A DNA stretch of 64,000 nt, from NCBI RefSeq assembly GCF_009917525.1, contig NZ_QZDU01000001.1:372001-436000 (forward strand). Reading direction: 5' to 3'. The position numbers and the translations under genes were made by a program. This document shows, piece after piece, positions 1 through 64,000 of this stretch (position 1 is the first letter of the stretch; each line of letters opens with the position of its first letter). Origin of the DNA: Acutalibacter sp. 1XD8-36 (GTDB lineage Bacteria > Bacillota > Clostridia > Oscillospirales > Acutalibacteraceae). The notes under the pieces are model-generated. The model had not been told where the DNA came from. It saw only the letters and a program-made list of their open reading frames with translations, and searched no databases.

Positions 1-2
1 TC

Positions 3-593
3 CAGTCCAACCGCAACCGTGTGGCAATGATAGCCGGATTTATAGTCCTTGCGGTAGCCATGTCCATGCTCTCCTTTGAGATTGGCTCTGTGCACGTAAA
101 GTTCTCCTCCCTTCTGGTGTGCATGATGCTTGGTACCGTATTCTGCAATACCTGCGGCGGCTCAGAGGACCTGATGGGCCGGGCCGACAAGTGGTCTGCT
201 CCCCTATTGACCCTGTTCTTTGTACTCAGCGGCGCGGAACTGCATCTTAATGTATTCACCGACTTTGCCATTGTAGGCATTGGGCTTATGTATATACTCT
301 CCCGCTCTATAGGCAAATACCTTGGCTCCATGTTCAGCAGTAAATTCGCCGGATGCTCGCCGGAGATACAGAAGTACCTTGGCATAACCCTCCTGCCACA
401 GGCGGGCGTAGCGCTTGGTATGGCCTCCCAGGTTGGGGCGCTTAGCGAGATAGGCTCCACCATTCGCAGCATTGTACTGTTTGGCGTGCTAATCTATGAG
501 CTGGTTGGTCCCACGCTCACAAAGATGGCCCTTACCGCCGCTGGAGATATCAAACCGAAAGAAACTAAACCAGCTACTGCCGCTACTAAATAA
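3..593 (+). CDS. Cation:proton antiporter, C-terminal part (truncated by window edge)
   Basis: About 196 codons of open frame run in from the window start to a TAA stop, so the 5' end lies outside. The fragment is strongly hydrophobic with roughly five membrane segments (for example around residues 9-25, 64-82 and 150-165) and resembles the C-terminal half of monovalent cation:proton antiporters (Na+/H+ exchanger superfamily), which exchange Na+ or K+ for H+ across the cytoplasmic membrane. The polar Lys/Thr/Ala-rich tail after the last helix looks like a natural C-terminus. A strong terminator follows. Family is recognised from sequence; ion specificity cannot be told. The GTG at 21 is an internal codon, not a convincing start, because the frame is open to the edge and no ribosome site precedes it. 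Confidence 0.75.
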   Translation, partial: QSNRNRVAMIAGFIVLAVAMSMLSFEIGSVHVKFSSLLVCMMLGTVFCNTCGGSEDLMGRADKWSAPLLTLFFVLSGAELHLNVFTDFAIVGIGLMYILSRSIGKYLGSMFSSKFAGCSPEIQKYLGITLLPQAGVALGMASQVGALSEIGSTIRSIVLFGVLIYELVGPTLTKMALTAAGDIKPKETKPATAATK

Positions 594-608
594 TTATATG
601 CAGATACT

Positions 609-644
609 AAAAGCACACTCCAAACTGAGGAGTGTGCTTTCTTT
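609..644 (+). terminator. Rho-independent terminator after antiporter gene
   Basis: A 12-bp perfect stem (610-621 with 629-640) closes a 7-base loop and is followed by CTTT. It lies 16 bases after the antiporter stop codon, in the right orientation to end that transcript. Confidence 0.85.
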
Positions 645-682
645 ATGCAGATACTTCAAATATGTGCAGATATTCATGCTCC

Positions 683-1270
683 TTAGGTCGGCAGGTGCGC
701 CTGAGCATTAGCCTCCAGGCCGTTTATGTAATCTACTCTCAGTATTGAGTAGCAGACATCATCGCATATCCTGCCATCGAAGCGCTTGCAGGCCCAAGGC
801 ACTATCCCCTCAAACCTGAAGCCGCATTTCTCAATTACCCGCTTGGAGCGCTCATTATCTGCATAATGGCTGACAGCCAGGACGTCCACCTTCTTCTTCT
901 CGAAGGCATATGTTATCATGGCCGCCAGTGCCTCTGTCATATAACCTCTGCCCCACTGGTCCCGGCGCAGCTCATATCCCACGGAGAGGCTGTTCACATG
1001 AAACCTTCTGAGGTCGCTCTGAAACTTGAACCGGCCTATCACCTCGCCTGTTTCCCGCAGAACTATGGCATAACATAGGTCGTTGCGCATATCTCTTGAG
1101 AACATGGCTGAAGCCGCCTCCATACTGTTCGCGGGCTGGCAGCCCGCAGGCACCATCACCTCCGGGTCGGAGATAATAGGCACATAGGCCCGAAAGTCCT
1201 TGTGCTCCCACCGGCGCAAAAGTAGCCGCTGAGTCTCAACGCCTCCCCTGAGCCGTTGAAAAAGTTTCAT
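683..1270 (-). CDS. GNAT family N-acetyltransferase (RimJ/RimL-like)
   Basis: 195-residue protein with the layout of RimJ/RimL-type GCN5-related acetyltransferases: an N-terminal 'TQRLLLRRWEHKDF' beta strand, a central 'VGYELRRDQWGRGYMTEAL' stretch that forms the acetyl-CoA pyrophosphate-binding loop, and 'NERSKRVIEKCGF' near the C-terminus, a hallmark of the subfamily. Such enzymes move acetyl from acetyl-CoA to an amine, often an N-terminal or small-molecule amine; the substrate is unknown here. The ATG at 1270 is preceded by a weak GAGGG site. It is the last gene of the minus-strand run that includes hpf and the rRNA methyltransferase, 24 bases after the latter. Confidence 0.85.
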   Translation of the reverse strand: MKLFQRLRGGVETQRLLLRRWEHKDFRAYVPIISDPEVMVPAGCQPANSMEAASAMFSRDMRNDLCYAIVLRETGEVIGRFKFQSDLRRFHVNSLSVGYELRRDQWGRGYMTEALAAMITYAFEKKKVDVLAVSHYADNERSKRVIEKCGFRFEGIVPWACKRFDGRICDDVCYSILRVDYINGLEANAQAHLPT

Positions 1271-1294
1271 CTAATACCCTCTTATCCTTATACC

Positions 1295-2404
1295 TTAGGT
1301 TGTTTTATAATACTGATAGAACTGGCAGCGTATCATCCCGTTATAGAGCTTGCGGCGCTTGTCCGCTCTGCGCCCAAACAGGTCCTCAAAGTCCTCATCT
1401 GGGGTTATGACGCCATAGCTCCATCCCCTCTTGGGCATAAAAATCCGTCCTATCTGCCGGTAAATGTCCTGGGCAGTTTTCTGGTCCATAAGCCTCTGAC
1501 CATATGGCGGGTTACAGACTACACAGCCATATTCAGTGGACCGCTCAAAGTCTTTGATATCCTGAACTCTGGCAGTAACATTTACACCTGCCCTTTTAGC
1601 ATTCTCCCGGGTAAGCTCAACGGCCTCAGGGTCGATGTCATAGCCGGTGGCTGTAAATCCGGTATCTCTGCGCTCCATGCTTTTGGCACGGTCGCGTTCA
1701 CGCTCCCATACACCAGCCGGGGTCTGTTCCCACACCTCTGCCTGAAACCGCCGCCCAATGCCCGGTGCAATGTTCTGAGCCATAGTTGCCGCCTCAATCA
1801 GCAGAGTCCCCGACCCACAGAACGGGTCATAAAATGTAGCGTCTGACCGCAGCCTGGATAACTTGACTAGAGCAGCCGCAAGAGTTTCCTTAATCGGCGC
1901 GGCGTTGGAAGCGGGCCTATATCCCCGCTTATGCAGCCCCGCACCGCTGGTATCTAAAACCACGCTCACCTGGTCCTTCATGATGCGGAACCTGATACGG
2001 TGGGCGGGGCCGTCCTCAGTGAACCAATCCTGGCGATAGCTCTTTTTCAGGCGTTCCACCACAGCTTTCTTGATTATAGCCTGACAATCCGGCACACTGT
2101 GCAGTTGGCTGTTCAGGCTGCTGCCAGATACCGGGAAGGCATCCTCTCTGCTGATAAGTTCCTCCCACGGCAGGGCTTTGACTCCCTGGAACAGTTCCTC
2201 AAAGCTCTTGGCCTGAAAATCACCCATCTGTATGCCCACTCGCTCGGCAAACCGGCTGCAGATATTAGCTCTGGCCAGAATATCCCAGCCGCCTGAGAAC
2301 AGCACTCTGCCATTCTCTGCGTGTACGTCCTCACAGCCCATATCGCGCAGTTCCTGGGCCAACAGCCCCTCTACCCCCAACAGGCAGGTTGCAGAATATG
2401 TCAT
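1295..2404 (-). CDS. THUMP-domain class I SAM-dependent RNA methyltransferase (RlmL/YpsC-like)
   Basis: 369-residue protein of the RlmL N-terminal/YpsC type: an N-terminal ferredoxin-like plus THUMP region (about 1-160) that binds RNA, then a Rossmann methyltransferase domain with 'DPFCGSGT' as the SAM-binding motif near residue 193 and 'NPPYG' as the catalytic N6/N2-methyltransferase motif near 299. Relatives methylate a guanine in 23S rRNA (m2G2445 in E. coli RlmL); the exact site here is inferred from family. The ATG overlaps the hpf stop by four bases (ATGA), so the two are translationally coupled. Both act on the ribosome. Confidence 0.88.
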   Translation of the reverse strand: MTYSATCLLGVEGLLAQELRDMGCEDVHAENGRVLFSGGWDILARANICSRFAERVGIQMGDFQAKSFEELFQGVKALPWEELISREDAFPVSGSSLNSQLHSVPDCQAIIKKAVVERLKKSYRQDWFTEDGPAHRIRFRIMKDQVSVVLDTSGAGLHKRGYRPASNAAPIKETLAAALVKLSRLRSDATFYDPFCGSGTLLIEAATMAQNIAPGIGRRFQAEVWEQTPAGVWERERDRAKSMERRDTGFTATGYDIDPEAVELTRENAKRAGVNVTARVQDIKDFERSTEYGCVVCNPPYGQRLMDQKTAQDIYRQIGRIFMPKRGWSYGVITPDEDFEDLFGRRADKRRKLYNGMIRCQFYQYYKTT

Positions 2405-2928
2405 TTCTCGTCAGGCACCAGCAGGCCGTAGTCACCATTCTTCCTGCGGTATACCACGTTTATCTCCCCGGAGGCGTCGTCGCGGAACATAAAGAACTCG
2501 TGGTCCAGCATGTTCATCTGCATAATGGCCTCCTCCGGCGTCATTACCTTCACCGAAAAACGCTTTGTGCGCACAACCTGCAGCTCTTCCTCGGGCTCGT
2601 CGTAGTAAACGTCAGCAAACTCCATGCCCGCGTCTACCTTTTTGGCCCTCTCCAGGCGGGTCTTGTTCCTGCGCATTTGACGTCCCAACGCAGACACCAC
2701 GTGGTCCAGCGCCTCATTCATATCCAAAGCGGTATCCTCCGCGCGGAATATGGCACCACGCTGGCGGATAGTAATCTCAACAGTCTGGCGGTTGCGCTCT
2801 ACGGTAACTGTTACGACCGCCTCAGCGTCTTCATCAAAGATACGGTCAAACTTAGCCAGCTTCTTCTCCGCCAGCTCCTTAAAGTTGTTGCGAAGGTTGA
2901 CTTTCCGTCCGATAATAGTGATTTTCAT
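2401..2928 (-). CDS. hpf: Ribosome hibernation promoting factor, long form
   Basis: 175-residue long-type HPF. The N-terminal domain (about 1-100) begins with 'MKITIIGRKVNL' and carries the basic surface that binds the 30S subunit between A and P sites; the C-terminal domain (about 120-175) ends in 'VVYRRKNGDYGLLVP' and in the family mediates 100S ribosome dimers in stationary phase. The open frame extends 19 codons further upstream, but the ATG at 2928 has a good AGGAAAG site seven bases upstream and matches family N-termini, so I chose it. A TTGCTT-N17-TATTCT promoter lies at 2990-3018. It overlaps the following methyltransferase gene by four bases. Confidence 0.93.
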   Translation of the reverse strand: MKITIIGRKVNLRNNFKELAEKKLAKFDRIFDEDAEAVVTVTVERNRQTVEITIRQRGAIFRAEDTALDMNEALDHVVSALGRQMRRNKTRLERAKKVDAGMEFADVYYDEPEEELQVVRTKRFSVKVMTPEEAIMQMNMLDHEFFMFRDDASGEINVVYRRKNGDYGLLVPDEK

Positions 2929-2989
2929 AGCTCTTTCCTCCTTCGTGAGTGTGAGAGCAGTTACTGTATCTTGCCCTCTGTCCAACTAT

Positions 2990-3018
2990 AGAATAGCACA
3001 TTTTATATAAAAAAGCAA
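2990..3018 (-). promoter_or_regulatory. hpf: Sigma-A promoter for hpf
   Basis: On the minus strand TTGCTT (3013-3018) and TATTCT (2990-2995) are 17 bases apart, about 55 bases before the hpf start. It separates the hpf-methyltransferase-GNAT unit from the fumarase gene upstream. Confidence 0.6.
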
Positions 3019-3029
3019 GATAAATTTTA

Positions 3030-3863
3030 TTAAATCGTCACAGATTTATGTCTAGTCACGTGGCACCCTACATTAACAGCCACCGGAAGTCCGGCAATAT
3101 GGGTCGGAAATGTCTCAATATTCACCGCCAGCGCCGTCACGTCCCCGCCAAAGCCCTGGGGCCCCACTCCTGTGGCGTTTACGGCGTTTAACATGTCCCG
3201 CTCAAGCTCTGCGTAGTATGGGTCTTTATTTCGTATAGACACATCTCTGCACAGGGCCTCTTTAGCCAGTTTGGCGCAAAGCTCAAAGTCCCCGCCGATA
3301 CCAACCCCCAGCACTACCGGAGGGCAAGGGTTTCCTCCAGCTTTGTTGACAGTGTCTGCTACAAAACCTATTATATCTTCTCGGCTGGCAGCGGGGGTAA
3401 ACATTTTTAATCTGCTCATATTCTCACTGCCAAATCCCTTCGGCGCAACTGTCAGCTTGATTTTGTCCCCCGGTACCAGGCCCACATGAAGTATAGCCGG
3501 TGTATTGTCCTCTGTGTTGCCCCGGCGTATAGGGTCAGCCACTACCGAACAGCGCAGCAGCCCGTCCACATAGCCCCGGCGTACCCCTTCATTCACCGCC
3601 TCGGTTAAATTGCCGTTTATATGCACATCCTGTCCAATTTCAGCGAAGACTACCGCCATACCGGTGTCCTGGCATATTGGCAGGCCCAGCTCCCTCGCGG
3701 CGTCCAGATTGCTGCATAGGTCTTCCATAACCGTCCGGGAGACAGGACTTGTCTCTCCGGCATTTCTAATGCAGCTCTCCAGGCTCTCTGGCAGCACTCG
3801 ATTGGCCTCAACGCATAGCCGCGCAATGGCCTCGGTTATTAGCTCAGCTTTTATCTCTCTCAT
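3030..3863 (-). CDS. Fumarate hydratase class I, alpha subunit (or related tartrate dehydratase alpha)
   Basis: 277 residues covering the N-terminal domain of class I, [4Fe-4S] hydro-lyases. Cys residues in 'LPICQDTG' (near 66), 'GNPCPP' (near 185) and 'NVGCHVTRHKS' (C-terminus) fit the three cluster ligands. Two-subunit members hydrate fumarate to malate (or dehydrate L-tartrate). The open frame starts at 3875, but the ATG at 3863 has a GGAGG site five bases upstream and a typical 'MREIKAE' start. In anaerobes the beta-subunit gene usually follows directly; here the next gene downstream is hpf and no beta subunit is present in the window. Substrate choice between fumarate and tartrate cannot be settled from sequence alone. 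Confidence 0.88.
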   Translation of the reverse strand: MREIKAELITEAIARLCVEANRVLPESLESCIRNAGETSPVSRTVMEDLCSNLDAARELGLPICQDTGMAVVFAEIGQDVHINGNLTEAVNEGVRRGYVDGLLRCSVVADPIRRGNTEDNTPAILHVGLVPGDKIKLTVAPKGFGSENMSRLKMFTPAASREDIIGFVADTVNKAGGNPCPPVVLGVGIGGDFELCAKLAKEALCRDVSIRNKDPYYAELERDMLNAVNATGVGPQGFGGDVTALAVNIETFPTHIAGLPVAVNVGCHVTRHKSVTI

Positions 3864-3880
3864 AATTACCTCCAAGACAA

Positions 3881-3909
3881 AAAGCCCCGCCAGAGTTTGG
3901 TGAGGCTTT
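3881..3909 (-). terminator. Terminator after the yabR-like gene
   Basis: On the minus strand the arms GCCTCACCA and TGGCGGGGC (one mismatch, one G-T) close a short loop and run into TTTTTG. It sits between the S1-domain gene stop and the fumarase ribosome site, ending the sporulation/division operon. Confidence 0.7.
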
Positions 3910-3932
3910 GTTTTGTTATTATCTGCGGCCGG

Positions 3933-4448
3933 TCAATAGCTGCCGCCGCCCTTTTGTCCGCGGCGGGAATATCCTCTGCGCGGCTCATTCCCTCGCTTCA
4001 GGTCGGACATCTTCTCGTCACTTGTTTGCTTAAACCTGGACATCATGTCCTCAAAGCTCCCACTATCGTTCCGGCGGCTCTGCCACTCAAAGTCTCCCGG
4101 CCGGCCCGGACCTGGCTGGGGTTCAGGTCTTGGAGCTCTGGGAGGTCTCGGTCCTGCAGGCCTTCTGCCTCCCTGAGGCGGCCCCGGTCTGCGCGGCTTA
4201 TGCTGCTCCTCGGGCGGCAGCGCCTTTTTGATGGAAAGGCTTATCTTCCCCTCCTCGCTTACGGACAGCACCTTTACGCGCACAGTCTGCCCTTCGGAGA
4301 CGAAATCTTTTATCTCGCTCACGAACGTGGGCGCAATCTCCGAAATATGCACCATGCCGGTCTGTCCGCCCTCAAAGCTGACGAACGCGCCAAACTTTGT
4401 TATACCTGTAACCTTTCCCTCGTAAATCTCTCCAACCTCAAGCCCCAT
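3933..4448 (-). CDS. S1 RNA-binding domain protein (YabR-like)
   Basis: 171 residues: one S1 OB-fold at about 1-72 ('VGEIYEGKVTGITKFGAFVSF', 'GMVHISEIA', 'VKVLSVSEEGKISLSIK'), then a long low-complexity Pro/Arg/Gly-rich tail ending in a basic 'RRGYSRRGQKGGG'. The S1 domain binds RNA; the basic tail probably adds nonspecific RNA or ribosome contacts. Position directly downstream of divIC matches yabR in Bacillus subtilis. A GGGAG site precedes the ATG. A terminator follows at 3881-3909. Exact RNA target unknown. Confidence 0.88.
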   Translation of the reverse strand: MGLEVGEIYEGKVTGITKFGAFVSFEGGQTGMVHISEIAPTFVSEIKDFVSEGQTVRVKVLSVSEEGKISLSIKKALPPEEQHKPRRPGPPQGGRRPAGPRPPRAPRPEPQPGPGRPGDFEWQSRRNDSGSFEDMMSRFKQTSDEKMSDLKRGNEPRRGYSRRGQKGGGSY

Positions 4449-4495
4449 GTTCTCCCATTATCCTCCTCGATTAATCCTTTCTCATATCCAAGCGG

Positions 4496-4795
4496 TCACT
4501 CGCCGCCGTCCATAAACACCCGCTCATTAGGTCGGACATAGTCCAGGTCCTCCCTCGCGCGCTTCTCAGCGTACCGACGCAGGCCTTCCTCGTCATTCAT
4601 GGCTGCGCGCAGCTCCTCATTCTGCAGGTTCTGCTGCTCAAGCTGGGCTTCCAGCTGCTGCAGCTGCTCTTGCCTTTCGGATATCTGCACCTGGCGCTCA
4701 ACCAAAGACAGCACCACAACGGCGGTCAGGCAAAATATCGCCAGCTTTAGCAGGAGGCCGCCGGGCATCTTCTTTTTTGGCGTTTCACCGCCCAT
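4496..4795 (-). CDS. divIC: Septum formation initiator, DivIC/FtsL family
   Basis: 99-residue bitopic protein: short cytoplasmic basic N-terminus (to about 15), one membrane helix at about 16-32, a Gln/Glu/Leu-rich coiled coil at about 35-68 with heptad spacing, and a C-terminal 'RRYAEKRAREDLDYVRPNERVF' motif typical of DivIC. DivIC pairs with FtsL and DivIB at the divisome and helps activate septal peptidoglycan synthesis. The gene lies between yabQ and the S1-domain gene, as in Bacillus, which supports DivIC over FtsL. Confidence 0.9.
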   Translation of the reverse strand: MGGETPKKKMPGGLLLKLAIFCLTAVVVLSLVERQVQISERQEQLQQLEAQLEQQNLQNEELRAAMNDEEGLRRYAEKRAREDLDYVRPNERVFMDGGE

Positions 4796-4847
4796 TGGCA
4801 GCCCCTCCCTCCAGCGGCAATTTGTGTTAGACTAATTATACACCGGT

Positions 4848-5396
4848 TTACGTAAGTTTTTCAAGAGGGTTTTTAGTTTTTTTCCGTTTTGAGGCATATA
4901 TTTCGCGTTTTGACGGTCTCTTTCTATATCTGGGCTCATTTTTTCCGCCAAGAGCTCCTGCTTTGGCCTGTGATTTCTTCTTTTTGGCTGCTTTACGCTT
5001 TTTAACCTGTTTCTCCTTTGCTGCAGCCCTTGCAGCCCGCCAGCGCCCCATGAGAAAAATTATAGGCCGGCTTATCCATCTTTTAACCTGCCTGCCCATA
5101 CGCCGCATAAGTCCAGTCAGCCCGTTTACAAAGGGGTCCAGAGCAACTATGGTTCCCCAGGCCCCAAGGCCCTGCAGGACCATCTGGAACATCCTAAGTC
5201 TCCCCTTATCTATCACCAAAGCGCATAGGAAGGCCGTTAGAGCCCATACCAAGCAGAACAGCACATCCAGCACTGCCGCACAGAGCCGGCCTCCATACAA
5301 CAGTCCCCGCAGCAGCTTGCATCCTAAAAACAGCCCGCCCAGCATTGCGCCTGTCATAAGGCAGAAGCACGCGGCGGGCAGGGTCATGCCGGTCAT
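4848..5396 (-). CDS. yabQ: Spore cortex biosynthesis protein YabQ
   Basis: 182 residues with about four hydrophobic segments in the first 110 residues, followed by a very basic Lys/Arg-rich cytoplasmic tail (from about 130, 'KEKQVKKRKAAKKKKSQAK'). This matches YabQ, a membrane protein in the forespore outer membrane needed for cortex formation. The ATG overlaps the yabP stop by four bases (5393-5396), so translation is coupled. The unusually long basic tail is a variation on the family, which is normally shorter there. Confidence 0.85.
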   Translation of the reverse strand: MTGMTLPAACFCLMTGAMLGGLFLGCKLLRGLLYGGRLCAAVLDVLFCLVWALTAFLCALVIDKGRLRMFQMVLQGLGAWGTIVALDPFVNGLTGLMRRMGRQVKRWISRPIIFLMGRWRAARAAAKEKQVKKRKAAKKKKSQAKAGALGGKNEPRYRKRPSKREIYASKRKKTKNPLEKLT

Positions 5397-5662
5397 TTAA
5401 ACAGCCTGCCGAAAAATGACATGGCTGGGCTGCTCTCAGTATAGGAGACTGCCCCTACCCGGCCTTTAACCAGCATATCTCCTGTGTCCGAGTTGAGGCT
5501 CTCGATATGAAGCCCCTCCCCTTTAATATTCAGCTGTCCCAGGTCTGTCTGGGCGGTTATTAGCTCGTCGCTGAAAAAGTCCACACGCCTTATACCTGTG
5601 GCGGTGAGCCTATCCCGGCTAATTATGCTAAGGTCATGCTTTTTTACCTGCTGCTCTGGCAT
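5393..5662 (-). CDS. yabP: Sporulation protein YabP
   Basis: 89 residues matching YabP along the whole length: 'HDLSIISRDRLTATGI' near the N-terminus, 'VDFFSDELITAQTDLGQLNIKG' in the middle and a C-terminal 'FFGRLFK'. YabP is a small sporulation protein of the YabP/YqfC family, required with YabQ for cortex assembly. The neighbours (rqcP upstream, yabQ overlapping downstream) are the Bacillus order. Confidence 0.92.
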   Translation of the reverse strand: MPEQQVKKHDLSIISRDRLTATGIRRVDFFSDELITAQTDLGQLNIKGEGLHIESLNSDTGDMLVKGRVGAVSYTESSPAMSFFGRLFK

Positions 5663-5711
5663 ATTTCCAACGCCCCTTCCTTGGAAATGTATATGCCGTC
5701 AAAGCCCGGTA

Positions 5712-5957
5712 TTATTCCTCCAGCATTTTATAAAGCCCAGAGGCCTCCTCTTTCTTAGCATATTCCGCCACAGAGAGCACCTGTGCCTTCAATACCCTTT
5801 CGCCAAGGTGAATCTCCAGCACATCCCCTTCCTTTACATTGTAAGAGGCCCTGGCCTCCTTGCCGTTTACCAGAACACGCCCCGCGTCACAGGCCTCGTT
5901 AGCTATTGTGCGGCGCTTTATCAGCCGGGATATCTTCAGATACTTGTCAAGTCTCAA
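5712..5957 (-). CDS. rqcP: RqcP (YabO), S4-domain ribosome-associated protein
   Basis: 81-residue S4 domain starting 'MRLDKYLKISRLIKRRT', the signature of RqcP/YabO, the Hsp15-like partner of RqcH in ribosome-associated quality control, where it stabilises tRNA on obstructed 50S subunits during alanine tailing. The open frame reaches upstream to 6005, but that region is the HU terminator; the TTG at 5957 follows AAGGAGG by eight bases and gives the family N-terminus, so the start is TTG. Lies in the yabP/yabQ operon, as in Bacillus. Confidence 0.9.
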   Translation of the reverse strand: MRLDKYLKISRLIKRRTIANEACDAGRVLVNGKEARASYNVKEGDVLEIHLGERVLKAQVLSVAEYAKKEEASGLYKMLEE

Positions 5958-5983
5958 TATTGTCACCTCCTTCACTTTACATA

Positions 5984-6018
5984 AGATAAAAATTGGGCCT
6001 GCCAAATAAGCAGGCCCG
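5984..6018 (-). terminator. Terminator after HU gene
   Basis: Minus-strand GGGCCTGC / GCAGGCCC perfect 8-bp stem, 7-base loop, followed by AATTTTTAT. It lies between HU and rqcP, so HU messages mostly end here while read-through would feed the yab cluster. Confidence 0.85.
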
Positions 6019-6040
6019 AAACGGAGTCTATTCCTGCCGT

Positions 6041-6316
6041 TTACTTGTTTACGGCATCCTTCAGAGCCTGACCGGCCTTGAAAGCGGGGGCCTTGGAGGC
6101 AGCAATCTCCATGGTGCCTCCGGTACGGGGGTTACGGCCCACACGAGCCGCGTGCTCGCGCACCTCAAAGGTGCCAAAGCCCACCAGCTGTACCTTATCG
6201 CCCTTTGCCAGAGCTTCTGTAACACTATCAACTATGGCCTTCACCGCGGCTTCTGCGTCACGCTTGGTGAGCCCTGCCTTTTCGGATACTTCTGCAACCA
6301 GTTCTGTTTTGTTCAT
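6041..6316 (-). CDS. hup: DNA-binding protein HU
   Basis: 91-residue histone-like HU. It begins '[22 protein letters not shown]', has the beta-arm '[22 protein letters not shown]' with the Pro that intercalates into bent DNA, and ends in '[14 protein letters not shown]'. HU compacts and bends chromosomal DNA as a dimer. A GGGAGG site precedes the ATG. In Bacillus this slot between spoVB and rqcP holds yabN (MazG-like); HU in this place is common in clostridia. Own terminator at 5984-6018. Confidence 0.96.
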
Positions 6317-6403
6317 TTAATTGCTACCTCCCTGAGTAATGTTCCGCGCGCCTCTTTTGGGCCCGCACTATTGTCTTCGAATCCCGTGACAGTAGCAATG
6401 ATA

Positions 6404-8137
6404 TCACATCCACCCTCGTTTTTCAAGGGTTTTCGCAATTTTTTGTCCCTTCGGCAGCATAATCAAATCTTTTTTTGCTATTCCTCTGGTCAGAAACAGC
6501 CCGAAAATATATATTGCTCCGCCACAGCCTATAGATACACCAACGGCAATGCCGCCGCCCAGTCCCAGCGCCGACATCCCGCTGCACGCACCCCAGGCTC
6601 CGCCGCCGCACAATATCCCGCAGAGTAGCGGCTTCAGGAACAGCCGCCTAAAGGTCAGCCGCACGCCTGTCACCCGCCTTAGGCAGTAGAGCTGTGCAGT
6701 TGCCAAAAATAGGTAACACACCAAGGTTCCCACCCCTGCGCCGCGAATATTTATCTCCGGGATAGCGCATAGGAACCAGTTCACACCAATTTTCAGTGCC
6801 ATTGCAACAGCCAGCAGCTTCACCGGCAGGTCTGCCCGCCCTACCGCCTGGAGCATACTTGAAACCGGTGTGTTTACCGCCGCAAATAGGGAGGCAGGCC
6901 CTAAGGTCAGCAGTACACCGGCAATAATTGGCGCGGAGCCGCCGCCGTACAGCAGTGAAGCTATTGGCTCGGCCAGGGCCGTGAGTCCTAACCCTGCCGG
7001 GAAACATACAAGCGCCGTCACACTGAGCACAGACTCCATGCGTTCCTTCAGCTGAGGCCGGTCGCTCCGGGCCCAGGCCTCGGTGACCGCAGGCAGGGCG
7101 CTCATTCCGATTGCCTGTGTCAAAGCAGGGACCAGCAGATAGAGAGTCATTGCAAGGGTATAGCAGCCGTACAGAAATGTGGGCAAGGTCTCCGGATGTT
7201 CCAGATACATGGCGGGAATCATTCCCTCATAGGCCGCCAGCAGCCTACCGGACGCTATCTCCATTATATCGGCTATGCGGCTTTGTAAAAAGGTCGCGTC
7301 TATAAGTCCGGCAGCGTTCATTGCAATAGAACCTGCTGCCACCGGCCCGGTGATTTTTAGCAACGCCTTAGCCGTCTCCCCCCATCTGCGCGCCGGTGGA
7401 GCTTGTTTCCTGGCTCGCAGGTCGATTCCATCGCCCCTTATCTTCCAGCGCACAGAAAGGTACAGCGCCGCCCCCAATGAGCCTGCCGTTACCCCCAGCA
7501 CGGCCCCTGCAGCGGCAAAGGCCAGGGTCAAAAGGCCAGCCTGGTCCTCCCCTCCTGCCAGCAGACCAAATACAGTGCCGCTCTTCCTATACTCTGCCAT
7601 ACCATGGTTCATAACAAAGTACGCAAGGCCCAAACCAAGGCACAGCTTAACTGCCGCCTCAATTATCTCTGATACTGCGGTGGGGCCCATATTTCTCAGG
7701 CCCTCATAATAGCCCCGGTATGTAGCTCCCCAGCAGGCGAAGAGTATAGCTGGCACCAGTGCCAGCATTGGAAAGATGGCATGCTCTGTGCCTATTATCC
7801 TTTCGCAGTACACCGGAGCAAACATAGTCATGCCCACCGCCCCGGCTATACCAAAGCAGAGAAACAGGGGCCCCGCCACAGCCTTTACCTGGCGCACATC
7901 GTTCCAGCGCCCCAGCGAGGCATTTTCGCTTACAAGCCTTGATACCGCCACCGGAAATCCTGCTGTAGCAAGGCTGAACACCGGGCCATAGAAATTATAC
8001 GCCACGTTAAAAAGGCCCATTCCATACTCCCCTATGAAATGCTGAAGCGGTATTTTAAATACCGCGCCGATAACCTTTACTACCGCCATCCCGGCGGTGA
8101 GGATAAATGCGCCGTAGAGAAAGCTCTGTTTTTTCAA
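6404..8137 (-). CDS. spoVB: Stage V sporulation protein B / MurJ-type lipid flippase
   Basis: 577-residue polytopic membrane protein of the MOP flippase superfamily with about 14 helices; 'GEYGMGLFNVAYNFYGPVFSLATAGFPVAVSRLVSE' region (residues about 35-72) is the MATE_MurJ/SpoVB hallmark. SpoVB moves lipid II or related polyprenyl intermediates for cortex peptidoglycan. The open frame allows a TTG at 8161, but the TTG at 8137 has GGAGAT nearby and yields 'MKKQSFLYGA', the SpoVB N-terminus, so I prefer it. Heads the cluster HU, rqcP, yabP, yabQ, divIC, yabR, mirroring Bacillus gene order. Divergent from transketolase. Confidence 0.9.
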   Translation of the reverse strand: MKKQSFLYGAFILTAGMAVVKVIGAVFKIPLQHFIGEYGMGLFNVAYNFYGPVFSLATAGFPVAVSRLVSENASLGRWNDVRQVKAVAGPLFLCFGIAGAVGMTMFAPVYCERIIGTEHAIFPMLALVPAILFACWGATYRGYYEGLRNMGPTAVSEIIEAAVKLCLGLGLAYFVMNHGMAEYRKSGTVFGLLAGGEDQAGLLTLAFAAAGAVLGVTAGSLGAALYLSVRWKIRGDGIDLRARKQAPPARRWGETAKALLKITGPVAAGSIAMNAAGLIDATFLQSRIADIMEIASGRLLAAYEGMIPAMYLEHPETLPTFLYGCYTLAMTLYLLVPALTQAIGMSALPAVTEAWARSDRPQLKERMESVLSVTALVCFPAGLGLTALAEPIASLLYGGGSAPIIAGVLLTLGPASLFAAVNTPVSSMLQAVGRADLPVKLLAVAMALKIGVNWFLCAIPEINIRGAGVGTLVCYLFLATAQLYCLRRVTGVRLTFRRLFLKPLLCGILCGGGAWGACSGMSALGLGGGIAVGVSIGCGGAIYIFGLFLTRGIAKKDLIMLPKGQKIAKTLEKRGWM

Positions 8138-8211
8138 TATATCATCTCCGTATACCGTCAAAATGCGGCTTACTGTTAAAAATCTGTTTCAAAGCTCGTC
8201 TCTAATGTATA

Positions 8212-8240
8212 TTGCAATTTAGGCCTAAATCATGTATACT
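8212..8240 (+). promoter_or_regulatory. Sigma-A promoter for transketolase operon
   Basis: TTGCAA (8212-8217) and TATACT (8235-8240) with a 17-base spacer, about 80 bases upstream of the transketolase start. The rest of the 8138-8320 gap holds no gene. Confidence 0.75.
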
Positions 8241-8320
8241 TTATTAAGGAATGAGAGCAAAGCCTCTTTTCTCCGTAAAGCATAAATCGTAAAATCTGAA
8301 CGAAAGAAAGGATTGGACTC

Positions 8321-9160
8321 ATGGACGCAGAAAAAAGACAGTCCCTTGCGCTTACAGCAGCCAAGGTCCGTGCTGGTATCATCGAGGGCGTATATAACGC
8401 CAAATCCGGTCACCCTGGAGGTTCCCTCTCCTCTGCCGACATTTTCACCTATCTGTATTTTGAAAAGCTTAATATTGACCCTCAAAATCCCAAATGCCCA
8501 GACAGGGACCGCTTCGTGCTCTCCAAGGGCCACTGTGCCCCAGGTCTGTATGCCGCTTTGTCACTTCGCGGGTATTTCTCCCCCGACGAGCTGAAAAAGC
8601 TGCGGCATATCGGGGCAATGCTCCAGGGTCACCCGGACATGAAGGGCACCCCCGGCGTTGACATGAGCACCGGCTCCCTGGGCCAGGGCATTTCAGCCGC
8701 TGTTGGCATGGCTCTTGCAGCAAAAATGGACGGCAAGGACTATAAGGTTTACTGTCTCTTGGGCGACGGAGAGATACAGGAGGGCCAGGTCTGGGAGGCT
8801 GTAATGTTTGCAGCCCACCGCGGCCTCGACAATCTATGCCTTATACTTGACTATAACGGCCTGCAGATAGACGGTGACGTAGAAAAGGTCGCTGGTATTG
8901 AGCCCATTGACGAGAAGTTCCGCTCCTTCGGCTGCGAGGTCACTGTTGCGGATGGTCACGATTTTGACAGCATTGACGACGCCTTTAACGCTGCCGGTAA
9001 GTGCTCCGGCAAGCCCTTCGCCATCATTGCCAAAACCACCAAGGGCAAGGGCGTAAGCTTTATGGAGAATCAGGCCGGCTGGCACGGCAAAGCCCCCAGT
9101 GCCGAGCAGTATGCACAGGCTATGGACGAGCTTAACGCTGCCATTGCCAGCCTGTCCTGA
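8321..9160 (+). CDS. Transketolase, N-terminal (thiamine diphosphate-binding) subunit
   Basis: 279 residues matching the first third of transketolase: 'KSGHPGGSLSSADIF' near residue 28, 'SKGHCAPGLYAAL' near 67, and the ThDP/metal motif 'GDGEIQEGQVWEA' near 146 followed by 'DYNGLQIDG'. With the C-terminal subunit it transfers two-carbon units between pentose-phosphate sugars. Split transketolases of this kind are common in clostridia and archaea; the partner is at 9568-10521. ATG preceded by AGAAAGGA. A VOC gene is inserted between the two halves. Confidence 0.95.
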   Translation: MDAEKRQSLALTAAKVRAGIIEGVYNAKSGHPGGSLSSADIFTYLYFEKLNIDPQNPKCPDRDRFVLSKGHCAPGLYAALSLRGYFSPDELKKLRHIGAMLQGHPDMKGTPGVDMSTGSLGQGISAAVGMALAAKMDGKDYKVYCLLGDGEIQEGQVWEAVMFAAHRGLDNLCLILDYNGLQIDGDVEKVAGIEPIDEKFRSFGCEVTVADGHDFDSIDDAFNAAGKCSGKPFAIIAKTTKGKGVSFMENQAGWHGKAPSAEQYAQAMDELNAAIASLS

Positions 9161-9176
9161 TATTGAGGCGTTTTAT

Positions 9177-9527
9177 ATGAAACTTCGCTGTATTAACATA
9201 GTTTCCCAGGCTCCTGCGGACCTGACTGCATTTTATGAGAATGTGTTTGCCGCAAAAGCCACTGAATTGGTTCCAGGCCGTTGGGAGCTAAAAATTGGGG
9301 ATATAACGCTGGTGTTCACCCATACCAGCGACAATGTGGTTGTTCCCGCTGATAGCTGCGGGCTGGAATTTGAGGTTGAGAACGTAGACGGAGAGTACGA
9401 GCGCATGCTGTCTGCGGGCATAGAAATATCCGCAGCGCCGGTCACATATCCGTGGAAATGGCGTGCATTTGCTGTAAAGGACCCTGATGGTAATAATTTA
9501 GACTTTGTACAATATGTCGGTGAATGA
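9177..9527 (+). CDS. VOC family (glyoxalase/bleomycin resistance-like) protein
   Basis: 116 residues with paired beta-alpha-beta-beta-beta modules of the vicinal oxygen chelate fold: 'CINIVSQAPADLTAFYENVF', 'LEFEVENVDGEYERMLSAGIEI', and the terminal 'FAVKDPDGNNLDFVQYV'. Function is not predictable; members include isomerases, dioxygenases and antibiotic-binding proteins. The open frame runs upstream into transketolase, but the ATG at 9177, 16 bases after that stop and preceded by TTGAGGCG, is the sensible start. It sits inside the transketolase operon. Confidence 0.82.
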   Translation: MKLRCINIVSQAPADLTAFYENVFAAKATELVPGRWELKIGDITLVFTHTSDNVVVPADSCGLEFEVENVDGEYERMLSAGIEISAAPVTYPWKWRAFAVKDPDGNNLDFVQYVGE

Positions 9528-9567
9528 CCGGATACGAGATGAAAATAGAAAGGAAGGCTGTTTGTAT

Positions 9568-10521
9568 ATGGCTGAGATTGTAAAAAAAGCTACACGGGAG
9601 AGCTTTGGCGATGCCCTGGTCGAGCTTGGCAAGACCAACCCCGACATTGTGGTGCTGGTAGCCGACCTGGCTGACGCCACAAAAGTCGAGAATTTTGGTA
9701 AGGCATATCCTGACAGATTTATTGAGTGCGGTATAGCAGAAGGCAATATGGTAGGCGTGGCGGCAGGCCTCGCGTCCTGCGGTAAGATACCTTTTGCCAC
9801 ATCCTTTGCCATGTTCTCGGCTGGACGTGCCTTTGAGCAGGTGCGCAACTCCGTGGGCTATCCCCATCTGAATGTGAAGATAGTCGGCTCCCACGCAGGT
9901 ATATCCGTAGGAGAGGACGGCGCTACCCATCAGTGCTGCGAAGATATTGCACTTATGCGCACCATACCTGGCATGGTGGTCCTAAACCCAGCTGACCACT
10001 ATGAGATGAAGGCTGCAGTGAAGGCCGCTGTAGAGCATAACGGTCCTGTATACATCCGGCTGGGCCGTCTGGCTGTGGAGAGCTGTAATAATAACGATGA
10101 CTATAGTTTTGAGATTGGCAAGGGTATCACCCTGCGCGAGGGTGCTGATATCACGGTCATCGCCACCGGACTGATGGTTGGAGAGGCTATAAAGGCCGTG
10201 GATTCTCTGGCAGCTCAGGGAATAAACGCCAGGCTCATTGACATGCACACGGTGAAGCCTCTGGACCAGGAGCTGGTAATCAAAGCAGCTAAGGAGACAA
10301 AGCACATTGTAACTGTTGAGGAGCATAATATTATCGGCGGCCTTGGCGAGGCCGTAGCCGCCTGCCTCTGCGAAAACTGCCCCACCCCACTGATCCGCAT
10401 GGGCGTTAAGGATGTGTACGGGCATTCAGGCCCGGCGCTCGACTTGCTCAAGGAGTTTGGGCTCTGCGCTGAGGGCATTGAGGCTACTGTAAAGGATGTA
10501 CTTAATGGTAATCATCCGTGA
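9568..10521 (+). CDS. Transketolase, C-terminal subunit
   Basis: 317 residues covering the pyrimidine-binding and C-terminal domains: 'VVLVADLADATKVENFGKAYPDRFIECGIAEGNMVGVAAGLA' region (about 28-70) is the transketolase motif with the catalytic Glu that activates thiamine; 'GISVGEDGATHQC' near 112 and a C-terminal domain at about 190-310. Forms the active enzyme with the subunit encoded at 8321-9160. Upstream codons exist in frame, but AAGGAAGG lies nine bases before the ATG at 9568. The next gene's start overlaps this stop. Confidence 0.95.
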   Translation: MAEIVKKATRESFGDALVELGKTNPDIVVLVADLADATKVENFGKAYPDRFIECGIAEGNMVGVAAGLASCGKIPFATSFAMFSAGRAFEQVRNSVGYPHLNVKIVGSHAGISVGEDGATHQCCEDIALMRTIPGMVVLNPADHYEMKAAVKAAVEHNGPVYIRLGRLAVESCNNNDDYSFEIGKGITLREGADITVIATGLMVGEAIKAVDSLAAQGINARLIDMHTVKPLDQELVIKAAKETKHIVTVEEHNIIGGLGEAVAACLCENCPTPLIRMGVKDVYGHSGPALDLLKEFGLCAEGIEATVKDVLNGNHP

Positions 10522-10936
10522 TGCAATCCTTAACGACGCTCCCTCTCTATATCACTTGAACTGTGTTTCCATGGGCTATGAGTACCCTGAAGAAAAGACT
10601 GCTGTTCAACTGGAGAAGCTGCTGAGCAGCAGGCGTGACAAGATTTTAGTCGTTGAGCTAGATAACCAAGTTGTAGGTTATCTGCACCTCGTGGACTATG
10701 ATTTGCTTTACTTTGGCCCTATGAAAAATATTATGGGTATTGCAGTAGACCCCAAGCACCGGCGCATGGGTATTGGTAAGGCTCTGCTTGAAGCTGGTGA
10801 AGAATGGGCTAGAGAGAGCGGTGCTGAAGGTGTTCGCCTGGTGTCTGGAGAGGGCCGTACAGAAGCACATACGTTTTACAGAGCGTTAGGGTATGATGGC
10901 AATAAAATGCAGCTTAATTTGAAAAAGATGTTCTAA
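10505..10936 (+). CDS. GNAT family N-acetyltransferase
   Basis: 143-residue single-domain acetyltransferase with the motif A loop 'VDPKHRRMGIGKALLEAGEEWA' (about 86-107) for acetyl-CoA binding and a C-terminal 'AHTFYRALGYD' typical of small GNATs. Substrate unknown. The ATG at 10505 overlaps the transketolase C-subunit end by 17 bases and follows AAAGGA, so it is likely cotranscribed. A strong terminator follows. Confidence 0.88.
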   Translation: MVIIRDAILNDAPSLYHLNCVSMGYEYPEEKTAVQLEKLLSSRRDKILVVELDNQVVGYLHLVDYDLLYFGPMKNIMGIAVDPKHRRMGIGKALLEAGEEWARESGAEGVRLVSGEGRTEAHTFYRALGYDGNKMQLNLKKMF

Positions 10937-10972
10937 AAATTACCCCCCTAGTAAACTAGGGGGGTAATTTAT
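10937..10972 (+). terminator. Strong, probably bidirectional terminator
   Basis: A perfect 15-bp inverted repeat (10937-10951 with 10956-10970) with a TAAA loop and U-rich flanks on both sides. It ends the transketolase operon and may also end the convergent MATE gene transcript. Confidence 0.92.
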
Positions 10973-11012
10973 TAACAGCCTTCAGCTTTGTAACTTCTTT
11001 CACATAAAACTT

Positions 11013-12401
11013 TCAACTTTCCTGCGGCTTCAGACGAACAACCGCCCGCTTCTTTATTATAAAGTAGCATATGCCCCCAATCAGCGAAGCAATAATCCAT
11101 GTTACCGGATAGGAGATAAATAGCACTTCCCACTGAGGCCACACCGCAAACACCGTATATATCCACACCACGCGCAGCACACACACGCTGAACACTGTGT
11201 TGAGCATTGGAACCATAGACGACCCCAGCCCTCTCATGCCGCCAACAAATATACCCATAGCCCCGCAGGTAAAGTATGGTACACTGATAGCCAGCATACG
11301 CGCCTTGCCGTACTCGATAACAGCCGGGTCTGAGGAATATATGCCCAGGAGCGGCTTTGCGGCTAGGTAAGCTCCCACACCCAGCACCAGTCCAACTCCA
11401 GTCACCAGTATCATGCACTGCCACATCACCTTGCTGACCCTGTCTATCTTCTTCGCGCCATAGTTCTGCCCCACAAAACTTTGTGTAGCCTGAGTAAAGG
11501 CGTCCATCGCTGTCCAGACAAAGCCCTCGATATTACCTGCTGCCGTGCTCCCCGCCATGGCAATAGAGCCAAAGGAGTTGATTGTGGACTGGATAAGCAC
11601 ATTGGAGATTGAGAACATAGAGCCCTGGATACCGGCAGGGATACCAATGCGGGCCATCTCCTTGAGCTTATGCTTATAGATTCGCAGCTGCTTCAAGTCC
11701 AGGCGATACACTCCCTCGCTGCGCACAAGACAGAGTATCACCAATGCGGCAGATACACACTGGGATATGACCGTAGCGGTGGCAACTCCCGCCACGCCCA
11801 TGTGCAGGACTATTACGAAGAATAGATTTAGCAGCACATTTATCAAGCCCGCCGTCAACAAAAAGTAGAGCGGGCGCTGAGTATCACCCACTGCCCGAAG
11901 TATTGCCGCGCCAAAGTTATAGAGCATACTTGCGGGCATACCGGCAAAGATTATGCGCATATAGAGCACCGAGTGGTCGATTACATCCGCAGGTGTCTCC
12001 ATCATCTGAAGCAGAGGCCGGGAGAGGCCCATGCCGAGAAAAATAAGCACAACACCGCTGATAGCTGCGGTAAGCATAGAGGTATGTACTGTCTCATACA
12101 GGTCTCTGGTCTGGCCTGCGCCGTAGTACCGGGCGACCAGCACGTTCACGCCGATAGAGAGGCCAATGAACAGGTTTACTATAAGATTGTTCAGTGCGCT
12201 TGTGGAGCCGACAGCTGCCAGGGACTGATTACCGGCAAACCGTCCAACCACCACTACATCGGCGGCGTTAAACAGTAACTGCAATACTCCTGAGAGGGCC
12301 AGCGGCAGCGAGAAGCGTACCAGCTTCCCCAAAAGCGGACCCTCGGTCATGTTGATTTCGTATGTACCCCGGCGCGTCCGGGGCCTCAACCTGAATTTCA
12401 T
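11013..12401 (-). CDS. MATE family efflux transporter
   Basis: 462 residues, 12 predicted helices in two six-helix bundles, with family starts 'MTEGPLLGKLVRFSLPLALSGVLQLLFNAADVVVVGRF' (from about residue 18) and the mirrored second half from about 240. These Na+- or H+-driven exporters expel drugs or metabolites across the cytoplasmic membrane. I keep the ATG at 12401 because AAGGGTAGG lies upstream, though an ATG 17 codons in (at 'MTEGP') would give the usual MATE N-terminus. Substrate cannot be inferred. Confidence 0.92.
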   Translation of the reverse strand: MKFRLRPRTRRGTYEINMTEGPLLGKLVRFSLPLALSGVLQLLFNAADVVVVGRFAGNQSLAAVGSTSALNNLIVNLFIGLSIGVNVLVARYYGAGQTRDLYETVHTSMLTAAISGVVLIFLGMGLSRPLLQMMETPADVIDHSVLYMRIIFAGMPASMLYNFGAAILRAVGDTQRPLYFLLTAGLINVLLNLFFVIVLHMGVAGVATATVISQCVSAALVILCLVRSEGVYRLDLKQLRIYKHKLKEMARIGIPAGIQGSMFSISNVLIQSTINSFGSIAMAGSTAAGNIEGFVWTAMDAFTQATQSFVGQNYGAKKIDRVSKVMWQCMILVTGVGLVLGVGAYLAAKPLLGIYSSDPAVIEYGKARMLAISVPYFTCGAMGIFVGGMRGLGSSMVPMLNTVFSVCVLRVVWIYTVFAVWPQWEVLFISYPVTWIIASLIGGICYFIIKKRAVVRLKPQES

Positions 12402-12442
12402 TTATGAAGCCTACCCTTCTGTTAAAATCACTCTAAATAATT

Positions 12443-12472
12443 ATTATACTACTTATACCTTACTCCACGCAA
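12443..12472 (-). promoter_or_regulatory. Sigma-A promoter for MATE gene
   Basis: Minus-strand TTGCGT (12467-12472), 18-base spacer, TATAAT (12443-12448), 40 bases before the start codon. Confidence 0.6.
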
Positions 12473-12502
12473 GTGATTTCAGCAAAAAAGGGGTAAAAAT
12501 TA

Positions 12503-12540
12503 GAAAAAGAGCCCGGACCTTTCGGCCCGGACCCTTTTTA
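12503..12540 (-). terminator. Terminator of the carbohydrate ABC operon
   Basis: Minus-strand hairpin with 11-bp arms around a GAAA tetraloop (a few G-T pairs), flanked by AAAAA and TTTTTC. It follows the solute-binding protein stop by about 25 bases. Confidence 0.9.
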
Positions 12541-12565
12541 TTCTGTTTAAGTATACTTGAAAATC

Positions 12566-14389
12566 TTACTTCTTCAGACCGTAGACGTCGTAATCCTCGC
12601 TGTAAGCGTCGAAGCCCTGCATCTCGATATTAGCATCGTACTTCTTCTGCCACTCAGTCAGGATGTCAGCCAGCTTGTTCTTGGCAGCAAAATCCTGGAG
12701 GTCGGCAACCAGCTTATCGAACTCCTCGTCACTCTCAGCAGCCATAATCTTGGGCAGCTCAGCCAGACACTGGTCCTGGATGGTCTTCAGGGCTATGCCC
12801 AAATCAGAGGTGGAGTCAATAACGTCGCCCAGACCGGTGTTCTGGTCGGTCTTGAACTTCTGTCCAACCTTCGGGTCCGCCTCGTCATAGGTGCAGAGGT
12901 CTGCCTGGATGGAAACAACCCAGTTCTTAACACCAGAACGCTCATTAACGCCATACTTGAAAGCGTCAACATAGTCAGAGTGGGCAGGCTGAGTCCACAG
13001 CCAAGCGCCGGCAGCATCCTGCTCCTTGGAGGTAATCTTGCCGTAGTCCATGTTCAGGATAGCATTGCCTTCCTCGTCGAACTCGCCGTCCCAGATGGGG
13101 CCTTCGGGGCCGCCCAGAACCTGATACATGGAGCCCTCTTCGGAAATCATCCAGGTAAACAGGTCAAATATACGCTGGGGACGCTCAGCCTTGGTGGTGA
13201 TAACATTTACGTTCCAGCCAGGAGAGCCTGCCTCGTCGCCATAGGTGATTGTATCAGCAGATACAGGGGGGAACTGGGGGAAGGAAGCGAAGTCTGCGCT
13301 AGCAGGGTCGCCAACAACCTCATAAGAGGTAACGTCGCCTGCCTCGGTGGACTTCTCAACGCATACGCGGCGGAAGTTATTTGTGTCGTCCTGAGAGAAG
13401 TCATAGAAGAACAGGGCAGGACGGCCATTGGTCATCTTCTCCAGCCACTGGTCACCGTTGTCGGTGTAGACGTCCTGAGTCCACAGGCCTTCACGGTACC
13501 ACTTATTGACCTCGCGGAGAGCCTCAACAAAGAGAGGAGTGTTGACACACAGGTCAAGCTTGCCCTCTTCCTGAGTGAAGTAGTTCTCAACGATGTTGCG
13601 GCCGCCAAAGGAACGGAAGAAGGACTTGTAGTTCTGCAGGCCACCACCGTTGTTGGTAAAGGCAACGGGAATGATGTCCTGACCACTGTAAGCCTTCAGG
13701 CCGCCCTCAGACAGCTCCTTGGCCTTCAGTGCGTACTGATGAAGGTCCTCCAGGGTGTTCAGGGCGGGCTTGCCGGCAGCCTCGTAGACCTTGGTGTTGA
13801 CTATCCACTGGTCGTTACCGCCAGTAGAAGCCTTACCAGGAGCGCGGGGCCAGTTGGGAATACCGTACAGCTTGCCATCAACCTTCAGCAGCTCACGGGT
13901 CTCCGGTCCTACGTCCTTCTCGAAAGTGCAGCCATCGTACATAAACTGCTCAATCTCAACCAGAGCATTGGCCTGGACGCAGTTCCTCAGAACGCGGCCG
14001 CGGTCAACAATCATGGCGTCGGGAAGGTCGCCGCCAGTCAACATCAGCTGAAGCTTGGAGTCGGAGTCAGCGTCGGGCTTCTCAAAATCAATGTCCACGT
14101 TGAACTTCTCAGACATGAACTTGGAGAAAGCGTCAGCGCCCCACTCTTTAATTTGGGCCCAATCATAGTACCAATAGCAACGGAAAGAATAAGGCTCGCT
14201 CACGTCGTCAGCGCCAGTAGAAACATTGCTGGGCTCACCGTCGTCGCCGCCATTGCTCTCATCGCCGCCGGCGGTGGAGCTGGTAGAGCTGTTGCCCCCG
14301 CTGGATTTATTCCCGCCATCGCCGCAGGCCGCAAACACGCCTACAATCATGACAAGAGCCAGCAACAGGGCCAGAATCTTCTTGCTCAT
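12566..14389 (-). CDS. Carbohydrate ABC transporter substrate-binding lipoprotein
   Basis: 607 residues: a signal peptide with hydrophobic core 'ILALLLALVMIVGVF' and a lipobox ending in Cys (about residue 21, 'VFAAC'), a Ser/Gly/Asn-rich linker to about 55, then a large family 1 extracellular solute-binding fold. Length and the accompanying permeases fit the LplA/YtcQ group of oligosaccharide binders. ATG at 14389 is preceded by AGGAGGA at eight bases; seven upstream codons are ignored. Last gene of the operon after two permeases. Sugar specificity unknown. Confidence 0.92.
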   Translation of the reverse strand: MSKKILALLLALVMIVGVFAACGDGGNKSSGGNSSTSSTAGGDESNGGDDGEPSNVSTGADDVSEPYSFRCYWYYDWAQIKEWGADAFSKFMSEKFNVDIDFEKPDADSDSKLQLMLTGGDLPDAMIVDRGRVLRNCVQANALVEIEQFMYDGCTFEKDVGPETRELLKVDGKLYGIPNWPRAPGKASTGGNDQWIVNTKVYEAAGKPALNTLEDLHQYALKAKELSEGGLKAYSGQDIIPVAFTNNGGGLQNYKSFFRSFGGRNIVENYFTQEEGKLDLCVNTPLFVEALREVNKWYREGLWTQDVYTDNGDQWLEKMTNGRPALFFYDFSQDDTNNFRRVCVEKSTEAGDVTSYEVVGDPASADFASFPQFPPVSADTITYGDEAGSPGWNVNVITTKAERPQRIFDLFTWMISEEGSMYQVLGGPEGPIWDGEFDEEGNAILNMDYGKITSKEQDAAGAWLWTQPAHSDYVDAFKYGVNERSGVKNWVVSIQADLCTYDEADPKVGQKFKTDQNTGLGDVIDSTSDLGIALKTIQDQCLAELPKIMAAESDEEFDKLVADLQDFAAKNKLADILTEWQKKYDANIEMQGFDAYSEDYDVYGLKK

Positions 14390-14500
14390 TGTTTTCGTCC
14401 TCCTAGACAAATTTTATTTTCATTCAGGCCTCGGGCAAAGGACATTATGTCCCCTGCCCCGCCCGGAATGACTGAGATTAGTAAGTGCCTAAGGCATGAT

Positions 14501-15433
14501 TTAGCCCTTAATGGAGCCGACCATTATGCCCTTGAGGAAGTAGCGCTGCAGGAACGGATAAATAGCAACGATGGGCACGATTGATGTAATCATGGTAGCC
14601 ATAGTGATGGAACGCACATTGGTCTGCTTGCCCTTTGAAGCCTCGCCCGCAAAGCTTGCTGCGCCGGCTGCTGCCATGCGCTCTGCAAAGGCCGCCTCAC
14701 TGATAATGCTTAACAGCACAGAGGTCATGGGCTTGAGGTCCTGGTTTGTAATATAGATGTTGGGCATAAACCAGTCGTTCCAGTGATACACGCCAAAGTA
14801 CAGAGCGATGGTCGCAATGATAGGCGTGGAAACAGGCCAGTAAATTTTAAAGAATATCGTGATATAATTCGCACCGTCAATACGTGAGGACTCCTCGAGG
14901 GCGTCCGGCACGGACTGGAAGTATGAGCGCATCAGAATCATGTTCCAGATGTTCACCAGGTTGGGGATTATGTACACCAGGAAATTGTTGCGCAGGCCCA
15001 GGGTCTGGATAAGGAAGTAGGTGGGAATCAGGCCGCCGCCGAAGTACATTGGTATCAGGCAGAAGAACGTATAGAACTTCCTGAACACAAGGTTCTTACG
15101 TGAGAGGCCAAAAGCCATGGCGCCGGTAACCACCAAGCCGCCCGCCGCACCTAAAATAGTCCTTGCGAAGGTTATGCCGTAGGCCTTCCAGATGGTGGGA
15201 TTGGTAAATATCTGCTTATAGTTCGCAATAGTGGGCACGCGGGGGTAAATTGATATGCCGCCCAGAATAGTGTCGTCCGCGTGGTTGAAGGATATGGCAA
15301 GAGAGTTGAGGAAGGGATAAAGCGTTGTCACGAACACTACTACCATGATTACAACCATGGAGATGATTATGACATAATCGCTTACCACTTTCTTTTCTTT
15401 CATTCTATGCTTAGATTCTTTAATACCAGTCAT
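14501..15433 (-). CDS. Carbohydrate ABC transporter permease (LplC/YtcP type)
   Basis: 310 residues, six membrane helices, with the EAA loop near 'DALEESSRIDGANYITIFFKIYWPV' (about 175-200) that contacts the ATPase. The N-terminal 'LYPFLNSLAISFN' is typical of LplC/YtcP partners. Forms the membrane channel with the permease at 15467-16426. The start has AAGGGGG upstream. No ATPase gene is adjacent. Confidence 0.94.
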   Translation of the reverse strand: MTGIKESKHRMKEKKVVSDYVIIISMVVIMVVVFVTTLYPFLNSLAISFNHADDTILGGISIYPRVPTIANYKQIFTNPTIWKAYGITFARTILGAAGGLVVTGAMAFGLSRKNLVFRKFYTFFCLIPMYFGGGLIPTYFLIQTLGLRNNFLVYIIPNLVNIWNMILMRSYFQSVPDALEESSRIDGANYITIFFKIYWPVSTPIIATIALYFGVYHWNDWFMPNIYITNQDLKPMTSVLLSIISEAAFAERMAAAGAASFAGEASKGKQTNVRSITMATMITSIVPIVAIYPFLQRYFLKGIMVGSIKG

Positions 15434-15466
15434 TATGGGGTTCCCCCTTTCTCTTTATTGTGGAGC

Positions 15467-16426
15467 TTAGAACAGGGCGTTCTCACCGGCCTTATCGGCT
15501 ATGGTGTTGGCGACCAGCAGCAGGATGAAGTTGATAATAGACTTCAGCAGGCCTGCGGCAGTACCGTAGGATACACGGCCCAAAGAAATGCCCATACGGA
15601 AGATGTATGTATCGATAACATTAGCATATTCCGTCAGAGCGCCAATGGACAGCTGCTTGGTAAGCATCATGATTTGGTCGAAGTTCGCGTTCAGGATGCC
15701 GCCCACGCTCATAATGAAGAGAAGGATAATGGTGGGTTTGATTGCCTTGATTGTGATATGCCACATCTTCTGGGCGCGGGTAGCGCCGTCGATGTCGGCA
15801 GCCTCATACATCTCAGCGTCAACACCGGCCATAGCGGAGATGTAGATGATGGAGTTCCAGCCCAGTTCCTTCCATGTGTCTGTCACAAGGGCCAGACCCC
15901 AGAAATACTTGCCGTCCTGGAAGAAGCCTATAGGCTTGTCGATAAATCCGGCAGCCATCAGCATCTCATTGACAGCGCCGCCGTCGGTTGACAGGAAGTC
16001 GAACATCAGCAGCGCGCAGACGGTCCAGGAAATAAAGTGGGGCAGATAGCTAACAGTCTGGATAGTTTTTTTGATACCCTGGTTCTTCATCTCGTTAAGC
16101 ATAACGGCGAAGATTATGGGGCAGACGAAACCGATAGTCAGCTTCAGAAGGCTGATTACAAGGGTGTTGCGGAGAACTTGGGGTATGGCGCTGTCGGTAA
16201 CCAGCGATATGAACTGCTTAAAGCCCACCCATTCGCTCTGACCGGGGAAGTCGCCAACACGGAACTCCTGGAAAGCCATTACAAGGCCGTAGATCGGTAT
16301 GTAGCTAAACACGAACAGCAGCAGGATTCCGGGCAGGACCAGTATCTGAAGGTCCCACTGTTCCAGCGCCTGCAAAAAGCCGCTCTTTTTCTTCTTCGGT
16401 GTTTCTGCTACCTTTGGATTAGTCAA
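15467..16426 (-). CDS. Carbohydrate ABC transporter permease (LplB type)
   Basis: 319 residues, six helices after a cytoplasmic Lys-rich N-terminus ('PKKKKSGFLQALEQWDLQ'), with 'IPIYGLVMAFQEF' near residue 50 and the EAA loop 'YEAADIDGATRAQKMWHITIKAIKP' near 220. Both are LplB-family marks. The start codon is TTG at 16426: the nearby ATG is out of frame, and GGGAG lies nine bases upstream of the TTG. First gene of the importer operon. Confidence 0.93.
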   Translation of the reverse strand: MTNPKVAETPKKKKSGFLQALEQWDLQILVLPGILLLFVFSYIPIYGLVMAFQEFRVGDFPGQSEWVGFKQFISLVTDSAIPQVLRNTLVISLLKLTIGFVCPIIFAVMLNEMKNQGIKKTIQTVSYLPHFISWTVCALLMFDFLSTDGGAVNEMLMAAGFIDKPIGFFQDGKYFWGLALVTDTWKELGWNSIIYISAMAGVDAEMYEAADIDGATRAQKMWHITIKAIKPTIILLFIMSVGGILNANFDQIMMLTKQLSIGALTEYANVIDTYIFRMGISLGRVSYGTAAGLLKSIINFILLLVANTIADKAGENALF

Positions 16427-16664
16427 TGCTCATCACTCCCATTGGCTTTCCTGAAGGGAAAGCCATTTTTGATTGTGGGGGCATGCCCCCCAAAAAATCG
16501 ATCCGGACTTACTGAAAGATCCTTAGCTCTCCCTCCCTATACAAGTAGTAGTTGGTTGGACACAAGGAGAGAAAACCTCTCCGGAATCATGCAATATAAC
16601 AAAAACAAACAAGTATATCGCAATCTTCCGTAGCTATAATAACATATCGCCCACTAAAATGCAA
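16427..16664 (-). promoter_or_regulatory. Promoter and structured 5' leader of the carbohydrate ABC operon
   Basis: On the minus strand TTGCAT (16659-16664), 17 bases and TATTAT (16636-16641) form a promoter, predicting a leader of about 200 bases. The leader contains three inverted repeats: GGAGAG/CTCTCC (16566-16571 with 16577-16582), a GGGGGCATGCCCCC palindrome (16477-16490) and GGCTTTCC/GGAAAGCC (16444-16451 with 16457-16464) just before the ribosome site. They may control translation or RNA decay of the first permease gene. I cannot match them to a known riboswitch. The rest of the gap up to 16835 shows no gene. Confidence 0.5.
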
Positions 16665-16835
16665 GCACAATTTGAAATTTTTATTAAAAAATTGTGAATC
16701 TTGCCATGCAACTCAAACAACATAACGGAAACCCACATAAATTCCTCAAGATTTTAGGCTTATTGCCAATTCCCCGGGGGTTCTTCCTCTGCCCTGACGG
16801 ACTTAGGTAGATTTTACCAAATTGCCGCAATTTGC

Positions 16836-16864
16836 TTGCTATTTTGGCGGTTTTAGAGTATACT
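16836..16864 (+). promoter_or_regulatory. Sigma-A promoter for MIF-like gene
   Basis: TTGCTA (16836-16841), 17-base spacer, TATACT (16859-16864), 56 bases before the start codon. Confidence 0.7.
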
Positions 16865-16920
16865 GGCATTGTTTGGTAGGCCATACTAAAAATAATATAG
16901 CAAAGAGAGGACGGAATCAT

Positions 16921-17244
16921 ATGCCATTCATCGATGTAAAGGCCAGCTGTGAAATCACCGCCAGCCAGGAGCTCAGCCTGAAAGAGGGCTTGGGAGAGGC
17001 CATTGCTAAAATACCCGGCAAAAGCGAGAGCCGGCTGATGCTCTGTTTTCAGGGAGGCCAGCATATGTGGTACGCCGGAAAGTCCGACGGCCCTACTGTC
17101 ATGGTGCACACCGCTATCTACGGCACCACCACCCCGGAGGCTGTTGAAGCCTTCGGTCAGGCTGCTGTCAGCCTGATGCGCGAGGTGCTTGGCGCTGAAA
17201 ATGTCTATCTGCGCATGTCCCAGGGCACCGACTGGACTTTTTGA
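16921..17244 (+). CDS. Macrophage migration inhibitory factor-like / tautomerase superfamily protein
   Basis: 107 residues. After Met removal the N-terminal residue would be Pro ('MPFIDVKASC'), the catalytic base of the 4-oxalocrotonate tautomerase/MIF superfamily. Length is that of the MIF group (about 110-115) rather than the short 60-residue tautomerases, with two beta-alpha-beta units and a terminal 'VYLRMSQGTDWTF'. Physiological substrate unknown. GAGAGGA lies upstream of ATG 16921; the frame opens earlier but that part overlaps the promoter. Single-gene unit before purE. Confidence 0.8.
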   Translation: MPFIDVKASCEITASQELSLKEGLGEAIAKIPGKSESRLMLCFQGGQHMWYAGKSDGPTVMVHTAIYGTTTPEAVEAFGQAAVSLMREVLGAENVYLRMSQGTDWTF

Positions 17245-17344
17245 CCGCACTGGTTTTAAACGGTTTCAATAATACCACAAAACATTTCGTTTGCACAGTT
17301 ACAAAATTGCTACAATTTCCAAATCCTAGAAAGGACGTGTAAAA

Positions 17345-17842
17345 ATGCCATCAAAAAAAGTCGCCATCATAATGGGCAGCGACAGCGATATCCCCGCCGT
17401 AACCCCGGCAAAAAAGCGCCTGGAGTCCCTGGGAATACCTGTTGAGGCCCATATTTTCTCTGCCCACCGGACCCCTGCCGCCGCCGCTGAGTTCTCCAAG
17501 AACGCCCGGGCAAATGGCTTCGGCGCAATTATCGCCGCCGCCGGAAAAGCCGCCCACCTGGCCGGAGCCCTTGCTGCTCAGACCACCCTGCCGGTCATAG
17601 GAATACCAATTAAGTCATCAACGCTTGACGGCCTGGACGCTCTGCTGTCAACTGTTCAAATGCCCAGCGGCGTACCTGTAGCCACTGTCGCCATTGACGG
17701 CGCGGACAACGCGGCACTGTTAGCCGCCCAAATACTGGCAGTAAATGACGACGGGCTTGCCGGGAAGCTCCAGCAGCTCAAGGACGAGATGGGCCGGGCA
17801 GTTGCGGAGAAGGACAGCACTTTGCAGGACAGACAGTGGTAA
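17345..17842 (+). CDS. purE: N5-carboxyaminoimidazole ribonucleotide mutase
   Basis: 165-residue class I PurE. 'GSDSD' (residues 11-15) binds the phosphate, and 'SAHRTP' (near 40-45) carries the catalytic His that shuttles CO2 from N5-CAIR to C4, giving CAIR. 'AAAGKAAHLAGALAA' is the conserved helix lining the site. First gene of the purine operon; AGAAAGGA precedes the ATG. A promoter is likely in the 100-base A/T-rich gap before it, but no consensus pair with good spacing stands out. Confidence 0.96.
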   Translation: MPSKKVAIIMGSDSDIPAVTPAKKRLESLGIPVEAHIFSAHRTPAAAAEFSKNARANGFGAIIAAAGKAAHLAGALAAQTTLPVIGIPIKSSTLDGLDALLSTVQMPSGVPVATVAIDGADNAALLAAQILAVNDDGLAGKLQQLKDEMGRAVAEKDSTLQDRQW

Positions 17843-17878
17843 ATACAAACGACTTTTAGAAAGGACGAGCCATTTATT

Positions 17879-19111
17879 ATGAAGAAAACTGTCATGAGGA
17901 AGTATGCTAAGCTAGCCGTGCAGAAAGGCGTGAACCTTCAGAAGGGGCAGGCAGCCGTAATTCAGGCCAGCGTTTCAGAGCATGAGTTTGCCGAGATGGT
18001 GGCGGAGGAGGCCTATAGGGCCGGGGCCAAGTGGGTGCGGATGGAATGGACGGACCAGACCGTTACCCGGCTCCACTACCGCCACCAGACCTTAACTGAG
18101 TTGTGCAAGGTAGCGGACTGGACCGTGGAAAAGATGAAGTTCACCGCCAAAGAGCTGCCCTGCATGATCCACATCGCCTCCGCAGACCCGGACGGCATGA
18201 AGGGGATAAACCCCGCCAAAATGCAGAAGGCCATGATCGCCCAGAGCAAGGTGTTCAAGCCCATCCGGGACCAGATGGAGAGCAAGTACCAGTGGACCAT
18301 AGTGGCCGTGCCCTCACCCAAGTGGGCCAAAAAGGTCTTCCCCGGGGAGCGGACAAGCACAGCCGTGGAAAAGCTCTGGGGCGAGATACTTAAGGCGGTC
18401 CGCGTCACCGAGGACAACGACCCCGTTGTCGAGTGGAGCTCCCATAATCAGCGGCTGGCCGACAAATGTGAAAAGCTCAACGCCCTCGATCTGGAGTACT
18501 TACACTATCAGGCCCCCAACGGCACGGACTTCACCTGCTGGCTGATACCCGGCCACAGATGGGTTGGCGGCTGCGAGACCCTTAAGACCACCGGTGTGGA
18601 CTTTAACCCCAATATGCCCAGCGAAGAGGTCTTCACCTCCCCTCTCAAGGGCAAGTGCGAGGGTACTCTTGTGGCGACGCTGCCCCTTTCATACCAGGGG
18701 GTGCTTATCGACAGCTTCTCCATGGACTTTAAGGACGGCAAGGCTGTAGCCGTCCACGCCGGCGAGCACCAGGAGCTGCTGGAGCGCATGATCACTATGG
18801 ACGAGGGCGCCTGTATGTTGGGCGAGCTGGCACTGGTGCCCAACAACTCCCCCATCTCCAACTCCGGTGTGCTGTTCTATAACACCCTCTTTGACGAGAA
18901 CGCCGCCTGCCACGTCGCCCTGGGCCGCGGCTTTAACGAAACTTTGAATGGCTTCGCCAATATGACCGACGAGGAGATAAAGGCGGCCGGTATCAATGAC
19001 TCCATGATACACGTGGACTTCATGATAGGCTGCAAGGAGCTTAACATAACTGGACATACCAGAGACGGCAGGGACGTTGCCATATTTACAGACGGCAACT
19101 GGGCCATTTGA
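17879..19111 (+). CDS. M29 family aminopeptidase
   Basis: 410 residues of the thermophilic aminopeptidase (AmpS/PepS) family, dinuclear-metal exopeptidases that take off N-terminal residues. The metal ligands are visible as Glu in 'MLGELALVP' (near 317), His in 'NAACHVALG' (near 345) and His/Asp in 'MIHVDFMIG' (near 378-380), plus a Glu in 'KGKCEGTLVA' area. Full length for the family. It sits between purE and purM with AGAAAGGA before the ATG and no terminator, so it is probably cotranscribed, though it has no role in purine synthesis that I know of. Confidence 0.92.
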   Translation: MKKTVMRKYAKLAVQKGVNLQKGQAAVIQASVSEHEFAEMVAEEAYRAGAKWVRMEWTDQTVTRLHYRHQTLTELCKVADWTVEKMKFTAKELPCMIHIASADPDGMKGINPAKMQKAMIAQSKVFKPIRDQMESKYQWTIVAVPSPKWAKKVFPGERTSTAVEKLWGEILKAVRVTEDNDPVVEWSSHNQRLADKCEKLNALDLEYLHYQAPNGTDFTCWLIPGHRWVGGCETLKTTGVDFNPNMPSEEVFTSPLKGKCEGTLVATLPLSYQGVLIDSFSMDFKDGKAVAVHAGEHQELLERMITMDEGACMLGELALVPNNSPISNSGVLFYNTLFDENAACHVALGRGFNETLNGFANMTDEEIKAAGINDSMIHVDFMIGCKELNITGHTRDGRDVAIFTDGNWAI

Positions 19112-19126
19112 TTTGGAGGAATACTT

Positions 19127-20275
19127 ATGGAAAGCAATTTGACCAGTCCGCAGGAAAATCATCTGAAAAGCTATAGCGACAGCTATGCCGCCGCCGGTGT
19201 GGACGTGACAGCAGGATATGAGTCTGTGGAGCTAATGAAAAAGCACGTCGCCCGAACGGTAATACCGGGCGTTGTATCTGGTATTGGAGGCTTCGGAGGG
19301 CTGTTCAGGCCGGAGCTCTCGGAAATGGAGGAGCCCCTGCTGGTGTCCGGCACGGACGGCGTTGGCACGAAGCTGAAAATAGCTATGCTTTTAGATAAGC
19401 ACGACACCATCGGCATTGACGCTGTTGCAATGTGCGTCAACGACATAGTCTGCTGCGGGGCTAAGCCGCTGTTCTTCCTGGACTATATAGCCTGCGGGAA
19501 GAATTATCCCGAAAAGATAGCTCAGATTGTCTCCGGCGTGGCCGAGGGCTGTGTGCAGGCCGGATGTGCGCTTATAGGCGGCGAGACTGCCGAGCACCCA
19601 GGCATGATGCCTCTGGAAGACTATGATATAGCCGGATTTACCGTCGGCATTGTGGACAAGCCAAAAATGATAGACGGCAGCAGGTTATCCCCCGGGGACG
19701 TGCTTATCGGGGTCAAGTCCTCGGGCGTACACTCCAATGGTTTTTCCCTGGTGAGGAAGGTTTTCGGTATCGGCAAGATGGAGGATAGCGGCGAGTCCCT
19801 TGTGGGCGCGGCAATGGGGCTGGCTGTTTCAGTTGCAAAGATGCTCCACAATGATACAGAAATTGTAAACAGGCACTATGACGAGCTTGGCTGCACTTTG
19901 GGTGAGGCCCTGCTGACCCCCACACGCATTTACGTAAAATCAGCACTGGCAGCCATTGAATGTGCTGATGTGAAGGCCATCAGCCATATCACTGGGGGTG
20001 GGTTTTATGAAAATATCCCCCGTATGCTCACTCCGGGGCTCACTGCCAAGATAGAGAAGGCCGCCGTGCCTGTGCTCCCCATCTTTAACTTGATACAGAA
20101 GACCGGCAATATCCCCGAGCATGATATGTTCAATACCTTTAATATGGGCGTTGGCCTCTGTATGGCGGTCTCTCCTGATACTGCGGATAAGGCTCTTGAG
20201 TCTCTCCGCTCCGCCGGTGAGGACGCTGTTGTTCTGGGCGAAGTAGTTCCGGGTGACGAGGGGGTGCTGCTATGA
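19127..20275 (+). CDS. purM: Phosphoribosylformylglycinamidine cyclo-ligase (AIR synthetase)
   Basis: 382-residue PurM, the ATP-dependent step FGAM to AIR. Marks: '[13 protein letters not shown]' at the N-terminus, '[14 protein letters not shown]' near 80 (ATP/phosphate binding), '[13 protein letters not shown]' near 145, '[13 protein letters not shown]' near 200 and '[14 protein letters not shown]' near 288. Longer than the usual ~345 residues because of a short N-terminal extension (to about 15) and inserts. GGAGG lies six bases before the ATG. Overlaps purN by four bases (ATGA). Confidence 0.96.
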
Positions 20276-20898
20276 TAAAGATTGGCGTGCTGGTCTCTGG
20301 CGGCGGCACGAACCTACAGCAGCTGATAGACGCCCAAGCGGCAGAAAGGCTTGGCGGCGGGAAAATTGTCACCGTCATATCCAGTAAGCCTGAGGTTTTT
20401 GCCCTGGAGCGGGCACGCAGGGCTGGTATTGAGGCGGTCACTCTCAGCCGGAAGGAGTACCCGGACGTTGAGGCCTACAGCCAGGCGCTCATATCCGCTC
20501 TTAAAAAGCGCGATGTAGAGCTGGTGGTGCTCTCGGGCTTCCTGACAATTACCAGCGACAGCTTTGTAGAGGCTTTCCCCGACTGCATTATGAACGTACA
20601 CCCCGCGCTGCTGCCAGCCTTTGGCGGCAAAGGCTACTATGGCCTGCATGTGCACGAGGCCGTTTTACAGCGCGGCGTTAAGCTCACCGGGGCCACTGTG
20701 CACTTTGCCAACGAGGTATGCGACGGCGGGCCCATTATCCTGCAAAAGGCTGTTGCGGTTAAAGAAGATGACACGCCTGAAATCCTCCAAAAACGCGTGA
20801 TGGAGGAGGCCGAGTGGCATCTGCTGCCCAAGGCAGTAGAGCTGTACTGCAGTGGGCGGCTCAGCGTTCAGAACGGGATAGTCCATATCAAGGAGTAG
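20272..20898 (+). CDS. purN: Phosphoribosylglycinamide formyltransferase
   Basis: 208-residue folate-dependent GAR transformylase. '[15 protein letters not shown]' binds the GAR phosphate, '[25 protein letters not shown]' contains the catalytic Asn-His pair, and '[24 protein letters not shown]' holds the catalytic Asp. Uses 10-formyl-tetrahydrofolate to make FGAR. Start overlaps the purM stop, indicating coupled translation. Confidence 0.96.
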
Positions 20899-20908
20899 AA
20901 ATTACACT

Positions 20909-21394
20909 ATGCTTACGGAAAACGCCGTAATAGAGCATGTGCGCCTGGACACACCAATTTACATGACGGGGCTTAGCCTCGTAGCCTCCGGACTTCCACC
21001 AGCATTTGAGAGCCTTGGCCTGCTATGGGACAGATTTCATAATAATGAAAGCATCCCGGACACCGTTGACCCTCCTGTGGAGATAGGTGTCAGCATAAAT
21101 AATAAGGATTACCTTGTAGGCTGTCAGACACTCATTCCGGGCCAGGGTTCTGGCCTTACCTCATTTACTATTCCTGTGGGGGACTATATAAAAGGCAGTT
21201 TTTCCGCCGGCTCCTTTGGCGAGCTGGTAGATGAAAGACTGCAGACTATATGGGAGGATATGTCCCGCTGGGCCGGTGAGCATGGTATTGTCTTGTCTGA
21301 CAGCTTCTCCGTGGAGGTCTATCCTCAGAACTCTGTAAACCTTGAGCGGCCCGAGATGTACTGCCTGTGTCCGATAAAAGGAACCGATTTGTGA
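20909..21394 (+). CDS. GyrI-like / AraC effector-binding domain protein
   Basis: 161 residues resembling the stand-alone effector-binding (GyrI-like, SOUL/HBP-fold) domain: N-terminal 'DTPIYMTGLSLVASG', central 'IGVSINNKDYLVGCQTL', 'IPVGDYIKGSFSAGSF' and C-terminal 'SVEVYPQNSVNLERPEMYCLCPIK'. Such domains bind small ligands; here there is no DNA-binding part. Lies between purN and purO with 10- and 14-base gaps, so it is in the operon; whether it senses a purine intermediate is speculation. Confidence 0.6.
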   Translation: MLTENAVIEHVRLDTPIYMTGLSLVASGLPPAFESLGLLWDRFHNNESIPDTVDPPVEIGVSINNKDYLVGCQTLIPGQGSGLTSFTIPVGDYIKGSFSAGSFGELVDERLQTIWEDMSRWAGEHGIVLSDSFSVEVYPQNSVNLERPEMYCLCPIKGTDL

Positions 21395-21408
21395 AAGGAG
21401 CCAGCCAA

Positions 21409-22131
21409 ATGAAACCTATCAATATTTTTGAAGACCTGAAGGGGAACACCTATCCTGGCCGCGGCATTGTCATCGGCCGCAGTGAGGATGGCTGCCATGC
21501 TGTCACCGCCTACTTCATCATGGGCCGCAGCGTCAACAGCCGCAATAGGATATTCGTTGCCGAAAGCGAGAACATGCGCACACAGGCCCACGACCCTGCC
21601 CTGCTCACCGACCCCTCGCTGGTAATATATTACCCTGTGCGCACCTTTGACGGCGGCATAATCGTCACCAACGGCGACCAGACCGATACCATCTATAACC
21701 TTATCTGCTCCCATCCTGAATGCGTAGCCCCCGGCTATTTTGTCCGCGCCCTGCTTACCCGCACCTTTGAGCCGGACCCGCCCCTCTATACCCCCCGCAT
21801 TTCCGGCATTATCGACTATAAAGACGGCGGCTACTGGCTGTCCATCTTAAAGAGCACTGACGGCGACCCCGCCGCAGCACAGCGTCAGTTCTTCTCCTAT
21901 GAGCCTATGCCGGGACTGGGCCACTTTATCCATACTTACAAATGTGACGGTGACCCGGTGCCCTCCTTCGAGGGGGACCCCAAGCCTGTATCCATCCTGG
22001 GTGACATCGATACCTTCACAAACAGCCTTTGGGAAAGCCTGAATGAGGACAACAAGGTCTCCTTATTTGTCAGATATATTGATTTAGAAAGCGGCGAAGC
22101 TGAAACCAGAATCATCAACAAGAACAAATAA
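21409..22131 (+). CDS. purO: IMP cyclohydrolase, PurO type
   Basis: 240 residues of the archaeal-type IMP cyclohydrolase, which closes FAICAR to IMP, the last step of purine synthesis. Family marks: 'YPGRGIVIGRSEDG', 'AYFIMGRSVNSRNRIF', 'TRTFEPDPPLYTPRISG' and 'PGLGHFIHTYKCDG'. In most bacteria this activity is the N-terminal domain of PurH, an unrelated fold; here it is a separate PurO-type gene followed by a separate AICAR transformylase. ATG 21409 follows GAAAGGAG; codons upstream to 21367 overlap the previous gene and are not used. Confidence 0.93.
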   Translation: MKPINIFEDLKGNTYPGRGIVIGRSEDGCHAVTAYFIMGRSVNSRNRIFVAESENMRTQAHDPALLTDPSLVIYYPVRTFDGGIIVTNGDQTDTIYNLICSHPECVAPGYFVRALLTRTFEPDPPLYTPRISGIIDYKDGGYWLSILKSTDGDPAAAQRQFFSYEPMPGLGHFIHTYKCDGDPVPSFEGDPKPVSILGDIDTFTNSLWESLNEDNKVSLFVRYIDLESGEAETRIINKNK

Positions 22132-22167
22132 ATACTATATTACTTTAGTAAAGAAAGGTCGTGCCTT

Positions 22168-23343
22168 ATGGCTAAGGAAATCTCTCTTAAATATGGATGC
22201 AACCCCAATCAGGTACCCTCTCGCATATTCATGCAGGATGGCGAACTTCCCGTGCAGGTGCTCAACGGACGCCCCGGTTACATCAACTTCCTGGACGCCT
22301 TCAATAGTTGGCAGCTGGTACGCGAGCTGAAGACCGCTACAGGCCTGCCCGCCGCAGCTTCATTCAAGCATGTTAGCCCTGCCGGAGCGGCGGTGTATGT
22401 ACCCCTGTCCGACACTCTCAAGAAAATATACTTTGTAGATGATTTGGAGCTCTCCTCCATAGCCAGCGCCTATGCCGCCGCCCGTGGTGCAGACCGCATG
22501 TCCTCCTATGGCGACTGGGCCGCGCTGTCAGATGTGTGCGACAAGGAAACAGCCACTTTGCTGGCCCGGGAGGTCTCCGACGGTATTATAGCCCCCGGCT
22601 ACACCGACGAAGCCCTGGATATCCTCAAGACTAAGCGCAAGGGTAACTATAATGTGGTACAGATAGACGAAAGCTACGTGCCCGCCCCTATCGAGCATAA
22701 AGACGTGTTTGGCATTACCTTCGAGCAGGGCAGGAATGAGCTGAAGATAGATGAAAGCCTGCTTGAGACTCTGCCCACCGCCAACAAGTCCCTGTCGGAC
22801 AGCGCCAAGCGAGACCTTATAGTGTCTCTTATCACATTGAAGTATACCCAGTCAAATTCCGTCTGCTATGTGAAAAACGGGCAGGCTATCGGTGTTGGCG
22901 CAGGCCAGCAGAGCCGTGTGCACTGCACAAGGCTAGCCGGAAATAAGGCAGACAACTGGTATCTGCGCCAGTCCCCCAGGGTGCTCGAGCTCCCCTTTAA
23001 GCCGGACATCCGCAGGCCGGACCGGGATAACACCATCGATGTATATATTTCCGACGACTATATGGACGTGCTCGCTGACGGACAGTGGGAGAACTTCTTC
23101 ACTGAGAAGCCCGAGCCCTTCACACGTGAACAGCGCCGCCAGTGGCTGGACGGCATGACCGGCGTAGCCCTTGGAAGCGACGCCTTCTTCCCCTTCGGCG
23201 ACAACATTGAGCGCGCCCACAAGTCCGGCGTAGAATTCATCGCCCAGCCCGGCGGCTCCATACGTGACGACAATGTTATAGAGGTCTGTGACAAGTACGG
23301 TATCGCCATGGCCTTTACTGGCATCAGGCTGTTCCACCACTAA
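22168..23343 (+). CDS. AICAR transformylase (stand-alone, PurH C-terminal-like)
   Basis: 391 residues corresponding to the formyltransferase part of PurH with no cyclohydrolase domain. 'LKYGCNPNQ' at the start, 'AASFKHVSPAGAAV' near 65-78 (Lys-His catalytic pair), 'KYTQSNSVCYVKNGQAIGVGAGQQSRVHC' near 230-258 and 'ALGSDAFFPFGDNIERA' near 330-347 are AICARFT hallmarks. It formylates AICAR with 10-formyl-THF; the product goes to PurO upstream. Length is near that of the isolated domain family. GAAAGG site before ATG. Confidence 0.95.
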   Translation: MAKEISLKYGCNPNQVPSRIFMQDGELPVQVLNGRPGYINFLDAFNSWQLVRELKTATGLPAAASFKHVSPAGAAVYVPLSDTLKKIYFVDDLELSSIASAYAAARGADRMSSYGDWAALSDVCDKETATLLAREVSDGIIAPGYTDEALDILKTKRKGNYNVVQIDESYVPAPIEHKDVFGITFEQGRNELKIDESLLETLPTANKSLSDSAKRDLIVSLITLKYTQSNSVCYVKNGQAIGVGAGQQSRVHCTRLAGNKADNWYLRQSPRVLELPFKPDIRRPDRDNTIDVYISDDYMDVLADGQWENFFTEKPEPFTREQRRQWLDGMTGVALGSDAFFPFGDNIERAHKSGVEFIAQPGGSIRDDNVIEVCDKYGIAMAFTGIRLFHH

Positions 23344-24026
23344 TGCGCAGAGCCATATTCTGGGACTTTGACGGCACTCTTACCACCGGGGAACCCAGTT
23401 GGCGCTCCTGCATGGTAATGGCTCTAGGGCCGTTAGCAGAGCGGTATGATGTGACTGAGGAAAAGCTCCGGCCATTCCTGAAAAGCGGCTTCCCCTGGCA
23501 CCCGAACGGCGACAGCAGCCTTACCGGAGAAGATTTTTGGCTGGTACTGCTCGACAAGTTTTCTGCGGCCTTTGAGGCCCTCGGCGTTCCAAAAGCCGAG
23601 GCTCGGAATGCCGCGCTGGAAGTGCGCAATATCGTACAGGACGCGACGCTGTATCATGTACGGCCCGACGCGGCGGCTACACTGGCAGTCTGTGCCTTTA
23701 AGGGCTATAAAAATTATATTCTCACCAACAATTTTCCAGAGTGGGAAAACCTGCTCATTCAGCTTGGCCTGCGGCAGTTTTTCTCAGGGATAATTAACTC
23801 CAGTGTAGCCGGCGCCTGCAAGCCTGATGAGAGAATATTCCGTATTGCCGAGCGTATCGCCAACTTCCCGTCACTCATCTGGATGGTGGGCGATAACCCT
23901 ATAGCAGATATACTCGGCGCTAAAAATGCGGGCTGGCATGCGGCGCATATCACAAAGCCCGGGACAAAAAGTTCCGGGGCCGATGTCACCGTTACGTCAC
24001 TCAGCGAACTGCTCAAATTTCTGTAA
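23343..24026 (+). CDS. HAD superfamily phosphatase-like hydrolase
   Basis: 227 residues with all HAD motifs: I 'FWDFDGTLT' (nucleophile Asp near 8), II 'LTNN' (near 127), III Lys in 'ACKPDERIF' (near 160) and IV 'VGDNPIADILGA' (near 185). Helical C1 cap between motifs I and II. Cytoplasmic phosphatase of unknown substrate. The start overlaps the AICARFT stop by one base (TAATG), so translation is coupled and it belongs to the purine operon. Confidence 0.88.
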   Translation: MRRAIFWDFDGTLTTGEPSWRSCMVMALGPLAERYDVTEEKLRPFLKSGFPWHPNGDSSLTGEDFWLVLLDKFSAAFEALGVPKAEARNAALEVRNIVQDATLYHVRPDAAATLAVCAFKGYKNYILTNNFPEWENLLIQLGLRQFFSGIINSSVAGACKPDERIFRIAERIANFPSLIWMVGDNPIADILGAKNAGWHAAHITKPGTKSSGADVTVTSLSELLKFL

Positions 24027-24057
24027 CCTTCTGAAACTTCTGAAAGGATTGATAAAT

Positions 24058-25332
24058 ATGGATATTTTGGTGATAGGCAGCGGCGGCAGGGAACATACTA
24101 TCGTCCGCAAGCTCCGAGAGAGTCCCCGCGTAAGCAAGCTCTACTGCGCCCCTGGCAACGGCGGCATCTCTGCCGATGCCGAGTGCTGCAATGTAGACGC
24201 TATGGACAAGGAGGGTATGCTGGCGCTGGCAAGAGAGAAAAATGTAGACATGGTATTTGTTGCCCCGGATGACCCGTTGGGAGCCGGTATGGTGGATTTT
24301 TTGGAGGCAGGCGGCTTCACCTGCTTCGGGCCCAATAAAAAGGCTGCAGAGATAGAGAGCAGCAAGGTATTCTCGAAGAATCTCATGAAGAAGTACGGCA
24401 TTCCCACGGCCGGTTATGAGGTCTTTACCTCACCTTCAGAGGCTCTGGATTATATTAGAAGCCAGGGTAAGTACCCTGCCGTTATCAAGGCCGACGGTCT
24501 TGCAGTGGGCAAGGGTGTCACCCTTGCCCAAAATGAGCAGGAGGCGGCTGAGGCCCTGCACTCTCTCATGGAGGAAAGAAAGTTCGGCTCATCAGGCGAC
24601 CGGGTTGTGGTAGAGGAGTTCCTTACCGGGCCTGAAGTCACTGTGCTGGCTTTTACTGACGGTCATGTCGTGTATCCGATGGTGAGCTCTATGGACCATA
24701 AGCGGGCTTATGACAATGACATGGGCCCCAATACCGGCGGCATGGGTACTATCAGCCCCAGTCCCTTCTATACCGACAAGATAGCGAAGGTGTGTATGGA
24801 CACAATCTTCCTGCCCACTATGAACGCCATGAACGCCGAGGGCCGCAAGTTCAAGGGCTGCCTCTATTTTGGTATCATGCTCACCCCTGACGGCCCCAAA
24901 GTAATAGAGTACAACTCCCGCTTTGGCGACCCGGAAACCCAGGTGGTGCTCCCCAGGCTTAAGACTGACCTTGTGGATATCATCGAGGCTGTAGCTAATG
25001 AGAAGCTAAGCGAAATAGATGTGAAGTGGTCGGACGAAGCCTGCGCATGTGTGATAATTGCAAGCGGCGGATATCCTGGCAGCTATGAGAAGGGAAAGCT
25101 TATAAGCGGGCTTGATGAGAACGGTCAACTTGACGGCGCAACAGTCATACACGCGGGCACAAAGCTTGAGGACGGTAAGTTCTATACATCTGGCGGGCGT
25201 GTGCTCGGCATTACAGCCAAGGGCGCGGACCTCCGTGAGGCTTTGGACAGAGCCTATAAGTCTACCGAAAAAGTGTCATTTGACGGGGCTTTTTACCGAA
25301 AGGATATTGGGAGTAGATGCTTTCTCTCATAA
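24058..25332 (+). CDS. purD: Phosphoribosylamine-glycine ligase
   Basis: 424-residue GAR synthetase. 'VIGSGGREHTIVRKL' binds the substrate phosphate, ATP-grasp core includes 'PAVIKADGLAVGKGVTLA' near 140 and 'MTYNSRFGDPE'-like 'VIEYNSRFGDPETQVVLPRL' near 284 with metal ligands; C-terminal 'ASGGYPGSYEKGK' is typical. ATP joins glycine to phosphoribosylamine. The open frame extends 44 codons upstream into the HAD gene; ATG 24058 with AAAGGA nearby gives the family N-terminus. Last recognisable pur gene in the run. Confidence 0.96.
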   Translation: MDILVIGSGGREHTIVRKLRESPRVSKLYCAPGNGGISADAECCNVDAMDKEGMLALAREKNVDMVFVAPDDPLGAGMVDFLEAGGFTCFGPNKKAAEIESSKVFSKNLMKKYGIPTAGYEVFTSPSEALDYIRSQGKYPAVIKADGLAVGKGVTLAQNEQEAAEALHSLMEERKFGSSGDRVVVEEFLTGPEVTVLAFTDGHVVYPMVSSMDHKRAYDNDMGPNTGGMGTISPSPFYTDKIAKVCMDTIFLPTMNAMNAEGRKFKGCLYFGIMLTPDGPKVIEYNSRFGDPETQVVLPRLKTDLVDIIEAVANEKLSEIDVKWSDEACACVIIASGGYPGSYEKGKLISGLDENGQLDGATVIHAGTKLEDGKFYTSGGRVLGITAKGADLREALDRAYKSTEKVSFDGAFYRKDIGSRCFLS

Positions 25333-25350
25333 TTTATAAGGAGCAGCTAT

Positions 25351-26139
25351 ATGTCATGGCAAATTGTTAAAATAATCGCCATTATATCAATGACTCTTGA
25401 CCATGCGGCTTCTACATTCATAACCCAGCCTTTTCTCATAGAACAGTTGGGTATGAGCCTAACTGTTTCTTCGTATACCCTTCGTGTAATGCACTCTCTA
25501 GGGCGCATTGCCTTCCCTCTCTACTCATTTGGCATTGCCCAGGGCTGTACATACACTAAAAACCGCAGTAAATTTCTTCTGCGGCTGCTGGTGTTCGCTA
25601 TATTGGCAGAAGCACCCTTCCAGCTTGCACTTGGAGGGCTGGGTATGGTGCGCTTACGCCTCTGGCCCCTCCCCATGAGCAATGTGCTGTTTACCTTACT
25701 GCTCGGTGCTGCCTGTTGTTTTATCTGGGATTTCTTCTCTAAGAAGAAGCTAGCGTGGGTTGCAGTCTTCCCAATTATCGCCCTGGTTCTGCTGGCAGAG
25801 ATGCATCATACGGACTATGGCGGTTTAGGTGTGCTTTTCGTGCTCTTGCCCTACCTGTTCCAACAGAAAAAGTGGAAACTTACGGCACTTAGCGGCATGG
25901 TGCTAGTCTTATACCTTGCCAGCCCGTTGATAATGCGTTATACTCTACATTGGAGCTACCTTTTCTGTGCCTTGGGAGCTGTGGGCATTCTGGCACTGTA
26001 TAACGGTCAAAAGGGACGGCAGAACAAATTCTCCCAATACTTCTTTTATGCCTACTACCCGCTACACCTGCTGCTGTTCTATGTGATAAACCAGTGGATA
26101 GGCCCCATTGATATAGACTGGGACCGAGTGCTCCCATAA
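25351..26139 (+). CDS. TraX family membrane protein
   Basis: 262 residues, about eight helices, beginning 'IVKIIAIISMTLDHAAS' and 'LGRIAFPLYSFGIAQG', the signature of the TraX family (acyltransferase-3-related). TraX acetylates F-pilin N-termini; the chromosomal members of Firmicutes have no assigned substrate but probably acylate an exported protein or polymer. No conjugation genes are nearby. AAGGAG at about ten bases; 18 bases after purD. Confidence 0.88.
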   Translation: MSWQIVKIIAIISMTLDHAASTFITQPFLIEQLGMSLTVSSYTLRVMHSLGRIAFPLYSFGIAQGCTYTKNRSKFLLRLLVFAILAEAPFQLALGGLGMVRLRLWPLPMSNVLFTLLLGAACCFIWDFFSKKKLAWVAVFPIIALVLLAEMHHTDYGGLGVLFVLLPYLFQQKKWKLTALSGMVLVLYLASPLIMRYTLHWSYLFCALGAVGILALYNGQKGRQNKFSQYFFYAYYPLHLLLFYVINQWIGPIDIDWDRVLP

Positions 26140-26163
26140 CAGACCTAGAAAGAAGGTCCATCT

Positions 26164-26856
26164 ATGAATTCCTGGCAGAATGTACTGCTGACAGACTCCG
26201 GATTTTTCGACCCCTTTGACCTCGGGCGGCCTCTTGCACCCATAGTGGAGGGATTATCCCGCATGGTAGACAAGCCTTTTTCCAAGGCCCGGGTGTTGTT
26301 CATACCAGTTGCAGCCTGTGATGACGAATCCCGCCAACTGGCTGATATCCTTCGGTGGGAGCTTGAGAATCTGGGGTTTCTGCCCGGGCATATCACTTCC
26401 TATGAAATGGATGGCTCCATCAGTGAATCTGCTATACTTGATTTTGACGTGATGTTCTTCACCGGCGGATGGTATGAGCACCTTTTGAAGCAAATAAAAG
26501 CTTCGCATTTTGAGGAAATAATAAAAAAATTCGTGTTCTCCAATAAGGTCTACGTGGGGGTCAGTGCTGGCAGTATAATTGCTACCCCAAATATTATGGG
26601 CTGCTATGGCGGCGCGGAGAACGAGGAAACCGCCGCTCTAGGGCTGATTCCTGCCTACATAGACTGCCACTGCGACCTCAAGCCTGATTTGCGCCCTAAG
26701 CAGCTCCCTCTTCCCCATATTTTGCTGCATTTTAACCAGGCCTTGGCTGTCAGCTTCGATGGATTCCAGCTGCTGGAGGACCTTGAGGCCTGCCACTCTA
26801 TTGACTGGACATACCCGCCCAGATTTGGCGTTGAGGTATTCCGGCCTATTGACTAA
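26164..26856 (+). CDS. Peptidase S51 family protein (dipeptidase E-like)
   Basis: 230 residues. 'VGVSAGSII' (near 138-142) is the nucleophile elbow with the catalytic Ser, 'MFFTGGWYEHLLKQI' the conserved Gly-rich loop, and 'PAYIDCHCDLK' holds the following His region. Class I glutamine amidotransferase-like fold, Ser nucleophile; family members cleave Asp-X dipeptides or cyanophycin-like products. Substrate unknown. A related gene is at 59793-60512. AAGAAGG site upstream. Confidence 0.82.
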   Translation: MNSWQNVLLTDSGFFDPFDLGRPLAPIVEGLSRMVDKPFSKARVLFIPVAACDDESRQLADILRWELENLGFLPGHITSYEMDGSISESAILDFDVMFFTGGWYEHLLKQIKASHFEEIIKKFVFSNKVYVGVSAGSIIATPNIMGCYGGAENEETAALGLIPAYIDCHCDLKPDLRPKQLPLPHILLHFNQALAVSFDGFQLLEDLEACHSIDWTYPPRFGVEVFRPID

Positions 26857-26882
26857 AACATCTTGAAAGGATAATATTTATC

Positions 26883-28169
26883 ATGAATGCACCAATTACA
26901 TTTGCCATCGCCGGCTTCGGCGACCGGGGCAGCACCTACGCCTCCATGCAAAAGCTCTTTCCCGACCGCATGAAAATTGTAGCTGTTGCCGACCTAAACC
27001 CTAACAAGGTAAAAAAGGCCCAGGAGCTCTATAATATTCCCGAAGAAAACTGCTTTGCCAGCGCCGAGGAGATGTTTGCAAAGGGCAAGCTTGCCGATGT
27101 TGCTGTTGTATCCACTATGGACCGGCAGCATGTGGGCCACGCTATACCAGCCCTTGAACTGGGGTACCATGTGCTTATGGAAAAGCCCATTTCCCCTGAT
27201 TTGCAGAAATGCTGTGAAATACTTGAGGTATCCAAAAAACTCCCGGACCAGCATATCATACTCTGCCATGTTTTAAGATACACCAATTTCTATAATAAGT
27301 TAAAAGATATTATTAGCGCAGGTAAAATCGGCGATGTTGTGTCAATCTGCGCAAATGAGAACGTGGGGTACTGGCATCAAGCCCACTCCTTTGTGCGGGG
27401 TAACTGGCGTAACTCCGATGAGACCAGCCCAATGATTCTGCAGAAGTCATGCCATGATATGGATATCCTCACCTGGCTTGTGGGAAAGAAGTGTAAGTCA
27501 GTATCATCTGTAGGCGGCATTCACCTGTTCAAAAAGGAGTGTGCTCCTGAAGGCTCCACCGAATACTGCCTTGGCGGCTGTAAGGTGAAGGACCAGTGTA
27601 TTTTCGACGCTGAAAGGATTTACATTACCGGCGAGAAGACCGGGCTCATGCATGGCGGCAACTGGATAAGCTCTGTTCTCAGTGTGGAAAATACGGTCGA
27701 GTCCACCTATGAGGCCCTGCGCCACGGCCCCTACGGCCGCTGTGTTTACCATTGCGACAACAATGTTGTAGACCATCAGCAGACCAATCTCCTGATGGAA
27801 GATGGTACGACCATCCAGTTTACTATGTGCGCCTTCACCGAGGACTGCTACCGCTACTTCAAGGCCATGGGCACTAAAGGCGAGATAGAGGCCGACATGA
27901 AGTCCAATATTATCCGCATCCGCGTGTTCGGCAAAGGCGAAGAGGTAATCGACCTAAAGGCCCTGTCCAGCGACCTGAAGGGGCACGGCGGCGGCGACAG
28001 CGGCATTATTGAGGATTTCCTTAACATGCTCATTGATGGAGCTGAGCCTACAGAGCGCACCACCACCCTAGAACATTCAATGGAAAGCCACTATGTGGCG
28101 CTGGCAGCAGAGGCCTCACGGCTTAGAGGCGGGGAACTAATCGATTTAGAGGAATTTCGGAAGAATTAA
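26883..28169 (+). CDS. Gfo/Idh/MocA family NAD(P)-dependent oxidoreductase
   Basis: 428 residues with an N-terminal Rossmann domain ('FAIAGFGDRGSTYASM', about 5-20) and 'LMEKPISPDLQ' (near 96, catalytic Lys of the family) followed by a C-terminal alpha/beta substrate domain. Such enzymes oxidise sugars, inositols or amino sugars, or hydrolyse glycosides by an NAD mechanism. Three Cys ('GGCKVKDQCIF') near 235 are not part of the core motif. Sugar not identifiable. Ends the purine-led transcript at the terminator 28195-28229. Confidence 0.92.
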   Translation: MNAPITFAIAGFGDRGSTYASMQKLFPDRMKIVAVADLNPNKVKKAQELYNIPEENCFASAEEMFAKGKLADVAVVSTMDRQHVGHAIPALELGYHVLMEKPISPDLQKCCEILEVSKKLPDQHIILCHVLRYTNFYNKLKDIISAGKIGDVVSICANENVGYWHQAHSFVRGNWRNSDETSPMILQKSCHDMDILTWLVGKKCKSVSSVGGIHLFKKECAPEGSTEYCLGGCKVKDQCIFDAERIYITGEKTGLMHGGNWISSVLSVENTVESTYEALRHGPYGRCVYHCDNNVVDHQQTNLLMEDGTTIQFTMCAFTEDCYRYFKAMGTKGEIEADMKSNIIRIRVFGKGEEVIDLKALSSDLKGHGGGDSGIIEDFLNMLIDGAEPTERTTTLEHSMESHYVALAAEASRLRGGELIDLEEFRKN

Positions 28170-28194
28170 CATCCAGTCTCCATAATTTGAGTAT

Positions 28195-28229
28195 AAAAAG
28201 ACATGGGCACTTGGCTCATGTCTTTTTTT
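28195..28229. terminator. Bidirectional terminator between Gfo/Idh gene and lysS
   Basis: AAAAAGACATG pairs with CATGTCTTTTT (11 bp) with a further G-C/G-T extension, flanked by A-run and T-run, so it can end both converging transcripts. Confidence 0.9.
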
Positions 28230-28234
28230 ATTCT

Positions 28235-29716
28235 TTATTCGATTGGCTTCATCGTGGGAAACAGCAGCACATCCCTAATAGATGTTGCTCCTGTGAGCAG
28301 CATTACCAGCCTGTCCACGCCCATGCCCATACCTCCGGTAGGAGGCAGACCATACTCCAGTGCTGTCAGGAAGTCCTCGTCCACGTCGCAGGCCTCGTCG
28401 TCACCGGCGGCCTTCTGAGCGGCCTGGGCCTCAAAGCGCTGGCGCTGGTCGATTGGGTCGTTGAGCTCGCTAAAGGCGTTGGCGTACTCGCTGCCGCAGA
28501 TAAACAGCTCAAAGCGCTGAGTATACTCCGGGTTTGCCGGGTCCTTCTTCGCCAGGGGCGAGATGTCCACCGGATGGCCTGTAAGGAAGGTTGGCTGTAT
28601 GAGCTTGTCCTCGCAGTATTTCTCAAAGAACAGGTTCAATATCTCGCCCTTCTTATGCCTCTGCTCGTATTCAATATGGTGCTCGTCCGCAAGACGGCGG
28701 GCCTCCTCTATGCTCTCTACCTGGGTGAAGTCCACCCCGGCGTGCTGTTTCACAGCCTCTACCATGGATATCCTGCCGAAAGGCTTGTCAAGGTCTATCA
28801 CCACGCCGTTCCGCTCCACGGTGCCGGTGCCAAGCACCCTGTGGGCCACGAAGCGGATAAGGTTCTCGGTCTGGTCCATCATGCCGTTTATGTCGGTATA
28901 TGCCTGATAGAACTCCAGCATGGTGAACTCCGGATTGTGCCAGGCGTCCATGCCCTCGTTGCGGAAGTTGCGGCCGATCTCATACACCCGATCGAACCCC
29001 CCCACTATCAGCCGCTTCAGGTGCAGTTCCAGGGCGATGCGCAGGTACATATCCATATCCAGGGTATTGTGGTGTGTGATAAAGGGCCGCGCCGCCGCGC
29101 CCTCCGCCTGGGTGTGCAGCACCGGGGTCTCCACCTCCAGAAAGTCCTGGCCGTCCAGGAACTCCCTTATGGCGCTGATTATCTTGGTGCGCTTTACGAA
29201 CACCTCCCGGGACTCCGGGTTCATGATAAGGTCCAGATACCTCTGGCGGTAGCGGGCGTCGGTGTTTGTAAGGCCGTGGTACTTCTCCGGCAGGGGCAGA
29301 AGCGCTTTTGAGAGTATGGTCAACTCCATGGCCTTTACCGATATCTCCCCCCGCTGGGTGCGGAAAACCTCGCCTTTTACGCCTACTATGTCGCCGATGT
29401 CCAGAGCCGCCTGCATGGCCTTATAGGCTTCCTCCCCCATCTCGTCTATCTTCGCATATATCTGCACACGCCCCGTGCTGTCCTGCAGGTCCATGAAGGC
29501 AACTTTGCCCATACCTCTGCGGCTCATTATACGCCCAGCAACGCTGACCTCTTTGCCCTCAAGCTCCTCAAATTTGTCAAGTATCTCCTGAGCCTTTCTG
29601 TCCACGTCAAAGCGTGTATGCAGGTACGGATCATTGCCCTGCTCCTGCATATTGTTGAGCTTATCCCGGCGTATCTGTAGAATCTCACTAAGCTCTTGCG
29701 GCTGCTTTTCCGCCAT
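28235..29716 (-). CDS. lysS: Lysyl-tRNA synthetase, class II
   Basis: 493 residues. N-terminal OB-fold anticodon domain (about 55-150, 'VSVAGRIMSRRGMGKVAFMDLQD'), then class II motifs: motif 2 'VYEIGRNFRNEGMDAWHNPEFTMLE' near 250-275 and motif 3 'GLPPTGGMGMGVDRLVMLLTG' near 460-480. Charges tRNA-Lys. Lies 44 bases after greA and shares its promoter, an arrangement common in Firmicutes (greA-lysS). GAGGG site before ATG. Confidence 0.97.
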   Translation of the reverse strand: MAEKQPQELSEILQIRRDKLNNMQEQGNDPYLHTRFDVDRKAQEILDKFEELEGKEVSVAGRIMSRRGMGKVAFMDLQDSTGRVQIYAKIDEMGEEAYKAMQAALDIGDIVGVKGEVFRTQRGEISVKAMELTILSKALLPLPEKYHGLTNTDARYRQRYLDLIMNPESREVFVKRTKIISAIREFLDGQDFLEVETPVLHTQAEGAAARPFITHHNTLDMDMYLRIALELHLKRLIVGGFDRVYEIGRNFRNEGMDAWHNPEFTMLEFYQAYTDINGMMDQTENLIRFVAHRVLGTGTVERNGVVIDLDKPFGRISMVEAVKQHAGVDFTQVESIEEARRLADEHHIEYEQRHKKGEILNLFFEKYCEDKLIQPTFLTGHPVDISPLAKKDPANPEYTQRFELFICGSEYANAFSELNDPIDQRQRFEAQAAQKAAGDDEACDVDEDFLTALEYGLPPTGGMGMGVDRLVMLLTGATSIRDVLLFPTMKPIE

Positions 29717-29760
29717 CTTTCCCTCTCCCTTTCCTATATTATATGTGCTGCTATAAAAAA

Positions 29761-30243
29761 TCAGTTTATGGCATTGACAACATATGTGGCCATACCCGCG
29801 GGGGCTTCAACAACCACAGTCTGGTTCACCACCGCACCGATAAGCGCCTGGCCCACTGCCGATTCGTCAGAAATTTTGCCATTGCGTGGGTCGGCCTCGT
29901 TGGAGCCAACTATGCGCAGTGTACGCTCACTCTGCTTTCCATTGGGGGATGTTACGCTCACATCAACAGTGGAACCGATATGCACGGTCTCGTTGCCCAG
30001 AGCCTCCTCATCTATTACAACAGCATTTTTCAGCATCATCTCTACATCGGCAATGCGTGCCTCAACTACAGCCTGGTCGTTCTTGGCTTCGTCATACTCG
30101 CTGTTCTCAGACAGGTCTCCGAAGGACAGGGCAACCTTTATCTTCTCCGAGACCTCCTTGCGCCGCACCATTATCAGGTAGTCGCGCTCTTTCTCCAGGT
30201 CCTTTAGGCCTTCCTTGGTAACAAAAAACTGCTTCTCTGCCAT
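29761..30243 (-). CDS. greA: Transcription elongation factor GreA
   Basis: 160 residues: coiled-coil N-terminal finger (about 1-75, '[45 protein letters not shown]', with the two acidic tip residues) and a C-terminal FKBP-like domain ending in '[10 protein letters not shown]'. GreA enters the RNA polymerase secondary channel and stimulates cleavage of backtracked RNA. Preceded by a perfect promoter at 30290-30318. Confidence 0.96.
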
Positions 30244-30289
30244 GCTTGCATTTTCCTTTCCGTAGCGGCTATGCCGTTCTCATCTGAAT

Positions 30290-30318
30290 ATTATACTATC
30301 CGGGCGCTAATTTGTCAA
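30290..30318 (-). promoter_or_regulatory. Consensus sigma-A promoter for greA-lysS
   Basis: Minus-strand TTGACA (30313-30318), 17-base spacer, TATAAT (30290-30295). Both boxes match the consensus exactly. It lies just beyond the sleB-like terminator. Confidence 0.9.
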
Positions 30319-30320
30319 GC

Positions 30321-30350
30321 AAAAAGGCCGGACACCAGGTCCGGCCTTTT
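30321..30350 (-). terminator. Terminator after sleB-like gene
   Basis: Minus-strand AAAAGGCCGGAC / GTCCGGCCTTTT stem with a short loop and T-run; 13 bases past the stop of the cell-wall hydrolase gene. Confidence 0.9.
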
Positions 30351-30362
30351 CCATACTTACTG

Positions 30363-31061
30363 TTAGGTGTAGCAGAAATATATTGTGGTGCCCAGTATAC
30401 TGTCATAATAGCTGGTATACACCCCGCTGCCGGAGATAACTCCATTCTGCCCGGTGACATTGGCAGGACAGGTGCTGCCGTTCTCAAGCACATATCTGGC
30501 GTTCTCTATAGCTTTCTTCGTCGGCGTATAATTTATCATGCCGTTATACACCGGGCCATACTGTCCGGGCTGGTATATTACCTCCCTGATAGTATTTGGG
30601 AAATACTTGCTTTTCACACGATTTAACACCACGCTGCCCACCATCCTCTGGACCCAGTCAGGTATCCAGTCACAGCCCGCCTCAGCGTTGATTATCCGGG
30701 CCAGAAGGTCAAGGTCCTCCTCGGTGTATGAGGGCTTGGGGCGCTTCGCCGCCTCAATCGCCGCAAGTATCTCCTTTGCCGTGGTATAGTCGGTGAAATA
30801 GGTGGTCTTAGCATAGGACATGTTCAGCTTTTCAATCTTCAAGTTGCGCTGCTGTTCGTAGATAGCGCCAACCTGCATGGCGTATGCGCTGCCGTCCTTC
30901 AGGGCGCGGAGCATCATCGTCATGTAGTCCACATCAGGGTCGTAGCCGGTTACGGTGATGTAGTCGCCAAGACCCCCGCTTTTTGCCGATGCGCTTACGC
31001 TCAGCATGGGCATTACCGCCAATGTAATTGCCAGTACTGCCGCCAGAAGTTTCTTCTTCAT
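30363..31061 (-). CDS. Secreted cell-wall hydrolase, SleB/CwlJ family
   Basis: 232 residues: signal peptide 1-27 ('LLAAVLAITLAVMPMLSVSASA' core), a linker, then a Hydrolase_2 domain (about 120-232) with 'LARIINAEAGCDW' (catalytic Glu), 'GSVVLNRVKSKYFPNTIREVI' and 'GQYGPV'. SleB/CwlJ enzymes are lytic transglycosylases that break the spore cortex during germination. There is no N-terminal peptidoglycan-binding repeat. A hairpin at 31083-31102 lies in its leader. It fits the spore-former picture but could be a vegetative wall enzyme. Confidence 0.85.
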   Translation of the reverse strand: MKKKLLAAVLAITLAVMPMLSVSASAKSGGLGDYITVTGYDPDVDYMTMMLRALKDGSAYAMQVGAIYEQQRNLKIEKLNMSYAKTTYFTDYTTAKEILAAIEAAKRPKPSYTEEDLDLLARIINAEAGCDWIPDWVQRMVGSVVLNRVKSKYFPNTIREVIYQPGQYGPVYNGMINYTPTKKAIENARYVLENGSTCPANVTGQNGVISGSGVYTSYYDSILGTTIYFCYT

Positions 31062-31239
31062 ATGAGCACGTTCCTTTCCTTAGGGGACGATAGCTCGTCC
31101 TCTGTATTTCAGTCTGGGCACATGTTTGGAGTATATGTTTTTGCTGGATTATTTATGCAAAAACCTTTCCAAAATTTTCCATATGCCAAAGACTAACGGC
31201 TCATATTCTACCACCGGCAGGCTGATTTTATTGTCGAGT

Positions 31240-31701
31240 TTACTGGGCGTACTCCATGTCCGCCGGTGTCCAGTTTTTAAGCACCTCCAGCATATCCTTT
31301 GCAACTTCCCTGGCTCCCGGCAGGTCATGCTCAAGATAGTTGCCGCACTCCTCACGCCTGCTGCCTGGAATAATATCATCGAACTTCGAGATAAACTCAA
31401 ATGACTCCTGTACAAGGGCTATGGCCTGTTCCTTACTCACACTGTCACGAAGGAGCATATAAAAACCCGTGCGGCAGCCCATTGGCCCAATATAAATGAC
31501 GCTGCCGCTGAGCTCCGTGTTCCTGGCATAGGTTGCAAACAGGTGCTCAAATGTATGCAGCTGGCCGTTATTCAGATAGTCGCCCATATTGGGCTTCTTC
31601 ATGCGAATATCATATGTTATCACACCGCCGTCTACCCTGGATACGTACATACCCTTCTCCAGTTTGTCATGATTTACTGTAAAGCTAGCTATAGTTTTCA
31701 T
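31240..31701 (-). CDS. luxS: S-ribosylhomocysteine lyase (LuxS, AI-2 synthesis)
   Basis: 153 residues. Zinc ligands are His49 and His53 in 'HTFEH' and the Cys of 'EECGNYLEH' near 123; the active-site Cys is at 'GPMGCRTGFY' (76). LuxS splits S-ribosylhomocysteine to homocysteine and DPD, precursor of autoinducer-2. The frame offers earlier Met codons; the ATG at 31701 stands ten bases after AAAGGA and gives the usual length. The partner nucleosidase gene (mtnN) is not in the window. Confidence 0.95.
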   Translation of the reverse strand: MKTIASFTVNHDKLEKGMYVSRVDGGVITYDIRMKKPNMGDYLNNGQLHTFEHLFATYARNTELSGSVIYIGPMGCRTGFYMLLRDSVSKEQAIALVQESFEFISKFDDIIPGSRREECGNYLEHDLPGAREVAKDMLEVLKNWTPADMEYAQ

Positions 31702-31734
31702 ATTATACATTTCCTTTCTACGTTCTTTAGTGAG

Positions 31735-31763
31735 ATTATAGCACGTAAATGTATAAATGTCCA
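31735..31763 (-). promoter_or_regulatory. luxS: Sigma-A promoter for luxS
   Basis: Minus-strand TGGACA (31758-31763), 17 bases, TATAAT (31735-31740), 34 bases before the start. Confidence 0.65.
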
Positions 31764-31797
31764 CACCCTATGCAGGACTCACAAAAAGTTTTTCCCA

Positions 31798-31826
31798 TTG
31801 ACATCTAAACTTGTTCGTGCTACAAT
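31798..31826 (+). promoter_or_regulatory. Sigma-A promoter for membrane protein gene
   Basis: TTGACA (31798-31803), 17-base spacer, TACAAT (31821-31826), 38 bases before the ATG. Back to back with the luxS promoter. Confidence 0.8.
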
Positions 31827-31864
31827 ATATCTCAAAGTTTTACATATTATGGAGGAGATTAGAC

Positions 31865-32764
31865 ATGAGCGAAAATCAGCCGGTAAAAAAGATGGAAATG
31901 CCCCTCTCCATGCTTCTGCTGGCGGTACACGTCGTCCTGAACTGGCGCAGGCTCCCGGGCCTGCTGAACTTTAGTACCGACATACCTACTGGAGTGGTCG
32001 GGACCGTTACCTTTGGAGCCGGCGGGGTCATAGGAATCCTGAGCTATCTTGCCAACGCCGCCGTCACACTGATACCCATAGCCCTGCTGGTGCTGGTGTC
32101 CCTGTCTGCAATGAAGCATAAGCCTGTGAGAAAGGCCGCCAGCCTGCTGTGTATTGTACTGGGCATTGCGTTTATTGTGATATTCGGCATCAGTGTCTAT
32201 ACCAACTTTATCATAATGCAGAGCGATTTCTATGGCTTCTTCCCCCACGCCGGGGACGTGGCGGCACTGCTGGTATACGGCCTGGGCATGATACAGATAG
32301 GCTCTAAGCTCAGCAAGGACACGCTGCGCCCAAAGATGCGCTCCTATGGGATACTCTTCTATTACCTGATGCTCGCGATAGCTATCTTTGTTATAATGCC
32401 CGCGTTCATGGATACGACCATCAGCATCAGCGCCGGGAATATCCTCGGGAACATCATGCTCATTGTCGCCGGGTTCTACCTGCCTGCCACCCTTCTGGAG
32501 GAGGGCAAAAAATCCACCCCAGTGAATATAGTCAACCTGTTTGTGAGCGTATTAGCGGTCATCGTCATACTTTCGTTTGGCGACAGGATAGGCTACTCCT
32601 CCTATGCCGACAGCCACCAGATGCCCGGCGTCACTACAGTCACCTGCCCGGTCTGCCATAAGAAGTTTACCGATAAGGGCAATAAGGACAGCATTGCCTA
32701 CAGCAATATGTGCAAATCCTGCCGGACCAGCTATAAGGCTACTAAGGACGCCCTGGGCTGGTAA
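31865..32764 (+). CDS. Polytopic membrane protein with C-terminal zinc-ribbon-like motif
   Basis: 299 residues. Not recognised. About seven hydrophobic segments between residues 14 and 245 with short loops, followed by a soluble tail carrying 'CPVCHKKF' and, after 20 residues, 'MCKSC': a four-Cys pattern that looks like a zinc ribbon. ATG 31865 has GGAGGAGATT upstream; codons before it overlap the promoter and were left out. Stands alone between luxS and a GNAT gene. The paired Cys motif suggests metal binding or protein contact; no reaction can be named. Confidence 0.75.
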   Translation: MSENQPVKKMEMPLSMLLLAVHVVLNWRRLPGLLNFSTDIPTGVVGTVTFGAGGVIGILSYLANAAVTLIPIALLVLVSLSAMKHKPVRKAASLLCIVLGIAFIVIFGISVYTNFIIMQSDFYGFFPHAGDVAALLVYGLGMIQIGSKLSKDTLRPKMRSYGILFYYLMLAIAIFVIMPAFMDTTISISAGNILGNIMLIVAGFYLPATLLEEGKKSTPVNIVNLFVSVLAVIVILSFGDRIGYSSYADSHQMPGVTTVTCPVCHKKFTDKGNKDSIAYSNMCKSCRTSYKATKDALGW

Positions 32765-32782
32765 GCTGATACAGAAAATAAA

Positions 32783-32810
32783 AGGCCCCCGGAGAGTATC
32801 CGGGGGTTCT
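32783..32810 (-). terminator. Terminator between converging genes
   Basis: CCCCCGG / CCGGGGG with a 7-base loop. On the minus strand it runs into CCTTTTATTTTC, so it chiefly ends the aro/GNAT transcript; it may also serve the plus-strand gene. Confidence 0.75.
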
Positions 32811-32811
32811 C

Positions 32812-33321
32812 TCATGCCAGCGTCTTTACCATAATATAGTCGTCCATCACGAACCCGCCGCCGATATCCGTCACGGCGCTCTCCACTGTCTCAAAGCCCC
32901 AGTGCTCGTAGACCTCTTTGGCGTGGGTATTGCCTTTATTCACCGTCAGGCGTATCCTCGAAAGCCCCAGCCTTCCCGCCTCACGCTCCGCCAGCTCAAA
33001 GGCGGCATGGGCCGCGCCGGTGCCCTTCATATTTGGCAGAAGGTAGAGCTTGCTCAGAAAGAGCTCCTTTCGGCCCTCATAGTTTGGCGCAAAACCCATG
33101 AAGCCTCCAGGCCTGTTATCGCCGTATATTATGTAGTACACATAGTTCTGTTCCTTCATCTGCTGTACTACAGCCTGCGGCGACAGGAACTTTTCTACCA
33201 TATAATTGATTTGTTCGTATCCCAGCAGCTCACTGTAGGCCTGCTTCCACGCCTCCTTTGCCAGGCGGCAGAGCGTATCTATTTCCTCCGGCGTGCTCAT
33301 CAGTTTTAGCTCAATATCCAT
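32812..33321 (-). CDS. GNAT family N-acetyltransferase
   Basis: 169 residues with the acetyl-CoA motif in 'LSKLYLLPNMKGTGAAHAAFELAEREA' (about 90-116) and a terminal 'NTHAKEVYEHWGFETV' followed by 'MDDYIMVK', which is the arrangement of PaiA/RimI-like small GNATs. Substrate unknown. The start shares one base with the pheA stop (TGATG), so it is coupled to the aromatic operon, without a known role in it. Confidence 0.88.
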   Translation of the reverse strand: MDIELKLMSTPEEIDTLCRLAKEAWKQAYSELLGYEQINYMVEKFLSPQAVVQQMKEQNYVYYIIYGDNRPGGFMGFAPNYEGRKELFLSKLYLLPNMKGTGAAHAAFELAEREAGRLGLSRIRLTVNKGNTHAKEVYEHWGFETVESAVTDIGGGFVMDDYIMVKTLA

Positions 33322-34469
33322 CAGCCATCCTCCTCAGTTGAAAGCTCGCTGTAGTTGCCAAGGAAAGAAAACCTTGGCAGCTCGGCGTTCAGGGCACAGA
33401 TTAGATTCAATGTATCCGGGTCATGTATACTGCCGGTAAAGTCCAGATAGAAGTCATACTCGAAGGAACGGCCCGGAATCGGCCTGGACTCTATCTTTGT
33501 CAGGTTCAGGCCATGGGTAGCAAAGCGGCGCAGCACGCTGTGCAGAGAGCCCGTAGTATGTGCCAGGGAGAAACAGAGGCTTATCTTATTGGCTCCATTT
33601 GGCAAAACCGGCTTCTTATAGACCGCCACAAACCTGGTAGTGTTATTGCGGACATTCTGGACCCCCCGCTCTATGATGGTAAGCCCATACCGCTTTGCCG
33701 CATCCTCCGAGCAGATTGCCGCAAGTCCCGCTTCCTTCCGCTCCGCTACAGCCTGGGCCGCGGCTGCGGTATTGCTGTATTCCTGAGCTTCAAGGCCCCG
33801 GGCCGCGATTAGCTCCGAGCACTGGGCCAGGGCCTGTGGATGAGATATTGCCTTAGTTACTGGCCCAGGAGCAGCCGTAGCCAAACAGTGCTCCACCCGG
33901 ATATCTACCGCGCCAACAATGTAGAATCTATACTGCAAAATCAGGTCATACACCGCTGTAACTGACCCTGCCGCCGAATTCTCCACCGGCACCACTCCCA
34001 GCGCCCCTTTCTCTACCTCCCGAAACACCTGGCTAAACTCAGGCACGAACGTGATATCCCCGTCATCAACAAGCCTGCTGGCGGCCTTGTGGGAATAAGC
34101 CCCGCCCACGCCCTGGCATACCACCCGGCCCACAGGACTCGGAAGCTCACGGTCTGCGGTACGCTCCAGCCTCCGCAAATCTGAATCCCCGCCTATTATG
34201 GCATGCTCGCGGTCCCGGCTGATAGCCATGATAGCCCGGTAAAAAGCCGCGGCGCTCTGTCCCAGCTCTCCTGCCTGGCGGCTCACTCTGTCGATTATCT
34301 CCTGCTCTCTGGCGGCATTGCGTACCGGAGCTCCGGCTTGCTGCTTCAAGGCTCCCACACGCTCCACACATCCCATTCGCTCTAAAAACAGCGGCAGCAG
34401 CTGTTTGTCTATCCGGTCTATCTCCCGGCGCTCCCGGGCCAGCTTCTCCTGAAATTCCTGTTCTTTCAT
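33321..34469 (-). CDS. pheA: Bifunctional chorismate mutase / prephenate dehydratase
   Basis: 382 residues. Residues about 10-90 are an AroQ-type chorismate mutase ('REIDRIDKQLLPLFLERM'), 105-285 a prephenate dehydratase ('VVCQGVGGAYSHKAA', 'GVVPVENSAAGSVTAVYDLIL', 'NNTTRFVAV' with the catalytic Thr) and 295-375 an ACT regulatory domain ('SLAHTTGSLHSVLRRFATHGLNLTKIESRPI') that binds Phe for feedback. Converts chorismate to phenylpyruvate. Follows aroA and aroC. GGAGG is somewhat far (13 bases) from the ATG. Confidence 0.95.
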   Translation of the reverse strand: MKEQEFQEKLARERREIDRIDKQLLPLFLERMGCVERVGALKQQAGAPVRNAAREQEIIDRVSRQAGELGQSAAAFYRAIMAISRDREHAIIGGDSDLRRLERTADRELPSPVGRVVCQGVGGAYSHKAASRLVDDGDITFVPEFSQVFREVEKGALGVVPVENSAAGSVTAVYDLILQYRFYIVGAVDIRVEHCLATAAPGPVTKAISHPQALAQCSELIAARGLEAQEYSNTAAAAQAVAERKEAGLAAICSEDAAKRYGLTIIERGVQNVRNNTTRFVAVYKKPVLPNGANKISLCFSLAHTTGSLHSVLRRFATHGLNLTKIESRPIPGRSFEYDFYLDFTGSIHDPDTLNLICALNAELPRFSFLGNYSELSTEEDG

Positions 34470-34499
34470 ACTTAAAATTATGCCTCCCTATTTACTATC

Positions 34500-35597
34500 T
34501 TACAGCATCCTGCTCTGGGCCAGCAGGTCCAGCGCGGCTATACTAGCGGCCGCCTCCACAACCGGGGCCGCCCTGGGCACAACACAGGGGTCATGCCGCC
34601 CGGTAACGACCAGCTTCGCGTTAGTATGGGTGCTAAGGTCCACCGTATCCTGTTCCCGGCTTATAGAGGACGTAGGTTTGAATGCTGCCCGGAATATCAG
34701 GGGCATTCCATTAGTGATTCCGCCTAGTATTCCTCCGGCATTGTTGGTGCGGGTCCTGACGGAGCCGTCTTCAGACACATACATTGAATCGTTGTTCTCG
34801 CTGCCCCTTGAATCAGCCACAGAAAACCCGGCGCCAAACTCCACACCCTTAACTGCCGGTATACCAAAAGCAATAGAAGCAATGCGATTTTCCGCACCGT
34901 CAAAGATAGGGTCTCCGGCCCCAACAGGCATACCCAGTATAGCGCACTCCACTATGCCCCCCACACTGTCCTGGCTGAGCCTAGCCTTTTCAATCGATTG
35001 GCGCATACTCTCCCTGGCCTCCGGGTTGATGACTGGGAAATACTCACTGCTGAGCCTGTCCAACAGCTCCCTAGAGACCTCTGTTGGATGAAAGGGCTGG
35101 TCGTTTATTTTCGCCCCGGCTATTTTCAGCACATGGGCGCCCACAGTAATACCGCGCCTAGCCAATATCTGCCTTGCAACCGCCCCGGCAAACACCAGCG
35201 GAGCCGTAAGCCGCCCGGAAAAGTGCCCGCCCCCGCGTACGTCCTGGTGCCCGCCGTACTTGACCTCGGCTGTATAGTCCGCATGCCCGGGCCGTGGCAG
35301 AACCTTTAATTGGCTGTAATCCTTGGAGCGCTGGTTAGTATTCTCGATCATCGCGCACAAGGGCGCACCGGTAGTGACATCGTCCAGCAGGCCGCACAGC
35401 ACCTGGGGCTGGTCGCTCTCCTTACGAGTTGTGGCAGTCTTGTCCTGTCCCGGTGCACGGCGTGCCATCTGTGCCAGGATTTCGGGCAGCTCTATTTTCT
35501 CCCCTGCCGGCAGACCCTCAATGTTCACCCCAATTGCCTGGGTATGGCTCCCCCCGAATATTGATATCCTGATACTATTACCCCAACTGGAAGACAT
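34500..35597 (-). CDS. aroC: Chorismate synthase
   Basis: 365 residues. 'GGSHTQAIGVNIEGLPAGEKIE' at the N-terminus, 'RPGHADYTAEVKYG' near 105, 'GGHFSGRLTAPLVFAGAVARQIL' near 128, and the C-terminal 'VVTGRHDPCVVPRAAPVVEA'. Needs reduced FMN; turns EPSP into chorismate. The ATG at 35597 has GGAGG eight bases before it and lies 20 bases inside the aroA end, so the genes overlap. Confidence 0.96.
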   Translation of the reverse strand: MSSSWGNSIRISIFGGSHTQAIGVNIEGLPAGEKIELPEILAQMARRAPGQDKTATTRKESDQPQVLCGLLDDVTTGAPLCAMIENTNQRSKDYSQLKVLPRPGHADYTAEVKYGGHQDVRGGGHFSGRLTAPLVFAGAVARQILARRGITVGAHVLKIAGAKINDQPFHPTEVSRELLDRLSSEYFPVINPEARESMRQSIEKARLSQDSVGGIVECAILGMPVGAGDPIFDGAENRIASIAFGIPAVKGVEFGAGFSVADSRGSENNDSMYVSEDGSVRTRTNNAGGILGGITNGMPLIFRAAFKPTSSISREQDTVDLSTHTNAKLVVTGRHDPCVVPRAAPVVEAAASIAALDLLAQSRML

Positions 35598-36846
35598 TTG
35601 CTATACCTCCTAATCTACGGTACTCGTCAAAAAAAGTTGGATAGGTCTTATTTATGCTGTACGCGTCCGTAACCTCCACCGGCGACTCGCTTCTAAGACC
35701 AGCCCCTGCCAGCGCCATAACTACCCTGTGGTCATTACAGCCCTGAGCAAGCCCGCCGCTTAGTCTCTCTACCCCATTTATTATGAGGGTATCCCCATCC
35801 TCAGAGGCTCTGCCGCCAAGGGCATTTATGGCCTGCTTCATGGCCTCCAGCCTGTCGCTCTCCTTTAGGCGCAGACGCCCTGCGTTCTCAAAGCGGGTTT
35901 CTCCGCGACTCAGCGCCGCGCATATTGCCGCCGCCGGGACCATATCTGTGATATTCGATACATCCAGCCTCTGACCTCTCAAACCGCCGAACGGCTCTCC
36001 GGCGTGTAGATTCTGCGCCACCAGCTCGTCACCTTCCCAGCGGATGTCAAGTCCAAAGCCGCCAAATACCTTGATACATGCCCGGTCGCCCTGCAAAGAG
36101 TCCGGCCTAAGGCCGCCCATACGCACCTTGGCCCCTATAGGTGAAAGCGCGGCTATATTAAGGAAGAACGCCGCCTGAGACCAGTCGCCATCCACCTGAT
36201 AGGCCGGGCTCTCGTAGCTCTGCCCTCCGGGTATCTGCCAGCCTCCTTCAATGGCCCGCACAGTAACGCCAAAGTTGCGGAGCACGTCCATCGTCATGTC
36301 TACATATCCTATAGACTCCAAAGGAGAGGTCAGTATAATCTCGCTGTCCCCCTCTAAAAGTGGCATAGCCATAAGCAGTCCGGTCACAAACTGGGAGCTG
36401 ATGTTTCCCGGCAGAGTAAACCTGCCTGAAGTTAAGCGCCCCTCTATAATAAGCGGCAGGCCCTGGCCCTCCGATTCATTTTTAAAGCTCACGCCGTGGG
36501 CGGGCAAGAGGTCCGCATACACGCCAAGTGGCCTCTGCGGCAGACGCCCCCTTCCAGTAAACCGCCATCTGCCGCCCAACGCGGCGGCAATAGGGATAAT
36601 AAACCGCAGCAATGAGCCGGACTCGCCGCAGTCCACCTCTCCCCCATTATCAGCACAGAGTATCTCGGCAGCTCTCATTGTAAACGTGATATCATCGCTG
36701 TCAAACAGGTTGGTTATCTCACACCACCTGCCGCTTGTACGCATTGCCAGCGCCCCACAGAGCAGCGCGCGTATAGCGGCGGATTTGCTGGGCGGCACGG
36801 TAAGGCTCCCGCCGGAAAAGGCAGAGCCGTAGCTTACATGGTCCAT
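35578..36846 (-). CDS. aroA: EPSP synthase (3-phosphoshikimate 1-carboxyvinyltransferase)
   Basis: 422 residues of the EPSP synthase fold, two similar domains. 'VPPSKSAAIRALLCGALA' near 16 binds shikimate-3-phosphate; 'GESGSLLRFIIPIAAALG' near 75; 'VDGDWSQAAFFL' near 217; 'RLKESDRLEAMKQAINALGG' near 330 binds PEP. Catalyses the sixth step of the shikimate pathway. First gene of the aroA-aroC-pheA-GNAT operon. Overlaps aroC by 20 bases. Confidence 0.96.
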   Translation of the reverse strand: MDHVSYGSAFSGGSLTVPPSKSAAIRALLCGALAMRTSGRWCEITNLFDSDDITFTMRAAEILCADNGGEVDCGESGSLLRFIIPIAAALGGRWRFTGRGRLPQRPLGVYADLLPAHGVSFKNESEGQGLPLIIEGRLTSGRFTLPGNISSQFVTGLLMAMPLLEGDSEIILTSPLESIGYVDMTMDVLRNFGVTVRAIEGGWQIPGGQSYESPAYQVDGDWSQAAFFLNIAALSPIGAKVRMGGLRPDSLQGDRACIKVFGGFGLDIRWEGDELVAQNLHAGEPFGGLRGQRLDVSNITDMVPAAAICAALSRGETRFENAGRLRLKESDRLEAMKQAINALGGRASEDGDTLIINGVERLSGGLAQGCNDHRVVMALAGAGLRSESPVEVTDAYSINKTYPTFFDEYRRLGGIANVFQLG

Positions 36847-36881
36847 ATATATTCTCCTTCATAACGCCGGTTATCCGTCTT

Positions 36882-36910
36882 ATTATACCAGCTTTTTATG
36901 TTTCTTGCAA
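36882..36910 (-). promoter_or_regulatory. Sigma-A promoter for aroA operon
   Basis: Minus-strand TTGCAA (36905-36910), 17 bases, TATAAT (36882-36887), 36 bases before the aroA start. Confidence 0.8.
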
Positions 36911-36941
36911 GAAAAAACAACACTCAAAGTCTTTATAGTCA

Positions 36942-36970
36942 TTGCAAACCTATACCGGTTATGGTATGAT
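36942..36970 (+). promoter_or_regulatory. Sigma-A promoter for PD40 protein gene
   Basis: TTGCAA (36942-36947), 17 bases, TATGAT (36965-36970), divergent from the aroA promoter. Confidence 0.7.
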
Positions 36971-37007
36971 GTGTACAATTCACTTACCCCTGGAGAGGAG
37001 GATATCT

Positions 37008-37904
37008 GTGCCCAAAATCTCAGAGCCTGACCGTAGGAATCCCTGGTATAGGGATGACGACCAATCAATACTTGAGGTTTTTGACGTAAGTGCCGGAACC
37101 CGGACGGTACTAAAGGAATTTGACTACCTTATTGAGGCCCCTAACTGGTCCCCGGACGGAAAGTTCCTGACTTATAACAGCAGCGGCCGTATCTACCGCT
37201 TTGACCTTGATACCCGCGAGAGCCATGAGGTATTCACTGATTTCGTTACCCGCTGCAACAACGACCACGTTCTGTCCCCGGACAGCTGCAGTATTGCTGT
37301 CAGCCACGGTACCAAGGAGGACGGTCAGTCCAGGGTTTACACCGTCCCGCTGGCCGGCGGCGTTCCCAGGCTTATAACCCCTCTTGCCCCCAGCTACTTG
37401 CACGGCTGGTCCCCGGACGGCAAGACCCTTGCCTACTGCGCGGAGCGTGGCGGCGAGTTTGATGTCTACACCATCCCTGTTAATGGCGGCGAGGAAACCC
37501 GGCTCACCGATGCACCAGGCCTTAACGACGGCCCGGAGTATGACAGCGCCGGGGAATATATCTGGTTTAACTCCGTGCGTTCAGGGCTCATGCAGGCCTT
37601 CCGTATGAGGGCCGACGGCTCTGAGCAGACTCAGATGACCTTTGACGAGGAGTGGAACACCTGGTTCCCCCATATCTCCCCGGACCGGAAGCTGGTTGTA
37701 ATGCTGTCCTACCATAAGGGCGATTTGGAGCCTTGGGAGCATCTGCCCCATAAGAACGTGGCGCTTCGTCTGATGGATGCCGGCGGCGGCACTGTGCGCA
37801 CCATCGCCGAACTGTTCGGCGGGCAGGGTACAATCAATGTAAACTCCTGGGCCCCTGACAGCAATAGGTTTGCCTTTGTGAGCTACCGTATACGCGAATA
37901 CTAA
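37008..37904 (+). CDS. TolB-like PD40 beta-propeller protein
   Basis: 298 residues without a signal peptide. Repeats of the WD40-like PD40 type: 'PNWSPDGKFLTYNS', 'LSPDSCSIAVS', 'WSPDGKTLAYCA', 'EYDSAGEYIWFNS', 'ISPDRKLVVMLSY', 'WAPDSNRFAFVSY', six blades. Related to TolB and to the propeller of prolyl oligopeptidases but with no peptidase domain. The start is GTG at 37008 with AGGAGG six bases before; upstream codons overlap the promoter. It precedes a GH2 glycosidase by 41 bases and may act on the same glycan; role otherwise unknown. Confidence 0.8.
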   Translation: MPKISEPDRRNPWYRDDDQSILEVFDVSAGTRTVLKEFDYLIEAPNWSPDGKFLTYNSSGRIYRFDLDTRESHEVFTDFVTRCNNDHVLSPDSCSIAVSHGTKEDGQSRVYTVPLAGGVPRLITPLAPSYLHGWSPDGKTLAYCAERGGEFDVYTIPVNGGEETRLTDAPGLNDGPEYDSAGEYIWFNSVRSGLMQAFRMRADGSEQTQMTFDEEWNTWFPHISPDRKLVVMLSYHKGDLEPWEHLPHKNVALRLMDAGGGTVRTIAELFGGQGTINVNSWAPDSNRFAFVSYRIREY

Positions 37905-37945
37905 AACATATTATATTATTTACAGCATTTGAAAGGAGCACAACT

Positions 37946-39694
37946 ATGTCTATACCTCGTCCTGAATACCCCCGCCCGCAGATGGCTCGCGGAGAAAGCA
38001 GCTGGTTAAACCTGAACGGAAGCTGGGAGTTTGAGTTCGACTTTGGAAACAGCGGCAAGGAGGGCTGCATGTGGGAGACCCCATTCTCCAGAACCATCAA
38101 TGTCCCCTTCTGCCCTGAGAGCAAGCTGTCCGGCATCGGTCACACGGATTTTATGCCTGCCGTCTGGTACCGCCGTACTGTTAATCTGACGGAAGAACAA
38201 ACCGATAATGTTGTCATGCTGCGCTTTGGCGCTGTCGACTACCTCTGCACCGTCTGGGTAAACGGCAGGGAAACCGGGAGCCATAAGGGTGGTTACGTGT
38301 CCTTTGCATTTGATATAACCGAGCATGTACAGCCCGGCGAGAATACTATAGTCGTCTGTGCCCAGGACGATGTGCGTTCAGGCAGGCAGCCAAAGGGCAA
38401 GCAGGCAGACAGGCTCTACTCCTCCGCCTGCGACTACACCCGCACCACAGGTATCTGGCAGACTGTCTGGCTGGAGTTCCTGCCCAAGACACATATCGTC
38501 TCCTATAAAGTCTACCCCCAGCCCGCAAACAGTTCCGTCATGGTGCAGGCTTCCATTAAAGGCTGCACAGATGGCTGTACCTTCAAGGCCGCTGCTTCCT
38601 TTGAGGGTAAGCCTATGGGCTCCTGTGCACGCACCGGCGCCAGTGAACTGGCCTTTGAAATAATGCTCACCGAAGCCCATCTCTGGGCCCCGGAGTCACC
38701 GAACCTCTATGATTTGGAGCTGGTTATAGAGCAGGGCGGCGCTGTACTCGACAGGGTAGACTGTTACTTCGGCCTCCGTGATATCCGCTGGGACGGCAGG
38801 GCTATTGAGATAAACGGCAAGCCGATATTCCAGCGGCTGATACTGGACCAGGGCTTCTATCCCGATGGTATATATACCGCTCCCAGCGAAGAGGCGCTTA
38901 TTAATGACATCAAGCTGAGCATGGATTTAGGCTTTAACGGCGCCAGACTGCATCAAAAGGTATTTGAGGAGCGCTACCTGTACTGGGCCGACAAGCTTGG
39001 ATATCTGGTATGGGGGGAGATGGCAAGCTGGGGCTTGGATATCACCACCGCCGCCGGACTTGAGAACTTCCTGCCAGAGTGGCTGGAGGAGGTTGCCCGG
39101 GACTTCAACCATCCTGCTTTAGTGGGCTGGTGCCCGTTTAACGAGACCTGGGACGACCCAAAGACTGGCGCAAGACAGGATAACGAGGTGCTGAGAGCCA
39201 CCTATCTTGCCACAAAAGCCCTTGACCCCACGCGCCCAGTGATAGACACCAGCGGAAACTTCCATGTGATAACTGATATCTATGATATACATGACTACGA
39301 CCAGGACCCCGATTCTTTCAGGGCAAAGCTTGCTCCTATGGCTGATGGCGGCGAGGCCTTTGAGACCTTCCCCCAGCGCCAGAAATACGAGGGCCAGCCC
39401 TATTTCGTCAGCGAGTACGGTGGAACCTGGTGGAACCCAAATCCTGAGGATGAGAACAACTGGGGCTATGGAAACAGGCCCGACAGTGAGGATGAAGTGC
39501 TAAGGCGCTTTGCGGGCCTCGCCGCCGCAATGCTGGAGAATCCCGCCGTCTGCGCCCTGTGCTACACCCAGCTCACCGATGTGGAGCAGGAGCAGAACGG
39601 CCTCTATTCCTACGACAGGAGCCGCAAATTCTCCGACCACATCTATGAGGGCATGAAGGCGGCAATGTCTGCACAGGCGGCGATAGAAAAGTGA
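37946..39694 (+). CDS. Glycoside hydrolase family 2 (beta-galactosidase/glucuronidase-like)
   Basis: 582 residues with the GH2 order: N-terminal sugar-binding domain (about 15-165), immunoglobulin-like domain (about 170-270) and a TIM barrel (about 280-575). Catalytic acid/base Glu in 'WCPFNETWDD' (near 408) and nucleophile Glu in 'FVSEYGGTWW' (near 491). Short relative to LacZ; no signal peptide, so it works in the cytoplasm on an imported oligosaccharide. Specificity is not fixed by sequence. GAAAGGAG upstream. Four-base overlap with the response regulator gene. Confidence 0.92.
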   Translation: MSIPRPEYPRPQMARGESSWLNLNGSWEFEFDFGNSGKEGCMWETPFSRTINVPFCPESKLSGIGHTDFMPAVWYRRTVNLTEEQTDNVVMLRFGAVDYLCTVWVNGRETGSHKGGYVSFAFDITEHVQPGENTIVVCAQDDVRSGRQPKGKQADRLYSSACDYTRTTGIWQTVWLEFLPKTHIVSYKVYPQPANSSVMVQASIKGCTDGCTFKAAASFEGKPMGSCARTGASELAFEIMLTEAHLWAPESPNLYDLELVIEQGGAVLDRVDCYFGLRDIRWDGRAIEINGKPIFQRLILDQGFYPDGIYTAPSEEALINDIKLSMDLGFNGARLHQKVFEERYLYWADKLGYLVWGEMASWGLDITTAAGLENFLPEWLEEVARDFNHPALVGWCPFNETWDDPKTGARQDNEVLRATYLATKALDPTRPVIDTSGNFHVITDIYDIHDYDQDPDSFRAKLAPMADGGEAFETFPQRQKYEGQPYFVSEYGGTWWNPNPEDENNWGYGNRPDSEDEVLRRFAGLAAAMLENPAVCALCYTQLTDVEQEQNGLYSYDRSRKFSDHIYEGMKAAMSAQAAIEK

Positions 39695-40458
39695 ATGACA
39701 ATAAGCCAGAGAACGCCCCTCTTTCCCTAAAAATACTGTTCTGTGATGACGACCCTGCCGTGCCTGCCCAGCTTGAAATGAGCCTCCGGGAATATTTTAA
39801 CGTGAAAGAGCTTCCTCAGCCTGAGTATGCCTCATATACTTCCCCGAAGGCCATGCTCGAAGAACTCTGCCGTCCCGGCGTGCCCCACCCTGATATTGCT
39901 TTTTTGGATGTGGAAATGCCGGAAATAAGCGGTATAGACGCCGGGGCAAGGTTACAGGCCCAATACCCATATATTAAAATATTTATCCTTACCTCCCACG
40001 CCGACTATCTTGACGACGCCATGCGGTTTCATGTGTTTCGCTATCTTTCAAAGCCGCTGGAGAAAGCCCGGCTGTTCCGCAACATGGACGACGCGCTGTA
40101 CCAGCTCAGCGTGGATACCAGGCCGGTGCTTATTGAGACCTCCAGTAAATCCGTTACGCGCAGCGCCCAGGAGATAATCATGGCGGAGGCCCAGAGGCGG
40201 CGGGTGGTAATACACGCTCTGGACGGAAGCTATGAGTCTACACAGGGCATGAGGTACTGGGAGTCCCTGCTTGATATAGGCAGTTTCTACCGCCCCCACC
40301 GCAGCTATATAATCAACATGAAATATGTGCGCTCCTTTTCCTCCACCCTTATCACCCTGGAGGCCCCCGGCGGCATCCAGTACCCGGCATACCTGGCACG
40401 GCGGCGCTGTCAGGAGTTCAAGAACGCCTATATGCTGTATGTGGAGGCGACAAGATGA
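39691..40458 (+). CDS. LytTR-type response regulator
   Basis: 255 residues: receiver domain (about 10-125, acidic pair 'CDDDP', phospho-acceptor Asp in 'AFLDVEMPEISG' near 72, Lys in 'YLSKPLE') and a LytTR DNA-binding domain (about 150-250, 'FYRPHRSYIINMKYVR'). AgrA/VirR-like; such regulators bind direct repeats. Begins four bases inside the GH2 gene and overlaps the kinase gene by four bases, so a single operon. Confidence 0.93.
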   Translation: MNDNKPENAPLSLKILFCDDDPAVPAQLEMSLREYFNVKELPQPEYASYTSPKAMLEELCRPGVPHPDIAFLDVEMPEISGIDAGARLQAQYPYIKIFILTSHADYLDDAMRFHVFRYLSKPLEKARLFRNMDDALYQLSVDTRPVLIETSSKSVTRSAQEIIMAEAQRRRVVIHALDGSYESTQGMRYWESLLDIGSFYRPHRSYIINMKYVRSFSSTLITLEAPGGIQYPAYLARRRCQEFKNAYMLYVEATR

Positions 40459-41429
40459 TAAAAGAGGCATTCGCCCTGCTTTTGGGATTCACTCTGCTGT
40501 CCTTCAGCGGTAAGCTCATATATAAGGGCTTCTGCAAAATAACCCGGCGTTTTTCCGGTGAGAGCTCCCATTTCTCCAGCTACGACCCTGCCGCTTTAAT
40601 GCTGACTGGATTTTCTCTGGCAACACTGTTTATACTGCTGATGGTGAGCTATACGGCGTTCTTTATCGCGCTGCCTCTTACAATAGGCTCATTGGCCTTG
40701 GCTGGCGTGATGATACTGATGTTCGACAACCTGCTAATATACATCGGCTACCGAATAACCCAGCGTATGAACCGGCAGGACCTGTCACGCCAGCTAATGC
40801 TCCAGAAGCAGCAGACGGAAATCAGCTACTATAAGGCCATGGAGGAGCAGTATGACCGCCAGCGTGTGCTGATACACGATATACGCAAGCACTTGGGGGC
40901 AATACGCGGCCTGGCCCAGGCCGGCGGGGATACGGCTGTGGTGCAGTATGTGGCGGAGCTTGAGCGCTCCCCCGCCCTCCAGAAGCGGGTGCGCATTTGC
41001 GGCAACCGGCTGCTTGATGTAATACTTGCCCGGTACAGTGAGGTGTGCGACGAGAAGGGTATCCGATTCTCCGCTGATGTTCGGGACCAGTCCGTGGACT
41101 TTTTGAGCCAGAGCGATATGACCTCCCTGTTCGGAAACCTTATGGAGAACGCAGTAGAGGCGGCTAATGGAGCCGAGAGTCCATATATCGAGCTTCTCTG
41201 CGACCTTCGGGCCGGGGGCGCCTTGATGGTGTCCCTGGTGAACTCCTGTGCCTCGCCCCCTAAAAGCGACGGTATGGGCGGCTTCGCCAGCACCAAGCAG
41301 GATATCGTACACCATGGGCTTGGTATCAAAAGTATAGCCGGAGTCGTGAAAAAGTACGACGGCACCCTGCGCCAATATTATGATGACGGCACAGAGCTTT
41401 TCCATACAGTCATACTCATTAAGCACTAG
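40455..41429 (+). CDS. GHKL-type sensor histidine kinase (AgrC-like)
   Basis: 324 residues. Two to three hydrophobic segments in the first 100 residues, then a dimerisation helix with 'LIHDIRKHLGAIRGLAQ' (phospho-His near 139) and the GHKL ATPase with N-box 'NLMENAVEAANG' near 234 and G-box 'HHGLGIKSIAGV' near 290. It lacks the full six-helix sensor of AgrC, so the input is uncertain. Pairs with the LytTR regulator upstream. Confidence 0.9.
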   Translation: MIKEAFALLLGFTLLSFSGKLIYKGFCKITRRFSGESSHFSSYDPAALMLTGFSLATLFILLMVSYTAFFIALPLTIGSLALAGVMILMFDNLLIYIGYRITQRMNRQDLSRQLMLQKQQTEISYYKAMEEQYDRQRVLIHDIRKHLGAIRGLAQAGGDTAVVQYVAELERSPALQKRVRICGNRLLDVILARYSEVCDEKGIRFSADVRDQSVDFLSQSDMTSLFGNLMENAVEAANGAESPYIELLCDLRAGGALMVSLVNSCASPPKSDGMGGFASTKQDIVHHGLGIKSIAGVVKKYDGTLRQYYDDGTELFHTVILIKH

Positions 41430-41436
41430 CAAAACC

Positions 41437-41472
41437 ATGCGGCAGACCTGAAAACCGGGCCTGCCGCTTTCT
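41437..41472 (+). terminator. Terminator after sensor kinase gene
   Basis: GCGGCAG (41439-41445) pairs with CTGCCGC (41461-41467), a 15-base loop with internal CC/GG pairs, followed by TTTCT. Confidence 0.65.
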
Positions 41473-41518
41473 ATGCCTACCAAAACTGCACGATTTTCGA
41501 CCGTTCATGTAAAAGGGG

Positions 41519-41546
41519 TTGAAATAATTTCTCTACCTGTTATACT
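41519..41546 (+). promoter_or_regulatory. Sigma-A promoter for glycosyltransferase-ABC operon
   Basis: TTGAAA (41519-41524), 16-base spacer, TATACT (41541-41546), 21 bases before the start codon. About 11 bases upstream of the -35 is ACCGTTCAT (41500-41508), which fits a single LytTR half-site pattern. Confidence 0.65.
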
Positions 41547-41567
41547 CATCGTAAAGGAGTGATATTT

Positions 41568-43511
41568 ATGAAACCTCTCGTCTCAGTTCTTATCCCCTCT
41601 TACCAGGTGGAAAATTTTATCTCCCGGTGCCTGGATTCAGTGCTCGCACAGACCTACGACAGCCTTGAGATATGTATAGCCGACGACGGCTCTACCGACG
41701 GCACTTTAGACGTTGTGCGTACATATGTATGCGAGCGTTCTGTGCCAATTACGGTGGAGGCCCTGTCCCATAAAGGCGTGTCATATGCCCGCCAGCGGCT
41801 GGTGGAGATGTCCCGCGGCGAATACCTTTTCTTTCTTGATTCCGACGACTACATAGACCCGCGCACTATTGAGGTGCTCATGGGGATAGCTGCCGCCCAT
41901 AATGCCGACGTGGTCCAATGCGCTATGGAGCGCACCGACATGAACTGTTCTCCCCCTATAGACTGTGGCTCCCCGAACCCGCATATCTACAACAGCCGGA
42001 TGCAGGGCATGACCGCATATCTAAGCGCCTCGACTCCCATGCGCTGTATGTTAGCCGCCAAGCTATACCGAAGAGAGGTGCTATTGGGCATACAGTTTCC
42101 GGTAGGAAAGATACATGAGGACGAGGCCACCATCCATAAAATACTGGACCGTGCCCAGGTGACCGCCTGCACTGCCCTTCCCCTCTACCACTACTTCTCA
42201 AACCCCGGCAGTATTATGAAGGGCCGCTTCAGCTATAAGCGGTATGACGCGCTGGATGTATTTCGTGGCAAGGTGGAATATTGCTGGCAGGCCGGATACT
42301 ATTCCTTTGCCAAGCTCTGGAGCCTATACTACTGTGTTACCTGCGTCAAGCTCTATCAGGCGACATTAGAGGAGTTCGGCCCGGACGACTCCCACCTGCC
42401 CTGGCTCAAAGAAAGGTTTCATGCAGCGGCTGAGTATTATATCTCCACCGGCCTTGCAGACGATGACTTTACATCTGCATTACGCCGTCAGGCCAAGGAT
42501 TTATCCGTCTGGTCCATGCCCAAGTTTTTTGACACTGCCGCCACCTTTTTCCGGATATCGGAGACCTCCGGCGAAGTGCGCAGGCTCTTATCCCAGTGGC
42601 CCCAAATACCCCATAAGGAGGACGAATTGATGAAAAAGCTGACAATAATTATTCCTGTGTACAATAACCCCCAGGAGCTACGCATGACTATCGACTCTGT
42701 GCTGGGTTCGGACTTTCCTCTGGATGACATAGAGATAATCATCGCAGACGACGGCTCCTCTGTGGACATGAAGGCCGTTGCAGACGAATACACAGTCCGT
42801 ATAGACATCCGCCACTTCTGGCAGGAGGACAAAGGCTTTAGGCCCGGTCAGGCCAGGAACATGGGCATACGCGCTGCAAAAGGCGAGGTCTGTGTTTTCC
42901 TTGACTGTGGGGTTATAGTCACCAGAGGCTGCCTTTCTGAGCACTGGCGTCTCTATCAGCAGAATGGTCCAAAGGTAGTAACTATCGGCTATATCTACGG
43001 CAACGACCTGACCTCGGACTTGCAGGAAATGCGGGACATAATCGACAATAACACTCCCGACGAAGCAGCAGATATCATGCATGAAAAAGGTATGCTGGAC
43101 GGGCGTGAGCGTGACTATGTGGTAGGCAGCGAGCTCTACCGCTGGCAGGCCCCCTGGATAGTGCTCTGGAGCCTGCACTTCTCGGTGCCCACGGAGTTCA
43201 TGCGTGAGAATAACGTGTGGTTTGACGACTTCTTCTGCACCTGGGGCTGCGAGGACAACGATTTCGGCATACAGCTCTCTCAGCACGGCACAAAGTATGT
43301 GCTGGGACGTGACGCCCGTGCTATACACTATCCTGCAGAGAAGCGCAGCTATGACCGCCTGCACACCGAGCCGGACTTCAGGGCGGGCTGGATGAAAAAC
43401 CGGGAGTATCTTAAAGAGAAGTGGGCAGGTAACGAGCTGGTACAGCTTTGGATAAACAAGGGCGGCATGGCGATAAAGGCCCTTCCCCTGCTGCCTGAGG
43501 AGGAAGCTTGA
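41568..43511 (+). CDS. Double family 2 glycosyltransferase (two GT2 domains fused)
   Basis: 647 residues made of two GT2 domains. The first (about 1-230) starts 'VSVLIPSYQVENFISRCLDSVLAQTY' with 'IADDGSTDGT' and the DXD-like 'FFLDSDDYID'; the region 230-350 is helical. The second (about 355-600) starts 'LTIIIPVYNNPQELRMTIDSVL' with 'IADDGSSVDM' and a Glyco_transf_7C-like 'WGCEDNDFGIQL' near 565. An ATG at 42630 in the same frame opens the second domain and is preceded by AAGGAGG with eight bases between, so a separate second protein may also be made. Both transfer nucleotide sugars; acceptors unknown. One-base overlap with the ABC gene. Confidence 0.9.
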   Translation: MKPLVSVLIPSYQVENFISRCLDSVLAQTYDSLEICIADDGSTDGTLDVVRTYVCERSVPITVEALSHKGVSYARQRLVEMSRGEYLFFLDSDDYIDPRTIEVLMGIAAAHNADVVQCAMERTDMNCSPPIDCGSPNPHIYNSRMQGMTAYLSASTPMRCMLAAKLYRREVLLGIQFPVGKIHEDEATIHKILDRAQVTACTALPLYHYFSNPGSIMKGRFSYKRYDALDVFRGKVEYCWQAGYYSFAKLWSLYYCVTCVKLYQATLEEFGPDDSHLPWLKERFHAAAEYYISTGLADDDFTSALRRQAKDLSVWSMPKFFDTAATFFRISETSGEVRRLLSQWPQIPHKEDELMKKLTIIIPVYNNPQELRMTIDSVLGSDFPLDDIEIIIADDGSSVDMKAVADEYTVRIDIRHFWQEDKGFRPGQARNMGIRAAKGEVCVFLDCGVIVTRGCLSEHWRLYQQNGPKVVTIGYIYGNDLTSDLQEMRDIIDNNTPDEAADIMHEKGMLDGRERDYVVGSELYRWQAPWIVLWSLHFSVPTEFMRENNVWFDDFFCTWGCEDNDFGIQLSQHGTKYVLGRDARAIHYPAEKRSYDRLHTEPDFRAGWMKNREYLKEKWAGNELVQLWINKGGMAIKALPLLPEEEA

Positions 43512-45244
43512 TGGAGATAAACCCTCTGTTTAGATTCTACATTGACAATAAGAAATACCTGCCGGGTATCCTCACTATCGTTGGCATATCCCTTCTGTCC
43601 GGCGTGCTGAAAATGCTGGCGGCAACCTTCTGGGGCCGGGCGGTGGATTTCGGCATGGCTGGGCTTATAAACGACATGATATTCGCCGCTGTCATGATGG
43701 CTGTATTTATTCTTGCGGACTGTTTGCGCACTGCCGTACACTACCATATTATAGGCCGTATCACCGAGAATATGTTCCTTGGCGTGCGGGCCCGGGCCTT
43801 TCACAAGCTTACCCACGGCGACCCGGCTGTTCTTGAAAACCATTTCCGTACCGGGGACGTGACCGCCCGGCTCAACAGCGATATAGACCTGCTCAGCACC
43901 TTTTCTGCCGGACATGTAAGCAACTATTCACGGCAGATATTCTCTGCCCTGTTCGGGCTTTTCGCCTGCGTGTTCATGTCCTGGCAGCTCTCCCTTGCCT
44001 ATGTGGTAATCCTGCCGGTGTCCCTGGGGCTGGTCTCACTTATCAGCAAGCCCATCCTCAAGCAAAGCAAGAAGTCCATGGACAGCGCGGGCTCGGCTAT
44101 GAGCCTGGTCGCGGATATGCTTCTCGGCGCGCCCACCGTAAAGGCGTTTGGCGCTCAGGAGCATTTTCAGAAGAAATTCGACGTGATGGCTGAGAGGATG
44201 TATGAATTTGAGGTTGAAAACGAGCGCATAAGCATGAGGATGACCGCCGTGAAATACATTGCAAATGTGGTGCAGACTATGTGCCTGTTCCTTGTAGGCT
44301 CCTGGCTGGTAACAAAGGGGCTGCTCACTGTTGGTATATTTATCTCATTTGTAACTATGAGCAACTATATCACCGAACTGCTCACCGCTTCAGACTATAT
44401 GATACAGACCGTCCGTCGGGTAACGGCCTGTGCCCAGCGGTATTATGAGGTGCTGGACATTCCTGACGAGCTTCCCGGACTGCTGGGCCTTGAGGCCAGT
44501 AAAAACCCCTGCTCTGCCGAAAAGCTCACCTTCTCCTATGACCGCGAGGGCCGGGTGCTGGATGGGCTTACCCTGCACATCTCGGCAGGTAAGAAGATTG
44601 CCATTGTGGGTGAAAGTGGCTGTGGAAAGTCCACGCTGATTAAGCTTATATGCCGCTTCTATCTGCCTGAGAGCGGCAGCCTGAAGCTCTTTGGATTAGA
44701 GTCCCTGGACTGGCGCCCGGACGACCTGCGCTCAAGAATGGCAATCGTCACCCAGGACTCCTTCCTCTTCGACGGCAGTATCTATGAAAACGTGGCCTAC
44801 GGCAGACCGGGGCTCACCCGGAAACAGTGTGAGCAGGCCCTAAAGGACGTGGAGCTCTGGAGCTTTGTCTCCAATTTAAGCGGCGGCATGGACCATCAGA
44901 TAGGCGAGGGCGGGCAGACCCTGTCCGGCGGGCAGAAGCAGCGGCTTTGTATCGCCCGGGCCATGGTCAAGGAGGCCCCGCTGGTGCTCCTGGACGAGGC
45001 TACCTCGGCCCTTGATTTGCAGACAGAGCGCGAGGTACAAAAAAGCCTTGATAAGCTATTAGAGGGCCGCTCGGCAGTCATTATAGCCCATAGGCTCAGC
45101 ACCGTACAGGGGGCAGACTATATCTACTACATGGACAAGGGCCGGGTAGTAGAGGAGGGCTCACCCGCTGACCTGCTGGCCCTCAGGGGACGATACTACG
45201 ATATGTGCAGGCTCCAGGGCCTGGTTATAGACATTGGGAGGTGA
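43511..45244 (+). CDS. ABC exporter half-transporter (ATP-binding/permease)
   Basis: 577 residues: six-helix exporter domain (about 1-310) and nucleotide-binding domain with Walker A 'VGESGCGKST' (near 364-373), signature 'LSGGQKQRLC' (near 473) and Walker B 'LVLLDEATSALD' (near 493). Probably the partner of the next gene. No N-terminal C39 peptidase domain. The ATG overlaps the glycosyltransferase stop (TGATG); the frame's TTG three bases earlier is not used. Cargo may be a lipid-linked saccharide or a peptide. Confidence 0.93.
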   Translation: MEINPLFRFYIDNKKYLPGILTIVGISLLSGVLKMLAATFWGRAVDFGMAGLINDMIFAAVMMAVFILADCLRTAVHYHIIGRITENMFLGVRARAFHKLTHGDPAVLENHFRTGDVTARLNSDIDLLSTFSAGHVSNYSRQIFSALFGLFACVFMSWQLSLAYVVILPVSLGLVSLISKPILKQSKKSMDSAGSAMSLVADMLLGAPTVKAFGAQEHFQKKFDVMAERMYEFEVENERISMRMTAVKYIANVVQTMCLFLVGSWLVTKGLLTVGIFISFVTMSNYITELLTASDYMIQTVRRVTACAQRYYEVLDIPDELPGLLGLEASKNPCSAEKLTFSYDREGRVLDGLTLHISAGKKIAIVGESGCGKSTLIKLICRFYLPESGSLKLFGLESLDWRPDDLRSRMAIVTQDSFLFDGSIYENVAYGRPGLTRKQCEQALKDVELWSFVSNLSGGMDHQIGEGGQTLSGGQKQRLCIARAMVKEAPLVLLDEATSALDLQTEREVQKSLDKLLEGRSAVIIAHRLSTVQGADYIYYMDKGRVVEEGSPADLLALRGRYYDMCRLQGLVIDIGR

Positions 45245-45248
45245 CAAA

Positions 45249-47015
45249 ATGAGAAAGACATCCGCGCTGACCCTTTATAGGCGCAGCTTTGAGTATCTCG
45301 GCCGGGCCCGGGGAAAGTATCTGCTCGGGGTGCTGTTTGCCTCCTGTGAGATGGCACTTTTATTTGCGTTCCCATATGTGAATCAGGCGCTCATTGACAT
45401 AGTTGCCGGGGAGCGGCAGGGAAACATCATGGTAATGCTGCTCATTATGCTGGGGCTTTTCCTTCTGCTGGTACCGCCGGTGATACTGGGCAGATATATG
45501 CAGACTACAGCCGCAGAGTTCGGCCGCAGCATGCTCTACAAAAAGCTTTTCTGGCACGTGACCCATATGCCCTACGATACCCTGACCAAATTCAAGACCG
45601 GGGACTATATCACCCGTCTGAGGGATGACGCCAGCCGCACTACCGGCGCCTTTCGCTCCTACTCTGTAACCCATCTCATTAGGTTTGGAGTTGTCTTCCC
45701 GGCAACACTTATATTGCTGCTCGTCAATGACTGGCGTATAGCCCTTGCCGGTGTGATTTACGGCGGCATAAACCTAGCCCTCTCCCTCTGGCTGAATCCA
45801 CTGGCTAAGTCCGTTGAGCGGCGGGCAAAGCAGGAAATTGCAAACTCTGCGTCATTTTTAGTAGAGGCGCTGAGGGGAATCCCGGTGGTGCGGGTTTTCG
45901 TGCTGCACCACGTGCTCGCCGAACGCTACGCCAGAATATGCGAAATAATCAAAGACAGGCGCATGAAATACCAGAACATCATCGGGATTACATACGGCGT
46001 TGTGGATTTCTTTGCCCAGTCTGCCCAGGCCATCGGCTTTATAATCTGTATCCTACTTGCCCGGGACGGCGTGACTCTTGGCAATACCGTGTTTAACGCC
46101 ACTCTCATGGGCATGATGGCAGACTCTATATACAGGCTCAGCACATTCCTCCTTCTGACCCAGACTGACCTTGTCGCCATGGAGCGGGTTCACAGCCTGC
46201 TGGACCAGCCCCTTGAGGACCTGCACGACGGCATAGACGCCGCAAAAACCGATGGAGATATTGCCGTGGAGCTGCGCTCTGTTAGCTTTTCCTATGACGG
46301 AGAAAACAATGTGATAGACAATCTGAATCTGACCCTGCACCGGGGCGAGCACCTGGCTATCGTCGGCGGCTCCGGCGGGGGCAAATCCACGGTGATAAAG
46401 CTGATTGAGGGCTTCTATGCCCCGACCTCCGGAGAGATACGCTACTTCAGTCAGACCGGCCTATCGCTCTCAGCAATACGCGGCCTGTTCGCATATGTAC
46501 CGCAGGAGTGCACGCTTTTTGACGGCACCATAGAGGACAATCTGCGAATGGCCCGCCCCGGCGCTGCACAGCAAGAGCTTGAACGCGCCGCCGGGATGGC
46601 TGATATCCACGAGTTCATACTTAGTCTCCCCGAGGGCTATAAGACCCAGGTGGGTGAGCGGGGCAGCCAGCTCTCCGGAGGCCAGCGCCAGAGAGTCGCC
46701 ATAGCCAGGGGCATCCTGAAAGAAGCCCCTGTGCTGCTGTTGGACGAGGCCACCGCCGCTTTGGACTCATCCACTGAAAAAGAGATCCAGGCCTGCCTTG
46801 ACAGGATATCCGTTGGCATGACTACCGTGACTGTGGCCCATAGGCTCAGCACCATCGAGAACGCCGACCGTATCCTGGTAATGGAGGGCGGCAGAGTCAT
46901 TGAGGAGGGCCGCTTTAAGGAGCTTATAGACCTTGGCGGCAGGTTTAGGGAAATATATGAGGGCCAGCAGCAGGAGGAGCGCATGAGGCTTGAGAGAGAA
47001 CGCAGTTGGATATAA
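45249..47015 (+). CDS. ABC exporter half-transporter (ATP-binding/permease)
   Basis: 588 residues with the same plan as the previous gene: six helices (about 1-310), Walker A 'VGGSGGGKST' near 375, signature 'LSGGQRQRVA' near 477 and Walker B 'VLLLDEATAALD' near 497. The two NBDs differ in detail, as in heterodimeric exporters. GGGAGGTGACAAA leads to ATG 45249, four bases after the upstream stop. Ends at the terminator 47021-47048. Confidence 0.93.
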   Translation: MRKTSALTLYRRSFEYLGRARGKYLLGVLFASCEMALLFAFPYVNQALIDIVAGERQGNIMVMLLIMLGLFLLLVPPVILGRYMQTTAAEFGRSMLYKKLFWHVTHMPYDTLTKFKTGDYITRLRDDASRTTGAFRSYSVTHLIRFGVVFPATLILLLVNDWRIALAGVIYGGINLALSLWLNPLAKSVERRAKQEIANSASFLVEALRGIPVVRVFVLHHVLAERYARICEIIKDRRMKYQNIIGITYGVVDFFAQSAQAIGFIICILLARDGVTLGNTVFNATLMGMMADSIYRLSTFLLLTQTDLVAMERVHSLLDQPLEDLHDGIDAAKTDGDIAVELRSVSFSYDGENNVIDNLNLTLHRGEHLAIVGGSGGGKSTVIKLIEGFYAPTSGEIRYFSQTGLSLSAIRGLFAYVPQECTLFDGTIEDNLRMARPGAAQQELERAAGMADIHEFILSLPEGYKTQVGERGSQLSGGQRQRVAIARGILKEAPVLLLDEATAALDSSTEKEIQACLDRISVGMTTVTVAHRLSTIENADRILVMEGGRVIEEGRFKELIDLGGRFREIYEGQQQEERMRLERERSWI

Positions 47016-47020
47016 ATAGA

Positions 47021-47048
47021 AATCCCCCGGCAGAGCCGGGGGTATTTC
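47021..47048 (+). terminator. Terminator of glycosyltransferase-ABC operon
   Basis: CCCCCGGC (47024-47031), AGA loop, GCCGGGGG (47035-47042), then TATTTC. Confidence 0.85.
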
Positions 47049-47141
47049 ATATGCGGGTATAACTCTATGTTGTAAGCCACCTGTCACGTCGGTACGACCT
47101 GACATTTGCGTATTGCCATTATCTGCAGCCAATAATAAACT

Positions 47142-49400
47142 TTACAGCTCTATCTCATATACCGGGCAGAGCTCCGCGCCATGTAGTACCGCGACCGCTC
47201 CTCCGACTTCCTCTACCCTGGCAGCCATCCCGGACTCCACATTCACGTTTGCGCCCTCCTTCAGCGGCGTGATATACAGCACAAACTGGCTGTGCTCACT
47301 GGCAAACTCACGCAGGCTTACCTCCCAAACTGCTCCGTTGGCGAAATTATCGCTTATGAGCCTGCTGTTCAGAAACAGGCTTCCGATATCACCGCTGTAG
47401 TCTATTTGCAGACGCACATCCTTTACACCCTCCAGCAGTCCGTCGGGAATGTCCAGGGTATACCTGCCCGGAGCCACCTGTTCTACAGAAAGTCTCTTAC
47501 CTGCTCCGGCCCACTGGCCTGCCCGGTACAGGTATTCTCCCAGCACCCCGCTTCTGCCCTGTGCATTGCCTGAAAGGGCATCCACCGGGTAACAACAGAT
47601 ATGATTTTCAGCCTTGACCGTCTCAAGCCTCAAGCCGTTTTCATCCTCCAGCATGGCTTCATCTGTAAAGACCAGCCTGTTCCCTCCGGCAATATACATC
47701 TGCTCAGCCAGCCCCCTGCTGAGCACCAGGATACCGGCGGAGCGTTCTCCCTTGCTGACTGTAAATTCTTCCGCAGTAAAGTTCTCCAGACAGACATATG
47801 TGCTCGACTTGCCGATGTCTATTTTAGCCTTTTCCTCAAAGGTAAAGCTGCCTCTCATGCCTCTCGGGATGAAGAATACATACACATCTCTGCCATCCTT
47901 TTCTAACACCGTAACCGGCTGAGCGTTGGCCTGAACCAGCTTGATTCCCCCCAGGTCCATATTAAACGGAAGTATGGCGTTCTCCTCTGCGGCAATACCG
48001 AAGCGGAAGGTAATCGCCCCTTCACTTGTATCCAGAGTGACCGTCTCTTTCAGGCGGTCCTTAGCCGTCACATGGTCCTGGAAATTGTTCACAAACAGGA
48101 AACCGCCATGCCCGTCTGTGCGCACAGCATAGCGCAGGGTATCCACGTCGTTTGGGTCAATAAGCGACGCCCCCTCGGGCAGAACAGTCTTCATCGGGCA
48201 GAGTATTCCTGCAAACGCGCGCACAAAATAGTGGAGCAGCTTCGTGCGCCGGTAAGACTCCCTAACCTGACCGAACTCGCCAAGAGCCGCCTGGTAGTCG
48301 TATGATATCTTGCACACCTGGCTCTCGTTAAGATACTGTCCGTTTTTCCCAATGGGATTGCTCCCGCCCTGATACATATAGTAGCCCAGGAAGTTGCAGC
48401 CAGAGGCAAGCTTCACTGCCGCCATAGCGTCCACAGACTTATAGGGCAGCTGAAACCTGTAATTATAGCTGCACATCATCCCTCCGCCCATCTCACAGCA
48501 GGCATACGGACGGTCTTCCGGGGCATAGCGCGGCAGAAAATCGTCGGTACAGGCAATGCCGTTTTTATGGTAGTCCTGATAGATATACTGCTCTGTAGCA
48601 GGGTGCTCCCCTTTATGGGAGTAGAACAGCCATGGCCTGTAGGCATAGCCTCCCCATAGGGGCAGCATTGAGTCCGGAGTCGGGGCATTGCCCCAGCCTG
48701 TACATGTATAAAATACCGGGGTAAGCCCGCACTCAGCGGCAAGCTCCTTCAGGCGCAGCAGATACTCCTCACCCTCATCCCCGCCAAAGGCCCACTCGTT
48801 GGATATGCCGGTGGTTATCTCCCATGGCGCTGAGGACGCCATATACTCATTGTCTATCTGCACGCCGATTACCGGCCCGCCGTCCTTAAAAAACATCCCA
48901 TTAACCTGACCTGCTATCTCCGTATACAGCCGCCTGGTACAGCTGAGGAAGCCCTCGCTGAGCTTCCGTACCTCAAAGGGTTTGCCGTATAGCCAGTCTG
49001 GCAGGCCGCCGTTGCGCGCCTCCCCATGGTCGAAGGGGCCGCACCTGAGTATCACATACAGCCCGTGCTTTTGGCAAAGCTTCACAAACCTGCCAAGGTC
49101 CCGCCTCCCTGTAAAGTCGAAGCAGCCCTCTTCCTCCTCATGGTGGTTCCAGAACACATAGGTGGCCACGATATTCACGCCACCCAGCTTCATCTTTATG
49201 AGCTCATCCTCCCAACGCCACGGCTCCATGCGGCTGAAATGGAACTCACCGCTCACTCCAAAGAACGGCTGTCCGTCCTTTTCCATATAATAGCTGTTTA
49301 CCGACAGCTCTGTACCGTCTTTACTCCTGCCGTGAAAGGCCTCTCCGAGAGGGCGCGCCTCAACTGCTGCCGCATTACGCAGGGACAATTTATAGTCCAT
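47142..49400 (-). CDS. Glycoside hydrolase family 35 beta-galactosidase-like
   Basis: 752 residues. The N-terminal TIM barrel (about 30-370) carries GH35 marks: 'FGVSGEFHFSRM', 'GVNIVATYVFWNHHEEEEG', 'CGPFDHGEARNGGLPDWL' and the acid/base Glu in 'IGVQIDNEYM' (near 184); the nucleophile is probably the Glu in 'CCEMGGGM' near 302. The rest is beta-rich. No signal peptide, so intracellular. Removes terminal beta-galactose from oligosaccharides. Last gene of the operon with KDPG aldolase and a sugar-acid dehydratase. Confidence 0.85.
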   Translation of the reverse strand: MDYKLSLRNAAAVEARPLGEAFHGRSKDGTELSVNSYYMEKDGQPFFGVSGEFHFSRMEPWRWEDELIKMKLGGVNIVATYVFWNHHEEEEGCFDFTGRRDLGRFVKLCQKHGLYVILRCGPFDHGEARNGGLPDWLYGKPFEVRKLSEGFLSCTRRLYTEIAGQVNGMFFKDGGPVIGVQIDNEYMASSAPWEITTGISNEWAFGGDEGEEYLLRLKELAAECGLTPVFYTCTGWGNAPTPDSMLPLWGGYAYRPWLFYSHKGEHPATEQYIYQDYHKNGIACTDDFLPRYAPEDRPYACCEMGGGMMCSYNYRFQLPYKSVDAMAAVKLASGCNFLGYYMYQGGSNPIGKNGQYLNESQVCKISYDYQAALGEFGQVRESYRRTKLLHYFVRAFAGILCPMKTVLPEGASLIDPNDVDTLRYAVRTDGHGGFLFVNNFQDHVTAKDRLKETVTLDTSEGAITFRFGIAAEENAILPFNMDLGGIKLVQANAQPVTVLEKDGRDVYVFFIPRGMRGSFTFEEKAKIDIGKSSTYVCLENFTAEEFTVSKGERSAGILVLSRGLAEQMYIAGGNRLVFTDEAMLEDENGLRLETVKAENHICCYPVDALSGNAQGRSGVLGEYLYRAGQWAGAGKRLSVEQVAPGRYTLDIPDGLLEGVKDVRLQIDYSGDIGSLFLNSRLISDNFANGAVWEVSLREFASEHSQFVLYITPLKEGANVNVESGMAARVEEVGGAVAVLHGAELCPVYEIEL

Positions 49401-50048
49401 TTATTTATTCCCTCTCACTGCTTTGATTATCTCCCGTGACTGCCTGCAAAGCTCCGCTATCTCGTCCCACCTCTGTCCCTCAATAAGCTGTGCGGTCACC
49501 ATGTACGAGCCCCCGCAGGCCGCTATCACCGGGCAGCTGATATACTCCTCCAGGTTCTTCAGCGAGATACCCCCCGTAGGCATTACCTTAAACTGTGGAA
49601 ATGGCGCGCTCATGGCCTTTATCTTCCCGAGCCCACCGGACTGCTCTGCCGGGAAGAACTTTATAAGCTCAAGCCCGAATTTCAGCGCGGCATGGTAGTC
49701 CGTGGGAGTTGTGCAGCCGGGGTAAATGGGCACGCCCTTATTTTGGGCGTACTCCACCAGCTCCGGGTCGAAGCCCGGGGTTACTATAAACTGCCCGCCT
49801 GCCTCTATAGCCGCGTCTATCTGCTCTGTCACCGTAACCGTACCCGCACCGGCTATCAGTTCAGGACATGTCTCCTTCATCAGCCGTATGGCTTTGTCCG
49901 CACCGGCTGCACGGAAGGTGACCTCAGCCACCGGCACGCCACCGGCGCAGAGCGCCTTCCCAAGAGGCGCCGCGTCCCGCTCCGGGTCTGTGAGCTTAAT
50001 CACCGGCACGATTCCTATCTCTGAAATTGCCTGACTAATTTTATCCAT
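49401..50048 (-). CDS. eda: KDPG/KHG-type aldolase
   Basis: 215 residues of the class I KDPG aldolase family: 'VAEVTFRAAGADKAIRLM' (catalytic Glu near 41), 'GAGTVTVTEQIDAAIEAGGQFIVTPG' near 67-92, and the Schiff-base Lys in 'LELIKFFPAEQ' near 133, with 'VMPTGGISLKNLEEYI' closing the phosphate site. Splits 2-keto-3-deoxy-6-phospho-sugar acids to pyruvate and glyceraldehyde 3-phosphate. The stop is adjacent to the GH35 start. Related enzymes act on galactonate derivatives, so specificity is open. Confidence 0.9.
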   Translation of the reverse strand: MDKISQAISEIGIVPVIKLTDPERDAAPLGKALCAGGVPVAEVTFRAAGADKAIRLMKETCPELIAGAGTVTVTEQIDAAIEAGGQFIVTPGFDPELVEYAQNKGVPIYPGCTTPTDYHAALKFGLELIKFFPAEQSGGLGKIKAMSAPFPQFKVMPTGGISLKNLEEYISCPVIAACGGSYMVTAQLIEGQRWDEIAELCRQSREIIKAVRGNK

Positions 50049-50068
50049 CTATTGTACCTCCAAAAATT

Positions 50069-51829
50069 TTATTCTCTGTCATAGTCAAGATACGCTCCCT
50101 TCATGGGAGAGGCTGCCAAATCCGAGAACAGCCGCAGCACCCCCCGTTTATACTTAGCGGGCTTCGGCTTCCAGTGCTTCTTTCGCTCAGCCAGAACAGC
50201 GTCTATTTCCTCCGGGCTCTGCCTCTGTCCCTTCACGCCAACTATCTCCAGCACGCGCTCCTGCACGTCTAAGTGTATCAGGTCTCCATCCTCCACCAGA
50301 GCAATGGGCCCGCCCGCCTGGGCTTCCGGGCTGCAATGGCCTATAACCGGCCCGGTAGACGCCCCAGAGAAGCGCCCGTCGGTAATAAGGGCAATGCTCC
50401 GTCCCAGCTCCTTATCAGAGGAGATGGCCTCTGAGGTATAGAACATCTCCGGCATTCCCGAGCCCTTAGGCCCCTCGTATCGGATAAACACTGCGTCCCC
50501 CGGCTTTACCCTGTGGTGCAGCACCGCATCAATGCACTCCTCCTCACTGTCAAACGGCCTGGCGTTCAGCACCGCCGAGAACATCTCCCTCGGGCAGGCA
50601 GTATGCTTGATAACAGCTCCTTCTGGGGCAAGGTTGCCCTTTAGAACCGCGATAGAGCCGTCTGTGCCAAGGGCTTTATCATATGGGCGTATAACGTCCT
50701 CTCGGGTTATATTTGTATTATGCTTTTTATTCGCCTCTAAAAGCCACCTCTGGCAGCGCTCATAGAAGCCGTCTTTCTTCAGCTCCTCAAGATTTTCACC
50801 CAGGGTTTTCCCGGTGACAGTCATTGCGTCCAGGTGCAAATGCGGCTTTATCTCCTCCATAATAGCCGGGACCCCTCCCGCATAGTAGAAGAACTCCGCG
50901 GGCCAGCGCCCTGCCGGACGCACATCCAGAAGATATCTTGCGCCCCGGTGCAGCCTGTCAAAGGTCTCACCGGTTATCTCCAGCCCAAGCTCGTGGGCTA
51001 TAGCCGGAAGGTGAAGTAAGCAGTTAGTAGAGCCAGAGACTGCCGCGTGCACAAGTATGGCGTTCTCAAAGCTCTCCATTGTCACAATGTCCGAGGGCCT
51101 CATACCCCTGCTGTGCGCCAGCTTTACCGCCAGTCTCCCTGCGCTCCTGGCATACTCCAGCAGGTCAGGGCTGCCAGCGGGCAGCAGCGCGCTGCCGGGC
51201 AGAGCCAGGCCCAGGGCCTCAGCCATTATCTGCATAGTGGAGGCCGTGCCAATAAACGAGCAGGCTCCGCAGCCCGGGCAGGCGTTTTCCTTGGCCCAGT
51301 CCAGTTCCCCATTCTCTATCTCCCCCCGCTCATACCTTGCGGAGTACATGCCAAGCTGTTCTAATGTGAGCAGCTTGGGCCCTGCAGCCATGGTCCCGCC
51401 AGTCACCACAACCGCCGGGATATCCACCCTTAAAAGCCCCATCAGGTTTCCGGGCAGGCCCTTATCGCAGCTGGCTATGTACACCCCCGCGTCAAAGGGC
51501 GTGGCGCTCTGCTGTATCTCTATCATGTTGGCTATCATCTCCCGGCTGGCCAGGGAGTAATTTATGCCGTCCGTGCCCTGGCTCTCGCCATCGCACATAT
51601 CCGTGCAGAAGTACCGGGCCCCGTGTCCTCCGGCTTCCGCAATGCCCTCCCTTGCCGCCTCCACAAGCCTGTCCAAATGTCCGGACCCCGGGTGGCTGTC
51701 GCCAAAGGTGCTTTCAATAAAAATCTGCGGCTTAGAGAGGTCCTCCGGCCTCCAGCCGGTGCCCAGGCGCAGAGGGTCCAGCTCCGGGGAGAGCTCCCGC
51801 ATTTTCTGGCTGATAAGGCTGTTTTCCAT
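50069..51829 (-). CDS. IlvD/Edd family Fe-S dehydratase (sugar-acid dehydratase-like)
   Basis: 586 residues. Fe-S cluster Cys residues in 'IASCDKGLPG' (near 125) and 'CPGCGACSFIGTASTM' (near 188-203); 'TDGRFSGASTGPVIGH' near 483 and a mid-region typical of the IlvD/Edd family. Members dehydrate dihydroxy-acids (IlvD), 6-phosphogluconate (Edd) or aldonic acids such as xylonate. The neighbouring KDPG-type aldolase makes a sugar-acid substrate more likely than branched-chain acid synthesis, but that is inference. GGAG at 11 bases before ATG. Its promoter is at 51874-51902. Confidence 0.85.
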   Translation of the reverse strand: MENSLISQKMRELSPELDPLRLGTGWRPEDLSKPQIFIESTFGDSHPGSGHLDRLVEAAREGIAEAGGHGARYFCTDMCDGESQGTDGINYSLASREMIANMIEIQQSATPFDAGVYIASCDKGLPGNLMGLLRVDIPAVVVTGGTMAAGPKLLTLEQLGMYSARYERGEIENGELDWAKENACPGCGACSFIGTASTMQIMAEALGLALPGSALLPAGSPDLLEYARSAGRLAVKLAHSRGMRPSDIVTMESFENAILVHAAVSGSTNCLLHLPAIAHELGLEITGETFDRLHRGARYLLDVRPAGRWPAEFFYYAGGVPAIMEEIKPHLHLDAMTVTGKTLGENLEELKKDGFYERCQRWLLEANKKHNTNITREDVIRPYDKALGTDGSIAVLKGNLAPEGAVIKHTACPREMFSAVLNARPFDSEEECIDAVLHHRVKPGDAVFIRYEGPKGSGMPEMFYTSEAISSDKELGRSIALITDGRFSGASTGPVIGHCSPEAQAGGPIALVEDGDLIHLDVQERVLEIVGVKGQRQSPEEIDAVLAERKKHWKPKPAKYKRGVLRLFSDLAASPMKGAYLDYDRE

Positions 51830-51873
51830 AGGCTTTAGCGCTCCTTTCTCGTTTGCACATAAGCTTTTGTCCT

Positions 51874-51902
51874 ATCATACCATAGCGGGCCGAAGGTTTC
51901 AA
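51874..51902 (-). promoter_or_regulatory. Sigma-A promoter for dehydratase-aldolase-GH35 operon
   Basis: Minus-strand TTGAAA (51897-51902), 17-base spacer, TATGAT (51874-51879), 45 bases before the dehydratase start. Divergent from the promoter at 51910-51938. Confidence 0.7.
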
Positions 51903-51909
51903 CCTGCAC

Positions 51910-51938
51910 TTGATATTTTCTGTGCCCTGCGGTATAAT
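51910..51938 (+). promoter_or_regulatory. Sigma-A promoter for C39/SLH protein gene
   Basis: TTGATA (51910-51915), 17 bases, TATAAT (51933-51938). The predicted RNA start lies near 51945, close to the gene start. Confidence 0.8.
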
Positions 51939-51971
51939 TACTACTATAATACGGGAATGGAGAGTAGGACT

Positions 51972-53243
51972 ATGATAAAGCGCAAGAGATACACAGCCTG
52001 CCTGTTGGCAGTGCTCTGCATTGCTGTTAGCCTGCATGTACCCGCCGCTGCCAAAGCTTCGGACAGGCACACTATCAGCGGCTTCCCCATAATCTGGCAG
52101 ATGCCCGAGCTGCCCACCGGCTGTGAGGTGACAGCCCTCACTATGGCTATGCGTTACTATGGGTATAACGTGAGCAAAATCACTATGGCAAGCCGCTACC
52201 TGCCCAAGGTCTCCCCTTACTTCTACTATGGAAGCGGCGGCAGGCTCTACGGTCCGGACATGGACAAATACTTTGTGGGCAGCCCCTTTAACTCCGGGGG
52301 ATATATCTGCGGCCCCACCGCTCTCTGTACTGCCGCGGACGGATATTTTAAAGCCAACAAGATTCATATGAAGGCAAAAGACATCTCCGGCTCCGAGCCT
52401 CGGGAGCTGTATGCTCTGGTGGAGCAGGGCACCCCGGTGGTGGTTATGGTGACGATAAATATGGTTAACCGACACGCCTATTTTAGCTGGTACACCCCCG
52501 ACGGCAGGCCAATGAGTATCAGCCATAATGACCACGGCGCGGTGCTGATAGGCTATACCCCCACCACTGTCACCCTGGCTGACCCTTTAGCCGGGAGAGT
52601 AACCTACAGCCGCAGCCGCTTTGAGTCCGTATTCCGTTCCAGGGGAAAGCAGTGCGTAATACTAGAAGAGCCGGTTTATAAGAGCGGCTATACCGACGTG
52701 CCGGATAACAGATGGTTCTCAACTCCCATAACCTACTGCCGGGAAAAAGGGCTTATGAGTGGAGTCGGCGACAAGAAGTTCCTGCCAGACAGCGAGATGA
52801 CCCGCAGTATGCTGGCCGGCGTGCTATACCGCGCGGCGGGCCAGCCGGAGGTCTCCAGCTATGAAATCCCATTCACTGATGTGAAGTCTGGTAAATGGTA
52901 CACCTCCAGCGTGCTCTGGGCCAGTGAAACAGGGATTATCGCCGGTTATGGCAACGGCCTTTTCGGTACTGATGACCCTGTCACCAGGGAGCAGGTAGTG
53001 GCCTCTATCTGGAGGATGGAGGGAGAACCTGAGGCAACTCCTGGGCAGGACTTTGAGGATGAGGGCAACATATCTGTGTACGCCCTCACAGCTGTGGACT
53101 GGGCCCATAAAAAAGGCATAATCAGCGGAAAGCCCGGCAATCTGTTTGACCCGCAGGCCAGTATGACCCGCGCTGAAGTTGCCACCGTCCTGTATAACTA
53201 CACTTCGCTAAAGCAGAAGGAGAGCCAAAATGCCGGATTATAA
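51972..53243 (+). CDS. Secreted C39-like cysteine peptidase with three S-layer-homology repeats
   Basis: 423 residues. Signal peptide 1-30 ('ACLLAVLCIAVSLHVPAAA'); C39_2-like papain fold (about 35-225) with Cys in 'LPTGCEVTALTMAMRYYG', His in 'HNDHGAVLIGY' and Asp in 'LADPLAG'; then three SLH repeats (about 230-420) with 'MTRSMLAGVLYRAAG', 'VTREQVVASIWRMEG' and 'MTRAEVATVLYNY'. It should be anchored to secondary wall polymer. Substrate unknown. I chose ATG 51972 over 51957 because GGAG lies nine bases upstream; the frame further upstream belongs to antisense noise. Confidence 0.88.
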   Translation: MIKRKRYTACLLAVLCIAVSLHVPAAAKASDRHTISGFPIIWQMPELPTGCEVTALTMAMRYYGYNVSKITMASRYLPKVSPYFYYGSGGRLYGPDMDKYFVGSPFNSGGYICGPTALCTAADGYFKANKIHMKAKDISGSEPRELYALVEQGTPVVVMVTINMVNRHAYFSWYTPDGRPMSISHNDHGAVLIGYTPTTVTLADPLAGRVTYSRSRFESVFRSRGKQCVILEEPVYKSGYTDVPDNRWFSTPITYCREKGLMSGVGDKKFLPDSEMTRSMLAGVLYRAAGQPEVSSYEIPFTDVKSGKWYTSSVLWASETGIIAGYGNGLFGTDDPVTREQVVASIWRMEGEPEATPGQDFEDEGNISVYALTAVDWAHKKGIISGKPGNLFDPQASMTRAEVATVLYNYTSLKQKESQNAGL

Positions 53244-53697
53244 GCTTATGGCAAAGCAGATAGAATCTCTCGCCGAAATTGACAGCGGCTTCATACCGCT
53301 GCTCTCCAACGCCTCCGCAATTTTGAACGAAGGCCTTGAGCGCATAAACTGGGTGGGCTTTTACCTGATGGACAATGGCAGCCTGCTGCTTGGTCCCTTC
53401 CAGGGCAAGGCCGCCTGTGTGAGGATAGAGGTCGGTATGGGTGTATGCGGGTCTGCCGTGAAGGAGGGGCGGGTGCTGAGGGTGCAGGATGTTCATGATT
53501 TCCCGGGCCATATTGCATGCGACAGCGCGTCTCAATCCGAGATAGTTCTGCCCATCAGAAGCGGCGGGAAGATAGTTGGAGTGCTGGATATTGACAGCCC
53601 GGAGACAGGCCGATTTAGCGAAGACGATGAGAAAGGTCTCATGATGGTAACCGCAGCCATAGAGTCCGCCGCAGACTTTTCCCGGCTAAGAACATAG
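53230..53697 (+). CDS. Free methionine-(R)-sulfoxide reductase (GAF domain)
   Basis: 155 residues of the fRMsr family: 'INWVGFYLMDNGSLLLGPFQGKAACVRI' near 40, 'GVCGSAVKEG' near 77, and 'DVHDFPGHIACDSASQSEIVLPI' near 92-115. The Cys residues in 'KAAC', 'GVCG' and 'IACD' are the catalytic and resolving ones. Reduces free Met-R-O with thioredoxin. GGAGAG precedes ATG 53230, which lies 14 bases inside the SLH gene end, so coupled. Confidence 0.93.
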   Translation: MPDYKLMAKQIESLAEIDSGFIPLLSNASAILNEGLERINWVGFYLMDNGSLLLGPFQGKAACVRIEVGMGVCGSAVKEGRVLRVQDVHDFPGHIACDSASQSEIVLPIRSGGKIVGVLDIDSPETGRFSEDDEKGLMMVTAAIESAADFSRLRT

Positions 53698-53723
53698 CAG
53701 CATTTCACAACATTTTTCGGACA

Positions 53724-53739
53724 TTCTACTACAGTAGAA
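53724..53739. promoter_or_regulatory. Palindrome next to second two-component operon promoter
   Basis: TTCTACT AC AGTAGAA, a perfect 7-bp inverted repeat, abutting TTGCCT (53740-53745), 17 bases, TATTCT (53763-53768). A plausible operator at the -35 edge. If this promoter is used, the RNA would start near 53775, just past the first ATG of the regulator gene. Confidence 0.4.
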
Positions 53740-53770
53740 TTGCCTTTTTAGCTGGTCTCTGCTATTCTGT

Positions 53771-54508
53771 ATGCTGAAAAGTGTGGTGGTGGATACGTTA
53801 AAATTTGCCGTCTGCGATGACGAGCCGGTAATGGCCCGGGAAATCTCGGAGCTTATCTCAGGCTATATGAGGTCGCGTGGGATTACAGCTTTCTCCGTCA
53901 GCAGATTCTCCAGCGGGCGCTCCCTGCTGGAGAGCCCCGACAGCTTTGATGTGGTCTTTTTAGATATACAGATGGAACAGCCCGACGGCATGGACACTGC
54001 AAGGCTCCTGCGCCGCCGGGGAGATGGTGTTTTGCTGATTTTTGTGACGGTTCTCAGGGAGCGGGTATTTGACGCCTTTAAGGTGGAGGCCTACGACTAT
54101 CTGGTAAAGCCTGTAGACTTCAAATCCTTCTCCCAGACCATGGACCGGGCACTTTGCTCTCTGGAGCACAAAGCCTTCAAGTCCATAGTGGTCCAGCGCG
54201 GCGGCAGTTCTGAGGTTGTCCCCCTCTCTGAGATAGTTTACTGCGAGGTGCTGGGCCGCAAAATATATATCCATAAGAGCGACAGCTCGGTTATCGACTA
54301 CTATGATAAAATGGGTGAGCTTGAGCAGCGGGTGGACCGGCGCTTCTTCAAGTGCCACCGCAGCTATCTTGTGAATCTCGCCTATGTCCGAGGACGCCGC
54401 CCGGGACAGATTATTCTGCCGGATGGCGGTACCATCCCCGTATCCCGCCTGAGGGAAGGAGACCTTGCCTCTTCCCTGCTGAGGTATATGAAAGAGGGAG
54501 GGCTTTGA
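53771..54508 (+). CDS. LytTR-type response regulator (second copy)
   Basis: Up to 245 residues. Receiver at about 10-125 ('FAVCDDEPVMAREI', phospho-acceptor Asp in 'VVFLDIQMEQPDG' near 62, Lys in 'YLVKPVD'), LytTR domain at about 140-240 ('FFKCHRSYLVNLAYVRG'). AgrA/VirR-type. Start uncertain: the ATG at 53771 has no ribosome site and one of the GTG codons at 53783-53789 would give the usual N-terminus nearer 'LKFAVCDDEP'. Pairs with the kinase just downstream. Confidence 0.9.
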   Translation: MLKSVVVDTLKFAVCDDEPVMAREISELISGYMRSRGITAFSVSRFSSGRSLLESPDSFDVVFLDIQMEQPDGMDTARLLRRRGDGVLLIFVTVLRERVFDAFKVEAYDYLVKPVDFKSFSQTMDRALCSLEHKAFKSIVVQRGGSSEVVPLSEIVYCEVLGRKIYIHKSDSSVIDYYDKMGELEQRVDRRFFKCHRSYLVNLAYVRGRRPGQIILPDGGTIPVSRLREGDLASSLLRYMKEGGL

Positions 54509-54509
54509 T

Positions 54510-55784
54510 ATGGACTATTTCAGCCTACTCAGCGACATTGCCTGCCTTGCCGGGCAAAGCATTATGCACCTGCTCTTCACTTCAAAACTCTCCGGGAAGA
54601 AACCCATGCTCTGGCTTTTCCCGGTTTACTTCCTTTTAATCTGGACTATCGACCACGTATCCATTATTTTCCTCCCGGAAGGCGGGATACTGCCGGTCGG
54701 CGCCGGAGTGCTGGCTCTAGCCTGTGCCAGCCGGTACGCGCTTAAAAACCGCTGGCATGTTTCCTGGCTTGCAGCGGTGCTGTCCTTCTATATCTCCCAG
54801 CTCTCCTTTGGCGTTATCAACTCAGTGGAGGCGGTGGTATTTCCAAGATTTATCGGGAGCCCATTATTGTACCTGCTCCTAATTGCGGCACTTCTTATAT
54901 TCTTCCTGCTATGTGCCTGCTGCTACCGGGGCGTCATAAAGCTCATGCCCGGTGCTGACAGCCTGCCGCGTCTAGGGCTTCTTCTGTTTCCAAGTCTGTT
55001 TTTCTTCGCTGCGGAGCTCTATATCCTGCGCACATCATACAGCTTGTTCACACCGTCCGTCTCCCCTATGGAAACAGGCAGGCACGCCGTATTACTGTTT
55101 TTACAGGTGATGGGCCTTGCCGCAATGCTCTGCACACTGTACGCCTACCGGCAGCTCTGCCAGGGATTCAGGGACAGCGCGGCGCTTCAGTCCCTGACCC
55201 AGGCGGCCCAGGCCCAGAAGGTGTATATCTCCGAAGCCCGCAGCCGCTATGAGCAGACTATGGCCTTCCGCCATGATGTAAAAAACCATCTTGCAGTGCT
55301 CAGCAGCCTCTTAAACAGCGGAAAAATTGAGGAGAGCAGGGAATACCTTCAGAAGCTCTCGACGGTCTCCGACTCCCTCTCCTTTCCCTGCCGGACCGGG
55401 AATGCCGTCGTGGATATCCTGCTGGGCGAGAAGCTGGGGCTACTTAAAGATGTCCGCACAGAGGTGTCCCTGCTTCTCCCAAACCCCTGCGGTATAGACG
55501 ATTTGGATTTATGCGTCATCTTCGCCAACGCTCTGGACAACGCCATTATCGCCTGCCAGTCATTGGAGGGTGAAAAGCATATTCAGGTCTCCGGTCAGCA
55601 GCAGGGGGATTTTTTCATGCTCACCTTTGAGAACTCCTGCACCGACGGCCCCACGCCGGTTTCCGGGACAGGCCTTGCCAATATACGCGCCGCGGCTGAA
55701 AAATACCACGGCGCGGCCCTTTTTGAAAAGTCCGGCAGAAGCTTTTCCCTCAGTGTCCTGTTGGACATTTCACGACACCGATAG
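54510..55784 (+). CDS. GHKL-type sensor histidine kinase (AgrC-like)
   Basis: 424 residues. Six hydrophobic segments in the first 215 residues, a full AgrC-like sensor; then 'FRHDVKNHLAVLSSLL' (phospho-His near 254), N-box 'FANALDNAIIACQSL' near 340 and G-box 'GTGLANIRAAAEKYHG' near 388. Agr-type kinases sense cyclic peptides, but no AgrB/AgrD genes lie here. GAAAGAGGGAGGG before ATG, one base after the regulator stop. Confidence 0.92.
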   Translation: MDYFSLLSDIACLAGQSIMHLLFTSKLSGKKPMLWLFPVYFLLIWTIDHVSIIFLPEGGILPVGAGVLALACASRYALKNRWHVSWLAAVLSFYISQLSFGVINSVEAVVFPRFIGSPLLYLLLIAALLIFFLLCACCYRGVIKLMPGADSLPRLGLLLFPSLFFFAAELYILRTSYSLFTPSVSPMETGRHAVLLFLQVMGLAAMLCTLYAYRQLCQGFRDSAALQSLTQAAQAQKVYISEARSRYEQTMAFRHDVKNHLAVLSSLLNSGKIEESREYLQKLSTVSDSLSFPCRTGNAVVDILLGEKLGLLKDVRTEVSLLLPNPCGIDDLDLCVIFANALDNAIIACQSLEGEKHIQVSGQQQGDFFMLTFENSCTDGPTPVSGTGLANIRAAAEKYHGAALFEKSGRSFSLSVLLDISRHR

Positions 55785-55832
55785 GGCATTTCAGTGCAAA
55801 GGCCTTGAAACCCTGCCTTCAGCCTGCTAAAC

Positions 55833-55853
55833 TTGGCATATGGCAGCTGCCAA
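55833..55853. promoter_or_regulatory. Inverted repeat upstream of hypothetical pair
   Basis: TTGGCA-N9-TGCCAA, with a GGCAGCTGCC palindrome inside, 25 bases before the start of the next gene. It has the form of an operator or RNA hairpin; regulator unknown. Confidence 0.4.
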
Positions 55854-55877
55854 AATTCATATGAAGGGACAGGTGAT

Positions 55878-56306
55878 ATGCAGGTGAACCCACAGATTAT
55901 AGATGGCCTTATGGGTGCCAGCGCCAACATAAAAATGGCTGGCACACCTATGAGTGTATACCGTCAGGCCTCTGCAGAGGGCGACACTGAGAAGATGAAG
56001 CGTGCCCTGGGCTATGCCGGTGAGTGTACCCAGAGGGCGGCGAAGTATCAGGAGAAGCTGGACGAGGGCATAAAGGCCGAGCGCGAGGAGGCTAAGAAGG
56101 ATAAGGAGGCCGAGCTTGATAATCGGCTGGAGGAGCAGAATAATCCTAAGCCCAAGTGTACAGATACCGTGGAGATAAGCGAAGAGGCTAGAGCTGCCCA
56201 GGCCAACGAGCCTGTGGAAATGGCCACAGAACCGGTCGTCTATACAAATTCAGGCGAGGCTTCGCCTCTACCGGCAGCGAAGCCTGCGGTTATTTTCAAT
56301 GCATGA
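55878..56306 (+). CDS. Uncharacterised small acidic/basic coiled-coil protein
   Basis: 142 residues. Not recognised. N-terminal half 'MQVNPQIIDGLMGASANIKMAGTPM' and a charged coiled coil (about 45-95, 'EKLDEGIKAEREEAKKDKEAELDNRLEEQ'), then 'TDTVEISEEARAAQ', which resembles the FlgM-type 'VxIS' C-terminal motif. No signal or membrane segment. GGGACAGGTGAT precedes ATG 55878. It is followed after 22 bases by a second small protein gene, so probably a pair. Confidence 0.65.
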   Translation: MQVNPQIIDGLMGASANIKMAGTPMSVYRQASAEGDTEKMKRALGYAGECTQRAAKYQEKLDEGIKAEREEAKKDKEAELDNRLEEQNNPKPKCTDTVEISEEARAAQANEPVEMATEPVVYTNSGEASPLPAAKPAVIFNA

Positions 56307-56328
56307 AATTATAAAGGAGGGATAATTT

Positions 56329-56832
56329 ATGCAGCCTATTTCCGGCATAAACAGCCGCGCACTTAACCCCCTGGCCCCATTGGATAGGAAAGGGCCCGAG
56401 GATATCAAGCGCGCCGGGGAAGAAGCTAAAAAAGACCCGTCAAAGCCTGTTGTGGATGAGTATACACCAGAGAAAAAGCCTGAGTCCGCCGGGCAATACT
56501 GGATGGGCCGTGACAAGGACGGCAGTCCGAAGATTTACTTTGACGACCCTGAAAAATCCAGTGGGCCCGATAAAGACAGTGGAGCAGAAGGTCCGCAAAA
56601 AAGCGGCGGCAGAAAGCCTGAGACCTGCGTAGGCAATACCGACGACGTTGACCGGGAGATACGCCAGCTTAAAAAGAAGCAGGAGGAACTCAAACAGCAG
56701 CTGAACTCCGAGCAGGACCCAGCTAAGGCTGAAGCCCTGAAAAAACAGCTTTCCCAGGTGGAGCAGGAGCTTCGTCAAAAGGACAACGACACCTATAGGA
56801 AGGCTCACTCCAAGTTCACACAGATGGCCTGA
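56329..56832 (+). CDS. Uncharacterised charged protein with C-terminal coiled coil
   Basis: 167 residues. Not recognised. Low-complexity Lys/Glu/Pro-rich start (1-55) with 'GQYWMGRDKDGSPKIYFDDPEK' near 62-83, then a strong coiled coil at about 110-160 ('IRQLKKKQEELKQQL', 'LKKQLSQVEQELRQK'). AAGGAGGG before ATG. Together with the gene upstream it forms a two-gene unit with its own terminator. Function unknown. Confidence 0.7.
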   Translation: MQPISGINSRALNPLAPLDRKGPEDIKRAGEEAKKDPSKPVVDEYTPEKKPESAGQYWMGRDKDGSPKIYFDDPEKSSGPDKDSGAEGPQKSGGRKPETCVGNTDDVDREIRQLKKKQEELKQQLNSEQDPAKAEALKKQLSQVEQELRQKDNDTYRKAHSKFTQMA

Positions 56833-56836
56833 ATGA

Positions 56837-56881
56837 GAAGCAAGCCCCCCGGAGCCTGTATGCTCCGGGGCTTGCTTCTTA
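56837..56881 (+). terminator. Terminator of the hypothetical pair
   Basis: A long stem GAAGCAAGCC...GGCTTGCTTC with an inner CCGGAGC/GCTCCGG pair and small loop, then TTAATTT. Confidence 0.85.
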
Positions 56882-56965
56882 ATTTACCTATTTTAGAAGA
56901 CGGTCGATAGTTTCCCCACTTTGCTGTTCCCAATCTTCCAAAAGCCCCAAAATTACCCTCAACTC

Positions 56966-56994
56966 TTGACAAGCGGCAAAAGCCCATGTATAAT
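56966..56994 (+). promoter_or_regulatory. Consensus sigma-A promoter for cbiM-cbiQ-cbiO
   Basis: TTGACA (56966-56971), 17-base spacer, TATAAT (56989-56994), both boxes exact. Predicted RNA start near 57001, giving a leader of about 170 bases. Confidence 0.9.
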
Positions 56995-57000
56995 ACAATT

Positions 57001-57133
57001 TATATTTAGTGGCATGAAGCCGCTTTTAGGAGCATGAAGCTCCCCAATTACCCCGAGCACGTATTATTTTATCATGCCAAAGAAGGCATACGCTACCGGT
57101 CAGAAGACGCAGACGTATGCCTTTATATTTTTT
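57001..57133 (+). ncRNA. Candidate riboswitch/attenuator leader of the cobalt/nickel transporter operon
   Basis: Two hairpins share the loop ATGAA and the core GCATGAAGC, 20 bases apart: AGTGGC/GCCGCT (57008-57024) and GGAGC/GCTCC (57029-57043). TGGCATGA (57010-57017) is also fully complementary to TCATGCCA (57072-57079). ATGCC (57074-57078) can instead pair with GGCAT (57085-57089), which is the left arm of a terminator: AAGGCATACG (57083-57092) with CGTATGCCTT (57114-57123), then TTTATATTTTTTG. This is the mutual-exclusion geometry of a transcription-attenuating switch. I do not see the B12 box of cobalamin riboswitches or the NiCo motif. Ligand unknown; cobalt, nickel or a corrinoid would fit the genes. 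Confidence 0.6.
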
Positions 57134-57169
57134 GTTATTTATTACTTATTTTTGAAAGGAATGATTTTC

Positions 57170-58231
57170 ATGCATATGGCAGACGCTCTTATATCTCCCG
57201 CTGTAGGCGCGGCGATGTACGCTGCCTCGGCAGCGACAGCGGGCATATCTATCTACAGGCTTAAAAGTGAGGACAGGCTACGCCCGGAGCTCACTTCTAA
57301 ACGCCTGCCCACCATGGCGGTGATGTCCGCTCTGGTCTTCGCGGGACAGATGGTAAACTACACCATCCCCGGCACCGGCTCCTCAGGGCATTTATGCGGC
57401 GGGCTGCTGCTCACTGCCCTGCTGGGCCCATGGGCGGGCTTCCTCTCTATGGCGGCGGTGCTCATTATCCAGTGTCTCTTCTTTGCCGACGGAGGCCTGC
57501 TTGCCCTTGGAGCCAACCTGTGGAATATGGCTTTCTATGGCTGCTTTGCGGGCTATTACCTTATTTATCGGCCCATATTGGGTGCAAAACGGTTAAAAGC
57601 CCCTGTGAAACTTACCCTCGCCTCAGTTTTGGGCTGTGTGCTCTCATTGCAGCTTGGAGCATTATCAGTTGTAATCGAGACCTCACTCTCCGAGGTCACC
57701 GAGCTGCCCTTCGGGGCATTTCTGGCCCTAATGCAGCCCATTCACCTGGCTATCGGCGCAGTTGAGGGGCTCATAACCGCCGCTGTGCTGGTGTTTGTGT
57801 ATAATGCCCGTCCTGAGCTCCTGCCGGACCTGCAGGGCTCCGAGAGCAGTCCAGGGAAATTCTCCCTGCGGAGTACCCTGGCTGTGCTGGCAATAGTGGC
57901 CGCTGTCACCGGCGGAGGGCTCTCTCTGATTGCCAGCGGCAACCCGGACGGCCTTGAGTGGTCTCTTTTCGGCAATAGTGAGGCTGGATATTCCGAGAAT
58001 ATGGGGCTTGATGAGGACGCTTACGGCATAGATAGCCCTGCCTCCAGGACAGCGGGCGTGATACAGGAGAAGACCGCTTTCCTGCCTGACTACGGCTTTG
58101 CCGGCGGTTCCGGGGAGCCGTTGGGCACCAGCGTCTCCGGCATAGCCGGCGCGGCTATGGTGGCGGTTTTGGCGGGGCTTGTCTGTCTCTGCGGTAGCCT
58201 GCTCAGAAGGCGCGGGACCGGCAAAAAGTGA
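57170..58231 (+). CDS. cbiM: ECF cobalt/nickel transporter, CbiM with fused CbiN/PDGLE-like domain
   Basis: 353 residues. CbiM S-component (about 1-215): the start 'MHMADALISPAVG' supplies the N-terminal Met-His metal ligand, which decides the start at 57170 over the longer frame; AAAGGAA lies upstream. 'GTGSSGHLCGGLLLTALLGPWAGFLSM' near 70 is the family core. A C-terminal part (about 240-350) has two helices around 'NPDGLEWSLFG', the PDGLE/CbiN motif, so CbiN is fused. Metal could be Co or Ni. Overlaps cbiQ by four bases. Confidence 0.92.
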   Translation: MHMADALISPAVGAAMYAASAATAGISIYRLKSEDRLRPELTSKRLPTMAVMSALVFAGQMVNYTIPGTGSSGHLCGGLLLTALLGPWAGFLSMAAVLIIQCLFFADGGLLALGANLWNMAFYGCFAGYYLIYRPILGAKRLKAPVKLTLASVLGCVLSLQLGALSVVIETSLSEVTELPFGAFLALMQPIHLAIGAVEGLITAAVLVFVYNARPELLPDLQGSESSPGKFSLRSTLAVLAIVAAVTGGGLSLIASGNPDGLEWSLFGNSEAGYSENMGLDEDAYGIDSPASRTAGVIQEKTAFLPDYGFAGGSGEPLGTSVSGIAGAAMVAVLAGLVCLCGSLLRRRGTGKK

Positions 58232-59043
58232 GCCGCTTTAACCCAGCCGGTGAAGCCGGACAGAGCCTGCGGCTGGTGGACGAGCTGGCGGCGCTGGACT
58301 CTCCCATGCACCGGCTTGCCCCACTGCCCAAGCTCCTTTTGACTGTGCTATATGTGTCCCTGACCCTCTCTTTCCCCAAGTACGCTCTCTCAGGCCTCAG
58401 TGTTATGGCACTGTTTCCTGTTTTCGGCTATCAGCTGGCGGGAATATCCCTTTTGGTATGCTTTCGGCGTCTGCGGTTTATACTGCCGCTGGTCTGCGCT
58501 GTGGGTCTTTTCAACCCATTCTTTGACCGGGAGACACTCTTTTTTCTGGGAAATCTGCCCGTAAGTGGAGGAGTTATCTCCATGCTGACGCTCCTGCTAA
58601 AGGGTGTGTTCGCCTTAACCGCCGCCTTCCTGCTCATTGCCACAACTCCACTTGAAGGCATATGCGGGGCCCTGGGAAAGCTCCGCTGTCCTAAGGTGAT
58701 GGTAAGCCTCCTGCTGCTGACCTTCCGTTATATCACAGTGCTTCTTGACGAGGCCAGCCTTATGACCGAGGCTTACAGCCTGCGGGCTCCGGGGCAGCGG
58801 GGGGTGCACATATCTGCGTGGGGCTCCTTTTTAGGGCAGCTCCTGCTGCGTAGTATGGACCGTGCCGAAAGCCTCTATAGCAGTATGCTCCTGCGCGGAT
58901 TCACCGGTGAGCTTCCGAGGAGTTTTAATTCTGCCGTGTCACCGCTGTCATGGACAGCCGCCGGAATCTGTGCCGCACTGATGGTTCTGTCCCGGATGTA
59001 CGACCTGCCCGCCCTGCTGGGCAAATTACTTATTGGAGGCTGA
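58228..59043 (+). CDS. cbiQ: ECF transporter transmembrane component CbiQ
   Basis: 271 residues with about five to six helices and the two coupling motifs of T-components, visible as 'LRAPGQRG' (near 190) and 'SMLLRGFTGE' (near 220), which contact the ATPase. Start is GTG at 58228 within the cbiM stop (GTGA overlap). Couples the CbiM metal-binding unit to CbiO. Confidence 0.92.
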   Translation: MSRFNPAGEAGQSLRLVDELAALDSPMHRLAPLPKLLLTVLYVSLTLSFPKYALSGLSVMALFPVFGYQLAGISLLVCFRRLRFILPLVCAVGLFNPFFDRETLFFLGNLPVSGGVISMLTLLLKGVFALTAAFLLIATTPLEGICGALGKLRCPKVMVSLLLLTFRYITVLLDEASLMTEAYSLRAPGQRGVHISAWGSFLGQLLLRSMDRAESLYSSMLLRGFTGELPRSFNSAVSPLSWTAAGICAALMVLSRMYDLPALLGKLLIGG

Positions 59044-59047
59044 GCCT

Positions 59048-59785
59048 GTGATAATCTTTAAAAATGTTTCATACTCATATCCAGGCGGCCGGTCCGTGCT
59101 GAACGGTGTCTCACTTCACATCTCCCCGGGCGAGCGGGTGGGGCTTATCGGTGCAAACGGAGCTGGCAAGAGCACGCTTTTAAAAGCTGCGCTGGGGCTT
59201 GTTGACGCAGACGGCTCCATCACCGTAGACGGCACCGGGCTCAGCCGAAATACTCTGCCGTTTGTGCGCAAAGCTCTTGGCTACGTGCTTCAGGACTCGG
59301 ACAACCAAATGTTTATGCCTACTGTCCTTGATGACATGGTCTTTGGGCCCATGAACTATGGCATGAGCCGTACCGAGGCTGAGGCCCTGGCCGACAGCAT
59401 CCTATCCGGCCTTGGCGTTGCCCATCTGAAGCACCGCCAAAATCATAAAATCTCCGGTGGAGAAAAGCGCATGGCTGCCATCGCTACCGTCCTTATGTCC
59501 ACCCCCAAGGCGGTCCTGATGGACGAGCCCTCCTCCTCCCTGGACCCTAAAAACCGCCGCACCCTCATTCACACTGTCAACTCTCTGCCTATTGCAAAGC
59601 TCATCGCCTCCCATGACCTGGATATGATTCTGGATACCTGCGACCGGGTGCTGCTCATAGGCTCCGGGCAGATAGTGGCCGACGGCGCTGCCAGGGATGT
59701 GCTTGGTGATAAAGAGCTGCTAGAAAAAAATGGGCTGGAGCTGCCGCTGGGGATGCAGAGGTGCTGGACCGGCAAAAGGGGATGA
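59048..59785 (+). CDS. cbiO: ECF transporter ATPase CbiO
   Basis: 245 residues. Walker A 'GANGAGKST' near 38-46, Q-loop 'YVLQDSDNQMF' near 80, signature 'ISGGEKRMAA' near 137, Walker B 'AVLMDEPSSSLD' near 156 and H-loop 'IASHDLDM' near 190. One ATPase gene, so a homodimer drives uptake. GTG 59048 follows GGAGG by eight bases; a TTG 15 bases earlier overlaps cbiQ. Confidence 0.95.
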   Translation: MIIFKNVSYSYPGGRSVLNGVSLHISPGERVGLIGANGAGKSTLLKAALGLVDADGSITVDGTGLSRNTLPFVRKALGYVLQDSDNQMFMPTVLDDMVFGPMNYGMSRTEAEALADSILSGLGVAHLKHRQNHKISGGEKRMAAIATVLMSTPKAVLMDEPSSSLDPKNRRTLIHTVNSLPIAKLIASHDLDMILDTCDRVLLIGSGQIVADGAARDVLGDKELLEKNGLELPLGMQRCWTGKRG

Positions 59786-59792
59786 ATAGATA

Positions 59793-60512
59793 TTGGATTT
59801 ATTTATAACAAGCAAAATCGGGGCGACAGTCCACTTGAATGGCAGGCGTACTGCCGGAATGATAGATAACCGTTTCGGCTTCCTGACTAATTTTAAGAAA
59901 TGCCTGCATAAAACCGGGCAAATGCTGTATATTTCAAGCGACCCCAAGCCTAATGAAAGAGTGTCCGAATGGTTTCAGAACACCGTAGAGGCACTGGAAA
60001 AAGAAGGTATCAGGTTTGATAGATGTTCTTTAGTCAATGGGCATAACGCCTCTATGCTGAAAGATGCAATCACGCAAACAGACGTAATATTCCTCTCCGG
60101 CGGGCACCTGCCTACACAGAATCTGTTCTTTCAGAGGATTGGCCTGCGGGATATTCTCACCAGGTTTGACGGAATAATTGTGGCCCAGAGCGCTGGCAGC
60201 ATGAACTGCGCGGAGACTGTCTATGTCTGCCCGGAACTTCCTAGCGAGAGTTTAGACCTAAATTTTGAGCGGTTTCGGCCCGGGCTTGGACTAACTGACA
60301 TCAATATCATACCCCACTATAATGATAACCATAGCCTCATTTTAGACGGCAAGCGGTTTTATGAGGATATCGTCAGTCCCGATACCTTTAAAGTGCCGGT
60401 TTATCTCCTCCCCGACGGCTCATATTTTTATACACATGACGGTAAAACTGAACTCTTTGGCGAGGCGTACCTGTTTCATTGTGGCAAATTGAAACTGCTG
60501 GAAAAACTATAG
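59793..60512 (+). CDS. Peptidase S51-like protein
   Basis: 239 residues of the S51/class I amidotransferase-like fold: 'VIFLSGGHLPTQNLFFQRI' loop near 100, 'IVAQSAGSMNCAE' (Ser nucleophile near 134) and 'INIIPHYNDNHS' (near 170) with the His. Probably cleaves small peptides such as Asp-dipeptides; not certain. TTG start at 59793 with AAGGGGA about ten bases upstream; no ATG fits. Directly after cbiO, probably by read-through. Confidence 0.8.
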   Translation: MDLFITSKIGATVHLNGRRTAGMIDNRFGFLTNFKKCLHKTGQMLYISSDPKPNERVSEWFQNTVEALEKEGIRFDRCSLVNGHNASMLKDAITQTDVIFLSGGHLPTQNLFFQRIGLRDILTRFDGIIVAQSAGSMNCAETVYVCPELPSESLDLNFERFRPGLGLTDINIIPHYNDNHSLILDGKRFYEDIVSPDTFKVPVYLLPDGSYFYTHDGKTELFGEAYLFHCGKLKLLEKL

Positions 60513-60524
60513 CAAAACACCCCC

Positions 60525-60553
60525 TTGCTTTTCCGCGCAAGGGGGTGTACAAT
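60525..60553 (+). promoter_or_regulatory. Promoter of sugar acetyltransferase gene with embedded inverted repeat
   Basis: TTGCTT (60525-60530), 17 bases, TACAAT (60548-60553). The inverted repeat ACACCCCCTTG / CAAGGGGGTGT (60517-60527 with 60538-60548) spans the -35 and spacer up to the -10. It may be an operator; it also looks like a terminator for the upstream gene, but on the plus strand it lacks a T-run. Confidence 0.55.
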
Positions 60554-60584
60554 ATATCCAAAACTAATAAAAGGAGATGCCAAC

Positions 60585-61232
60585 ATGACTAAGGAAGAAG
60601 CCAGAATAAATGCGGGCGTCCTGTTTGCCCCCGGCGACCCGGAGCTTGTAGCCATCAAACTGCGCACCCATAATCTGAATGTGGACTATAATATGACCCA
60701 TGAGGATGAGTATGAAAAGCGCAGCGCCATACTCCACGAAATTATCGGTGAGTTTGGCGAGGGCGGGCGCATTCAGGGACCCATTGCCTTCCACTACGGA
60801 AAGCACACGAAGATAGGCAAGCGGTTCTTTGCCAACTTCAACCTCACTATACAGGATGACGGCGAAGTCACCATCGGCGACGACTGCAACTTCGGGCCCA
60901 ACGTCACAATTGTCACGCCGGTGCACCCCATGCTCCCCGGTGAGCGCAAGGAGCTCTACGACTCTGAAGGAAACCCCAAGCACCTTTGCTGGGCAAAGCC
61001 GGTACATATCGGCAGCGACTGCTGGTTTGGTGCAAACGTGGTTGTCTGCCCCGGAGTCACCATAGGTGACGGCTGCGTGATAGGCGCCGGAAGCGTCGTC
61101 ACCAGGGATATCCCTGCAAACTCCTTTGCTGCCGGAACGCCCTGCCGGGTTATCAGGGAGATAACCGAGGCGGACTCTGTGGAAAATCAGCCGGAAATCC
61201 TGGGCGGGTACACAGCCCATAAGCCGGAGTAA
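60585..61232 (+). CDS. Sugar O-acetyltransferase (maltose/galactoside type, hexapeptide repeat)
   Basis: 215 residues. Left-handed beta-helix of hexapeptide repeats (about 75-190) with 'GDDCNFGPNVTIVTPVHPM' and the His near 115 as catalytic base, 'IGSDCWFGANVVVCPGVTIGDGCVIGAGSVVTRDIP', as in LacA/Maa. N-terminal 'LRTHNLNVDYN'-like segment is typical. Acetylates a sugar at C6 with acetyl-CoA. AAAGGAG before ATG 60585. The stop touches the Nudix gene's stop on the other strand. Confidence 0.93.
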   Translation: MTKEEARINAGVLFAPGDPELVAIKLRTHNLNVDYNMTHEDEYEKRSAILHEIIGEFGEGGRIQGPIAFHYGKHTKIGKRFFANFNLTIQDDGEVTIGDDCNFGPNVTIVTPVHPMLPGERKELYDSEGNPKHLCWAKPVHIGSDCWFGANVVVCPGVTIGDGCVIGAGSVVTRDIPANSFAAGTPCRVIREITEADSVENQPEILGGYTAHKPE

Positions 61233-61655
61233 TCAGGGGAAGTCGTAGCCTGCGGCAAAGGAGCGCAGCACGGATTTGTCCGTCTCATATGTGATAAACT
61301 TCAGAGCCTCCCCCAGTGTCAGCCAGCGGATATCTATGACCTCTGCCTCCTGGCGCTTCAGCTTGCCACCTGTAGGCTTTGCGGCAAAGTATACCACATC
61401 CTTCATCACCCTGGGCTTCGGAGAGAAGGTCACCACCCTGCGGAAGCTTGAATCCAGCTTAACTTTCAAGCCGGTCTCCTCAAATATCTCCCGCACAGCA
61501 GTCTGCTCCTCAGTCTCATTATCCTCCACATGGCCCTTTGGGAAGGCCCAGTGCCCGCCGTTCTGATGCTGCAGCACCAGAACGTGTGGCCTGCCCTCCT
61601 TCTCCCGCCAGATTATGGCCCCGCAGGACTTCTCCAGCTTGATATCAAGTTCCAT
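61233..61655 (-). CDS. Nudix hydrolase
   Basis: 140 residues with the Nudix box 'GHVEDNETEEQTAVREIFEETGL' region (about 39-61, GX5EX7REXXEEXG). Acts on nucleoside diphosphate-linked compounds, possibly diadenosine polyphosphate or dNTP damage products given the short 'ALVLQHQNGGHWAFPKG'-type entry; not certain. ATG 61655 has GGAGG upstream; the longer frame upstream is within a hairpin region. Convergent with the acetyltransferase with no gap. Confidence 0.9.
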   Translation of the reverse strand: MELDIKLEKSCGAIIWREKEGRPHVLVLQHQNGGHWAFPKGHVEDNETEEQTAVREIFEETGLKVKLDSSFRRVVTFSPKPRVMKDVVYFAAKPTGGKLKRQEAEVIDIRWLTLGEALKFITYETDKSVLRSFAAGYDFP

Positions 61656-61674
61656 CAAATCGCCTCCACGTAAT

Positions 61675-61712
61675 GAGGGCCCGGGCAGACAAGCCCCGGC
61701 CCTCAAATTTTT
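61675..61712. terminator. Hairpin between Nudix and galM genes
   Basis: GAGGGCC (61675-61681) and GGCCCTC (61698-61704), with an inner GGGC/GCCC. The T-run (AAATTTTTAC) follows on the plus strand, while galM runs on the minus strand and has no T-run after it, so termination efficiency for galM is doubtful. Confidence 0.45.
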
Positions 61713-61716
61713 ACTT

Positions 61717-62763
61717 TTATTTTACCGAGAACTTATAGGAAGTCCTGCTTACAAACTCCTCCTCCGGGCGCAGATAGCCGCCGGGGAAGTCCTTATGGTG
61801 CACAGTGTCCGGGTAGAACTGGGTCTCCAGGCAGAAGGCCGTGTGGTGGCCCATCTGCTTACCGTTGCGCCCGATAAGCCCATCATCGGGCCTATTGAAG
61901 GTGTACAGCTGCACGCCGGGCATATCGGTGAAGACCTCCATAACCCTGCCGCTGTCCGGCTCATAGGCCTCGGCTATCTTGCGGTAGCCGGTCCCGTCCG
62001 GGCAGAAATTGTGGTCGAATCCGCCGCAGAGGTTTATGAGATGGTCCTGGCTGAACATATCGTCCCCCAGCTTTTTGGGGCTCCGGAAGTCCAGCGGCCC
62101 GCCGCTGACCGGCAGCAGCTCCCCGGTGGGTATCAGGTCGTCGCTCACGGCAGTATATCTGGTGGCGTTTATAGTGAGATATGTTCCGAGCACGTCCTTC
62201 TCCGGGTCGCCTGAAAGGTTGAAGAAGCTGTGGTTTGTGGGGTTAAAGAGGGTAAGCTTATCGGTCTGGGCTCTATAAGTGATGTGCAGGATATCCTCCG
62301 CGCTCAGCTGGTAGCTGACCTCCACCTTAATATTCCCAGGGAAACCCTCCTCTCCGTCTGGGCTCTCCAGGGTAAATACTATCTCCGGCTCGTCGCCGTC
62401 CTTTACCTCGGCCTGCCAGAGGGCTTGATGAAAGCCACCCGGGCCGCCGTGCAGGGAGTTCTCTCCGTCGTTCTTTGCTAGATGATATTCCTTACCCTCC
62501 AGGCTAAAGCCCGCGCCGCCAATGCGGTTGCCAACCCTGCCTATCATGGCACCCTGGAAATTCTTCCCAAGATACCCTTCCAGGGTGTTATGCCCCAGCA
62601 GCATATCTCCGGGCACACCGTCACGGCCTGGGGCCATCAGGTGTAGTATGCGGCAGCCGTAATCGCTGGCAGTCAGCTCCAATTTTCCCTTGCCCCTGAG
62701 GATATAGGCGTGGACCGCTCTGCCGTCAGGCAGGGTACCAAAGTCCTTAATCTCTACCGCCAT
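61717..62763 (-). CDS. galM: Aldose 1-epimerase (galactose mutarotase)
   Basis: 348 residues, beta-supersandwich of the GalM family: 'NRIGGAGFSLEGKEYHLAKNDGENSLHGGP' near 77-106, 'NPTNHSFFNLSG' near 180 (catalytic His region), 'GGFDHNFCPDG' near 244 and the Glu in 'CLETQFYPDTVHHKDFPGG' near 310. Interconverts alpha and beta aldoses for glucokinase and galactokinase. Four bases after glucokinase, one operon. Confidence 0.94.
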   Translation of the reverse strand: MAVEIKDFGTLPDGRAVHAYILRGKGKLELTASDYGCRILHLMAPGRDGVPGDMLLGHNTLEGYLGKNFQGAMIGRVGNRIGGAGFSLEGKEYHLAKNDGENSLHGGPGGFHQALWQAEVKDGDEPEIVFTLESPDGEEGFPGNIKVEVSYQLSAEDILHITYRAQTDKLTLFNPTNHSFFNLSGDPEKDVLGTYLTINATRYTAVSDDLIPTGELLPVSGGPLDFRSPKKLGDDMFSQDHLINLCGGFDHNFCPDGTGYRKIAEAYEPDSGRVMEVFTDMPGVQLYTFNRPDDGLIGRNGKQMGHHTAFCLETQFYPDTVHHKDFPGGYLRPEEEFVSRTSYKFSVK

Positions 62764-62767
62764 AGGC

Positions 62768-63724
62768 TCAGCCTTCCTTGCCCAGCATGGCTGCGCCGAT
62801 TATACCGGCGTCATTGCCCAGCTGTGCCTTGCAGATTTTGGTAGCTGCGTCAGGATTATTGCCGTACTGCTCCTTCTCAACTATAGCGCGCACGGGTACC
62901 AGCAGGTTCTCGCCCTCGTTGCCAACGCCGCCGCCAACACAGAGAATGCTGGGCTGGAAAATGTTTATCATATTGATAAGGCCTACACTCAGGTACTTTA
63001 CATACTCGTCCACTATCTTCTGACCGGTGGGGTCGCCCTGGCGCATGGCGTCAAAGGCTGTGCGTCCGTTGACCTTCTCGATATCGCCTTCGGCTATCTT
63101 CCACAGAGCAGAATCCTTGGGGGCCTCCTCCATGTGCATTTTTGTGCGCTTGATAAGGCCGGTCGCAGAGGCATAGGCCTCCCAGCAGCCCAGGCGCCCG
63201 CAGGTGCAGGGCCAGCCGTCCGCTACGATAACACAGTGGCCCAGTTCAGCCCCGGCGAAGTTGCTGCCGGAGAAGATTTTCCCGTCGATGATAACGCCGC
63301 CACCGACGCCTGTGCCCAGGGTTATAGCCATGGCGACCTTGGCGCCCTTAAGGGCACCCGCCATATACTCGCCAAAGGCCGCGGCGTTTGCGTCGTTCTC
63401 CATATACACCGGCTTACCGTCAAGGCGCTCGGAGAGCATCTTCTGCATGGGGGTGTTCCGGAAGGGCAGGTTATTTGCGTACTCAATAATGCCGGTTGCC
63501 TTGTTCACAGTGCCGGGTGAGCCAAGGCCAACCCAGGGCACATCGTTTAAAGTGATACCAGCCTTCTCAAGGGCCTGTCTTGCGGTAGCCGCCATAGCGT
63601 CGGCTATCTGCTCGGCGTTTTCAGTGGCGGTGGAGGAGTTGGCTTTCGCGACTATTTTGCAGTCCTCGTCCACAACTCCCACGGCGATATTTGTACCGCC
63701 CAGGTCAATTCCCAGATAATACAT
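62768..63724 (-). CDS. Glucokinase, ROK family
   Basis: 318 residues. 'GIDLGGTNIAVGVV' ATP/phosphate loop at the start, 'ENDANAAAFGEYM' near 110 (catalytic Asp), ROK zinc motif 'CTCGRLGCWEAY' near 171-182 with three Cys and preceding His, and 'GGVGNEG' near 275. Phosphorylates glucose with ATP. First of a glk-galM unit, with a promoter upstream. Confidence 0.93.
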   Translation of the reverse strand: MYYLGIDLGGTNIAVGVVDEDCKIVAKANSSTATENAEQIADAMAATARQALEKAGITLNDVPWVGLGSPGTVNKATGIIEYANNLPFRNTPMQKMLSERLDGKPVYMENDANAAAFGEYMAGALKGAKVAMAITLGTGVGGGVIIDGKIFSGSNFAGAELGHCVIVADGWPCTCGRLGCWEAYASATGLIKRTKMHMEEAPKDSALWKIAEGDIEKVNGRTAFDAMRQGDPTGQKIVDEYVKYLSVGLINMINIFQPSILCVGGGVGNEGENLLVPVRAIVEKEQYGNNPDAATKICKAQLGNDAGIIGAAMLGKEG

Positions 63725-63790
63725 AAGTAAATACTCCTTTACGATAATTGGGGCCGACCGACTTTCGGGGCAAGGCCCTCCTCTGTTAGT

Positions 63791-63819
63791 AGTATACTAT
63801 ATTTCCGGCGTGAAAGCAA
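63791..63819 (-). promoter_or_regulatory. Sigma-A promoter for glucokinase-galM
   Basis: Minus-strand TTGCTT (63814-63819), 17 bases, TATACT (63791-63796), about 70 bases before the gene. Confidence 0.7.
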
Positions 63820-63872
63820 ATATTTTCAAGAAGTTTTTCAAAAATTTTTTTAGCAAAAATCTCACACCGCTC

Positions 63873-63901
63873 TTGATTTTTCCATCCAGGCATGTTAAAA
63901 T
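63873..63901 (+). promoter_or_regulatory. Sigma-A promoter for tRNA-Leu
   Basis: TTGATT (63873-63878), 17 bases, TAAAAT (63896-63901), 12 bases before the tRNA. Confidence 0.65.
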
Positions 63902-63912
63902 ACCATAGATAA

Positions 63913-63998
63913 GCCGCTGTGGTGGAATGGCAGACACAAGGGACTTAAAATCCCTCGGTAGCGATACCGTACCGGTTCAAGTCCGGTCAGCGGCACCA
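63913..63998 (+). tRNA. tRNA-Leu (anticodon TAA)
   Basis: GCCGCTG acceptor arm pairs with CAGCGGC and the gene encodes its own CCA. Anticodon stem AGGGA/TCCCT with loop CTTAAAA gives anticodon TAA, reading UUA. The long class II variable arm (CGGTAGCGATACCG) and GGTTCAAGTCC T-arm are as expected for tRNA-Leu. Confidence 0.97.
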
Positions 63999-64000
63999 AA

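Follow-up and report, generated by a model that had tools for sequence, protein, structure and literature searches.

A leader with GAA-loop hairpins before nickel genes of Bacillota: a candidate class of transcription attenuators

Introduction

The guanidine-II (mini-ykkC) riboswitch is built from two small hairpins which carry identical short loops (ACGR) and are separated by a variable linker, and the NiCo (czcD) riboswitch forms a four-way junction in front of efflux genes. The targets of the ANTAR-domain antiterminators EutV, NasR and AmiR are tandem small hairpins with conserved purine-rich loops: these are hexaloops with A at position 1 and G at position 4, the last hairpin shares an arm with the terminator, and effector binding leads to read-through (PMC3369931). 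For nickel uptake itself, in a nickel/cobalt survey less than half of the NikABCDE-bearing organisms had NikR, from which unknown regulation was inferred (PMC2667541).

We analysed an RNA leader in front of a cbiM-cbiQ-cbiO operon of Acutalibacter sp. 1XD8-36. Coordinates refer to the window, the whole 64,000-nucleotide stretch of DNA under analysis (contig NZ_QZDU01000001.1, positions 372,001 to 436,000 of the forward strand). An earlier note on this DNA had proposed an RNA switch of unrecognised class, free of cobalamin and NiCo motifs, and we agree: no Rfam family matches the leader at gathering or relaxed thresholds, and we found no description of the element in the open-licence literature. 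We are fairly confident that it belongs to a widespread, so far uncatalogued class of cis-acting RNAs which attenuate transcription of the nickel regulon in Bacillota.

Results

The leader and the operon that follows it comprise these features:

56966-56994, + strand: sigma-70 type promoter, TTGACA-17-TATAAT (12/12 match; kept in genomes G017 and G018)
57008-57024, + strand: hairpin P1, AGTGGC-ATGAA-GCCGCT, loop 57014-57018 (fold; covariation in 6/6 pairs, 96% of cells paired)
57029-57043, + strand: hairpin P2, GGAGC-ATGAA-GCTCC, loop 57034-57038 (fold; double changes in 5/6 pairs)
57044-57073, + strand: variable-length linker (beyond the genus neither sequence nor length is conserved)
57074-57089, + strand: hairpin P3, the proposed antiterminator, ATGCC-AAAGAA-GGCAT (fold of the terminator-less leader; covariation in 7/7 pairs, 29 sequences; RNAalifold)
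57082-57124, + strand: intrinsic terminator hairpin, left arm common to P3 (-18.9 kcal/mol; double changes in 6/8 pairs of the base helix, 13 sequences)
57128-57133, + strand: terminator U-tract, TTTTTT (from sequence)
57154-57160, + strand: ribosome-binding site GAAAGGA (from sequence; kept in G017 and G018)
57170-58231, + strand: cbiM/larMN-type substrate-binding subunit with C-terminal PDGLE domain (Pfam CbiM 2.4e-56, PDGLE 2.1e-20)
58228-59043, + strand: cbiQ transmembrane subunit (over the TIGR02454 cut-off)
59033-59785, + strand: cbiO ATPase subunit (ECF ATPase families)

The perfect promoter, the two ATGAA-loop hairpins (P1 and P2, with predicted energies of about -8.0 and about -7.0 kcal/mol) and the U-tailed terminator of the earlier note are all present as described, and the leader fold beats 200 of 200 dinucleotide shuffles (z -2.96). 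The GCATGAAGC pair occurs a single time in the whole genome. A simple terminator scan omitted the hairpin at 57082-57124 because its loop limit of 8 rules out the imperfect stem. The first reading overlooked P3, a third GAA-loop hairpin, with a loop (AAAGAA) similar to the ATGAA loops of the other two and a 3' arm, GGCAT, that is also the 5' arm of the terminator; the loop repetition it reported extends to all three hairpins. Its proposed switch, an 8-bp pairing of 57010-57017 with 57072-57079, is present in the window but is not conserved, having a C-A mismatch in G018 and being missing from more distant leaders. The attenuation logic of exclusive pairings stands, with the local hairpin P3 rather than the long-range pairing as the antiterminator.

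Upstream of the promoter, a near-perfect and very strong inverted repeat (GAAGCAAGCCCC..CGGAGC...GCTCCGGGGCTTGCTTC, 56836-56882) probably terminates the upstream gene and accounts for a minus-strand match to His_leader that stays below threshold. At 53771-55784, a LytTR-type response regulator gene precedes what is probably a sensor kinase gene, with no visible tie to the leader.

Covariance models, seeded with three leaders from one genus, and a hairpin scan of relatives' loci returned about 30 similarly designed leaders from at least nine family-level groups of Bacillota, the leader-bearing genomes being metagenome assemblies in most cases. Two members of the genus, with CbiM 88-93% identical, retain promoter and leader; across these and the window the loops read AYGAA in P1, AKGAA in P2 and AWAGAA in P3, and the stems stay paired. 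Model R1 (3 sequences) matched leaders before larB-larC-larM (L056, L010, L066) and larE (L075), and its family-level search gave no convincing member beyond the genus. Model R2 (7 sequences) found L123, L065, L012 and L116 in the expected places at E 0.0008-0.008 in 77 kb; run class-wide with strict filters, it returned 11 non-self matches, among which L114, L115 and L116 were leader-like when inspected (L114 with only P3 and terminator) and most others looked like chance. Model R3 (11 sequences), run on 398 genomes of the phylum, gave 16 non-self matches: about ten are leaders in which GAA hairpins are overlapped by a terminator, and the rest lie within coding sequence or lack the hairpins. 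Searching the family of one R3 match and the window's genus added more leaders.

The family is not uniform. P2 is missing in several to many distant members, and the P1-P3 spacing runs from about 4 nt (L163) to about 100 nt (L167). The loop letters (A)NGAA are constant across relatives, in loops of mostly 4-5 nt that include ACGAA, AGAA, CGAA and TGAA and are closed by a C-G (or U-G/U-A) pair. L170 (reverse strand) carries two P3/terminator units in succession before a methyltransferase gene, a possible double attenuator.

Covariation in relatives' leaders, put forward in the earlier note as the check on its proposal, is strong, and the hairpins are conserved. In alignments of 13 and 29 leaders (A7 and A8) that were hand-registered to the hairpins with linkers omitted, so that their scores lean towards the proposed structure, the contrast with shuffled sequence is still large: over 13 leaders, P1, P2 and P3 are 89.1% paired with double changes in 17 of 19 pairs (score 0.746 vs 0.230 shuffled), and over 29 leaders P1 and P3 have double changes in 13 of 13 pairs (0.794 vs 0.251). 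The base helix of the terminator is 95.2% paired over 13 sequences, with 6 of 8 pairs doubly changed (0.579 vs 0.316 shuffled). Sliding the registers collapses the score in every case, to 0.2 or less, and RNAalifold predicts the same three hairpins from a model-made alignment of seven leaders. A descriptor that called for a pair of GAA hairpins with a terminator overlapping the second one matched 10 times on both strands of 1.45 Mb of loci, 8 times at these leaders, and once in 0.72 Mb of shuffled sequence; the scan is not fully independent, since the RNA model had served to collect some of the loci. As expected of an attenuator, antiterminator and terminator both covary, use one strand segment and lie upstream of the start codon. 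The conservation, covariation and mutual exclusion of these elements, like the gene association described below, are computed observations.

It is scarcely credible on these results that the leader is an ordinary one, where nothing but the terminator counts and the hairpins are chance or species-specific structure, or one in which a leader peptide begun at a loop ATG attenuates. An ATGAAG start can be read in P1 of the window and single distant leaders have weak covariance-model scores, but the covariation is strong and the descriptor matches (8 of 10, in loci partly chosen with the RNA model) fall at these leaders. The leader peptide is ruled out, as the loops of relatives given above lose the ATG.

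Most leaders precede nickel genes: larB/larE/larC, CbiM-type transporters, NikABCDE or CooC-FecBCD, where CooC, LarB, LarC and LarE were named by eye from sequence and Pfam assigns the CooC-like protein to CbiA. They stand before larE-larB-larC and then Nik-type genes (L123/L152), before methyltransferase-nikBCADE (L116/L151), and also before cbiM, nikB and FecBCD. NikABCDE-type operons follow in L180, L183, L185, L190, L191 and L151, a CooC-like ATPase with FecCD/FecE/FecB in L181 and L182, FmdE-FecCD in L188, NikA-type and larM-type CbiMQO genes in L189, and CbiMQO in L184, there with a NikA of 671.8 bits (curated cut-off 393). NikA-type binding proteins lie behind the leader in five members of the window's genus, with most SBPs behind leaders scoring below the curated NikA cut-offs. 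The earlier note had named cobalt, nickel or a corrinoid as the ligand; the gene context (lar, NikA, CooC) favours nickel and not cobalt or a corrinoid, and from this context we infer nickel as the signal of the leader. A minority (L114, L115, L165, L168, L197) precedes an ECF S component (PF12822), mostly with a kinase-like partner, which is so far unexplained by the nickel reading; the substrate of this component could be nickel-related.

A class I SAM-dependent methyltransferase recurs beside nickel-type ABC transporters (L151, L176/L183, L185, L189, L191), and it is conceivable that it makes a nickelophore.

Among 80 further CbiM relatives (L008-L087), the cbiM gene of 68 is preceded by a CCCC(n)GGGGCTT-type palindrome, which in the examples read sits at the -35 region of cbiM/lar promoters. 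It resembles CsoR/RcnR-type operators and seems to be a DNA-level alternative to the RNA leader. The 12 loci in which it is absent are L008 (whose contig sequence is the same as G018/L004), L026, L067 and nine in which cbiM comes after lar genes; these nine have cbiM within the lar operon, where no operator would be expected immediately in front of it and the relevant feature is a leader at the operon start. In 10 of the 12 loci the operon begins with a GAA-hairpin leader, identified with a model, by scanning or on inspection: L008, L010, L056, L066, L075, L012, L065, L076, L067 and the less regular L026. L013 has P3 and terminator only in the available sequence, and for L081 the operon start is not covered. 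At larB, the window's genome carries the palindrome (L132, about 1420-1445) without an RNA leader, and at the cbiM operon it carries the RNA.

In the mechanism that we propose, polymerase would transcribe two or three small hairpins with (A)NGAA loops, the last of which, P3, shares an arm with the terminator (in several distant members, the P3 5' arm and loop). The shared segment makes P3 and the terminator mutually exclusive. With both P1 and P2 formed, the terminator state is predicted at -37.7 kcal/mol and the P3 state at -28.8, 8.9 in favour of the terminator, so by energy alone the default would be off. An effector on the GAA hairpins would keep P3 closed, with read-through into nickel-uptake or nickel-cofactor genes. 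Since loop binding would stabilise P3 and the genes are those of importers and cofactors, this would suit an effector which is active under nickel shortage; both the polarity of the switch and the identity of its effector are what we infer.

Discussion

We put the chance that the effector is an RNA-binding protein that acts in trans under nickel shortage at a little better than even. The loop letters hold constant across hairpins that differ in number, spacing and loop length, which favours a protein over a bound ligand. A true riboswitch, whose GAA hairpins would pack and bind Ni2+, a nickel complex or a metabolite of nickel need and so set P3 against the terminator, is possible, if rather unlikely. 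It would fit the near-identical loops on two or three small hairpins, which recall guanidine-II, the strict loop letters on free stems, the context of metal transport and cofactor genes, and the 11 of 27 leader-bearing genomes without a detected ANTAR protein. However, a P1-P3 distance of about 4 to about 100 nt and a dispensable P2 leave no compact aptamer core, and a ligand that stabilises P3 would switch uptake on. This is the wrong sign for plain metal feedback, as more nickel would give more uptake, unless the ligand accumulates in nickel shortage.

In one specific form of the protein reading that we favour, the leader would be the target of DUF3842 (PF12953), an uncharacterised small Rossmann-like protein, which would act as a nickel-responsive antiterminator. 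DUF3842 was found in 32 of 32 leader-bearing genomes tested, two near-complete genomes of the genus without it (G010, G022) also lack the element, and in six genomes of different groups it lies at most 2 kb from the element:

G794:C68:1524-1910, DUF3842 near the leader
G184:C27:30032-30418, DUF3842 near the leader
G988:C5:52172-52561, DUF3842 near the leader
G351:C19:78077-78457, DUF3842 near the leader
G868:C34:32784-33164, DUF3842 near the leader
L065:1060-1464, DUF3842 near the leader

We nevertheless regard this version as unlikely. DUF3842 is common, occurring in 6 of 8 control genomes without a detected element, and in the window's genome it lies away from the leader with unrelated genes around it, which makes it a lead and not a finding. 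Its RNA- or metal-binding role is putative and its predicted structure poor (single-sequence AlphaFold model, mean pLDDT 47.9); we found no clear relative among solved structures and no paper on it in the open-licence literature.

The leader is a testable candidate for the missing nickel-uptake regulation in Bacillota, and may explain how uptake is controlled in bacteria without the known nickel repressor. It would join CooC clusters, nickel importers and the lar (nickel-pincer nucleotide) pathway in a single regulon controlled at the RNA level, it is a compact genetic part, and it offers a first lead to a role of DUF3842. On balance, we think it reasonably probable that this is a new class of RNA-level nickel-status sensor in Bacillota, be it a nickel-related riboswitch with repeated GAA-loop hairpins or the target of a nickel-responsive antiterminator family such as DUF3842, which would govern uptake and nickel-pincer cofactor genes where NikR is lacking.

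Among the known RNA classes, cobalamin riboswitches are likewise able to precede cbiM and nik-type operons, but they have a large conserved aptamer, and RF00174 matched none of the leaders tested in searches which did match L006. The NiCo riboswitch is also a nickel/cobalt-linked transcription-termination leader; in contrast to its junction and efflux genes, the leader has independent hairpins and uptake genes, and there is no Rfam match. From guanidine-II it differs in its (A)NGAA loops and in its nickel genes, which stand where the other class has guanidine genes, again with no Rfam match.

The ANTAR targets come closest in logic: tandem small hairpins with conserved purine-rich loops, a last hairpin that overlaps the terminator (here the P3 3' arm is the terminator 5' arm) and, as we propose, read-through on effector binding (PMC3369931). 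Even so, we consider it very unlikely that ANTAR-domain antiterminators target the leader as a nickel-regulon counterpart of the EutV/NasR dual hairpin. P2 of the window (AGC-ATGAA-GCU) is one loop base from the eut site consensus, AGCAANGRRGCUY (PMC3369931), its P3 loop AAAGAA carries A1 and G4, and many leader-bearing genomes, that of the window included, encode a protein with an ANTAR domain. However, no such domain was found in 11 of the 27 leader-bearing genomes, several of these 94-98% complete (G017, G653, G881, G1077, G831, G868, G697), and an ANTAR protein as obligatory partner is thereby ruled out. The A1/G4 hexaloop occurs only in P3 of the window's genus (AAAGAA/ATAGAA). Where the ANTAR targets present A1..G4 hexaloops (PMC3369931), the leader presents (A)NGAA in loops that are mostly tetra- and pentaloops, on up to three hairpins with widely varying spacing.
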